Origin: a bacterium
GTDB lineage: Bacteria; Verrucomicrobiota; Verrucomicrobiae; JAJYAR01
Assembly: GCA_021779435.1 (NCBI GenBank)
Contig: JAJYAR010000116.1
Span: 1-7,578, forward strand
Direction: 5' to 3'
DNA length: 7,578 nucleotides
Shown here one piece after another: positions 1-7,578 of this stretch. The notes under the pieces were generated by a model, which did not search any database, was not told the DNA's origin, and saw nothing but the letters and a program-made list of their open reading frames with translations. The stretch's first letter is position 1. Every line of letters starts with the position of its first letter. The position numbers and the translations under genes were made by a program.

Positions 1-1
1 T

Positions 2-379
2 CTTTCGGGCAAGGTGGTGAGCTCGGACGACCTCAAAGGAAAGGTGGTCGTGCTCGATTTCTGGGCCACGTGGTGCCCGCCGTGCCGCGAGGAGATTCCC
101 GGCTATGTCGACCTTGCGAAGAAATACGGTGACCGGCTCGCCATCGTGGGTGTTTCCGTGGACGAAGGCGGTCCGGCCGTCGTGAAGGAGTTCGTCGACA
201 AGTTTAAGATCAACTACCTGGTCGTGATGGCCGACGACCAGGTGCAGAGCGCGTTTGGCGGCGTGGAGGCGATTCCCACCACCTTCCTCATCGATAAGGA
301 GGGTCAGATCCGCGACAAGAAGGTCGGGTCGGTACCGACCGACAAATACGAAAAGCGGATACTGGCGCTGTTGAGGTAG
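2..379 (+). CDS. TlpA/ResA-like thioredoxin-fold protein, 5' end missing
   Basis: This is the C-terminal 125 residues of a thioredoxin-fold protein of the TlpA/ResA/AhpC-TSA group; the reading frame is open to the left edge. The visible part begins just before the usual 'DLKGKVVVLDFWATWC' strand. The redox motif WCPPC follows, with its cysteines at bases 74-76 and 83-85, and the cis-proline segment 'AIPTTFLIDKEG' comes later. Members of this family reduce or exchange disulfides, typically outside the cytoplasm in cytochrome c maturation or oxidative stress, and usually carry an N-terminal signal peptide or anchor. That part would lie outside the window. The GTG at 14 is inside the conserved fold and is not a credible start. 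The gene ends 30 bp from the convergent transporter gene, with no clear terminator between them. The fold is certain; the partner protein is not. Confidence 0.9.
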   Translation, partial: LSGKVVSSDDLKGKVVVLDFWATWCPPCREEIPGYVDLAKKYGDRLAIVGVSVDEGGPAVVKEFVDKFKINYLVVMADDQVQSAFGGVEAIPTTFLIDKEGQIRDKKVGSVPTDKYEKRILALLR

Positions 380-409
380 CGGCGTCGGACCCGGGGGCAC
401 GTGGCCGGC

Positions 410-1357
410 TCAGCCGCCGATCCACGCCAGCCCCACCCGCAGCCAGAGCGGTATCATGATCACGCCCAGGGCGGTCGTCGTGAGGACGATCTGCACGGCG
501 GTGCGCGGGTGTCCTCCGTAGAGCCGCGAAAGAAGGATCGGGATCACGGCGCTGGGCATCGCGGCCTGAACCACGATCACGCGCTTCAGCTCGATCGAGC
601 AGGGAAGGTATCTTGCCAGCAGGAGCATCAGCACCGGCAGGATCGCCATGCGCAGGAGGTTGGCGGCGCCTGAGACCTTGAGGTCGAACAGCTCGCTCGG
701 CGTATGCAGGTAGTTCGCGAGATTCACCCCGGTCATGATCAGGCCCAGCGGGATCGCGCACACGGCGAGGGCGTGGAGCGTGTCCATCGCGAGCTTCGGG
801 ATCAGCGGCGTGAACCCGGTCAGGTTGCTGACAACGGCGAGGACGAGTGAAACGAACATCGGGCTGATCAGTTTGCGCCAGCCCTCCCGCAACGACAGCC
901 CGCTCAGGATGAGAAGGCCAACCGTCCATACCGCCGCTTCGACGCCGAGATTGTGGACAAAGAGCACGCCGGTGCTCTGGCTGCCCCAGATTCCGGCCAT
1001 GATCGGAAGGGGAAGGTACGCGTAGTTGGTGATGCCGGCCGAGAGCGCGAAGGTGCGCATGCCGTTGCCCACCTGGAGTCCGATCAGCCGTGCGACCAGC
1101 AACCCCGCCCGCATTCCCAGGAAGGTGACACCGAAGCCGACCAGGGGCGGCATGACGAGGTTATCGGCGGACCTGAGTGCTTCGTTTCCGGCAATGGATT
1201 CGAAGATCAGGCACGGATACAGCATGTTCACCACCAACCGGATAAGGCTGGTTTCCGCCTCGCCCTCCATCCAGCCCAACCGGCGCACGCCGACGCCCGC
1301 GCCGATCAGGGCGAAGACGGGGAGTACCAGGAGCATCAGCTGCCAGTAGGACGGCAT
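410..1357 (-). CDS. AEC-family (auxin efflux carrier type) transporter
   Basis: This is a 315-residue integral membrane protein, the usual length for the AEC (auxin efflux carrier) family within the BART superfamily. It is hydrophobic throughout and compatible with about ten membrane spans in two halves of five. The first half shows 'NMLYPCLIFESIAG' and 'AGITNYAYLPLPIMAGIWG', equivalents of the family's N-P-LIF and SNYG-GLPI segments. The second half ends with 'VVQAAMPSAVIPILLSRLYGG', the conserved Q-A-MP-A segment of bacterial members. Characterised bacterial relatives carry malate or malonate and other organic acids or amino acids; the substrate here cannot be read from sequence. I chose the ATG at 1357 because the first span follows it directly. 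No Shine-Dalgarno sequence is visible. The gene stands alone and converges on the thioredoxin-like gene. Confidence 0.92.
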   Translation of the reverse strand: MPSYWQLMLLVLPVFALIGAGVGVRRLGWMEGEAETSLIRLVVNMLYPCLIFESIAGNEALRSADNLVMPPLVGFGVTFLGMRAGLLVARLIGLQVGNGMRTFALSAGITNYAYLPLPIMAGIWGSQSTGVLFVHNLGVEAAVWTVGLLILSGLSLREGWRKLISPMFVSLVLAVVSNLTGFTPLIPKLAMDTLHALAVCAIPLGLIMTGVNLANYLHTPSELFDLKVSGAANLLRMAILPVLMLLLARYLPCSIELKRVIVVQAAMPSAVIPILLSRLYGGHPRTAVQIVLTTTALGVIMIPLWLRVGLAWIGG

Positions 1358-1449
1358 CCGGGAACGCTAGAGTAAAAGGTTGAAGCACGGGAAGGCAGAA
1401 GGCCGAGCGTCCAACGTGGATTTCGAATGCAGACTCGTGCTCCGATCGT

Positions 1450-1532
1450 TTTCGTGAGCTTTCGTGCTTTTCGTGGTTCCACCGGTTTGGGGTTCGGAGG
1501 GTTTGCCACGAAAAACACGAGAATGCACGAAA
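1450..1532. repeat. Imperfect inverted repeat built from TTTCGTG units
   Basis: The left arm, 1450-1476, reads as three short units that each contain TTTCGTG or TTCGTG. The right arm, 1506-1532, contains the reverse complement (CACGAAA-type units). Aligned over 27 positions, the arms match at 22, with 29 bp between them. A transcript could fold into a long stem. Repeats made of CACGAA/TTCGTG units occur between genes in many high-GC environmental bacteria, as I recall, so this is probably one copy of a dispersed family. The copy number in this genome is unknown from the window. Confidence 0.75.
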
Positions 1533-1598
1533 GCAGAACCGTGCGCGGGTTTTCTTTGGGCTTTTGCGCGAGTCCTCCGGACCGCTTGAGCCCGAGCA

Positions 1599-1625
1599 CC
1601 GAGGTCAGCGGACCTCGGCTACATC
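1599..1625 (+). repeat. Small hairpin repeat, copy 1
   Basis: CCGAGGTC (1599-1606) pairs perfectly with GACCTCGG (1611-1618) across a 4-base AGCG loop, and is followed by CTACATC. GCA precedes the stem. A second copy with the same architecture lies 125 bp downstream. The lack of a T run argues against an intrinsic terminator. A dispersed REP-like element is the best reading. Confidence 0.75.
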
Positions 1626-1723
1626 CGGAGCCAACGGATCAGACCAAGGCAGGGATACCCGCGAAGCACGCGAACGGGTGCGAAAGTGGTGGCGTTTTCG
1701 GCGGACGCGCCGGGCCCAAGGCA

Positions 1724-1749
1724 CCGGGGTCGCGGACCCCGGCTACAAC
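1724..1749 (+). repeat. Small hairpin repeat, copy 2
   Basis: CCGGGGTC (1724-1731) pairs perfectly with GACCCCGG (1735-1742) across a 3-base GCG loop, followed by CTACAAC and preceded by GCA, as in copy 1. The stem differs from copy 1 at one pair only: A-T there is G-C here, changed on both sides. This compensatory change supports a conserved folded structure rather than a chance match. Confidence 0.75.
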
Positions 1750-1855
1750 AAGGCATCGCCGTCGGGGGCGAATCGGAGCCGCATGTGCGACTCTGGACAA
1801 ACGGCTTACGACGGGCCACTCTCCGACTCCGTTTCACCCCTTGAGCCTCACCCCC

Positions 1856-2425
1856 ATGCTCGCGCTCGCACTGTGTCTTTCCTACGCGCTCGGCTGCGTT
1901 TCTCCCGGGTGGTGGCTTGTGCGTCGCACCACCGGTGGCGATCTGCGGAGTGAAGGCAGCGGCGGCACCGGGGCGACCAACGCCGCGCGTGTGCTCGGCC
2001 CGGGGGGGTTCGTTCTCGTCCTTCTGCTCGATGCGGCGAAGGCGGTGCTGGCGGTTTCGCTCGCCCGACGCCTGACCCACGCAGATCCCTGGCACGCGCT
2101 GGCCTTGCCGCTCGTCGTGGCCGGACACATCTGGCCCGTCACCCTTCGATTCCGTGGCGGCAAGGGCGCGGGTCCCCTTCTGGGCGGCTGCGTGGCGCTC
2201 AACCCCTGGTTCGCCGTTGCGGCTGCGGTGCCGGCGGCGCTGACCGCCGTGTTCAAGCGGCGCACGTTTGCGATCACGTCGGCGGCGGCCGCCGGCGGCA
2301 TCGGCTGCGCATGGTGGCTGCTCCCGGACCTGCCTGCCCGCGTCGCGTTCGCCTCGGCGGTCGGACTGGTCCTTGTCGCACACCGAACCCATTTCGCCCG
2401 CATGTTCAATCACAGCGTTCCCTGA
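1856..2425 (+). CDS. Divergent PlsY-type glycerol-3-phosphate acyltransferase
   Basis: This 189-residue membrane protein belongs to the PlsY family, which transfers an acyl group from acyl-phosphate to glycerol-3-phosphate at the cytoplasmic membrane, the first step of phospholipid synthesis. It opens with a hydrophobic helix. Motif 1 is seen as 'GSGGTGATNAARVLG' (residues 34-48), motif 2 as 'GHIWPVTLRFRGGKGAG' (90-106), and a weak motif 3 as 'HRTHFARMF' (176-184). Departures from the norm are GSGN becoming GSGG in motif 1, the usual Asn of motif 3 replaced by His179, and loss of the Gly-x-Glu after motif 3, because the protein stops at residue 189. It may be a specialised paralogue rather than the housekeeping enzyme. 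The frame is open far upstream, but only the ATG at 1856 gives a normal PlsY N-terminus. No Shine-Dalgarno sequence is visible. The next gene starts 15 bp after the stop. Confidence 0.85.
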   Translation: MLALALCLSYALGCVSPGWWLVRRTTGGDLRSEGSGGTGATNAARVLGPGGFVLVLLLDAAKAVLAVSLARRLTHADPWHALALPLVVAGHIWPVTLRFRGGKGAGPLLGGCVALNPWFAVAAAVPAALTAVFKRRTFAITSAAAAGGIGCAWWLLPDLPARVAFASAVGLVLVAHRTHFARMFNHSVP

Positions 2426-2440
2426 CGTCCCATTTCGCGC

Positions 2441-4129
2441 ATGGAAATCGTTACCCATTTCAAGATCGCGACGACCGATGACGAGTTTGAGCAGGTGCAC
2501 CGCCTCAACTACCGGACGTTCGTCGAGGAAATCCCGCAGCACGCGCCGAATCCCGAGGGGCGGCACGTGGACAAGTTCCACGCTGAGAACTCGTACGTGA
2601 TCGGCGTGCGCGACGGACGCGTCATCGCGCAGCTGGCACTGCGCCGCCGGCGCCCGTTCTCGCTGGATGGCAAGCTTCCCCAGCTCGACCAGTGGCTCCC
2701 TGCCGGGCGCAACGTCGTGGAGATCCGGCTGCTCGCGGTCGAGCCGCCCTATCGCAACGGCCCGGTTCCGGCGCAGCTGCTGCAATTCGCCGCGCAACAC
2801 TGCATCGACCGCGGCGACGACGTTGCAGTGATCTCGGGGGCCGTGAAGCGCCTGCGGTTGTATCGGGCGCTTGGATTCGAGCCGTTCGGTCCGCTGGTCG
2901 GGACAAAGGAGGCGCCGTACCAGCCGATGCTGCTGACCCTCGAGAATTTCGTGCAGGCCATGAAAGCGCGCCGCGGACTGCGCCGGAGCGCCACGGCCGA
3001 GCCGGCTTCCCAGCCGGTCATCAACCTCCTGCCCGGGCCCGTCGCCGTGTCAAAGGCCGTCCTCGCCGCTATGGGCCGGCCTGCCGTTCCCCATCGCGCG
3101 CCCGAGTTCATGCAGATGATCGGAGACGTGCGGCGCAGGCTGGCGGCGCTCGTGCACGCGAACGACGTGCAGATCATTCCCGGCAGCGGGTCGCTCGCGA
3201 ACGACGTTGTCGCCTGGCAGATCGCCGGGCTGCGCCGTCCCGGCGTGGTCATTTCGACCGGCGAGTTTGGCGAGCGCCTCGCGGACCACGCGCGGCGTGC
3301 GGGACTCGTTTTCCACTGGGAACGGCTGCCGTGGGGGACGACGCTGACCCGCGAGCAGGTGAGCCGGATTCTTGCGCAGGCCGCTTCACCGGGATGGCTC
3401 TGGATGGTCCACCACGAGACGTCCACGGGCGTGCTGCACAATCTCGACGATTTGAAGGCGGTCGCAAAGGAGCACTCGGTGCTGCTCTGTCTCGACACGA
3501 TCAGCTCGATCGGCGCCCTGCGCGTCGACCTGCGTGGCGTTCACCTCGCCAGCTGCGTCAGCGGGAAGGGTCTGGCCGGCCTTCCCGGCCTGGCCGTCGT
3601 ATTCCACGCCACAAAACCGGCGGTTCGCCAGGATGTGCCGCGGTATCTCGATCTCGGCATGTGGGCGTCATGCGATGGCGTGCCGTACACGCATTCCTCG
3701 AACCTTGTCACCGCACTCGACGTCGCGCTCGCCGAATTGGAGCGGCTGCCGGCCGGTCGCTGCGAAATGAATGACGATGCCCGCTGGCTGCGTCAGGAGC
3801 TGCGCGCCGGCGGCTTTGCCATCGGTGCCGAGGAGCCGCATGCCTCGCCGATCATCGTGACGATCAAGCTGCCGCCCGAGATCGGCTCCGAGAGGATCGG
3901 CGCCGCATTGGAGCGCCGCGGCTTCCTGACGAGCCATCACAGCGGTTACCTCGTGCAGCGTAACCGGATTCAGGTCTGCCTGATGGGGGCGCCTTCGCGG
4001 GCGGTGCTTGTCCAGCTGCTCGAGGCGCTTCGTGCCTCGGCGGGGGAGTGCCTGGGCCTTTCGCCTCAGACCTCGGCGGCCCCGGCCATCGCGAGGCCCG
4101 CGATCCAGCCCGTTGTCCACGCCGCCTGA
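2441..4129 (+). CDS. GNAT-like N-acyltransferase fused to class V aminotransferase
   Basis: This is a 562-residue two-domain protein. Residues 1 to about 178 resemble the GNAT group that includes FeeM-type N-acyl amino acid synthases and autoinducer-synthase-like proteins: 'RLNYRTFVEEIPQH' (21-34), 'VEIRLLAVEPPYRN' (93-106) and 'RLRLYRALGFEPFGP' (137-151). The acetyl-CoA loop of ordinary GNATs is not clear, which would suit acyl-ACP as donor. A short linker follows. Residues about 192-532 form a class V (alanine-glyoxylate / 2-aminoethylphosphonate type) PLP aminotransferase: the phosphate-binding segment 'PGSGSLAND' (247-255), 'HHETSTGVL' (324-332), Asp352 in 'DTISSIGALRVDL' for the pyridine nitrogen, and Lys376 in 'VSGKGLAG' for the Schiff base. 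The cofactor residues are intact. The Arg that usually holds the substrate carboxylate appears to be Gln511. The gene follows the PlsY-like gene by 15 bp, probably in one operon, without a Shine-Dalgarno sequence. The N-domain assignment is moderately sure, the C-domain very sure; the substrate is unknown. Confidence 0.9.
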   Translation: MEIVTHFKIATTDDEFEQVHRLNYRTFVEEIPQHAPNPEGRHVDKFHAENSYVIGVRDGRVIAQLALRRRRPFSLDGKLPQLDQWLPAGRNVVEIRLLAVEPPYRNGPVPAQLLQFAAQHCIDRGDDVAVISGAVKRLRLYRALGFEPFGPLVGTKEAPYQPMLLTLENFVQAMKARRGLRRSATAEPASQPVINLLPGPVAVSKAVLAAMGRPAVPHRAPEFMQMIGDVRRRLAALVHANDVQIIPGSGSLANDVVAWQIAGLRRPGVVISTGEFGERLADHARRAGLVFHWERLPWGTTLTREQVSRILAQAASPGWLWMVHHETSTGVLHNLDDLKAVAKEHSVLLCLDTISSIGALRVDLRGVHLASCVSGKGLAGLPGLAVVFHATKPAVRQDVPRYLDLGMWASCDGVPYTHSSNLVTALDVALAELERLPAGRCEMNDDARWLRQELRAGGFAIGAEEPHASPIIVTIKLPPEIGSERIGAALERRGFLTSHHSGYLVQRNRIQVCLMGAPSRAVLVQLLEALRASAGECLGLSPQTSAAPAIARPAIQPVVHAA

Positions 4130-5319
4130 AAGTTGAAGCCGCCGGTCACGCCGTCGATGTCGAGGACCTCGCCGGCGAAGTGAAGACCGGGGCGCAGCCG
4201 GCTCTCCATGGTGCGGAAGTCGACTTCGCTGAGGCGCACGCCACCGCAGGTGACGAACTCGTCCTTGAACAGGCTCTTTCCAACGACCTTGAATTCGGCG
4301 GTGGTGACCTGTGCTGCGAGCGCGCCGAGCGCGGCGTTGCCCACGCCGGACCACGGAGTCGTGAGCGCGATGCCCGCGCCGCCGGCCAGCCTTTCCCAGA
4401 GACGTTGCGGAACCGGGACCGGACTCCAGGTGCCGATCTGCTTGCGCGGATTCCGCTCCCGAACGGACGTCAGCTCACGGACGAGCGAATCGCGGGTGTG
4501 CGGCGGGGCGAAATTGACGCCCAGGAGAAACTCGTAATTGCGGTTTGCCAGTTCGCGGGCGCCCCACGCGGAGAGCTTGAGAATCGCAGGGCCGCTCAGC
4601 CCCCAGTGAGTGACCAGCAGCGGCCCGCTTTCGCGCAGCTTCGTGCCGGAAATCGCGGTCACGGCGTTCTCGACGGACACGCCTGAGAGTCCGATCAGCC
4701 GCGCGTCATCGATGTGAAAGGTGAACAGTGACGGGACCGGCGGTTCGATGGCGTGACCTAGCGATTCAGCGATGGAGAAACCTGCGGAAGAGCGGTTGCC
4801 GCCGGTGGCCAGCAGCAGGCGCTCGCAACGGCGGCCCGTGCCGTCGGTCAGGGTCACCCACCAGCCGGCGGACGCGTCCTTTCCGGCGGGTTCGACTTTT
4901 CGCACGCCAAGGCTCGTGACCACGTGGACCCCGGCATCGGCGGCCGCCTTGGTCAGGCAATCGACGATCGAGGCTGAATCGTCGCTTACGGGAAAAACGC
5001 GGCCGTCCTCCTCCACCTTGGTTTCGACGCCTCGTTCGGCGAGCCAGGCGATCATGTCCCGGGGCTGCCAGCGATGAAAGGCTCCCAGCAATTCACGTCC
5101 GCCCCGCGGATAGCGCTTCACGAGTTCCCGCGGCTCGAAGCAACCGTGGGTGACGTTGCAGCGCCCGCCTCCGGAGATGCGAACCTTGGCGAGCGGGTTG
5201 GCCGTCGCCTCGTAGATCGTCACCTCGCCGGACGTGCCCAGCTTCTCCGCCGCCGCGATGGCAGCGAAGAATCCGGCGGCTCCGCCGCCGATGATGATGA
5301 CACGCGTCTGGACTGACAT
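4066..5319 (-). CDS. BaiN/HI0933-family FAD-dependent oxidoreductase
   Basis: This 417-residue protein has the usual length for the HI0933/YhiN/BaiN flavoprotein family. The FAD-binding motif GGGAAG lies at residues 11-16, and the strand ending in Glu37 ('VTIYEA') would hold the adenosine ribose. The family signature 'KVRISGGGRCNVTHG' is at 45-59. Near the C-terminus are the equivalents of 'TxGGV-L-EVD--TMES', 'GLHFAGEVLDIDGVTGG' and 'NFQAAWTTGWIAG', which close the FAD site. One member, BaiN, acts in bile-acid dehydroxylation, but most relatives have no proven reaction, so the gene name should not be carried over. The ATG at 5319 places the GxGxxG loop at the normal distance. No Shine-Dalgarno sequence is visible. 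A perfect 10-bp palindrome, GAACGCGTTC, sits at 5336-5345, 16 bp upstream. The last 64 bp lie antisense to the end of the fusion gene. Confidence 0.93.
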   Translation of the reverse strand: MSVQTRVIIIGGGAAGFFAAIAAAEKLGTSGEVTIYEATANPLAKVRISGGGRCNVTHGCFEPRELVKRYPRGGRELLGAFHRWQPRDMIAWLAERGVETKVEEDGRVFPVSDDSASIVDCLTKAAADAGVHVVTSLGVRKVEPAGKDASAGWWVTLTDGTGRRCERLLLATGGNRSSAGFSIAESLGHAIEPPVPSLFTFHIDDARLIGLSGVSVENAVTAISGTKLRESGPLLVTHWGLSGPAILKLSAWGARELANRNYEFLLGVNFAPPHTRDSLVRELTSVRERNPRKQIGTWSPVPVPQRLWERLAGGAGIALTTPWSGVGNAALGALAAQVTTAEFKVVGKSLFKDEFVTCGGVRLSEVDFRTMESRLRPGLHFAGEVLDIDGVTGGFNFQAAWTTGWIAGLAMAGAAEV

Positions 5320-5416
5320 TCGGCGCAGCGTGTCGGAACGCGTTCGCGAGTCGACTGAAACAAGCGATGCAGCGGCGCCGGCCCGGACTGGAAACGGGCA
5401 GCCGTCGAATCACTTG

Positions 5417-5452
5417 AAAAAAATGCCGCCGCGGGCTGCGATCCGCGGCGGC
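5417..5452 (-). terminator. Strong intrinsic terminator reading leftward
   Basis: Read on the - strand, a perfect 10-bp GC stem (5443-5452 with 5425-5434, GCCGCCGCGG type) with an 8-base loop is followed by one A and seven T residues (5424-5417). The + strand reading has no T run, so direction is clear. It lies upstream of the flavoprotein gene on the same strand, so it must end a different leftward transcript that starts to the right of 5452. The 30-codon frame at 5514-5606 is the only candidate I see. Confidence 0.85.
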
Positions 5453-5513
5453 TGTAACACCAACCCCTGACAAACTGTATTCGATTCAGCGCCTCCGGAA
5501 GAGCTCCCCAGCC

Positions 5514-5606
5514 CTACCAGTTGCGCATCGAGCGGTATGACGGACCCTGCCCCAAGAGGTTGCGCACAATTTTCGGGAGCTTGCGGAAAATTTCAGGGAG
5601 CGGCAC
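5514..5606 (-). CDS. Possible 30-residue basic amphipathic peptide
   Basis: A short frame from GTG 5606 to TAG 5514 encodes a 30-residue peptide. It contains two tandem heptads, LPEIFRK and LPKIVRN, followed by LLGQG and ending in SYRSMRNW. It is basic, and the heptads would form an amphipathic helix, although prolines sit at the second position of each. The evidence that it is a gene is contextual: it lies on the same strand and about 60 bp ahead of a strong terminator with no other gene to serve. Against it, the start is GTG, there is no Shine-Dalgarno sequence, and no promoter could be found. The frame is open upstream to 5724 without another start codon, so it could also be the remnant of a longer protein, or the transcript could be a noncoding RNA. 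I do not recognise a family. Confidence 0.3.
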   Translation of the reverse strand: MPLPEIFRKLPKIVRNLLGQGPSYRSMRNW

Positions 5607-5622
5607 GGTGCGGCTTTGAGCG

Positions 5623-5988
5623 ATGGAGTTTTCGCAACTTTCCCAGCTTGCAGCGGACGTTGTCGGAGCTGCGCAACGGCAGCTTCCGCCGGAGCTGCGT
5701 GCCCTGGCTGCCGGAGTGAATGTTCACTACGACGCGCTTCCCGACCCTGCGTTGATTGCCGATGGCTTCGAGCCGGACATTCTCGGCCTTTTTACAGGAG
5801 ACCCCGTGGGGGTGGAATCGGACATGCCGCTGCCGCCGCAGATCATGCTGTATCTGGAAAACCTCTGGGATTTCGCGGAAGCCGACGTGGAGTTGTTTCG
5901 AGACGAGGTTCGGACCACCTATCTGCACGAACTTGGGCATTACTTTGGCTGGGATGAGGACGACCTCGCGGCGCGGGGTTTGGATTGA
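5623..5988 (+). CDS. Zincin-like metallopeptidase family protein
   Basis: This 121-residue protein fits the small zincin-like metallopeptidase family (formerly DUF1025) found in many bacteria. The N-terminal part has the family pattern of a short helix and 'LPPEL', then a strand ('VNVHYDALPD', residues 32-41) and 'ILGLFTGDPVGV' (53-64). The active site is HELGHYFGWDE at 102-112, an HExxHxxGxxE form of the motif; His102 and His106 bind zinc, Glu103 is the catalytic base, and Glu112 sits where other members have Asp. The protein stops nine residues later, as is normal for the family. There is no signal peptide, so it should be cytoplasmic. Substrates of the family are not known to me. I chose the ATG at 5623 because the helix begins there. 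No Shine-Dalgarno sequence is visible. The gene is divergent from the flavoprotein gene. Confidence 0.88.
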   Translation: MEFSQLSQLAADVVGAAQRQLPPELRALAAGVNVHYDALPDPALIADGFEPDILGLFTGDPVGVESDMPLPPQIMLYLENLWDFAEADVELFRDEVRTTYLHELGHYFGWDEDDLAARGLD

Positions 5989-6096
5989 CGCAGGCAGGGC
6001 CGCCAGAGTGGCTTGCGACGGCGCTCGTTTTTACCGATGCGGCGTAGGAACTTTCCTTCGAAACGCTGTGTCCCGCGTTTCCGCCCGAATCCGCGC

Positions 6097-6126
6097 TTTC
6101 CAAGCCCGCTCGGGCGTGCCTAGACT
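6097..6126 (+). promoter_or_regulatory. Candidate promoter for the SYLF gene
   Basis: TTTCCA (6097-6102) and TAGACT (6121-6126) are separated by 18 bp and lie 29-58 bp upstream of the ATG at 6155. The match to a housekeeping -35/-10 pair is moderate. The spacer contains an inverted repeat, GCCCG-CT-CGGGC (6104-6115), which could be an operator or chance in GC-rich DNA. Confidence 0.3.
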
Positions 6127-6154
6127 CCTGCTCTCATCTTTTTTCGTATCTCCC

Positions 6155-6832
6155 ATGAAGAACTTCCTGATGGTATCGCTCGTAGCGCTGTTCGCAGCCG
6201 CCTCGGTCCACGCCGGCATTCCGCGCCAGACCGCGGTGGAGCGGGTCGAATCCTGCGAGGCTGTCTGGCAGGAGTTCCAGCGGCGTCCTGAGACAGCCGT
6301 TCCACCTGCCGTCCTCCAACGCGCCAAGGCGCTGATCATCCTGAATCAGTTCAAGGCGGGCGCGGTGCTCGGCGTGAAGGACGGCTACGGCGTGATCATG
6401 GTGAAGAAGGCCGACGGCCGCTGGAGCCTTCCCGTTCTGATCAACGCCGGCGAAACCAGCCTCGGGCTGCAGCTCGGTGCGAACGCCATGACCTCGATCC
6501 TGGTGATCACCGACGAGAAACTTCCGCGCGTGCTGTTCAACCAGCGGTTCAACCTTGGCGTGGACGCGAAGGCCGTGGCCGGTCCGAACGCCGCCGAGAA
6601 GGAAAATTTCAACGAGGCAATCCTGACGACCCCGATCCTCGCGTACACCAAGTCCGTCGGACTTTTCGTGGGCGCCACGATCAAGGCGGGGCACATCTCC
6701 CGTGACGACGAGGCCAACTACGTCCTGTACGGCACGAAGTACACGATGCCGGAGCTCCTCTACGGTGACTTCGTGCAGCCGGTGAAGGAAGTGGAGCCCC
6801 TCATGCGGCAGGTTCAGGCGGCCGCTCCGTAA
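6155..6832 (+). CDS. Secreted SYLF (Ysc84-type) lipid-binding domain protein
   Basis: This is a 225-residue exported protein with a SYLF (DUF500/Ysc84) domain. A Sec signal peptide is clear: Lys2, a hydrophobic stretch at residues 4-16, and a cleavage site after 'SVHA' (residue 20). There is no lipobox cysteine, so the mature protein is likely periplasmic. The domain starts with a helix, 'TAVERVESCEAVWQEFQ', followed by 'VLQRAKALIILNQFKAGAVLG', 'GYGVIMVKKADGRWSLPVLI' and 'GETSLGLQLGANAMTSILVI', the usual order of a SYLF fold. Eukaryotic members bind phosphoinositides or actin; the role of bacterial periplasmic ones is unknown. The frame is open well upstream of 6155 and through the metallopeptidase gene, but only this ATG gives a signal peptide. 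A promoter candidate and a terminator flank it, so it is probably transcribed alone. Confidence 0.92.
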   Translation: MKNFLMVSLVALFAAASVHAGIPRQTAVERVESCEAVWQEFQRRPETAVPPAVLQRAKALIILNQFKAGAVLGVKDGYGVIMVKKADGRWSLPVLINAGETSLGLQLGANAMTSILVITDEKLPRVLFNQRFNLGVDAKAVAGPNAAEKENFNEAILTTPILAYTKSVGLFVGATIKAGHISRDDEANYVLYGTKYTMPELLYGDFVQPVKEVEPLMRQVQAAAP

Positions 6833-6859
6833 CCCGGAAGCGCACCCGACTCTTTTCGA

Positions 6860-6886
6860 AGCCCGGCTACTCGGCCGGGCTTTTTT
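6860..6886 (+). terminator. Intrinsic terminator after the SYLF gene
   Basis: The arms AGCCCGGC (6860-6867) and GCCGGGCT (6874-6881) form a perfect stem with a 6-base loop, followed by a run of six T residues (6881-6886). It begins 27 bp after the SYLF stop codon. Read on the other strand, the stem is followed by only TTCG, so it should work poorly for the convergent CinA-like gene, which ends at 6890. Confidence 0.92.
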
Positions 6887-6889
6887 GTG

Positions 6890-7387
6890 CTAGGTTTTTG
6901 CGCCGCCAAGGATTGAGAGATACGCCGCGAGTTCGGCGAGGACGGCTTCGGCGACGAACTGCTGGGCATCGGTGCGGGAGGCGCCGGGACATTCGATGCG
7001 ACCACTCCTCACGGCGACGAAGTGCCGTGCGCCCTCCCGGTGTGCGAGCGCCCAGCAGGCGAACGGGTCGGTGACGCCGTCGGACTTTGAAGGCTCCGCG
7101 TAGCCGGTCGTCGCGACAGCGAGCCGGCTGCCGAAGAGCAGACAGGCTCCGCGTGCCATCTGCTCGGCGACCTCCGTGGAGACGGAGTTGACTCTTGATG
7201 CGGCGGCGCGGTCGACGCCGAGGTGCCGGACCTTTTCGTCCAGCGTGTAGGCGGTGATGCCGCCGAGGAAGTATTCGGACGCGCCCGACTCGGAGCCGAT
7301 GACGGCCTGCACGCGACCGCATGTCATGCTTTCGGCGACAGCCAGCGTCAGGCCGCGACTCGTGAACAGCGATTTGAGCTTGGGCAT
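6890..7387 (-). CDS. CinA C-terminal domain (PncC-like) protein
   Basis: This 165-residue stand-alone CinA-C domain belongs to the family of PncC, the nicotinamide mononucleotide deamidase of pyridine nucleotide salvage. The segment AESMTCG (18-24) corresponds to the canonical AESCTGG, with Ser20 as the likely nucleophile. Tyr47 and Lys52 in 'AYTLDEK' lie at the canonical distances (+27 and +32 from the serine). 'NSVSTEVAEQMARGA' (67-81) and 'TTGYAEP' (93-99) match later motifs; the usual TGIAGP is changed to TGYAEP. The catalytic residues are kept but nearby positions are altered, so activity is likely but not assured. The frame extends to an ATG at 7477, but the added 30 residues are Arg/Pro/Ala-rich and absent from the family; the ATG at 7387 gives the normal N-terminus. 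No Shine-Dalgarno sequence is visible. It converges on the SYLF gene. Confidence 0.88.
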   Translation of the reverse strand: MPKLKSLFTSRGLTLAVAESMTCGRVQAVIGSESGASEYFLGGITAYTLDEKVRHLGVDRAAASRVNSVSTEVAEQMARGACLLFGSRLAVATTGYAEPSKSDGVTDPFACWALAHREGARHFVAVRSGRIECPGASRTDAQQFVAEAVLAELAAYLSILGGAKT

Positions 7388-7473
7388 GCGGGCAGGATGG
7401 CGGGGAGGCGCGGCAAGGGAAGCGTTGTCACCGCGACTGGCCTCCGCCGTGGGTGGACGGAACGTGCCGGGTC

Positions 7474-7493
7474 GCAAATGAATTTGCTCCTAC
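7474..7493. repeat. Small hairpin repeat ending in CTCCTAC
   Basis: GCAAAT (7474-7479) and ATTTGC (7482-7487) form a perfect inverted repeat around GA, followed by TCCTAC. Its AT-rich stem stands out in the GC-rich surroundings. On the - strand it reads GTAGGAGCAAAT and onward, a pattern like the REP-type elements I recall from other Gram-negative bacteria. Confidence 0.55.
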
Positions 7494-7518
7494 CGGGAGC
7501 GGCGGGTTGCCCGTCGCG

Positions 7519-7533
7519 CAGGCGTTTCGCCTG
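7519..7533. repeat. Small hairpin, CAGGCG-TTT-CGCCTG
   Basis: A perfect 6-bp stem with a TTT loop, followed by TATCC and a perfect 10-bp palindrome ATCCATGGAT (7535-7544). It lies 31 bp beyond the previous hairpin. Together they make the right edge a small cluster of inverted repeats between genes. Confidence 0.5.
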
Positions 7534-7542
7534 TATCCATGG

Positions 7543-7578
7543 ATGTCAGCTCACACCCCCACGCCGTCTACCGCCGGA
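7543..7578 (+). CDS. Possible start of a gene cut by the right edge
   Basis: An ATG at 7543 opens a 12-residue frame (MSAHTPTPSTAG) that runs to the window end. A second ATG at 7539, in another frame, is also open to the end. The first looks more like a bacterial N-terminus, but 12 residues are too few to judge, and both ATGs fall inside or beside a palindrome. No Shine-Dalgarno sequence is visible, which carries no weight here because the other genes lack one too. Confidence 0.2.
   Translation, partial: MSAHTPTPSTAG

Follow-up and report, generated by a model that had tools for sequence, protein, structure and literature searches.

A gene for a PlsY-like membrane acyltransferase and a gene that fuses a FeeM-like GNAT domain to a class V PLP aminotransferase form a recurrent pair, which is present in the window (the whole 7,578-nucleotide stretch of DNA analysed) and at further loci whose record titles span several phyla. 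We give an about even chance to the reading that the pair encodes a lipid-amide pathway, in which the aminotransferase would provide serinol or serinol phosphate, the GNAT domain would N-acylate it and the PlsY paralog would O-acylate it, yielding an amide analogue of phosphatidic acid. The new elements are the conserved link between the fusion and an altered PlsY, and the amide phospholipid that this link predicts.

A recurrent gene pair

The first-pass annotation had described two plus-strand genes 15 bp apart, the second joining a FeeM-like GNAT domain (residues 1–178) to a class V aminotransferase domain (residues 192–532). Both genes were found at these positions (Table 1), and the domain assignment is confirmed by the profiles PF21926 and PF00266, which match over their cut-offs, and by an AlphaFold2 model of the fusion with two confident domains (mean pLDDT 92.4).

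Table 1. Features of the gene pair in the window.
Feature	Position	Strand	Basis or remark
PlsY-like membrane acyltransferase, 189 aa, paralog of glycerol-3-phosphate acyltransferase	1856..2425	+	PF02660 113 bits, upstream of fusion
PlsY motif 1, S35-R45	1958..1990	+	aaPlsY Ser35, Thr41 and Arg45 all kept
K103 (aaPlsY Lys104, phosphate clamp)	2162..2164	+	kept
T141 at aaPlsY Ser142 position (2-OH contact)	2276..2278	+	window alignment less sure here
H176 (aaPlsY His177) to H179 (aaPlsY Asn180)	2381..2392	+	H176 kept, H179 changed
GNAT-aminotransferase fusion protein, 562 aa	2441..4129	+	Pfam/NCBIfam profiles, AlphaFold2
N-terminal GNAT domain, FeeM/AHL-synthase-like, residues 1-178	2441..2974	+	
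Class V PLP aminotransferase domain, residues 192-532	3014..4036	+	profile and structure searches
PLP site, D352 (aspartate) to K376 (Schiff-base lysine)	3494..3568	+	both invariant in 87/87 aligned members
Q511, arginine in AGT/PhnW relatives	3971..3973	+	invariant in 87/87

A genome scan found relatives of the fusion encoded in 549 stretches, from which 80 loci were kept, and 4737 database proteins among 7993 scored candidates match at E <= 0.001, only part of them full fusions; a chance arrangement is excluded by these numbers. In 57 of the 80 kept loci, the fusion is immediately preceded by a PlsY-like frame of the same orientation, with a gap of at most 158 nt between the matched domains, and a contig edge is present at 2 of the other 23 loci. 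The record titles among the 57 include Verrucomicrobia, Planctomycetota, Gemmatimonadetes (L059 and L073), Chloroflexia/Thermomicrobiales (L054 and L072), an Acidobacteria MAG (L023) and Geomonas (L056), with the proviso that MAG titles can be wrong. Two proteins carry PlsY, GNAT and aminotransferase in one frame (P0071 and L032:8381-10762), and these triple fusions are mutually 62% identical. The first-pass annotation had counted absence of the fusion from relatives, and two genes that never co-occur, as evidence against its reading; relatives and co-occurrence were both found. The fusion and its neighbour recur beyond Verrucomicrobiota, in which it had suggested a search, since the titles span several phyla.

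The pair is frequent in a single order and has a scattered distribution outside it. In the order of a Planococcus (G025), 128 of 200 genomes match the fusion; among the best 30 of these 128 matches (the top of the table, minus G025 and one partial match), the PlsY-like gene is adjacent in 14, and all 30 genomes carry two to four PF02660 copies. The order of a Geobacteraceae MAG (G020) has seven matching genomes out of 141, one of them over the aminotransferase half only, with the PlsY-like gene adjacent in four of the seven, and the only match among 151 genomes of the phylum of a Chloroflexia MAG (G015) is G015 itself. In the class of a genome titled Opitutaceae (G001), which also includes a Limisphaera genome (G021), 8 of 141 genomes match the fusion at E <= 1e-60, six over nearly the full length and two (G260 and G252) over the GNAT half only. 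A PF02660 copy of 109–136 bits adjoins the fusion or its part in seven of these eight (the exception is G252), and such a copy occurs in none of the 133 fusion-free genomes of the class. Four of the 133 have two PF02660 hits: G204 and G280 each carry two strong copies, the hits in G231 are split pieces, and the second hit in G249 reaches 20.8 bits. An extra PF02660 copy was rejected as a marker of the fusion in Bacillales, where 16 of 20 fusion-free genomes have two or more.

The sequence distances of the two genes also go together. Over 16 genomes, the fusion distances correlate with those of the operon PlsY (r 0.63; 0 of 5000 permutations as high) and with those of the canonical PlsY (r 0.48; 3 of 5000), and the partial correlation of fusion and operon PlsY is 0.54 when the canonical-PlsY signal is removed. 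Over the 57 loci, the correlation of fusion and operon-PlsY distances is 0.66 (0 of 1000 permutations). The recurrent linkage, the triple fusions and the co-occurrence in the class of G001 make it very likely that both genes serve one pathway.

Two halves of the fusion protein

The N-terminal half matches the FeeM profile PF21926 with 43 bits (cut-off 27) over residues 18–153, and a PF13444-type N-acyltransferase domain scores 27.6 bits (cut-off 22.4). The GNAT domain alone is modelled with a pLDDT of 93.2, and FeeM together with five AHL synthase entries occupies the six best rows of the fold comparison (VIA) over 170–174 residues; the FeeM-like fold spans the whole N-domain. FeeM acts on tyrosine. 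The window domain differs from FeeM (2g0b) by the fused aminotransferase and the PlsY neighbour, and from the AHL synthases BjaI, RpaI, TofI, LasI and MesI, which use SAM and make lactones, by the aminotransferase to which it is joined.

In the C-terminal half, Aminotran_5 (PF00266) matches residues 211–390 with 31.7 bits (cut-off 21.5). Foldseek and profile searches group this half with PhnW and the alanine-glyoxylate aminotransferases, with which it shares fold and PLP site, and the best solved relative by profile is the 2-aminoethylphosphonate transaminase 7e7g (149.6 bits). However, the NCBIfam PhnW-AepZ profile, which aligns with residues 196–531, gives 144.8 bits, far under its cut-off of 360.8, and the other PhnW equivalog profiles are also missed (93.6 versus 400.8 and 90.4 versus 296). 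The PLP residues K376 and D352 are invariant in all 87 aligned fusion members, so this half is predicted to be active.

In the class V AGT/PhnW family, an arginine binds the acid group of the substrate. The column of this arginine, which belongs to a RIG/RVG-like motif, was taken from five PDB relatives that mostly have Arg there (the motif was read by eye for 1m32, 1vjo and 2dr1), and all 87 fusion members have Gln511 instead. When 289 further sequences (106 and 117 database proteins plus 66 open frames at loci, a portion of which belong to genomes already represented among the 87) were placed on the alignment, 278 had Gln, one had Arg and ten had a gap at this column. With the substrate arginine lost, ordinary amino and keto acids would be disfavoured as the main pair, and an ordinary keto acid is not a likely acceptor, as judged from sequence. 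Near this column, 2 of 562 residues distinguish the window fusion from P0001, its twin in the database: W509R and F512V (window 3965–3976). Arg at position 509 is otherwise found in only one of the 289 further sequences (P0346), and the two changes may mean that this copy is less than fully active or may be read errors.

A modified acyltransferase pocket

The window PlsY-like protein matches PF02660 with 113 bits (cut-off 24.1) and falls under the TIGR00023 PlsY equivalog cut-off (88.9 versus 137.2 bits). The loci come in part from 26 genomes that were searched for PF02660; at least two copies are present in 19 of these, a single copy in five and no copy in two, and the best copy scores 153–191 bits in 23 of 24 genomes. 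The operon protein is a second copy beside a canonical PlsY in most genomes searched. In six of the 26, the fusion is not accompanied by an additional PlsY copy, which suggests that N-acylation is sometimes useful alone or that another acyltransferase substitutes.

In aaPlsY (5xj5), Ser35, Arg45, Lys104 and Asn180 form a phosphate clamp, and Ser142 and His177 contact the 2-OH of glycerol-3-phosphate, according to the portion of PMC5700162 that was available. Ser142 is present in 22 of 23 canonical copies (the best copy of each of 23 genomes). In contrast, none of the 64 non-Bacillales operon copies, the window included, has it (Gly in 48, Ala in 12, Thr in 2 and Trp in 2), although the clamp residues Ser35, Arg45 and Lys/Arg104 are kept together in 60 of the 64 and Asn180 in 42. 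These counts exclude the copy at L120, which follows the same pattern (Ser35, Arg45, Lys104, Gly for Ser142, Asn180). The 28 fusion-linked copies of Bacillales (one short fragment was dropped) retain the clamp in 16 cases and Ser142 in 6. As controls, 20 weaker copies of fusion-free Bacillales genomes have the clamp in two cases and Ser142 in none, and 20 unlinked copies of fusion-bearing Bacillales genomes have neither. The loss of Ser142 is thus general among PlsY paralogs, and for this reason it was rejected as a marker when taken alone. Most non-Bacillales operon copies are marked by a retained clamp combined with a lost C2-OH contact, a combination that suggests an acceptor with a phosphate and with another group at C2, such as serinol phosphate or its N-acyl form.

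The window copy shares the PF02660 family, motif 1 and Lys104 with aaPlsY, and S35, R45, K103 and H176 are kept. It has Thr for Ser142 and His for Asn180 and does not have the full glycerol-3-phosphate pocket. With these two residues it also departs in part from the pattern of the non-Bacillales operon copies.

Proposed pathway, relatives and alternatives

The analysis shows the fusion with the domains and folds of its two halves, an intact PLP site, the linkage, the triple fusions and the changed PlsY pocket, whereas all substrates and the product of the lipid-amide pathway are inferred. The aminotransferase half would convert dihydroxyacetone or its phosphate to a small amine, for which serinol, free or phosphorylated, is the most likely candidate. 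The fused GNAT half would place a long acyl chain on the amine nitrogen, as FeeM does with tyrosine, and the PlsY paralog, working from acyl-phosphate, would acylate the hydroxyl that is left. This would give N,O-diacyl serinol or its phosphate, which resembles phosphatidic acid except that an amide replaces the sn-2 ester. In its most specific form, the proposal is that many Bacilli, and scattered lineages in other phyla, build a parallel phosphatidic acid, 1-O-acyl-2-N-acyl-serinol phosphate, through the PlsY paralog and the fused transaminase-acyltransferase. We regard this version as tentative, with the odds somewhat against it; the compound would receive head groups from the normal phospholipid enzymes or be used by an LTA-synthase-like enzyme.

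The fusion very probably belongs to an enzyme type that is already known. In Cohen et al. 2017, the NAS that makes N-acyl serinol reportedly combines two domains, one of them an aminotransferase. Compared by description, the N-acyl serinol synthases (human-associated NAS; MIBiG BGC0001683 from Bacillus sp. 2_A_57_CT2) share with the window fusion a PF13444-type N-acyltransferase and, as is said of them and found here, an aminotransferase in the same protein; unlike the window operon, they come with no mention of a PlsY partner in the excerpts available. NAS genes of Desulfitobacterium hafniense DP7 and Bacillus sp. 2_A_57_CT2 yield N-palmitoyl serinol in E. coli (excerpt of PMC9605164, citing Cohen), and a Gemella NAS is listed with serinol in a review (excerpt of PMC11271093). 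In the available part of PMC12795557, MIBiG BGC0001683 figures as a cluster for N-acyl serinol and shows weak likeness (score 0.16) to two Chloroflexota phosphonate clusters; a PhnW-like aminotransferase domain would explain this likeness. The statement of the first-pass annotation that no pathway with this combination is described overlooks these synthases (PMC9605164, PMC11271093 and MIBiG BGC0001683, each as excerpted). A pathway of PlsY with a GNAT-aminotransferase is named in none of the titles and abstract openings of the literature searched, a collection that most subscription journals lie outside.

Precedents exist for the proposed amine. The N-terminal aminotransferase domain of RtxA from Bradyrhizobium elkanii, also part of a larger fused enzyme, converts DHAP to serinol phosphate, as stated in the accessible text of PMC3222319; by description, it is fused to a sulfhydrylase-like domain, whereas the window domain is fused to an acyltransferase. 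Some human transaminases slowly carry out the same conversion (PMC9283133, in part).

The best surviving alternative, which we consider unlikely, is that free N-acyl serinol or a different fatty amide, secreted or used as a signal, is the product of the fusion by itself, and that the PlsY paralog merely adds glycerol-3-phosphate acyltransferase capacity to keep acyl flux in balance. The free N-acyl serinol obtained with NAS genes in E. coli (PMC9605164, as excerpted) and the six genomes with the fusion and no extra PlsY speak for it, but the close linkage, the two triple fusions, the concordant distances of both genes and the altered pocket of the operon copies speak against it. A further alternative, improbable in our estimate, is that the fusion makes an N-acyl amino acid (glycine or alanine) and that the PlsY paralog O-acylates a 3-hydroxy acyl group, giving an ornithine- or glycine-like lipid. 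Such a scheme of N-acylation followed by O-acylation is known for aminolipids, and the ornithine and glycine lipid routes (OlsBA and GlsBA) follow the same logic as the proposed pathway (PMC11631085, in part). However, these routes use an amino acid amine and an O-acyltransferase of another kind, OlsA and SalA having the motifs of PlsC and not of PlsY in the sections of PMC11631085 consulted, and the partner in the window is a PF02660 PlsY-like protein. The invariant glutamine in place of the AGT/PhnW arginine and the phosphate-binding residues retained in most non-Bacillales operon PlsY copies also speak against an amino acid product. The first-pass reading of the locus as an aminolipid or N-acyl amino acid operon is partly supported, through the recurrent fusion and PlsY neighbour, the FeeM-like N-domain and the triple fusions; with Gln in 87/87 members, an ordinary keto acid is an unlikely acceptor.

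That the GNAT half is an ordinary acetyltransferase, with the fusion used for amine detoxification, is very unlikely. The plain GNAT SACOL1063 ranks close behind in the fold comparison of the N-domain, yet the best folds are those of FeeM and the AHL synthases, contrary to the plain acetyl-CoA GNAT against which the first-pass annotation had set its reading. The classical acetyl-CoA P-loop pattern is absent from the GNAT half in 57 of 57 sequences, and plain acetylation is disfavoured. Least credible is a 2-aminoethylphosphonate transaminase that leads to an N-acyl phosphonate lipid, a route rejected despite 7e7g being the closest solved relative, because the PhnW cut-offs are widely missed and PEP mutase is over its cut-off in only 1 of 26 fusion-bearing genomes (weaker matches occur in nine more, and in 6 of 14 control genomes).

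The lipid-amide pathway, if true, predicts an amide phospholipid that is absent from the literature searched here, a sphingolipid-like molecule built by glycerolipid logic, and it gives a function to the second PlsY copy of fusion-bearing genomes. N-acyl serinols are discussed, in the excerpts available, as signals of human-associated bacteria at host receptors. If NAS-type enzymes are usually encoded next to a PlsY paralog, the free amide may represent no more than an intermediate of a membrane lipid. Bacteria themselves would then acylate N-acyl serinols to phospholipid-like products, as a 2025 article speculates that hosts might (PMC12594153, in part).

When the frames that surround the fusion in 81 loci (the 80 and the window; the fusion, the PlsY-like gene and presumed shadow frames were set aside) were compared all against all, no wider conserved neighbourhood emerged, and the largest further cluster, among the 45 largest listed, reached 10 loci. 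None of 217 loci matched a repeat pattern taken from the upstream gap. The neighbours are lineage-specific only: LTA-synthase-like genes, BrxC, and a CDP-alcohol phosphatidyltransferase with a phosphatase. In a plasmid record of Cytobacillus spongiae, the PlsY-like, fusion and LTA-synthase-family genes are close-packed, the last two overlapping by 4 bp, and the third gene is termed LTA-synthase-like because it scores 656.7 bits against an LtaS cut-off of 970. Loci of Rossellomorea and Planococcus (L074 and L075) likewise have an LTA-synthase-like gene after the fusion, as do four of the 30 loci L126–L155 (L127, which is from the genome of L075, and L128–L130). In a Geobacteraceae locus (L063), a CDP-alcohol phosphatidyltransferase precedes the fusion and a DSP/PTP-type phosphatase follows it. 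These neighbours would plausibly suit a phospholipid-like product, which would pass to ordinary head-group enzymes or, in some Bacilli, to the LTA-synthase-like enzyme encoded next door.

Residue differences in the fusion protein

The fusion protein of the window differs from its database twin, P0001, solely by W509R and F512V, which are encoded at window positions 3965–3976. Arg509 is present in a single one of the 87 aligned fusion members, which is the window protein itself, and in one of the 289 further sequences.

DNA flanking the operon in the window

Upstream of the operon, the long gap 5´ of the PlsY-like gene contains an inverted repeat with 27-nt arms that are 81% complementary and separated by 29 nt, which may be a dispersed palindromic element. 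At the other end, the 3´ ends of the fusion gene and the HI0933-like flavoprotein gene overlap by 64 bp (window 4066–4129). A link to the operon is not evident for the two genes further downstream, which encode the zincin-like and Ysc84-domain proteins.

Features flanking the operon (window coordinates)
Feature	Position	Strand	Remark
Inverted repeat	1450–1532		5´ of PlsY-like gene
HI0933-like flavoprotein gene	4066–5319	-	Convergent with fusion gene
Zincin-like small protein (PF06262)	5623–5988		Downstream of operon
Ysc84-domain protein	6170–6832		Downstream of operon

Fusion relatives in other genomes

In Cytobacillus spongiae, close-packed genes encode a PlsY-like protein, the fusion and an LTA-synthase-family protein (L156:5393–9443), and this set is located on a 690-kb plasmid. 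In a Geobacteraceae MAG, the fusion is preceded by a CDP-alcohol phosphatidyltransferase and followed by a DSP/PTP-type phosphatase (L063:6105–8926); a PlsY-like gene is absent from this locus. No PF02660 match was found in the genomes of two further loci, titled Desulfobacterota and Thermodesulfobacteriota (L060:2118–4911 and L079:8629–11295), in which the genes flanking the fusion encode a DCC1-like redox protein and a membrane protein with a Yip1 domain; the pair was identified by Pfam in L060 and judged alike by eye in L079. A GNAT-only relative, which lacks the aminotransferase, is encoded at L125:1477–2085, and the start of the adjoining gene resembles, by eye, a lipoyl-domain protein.
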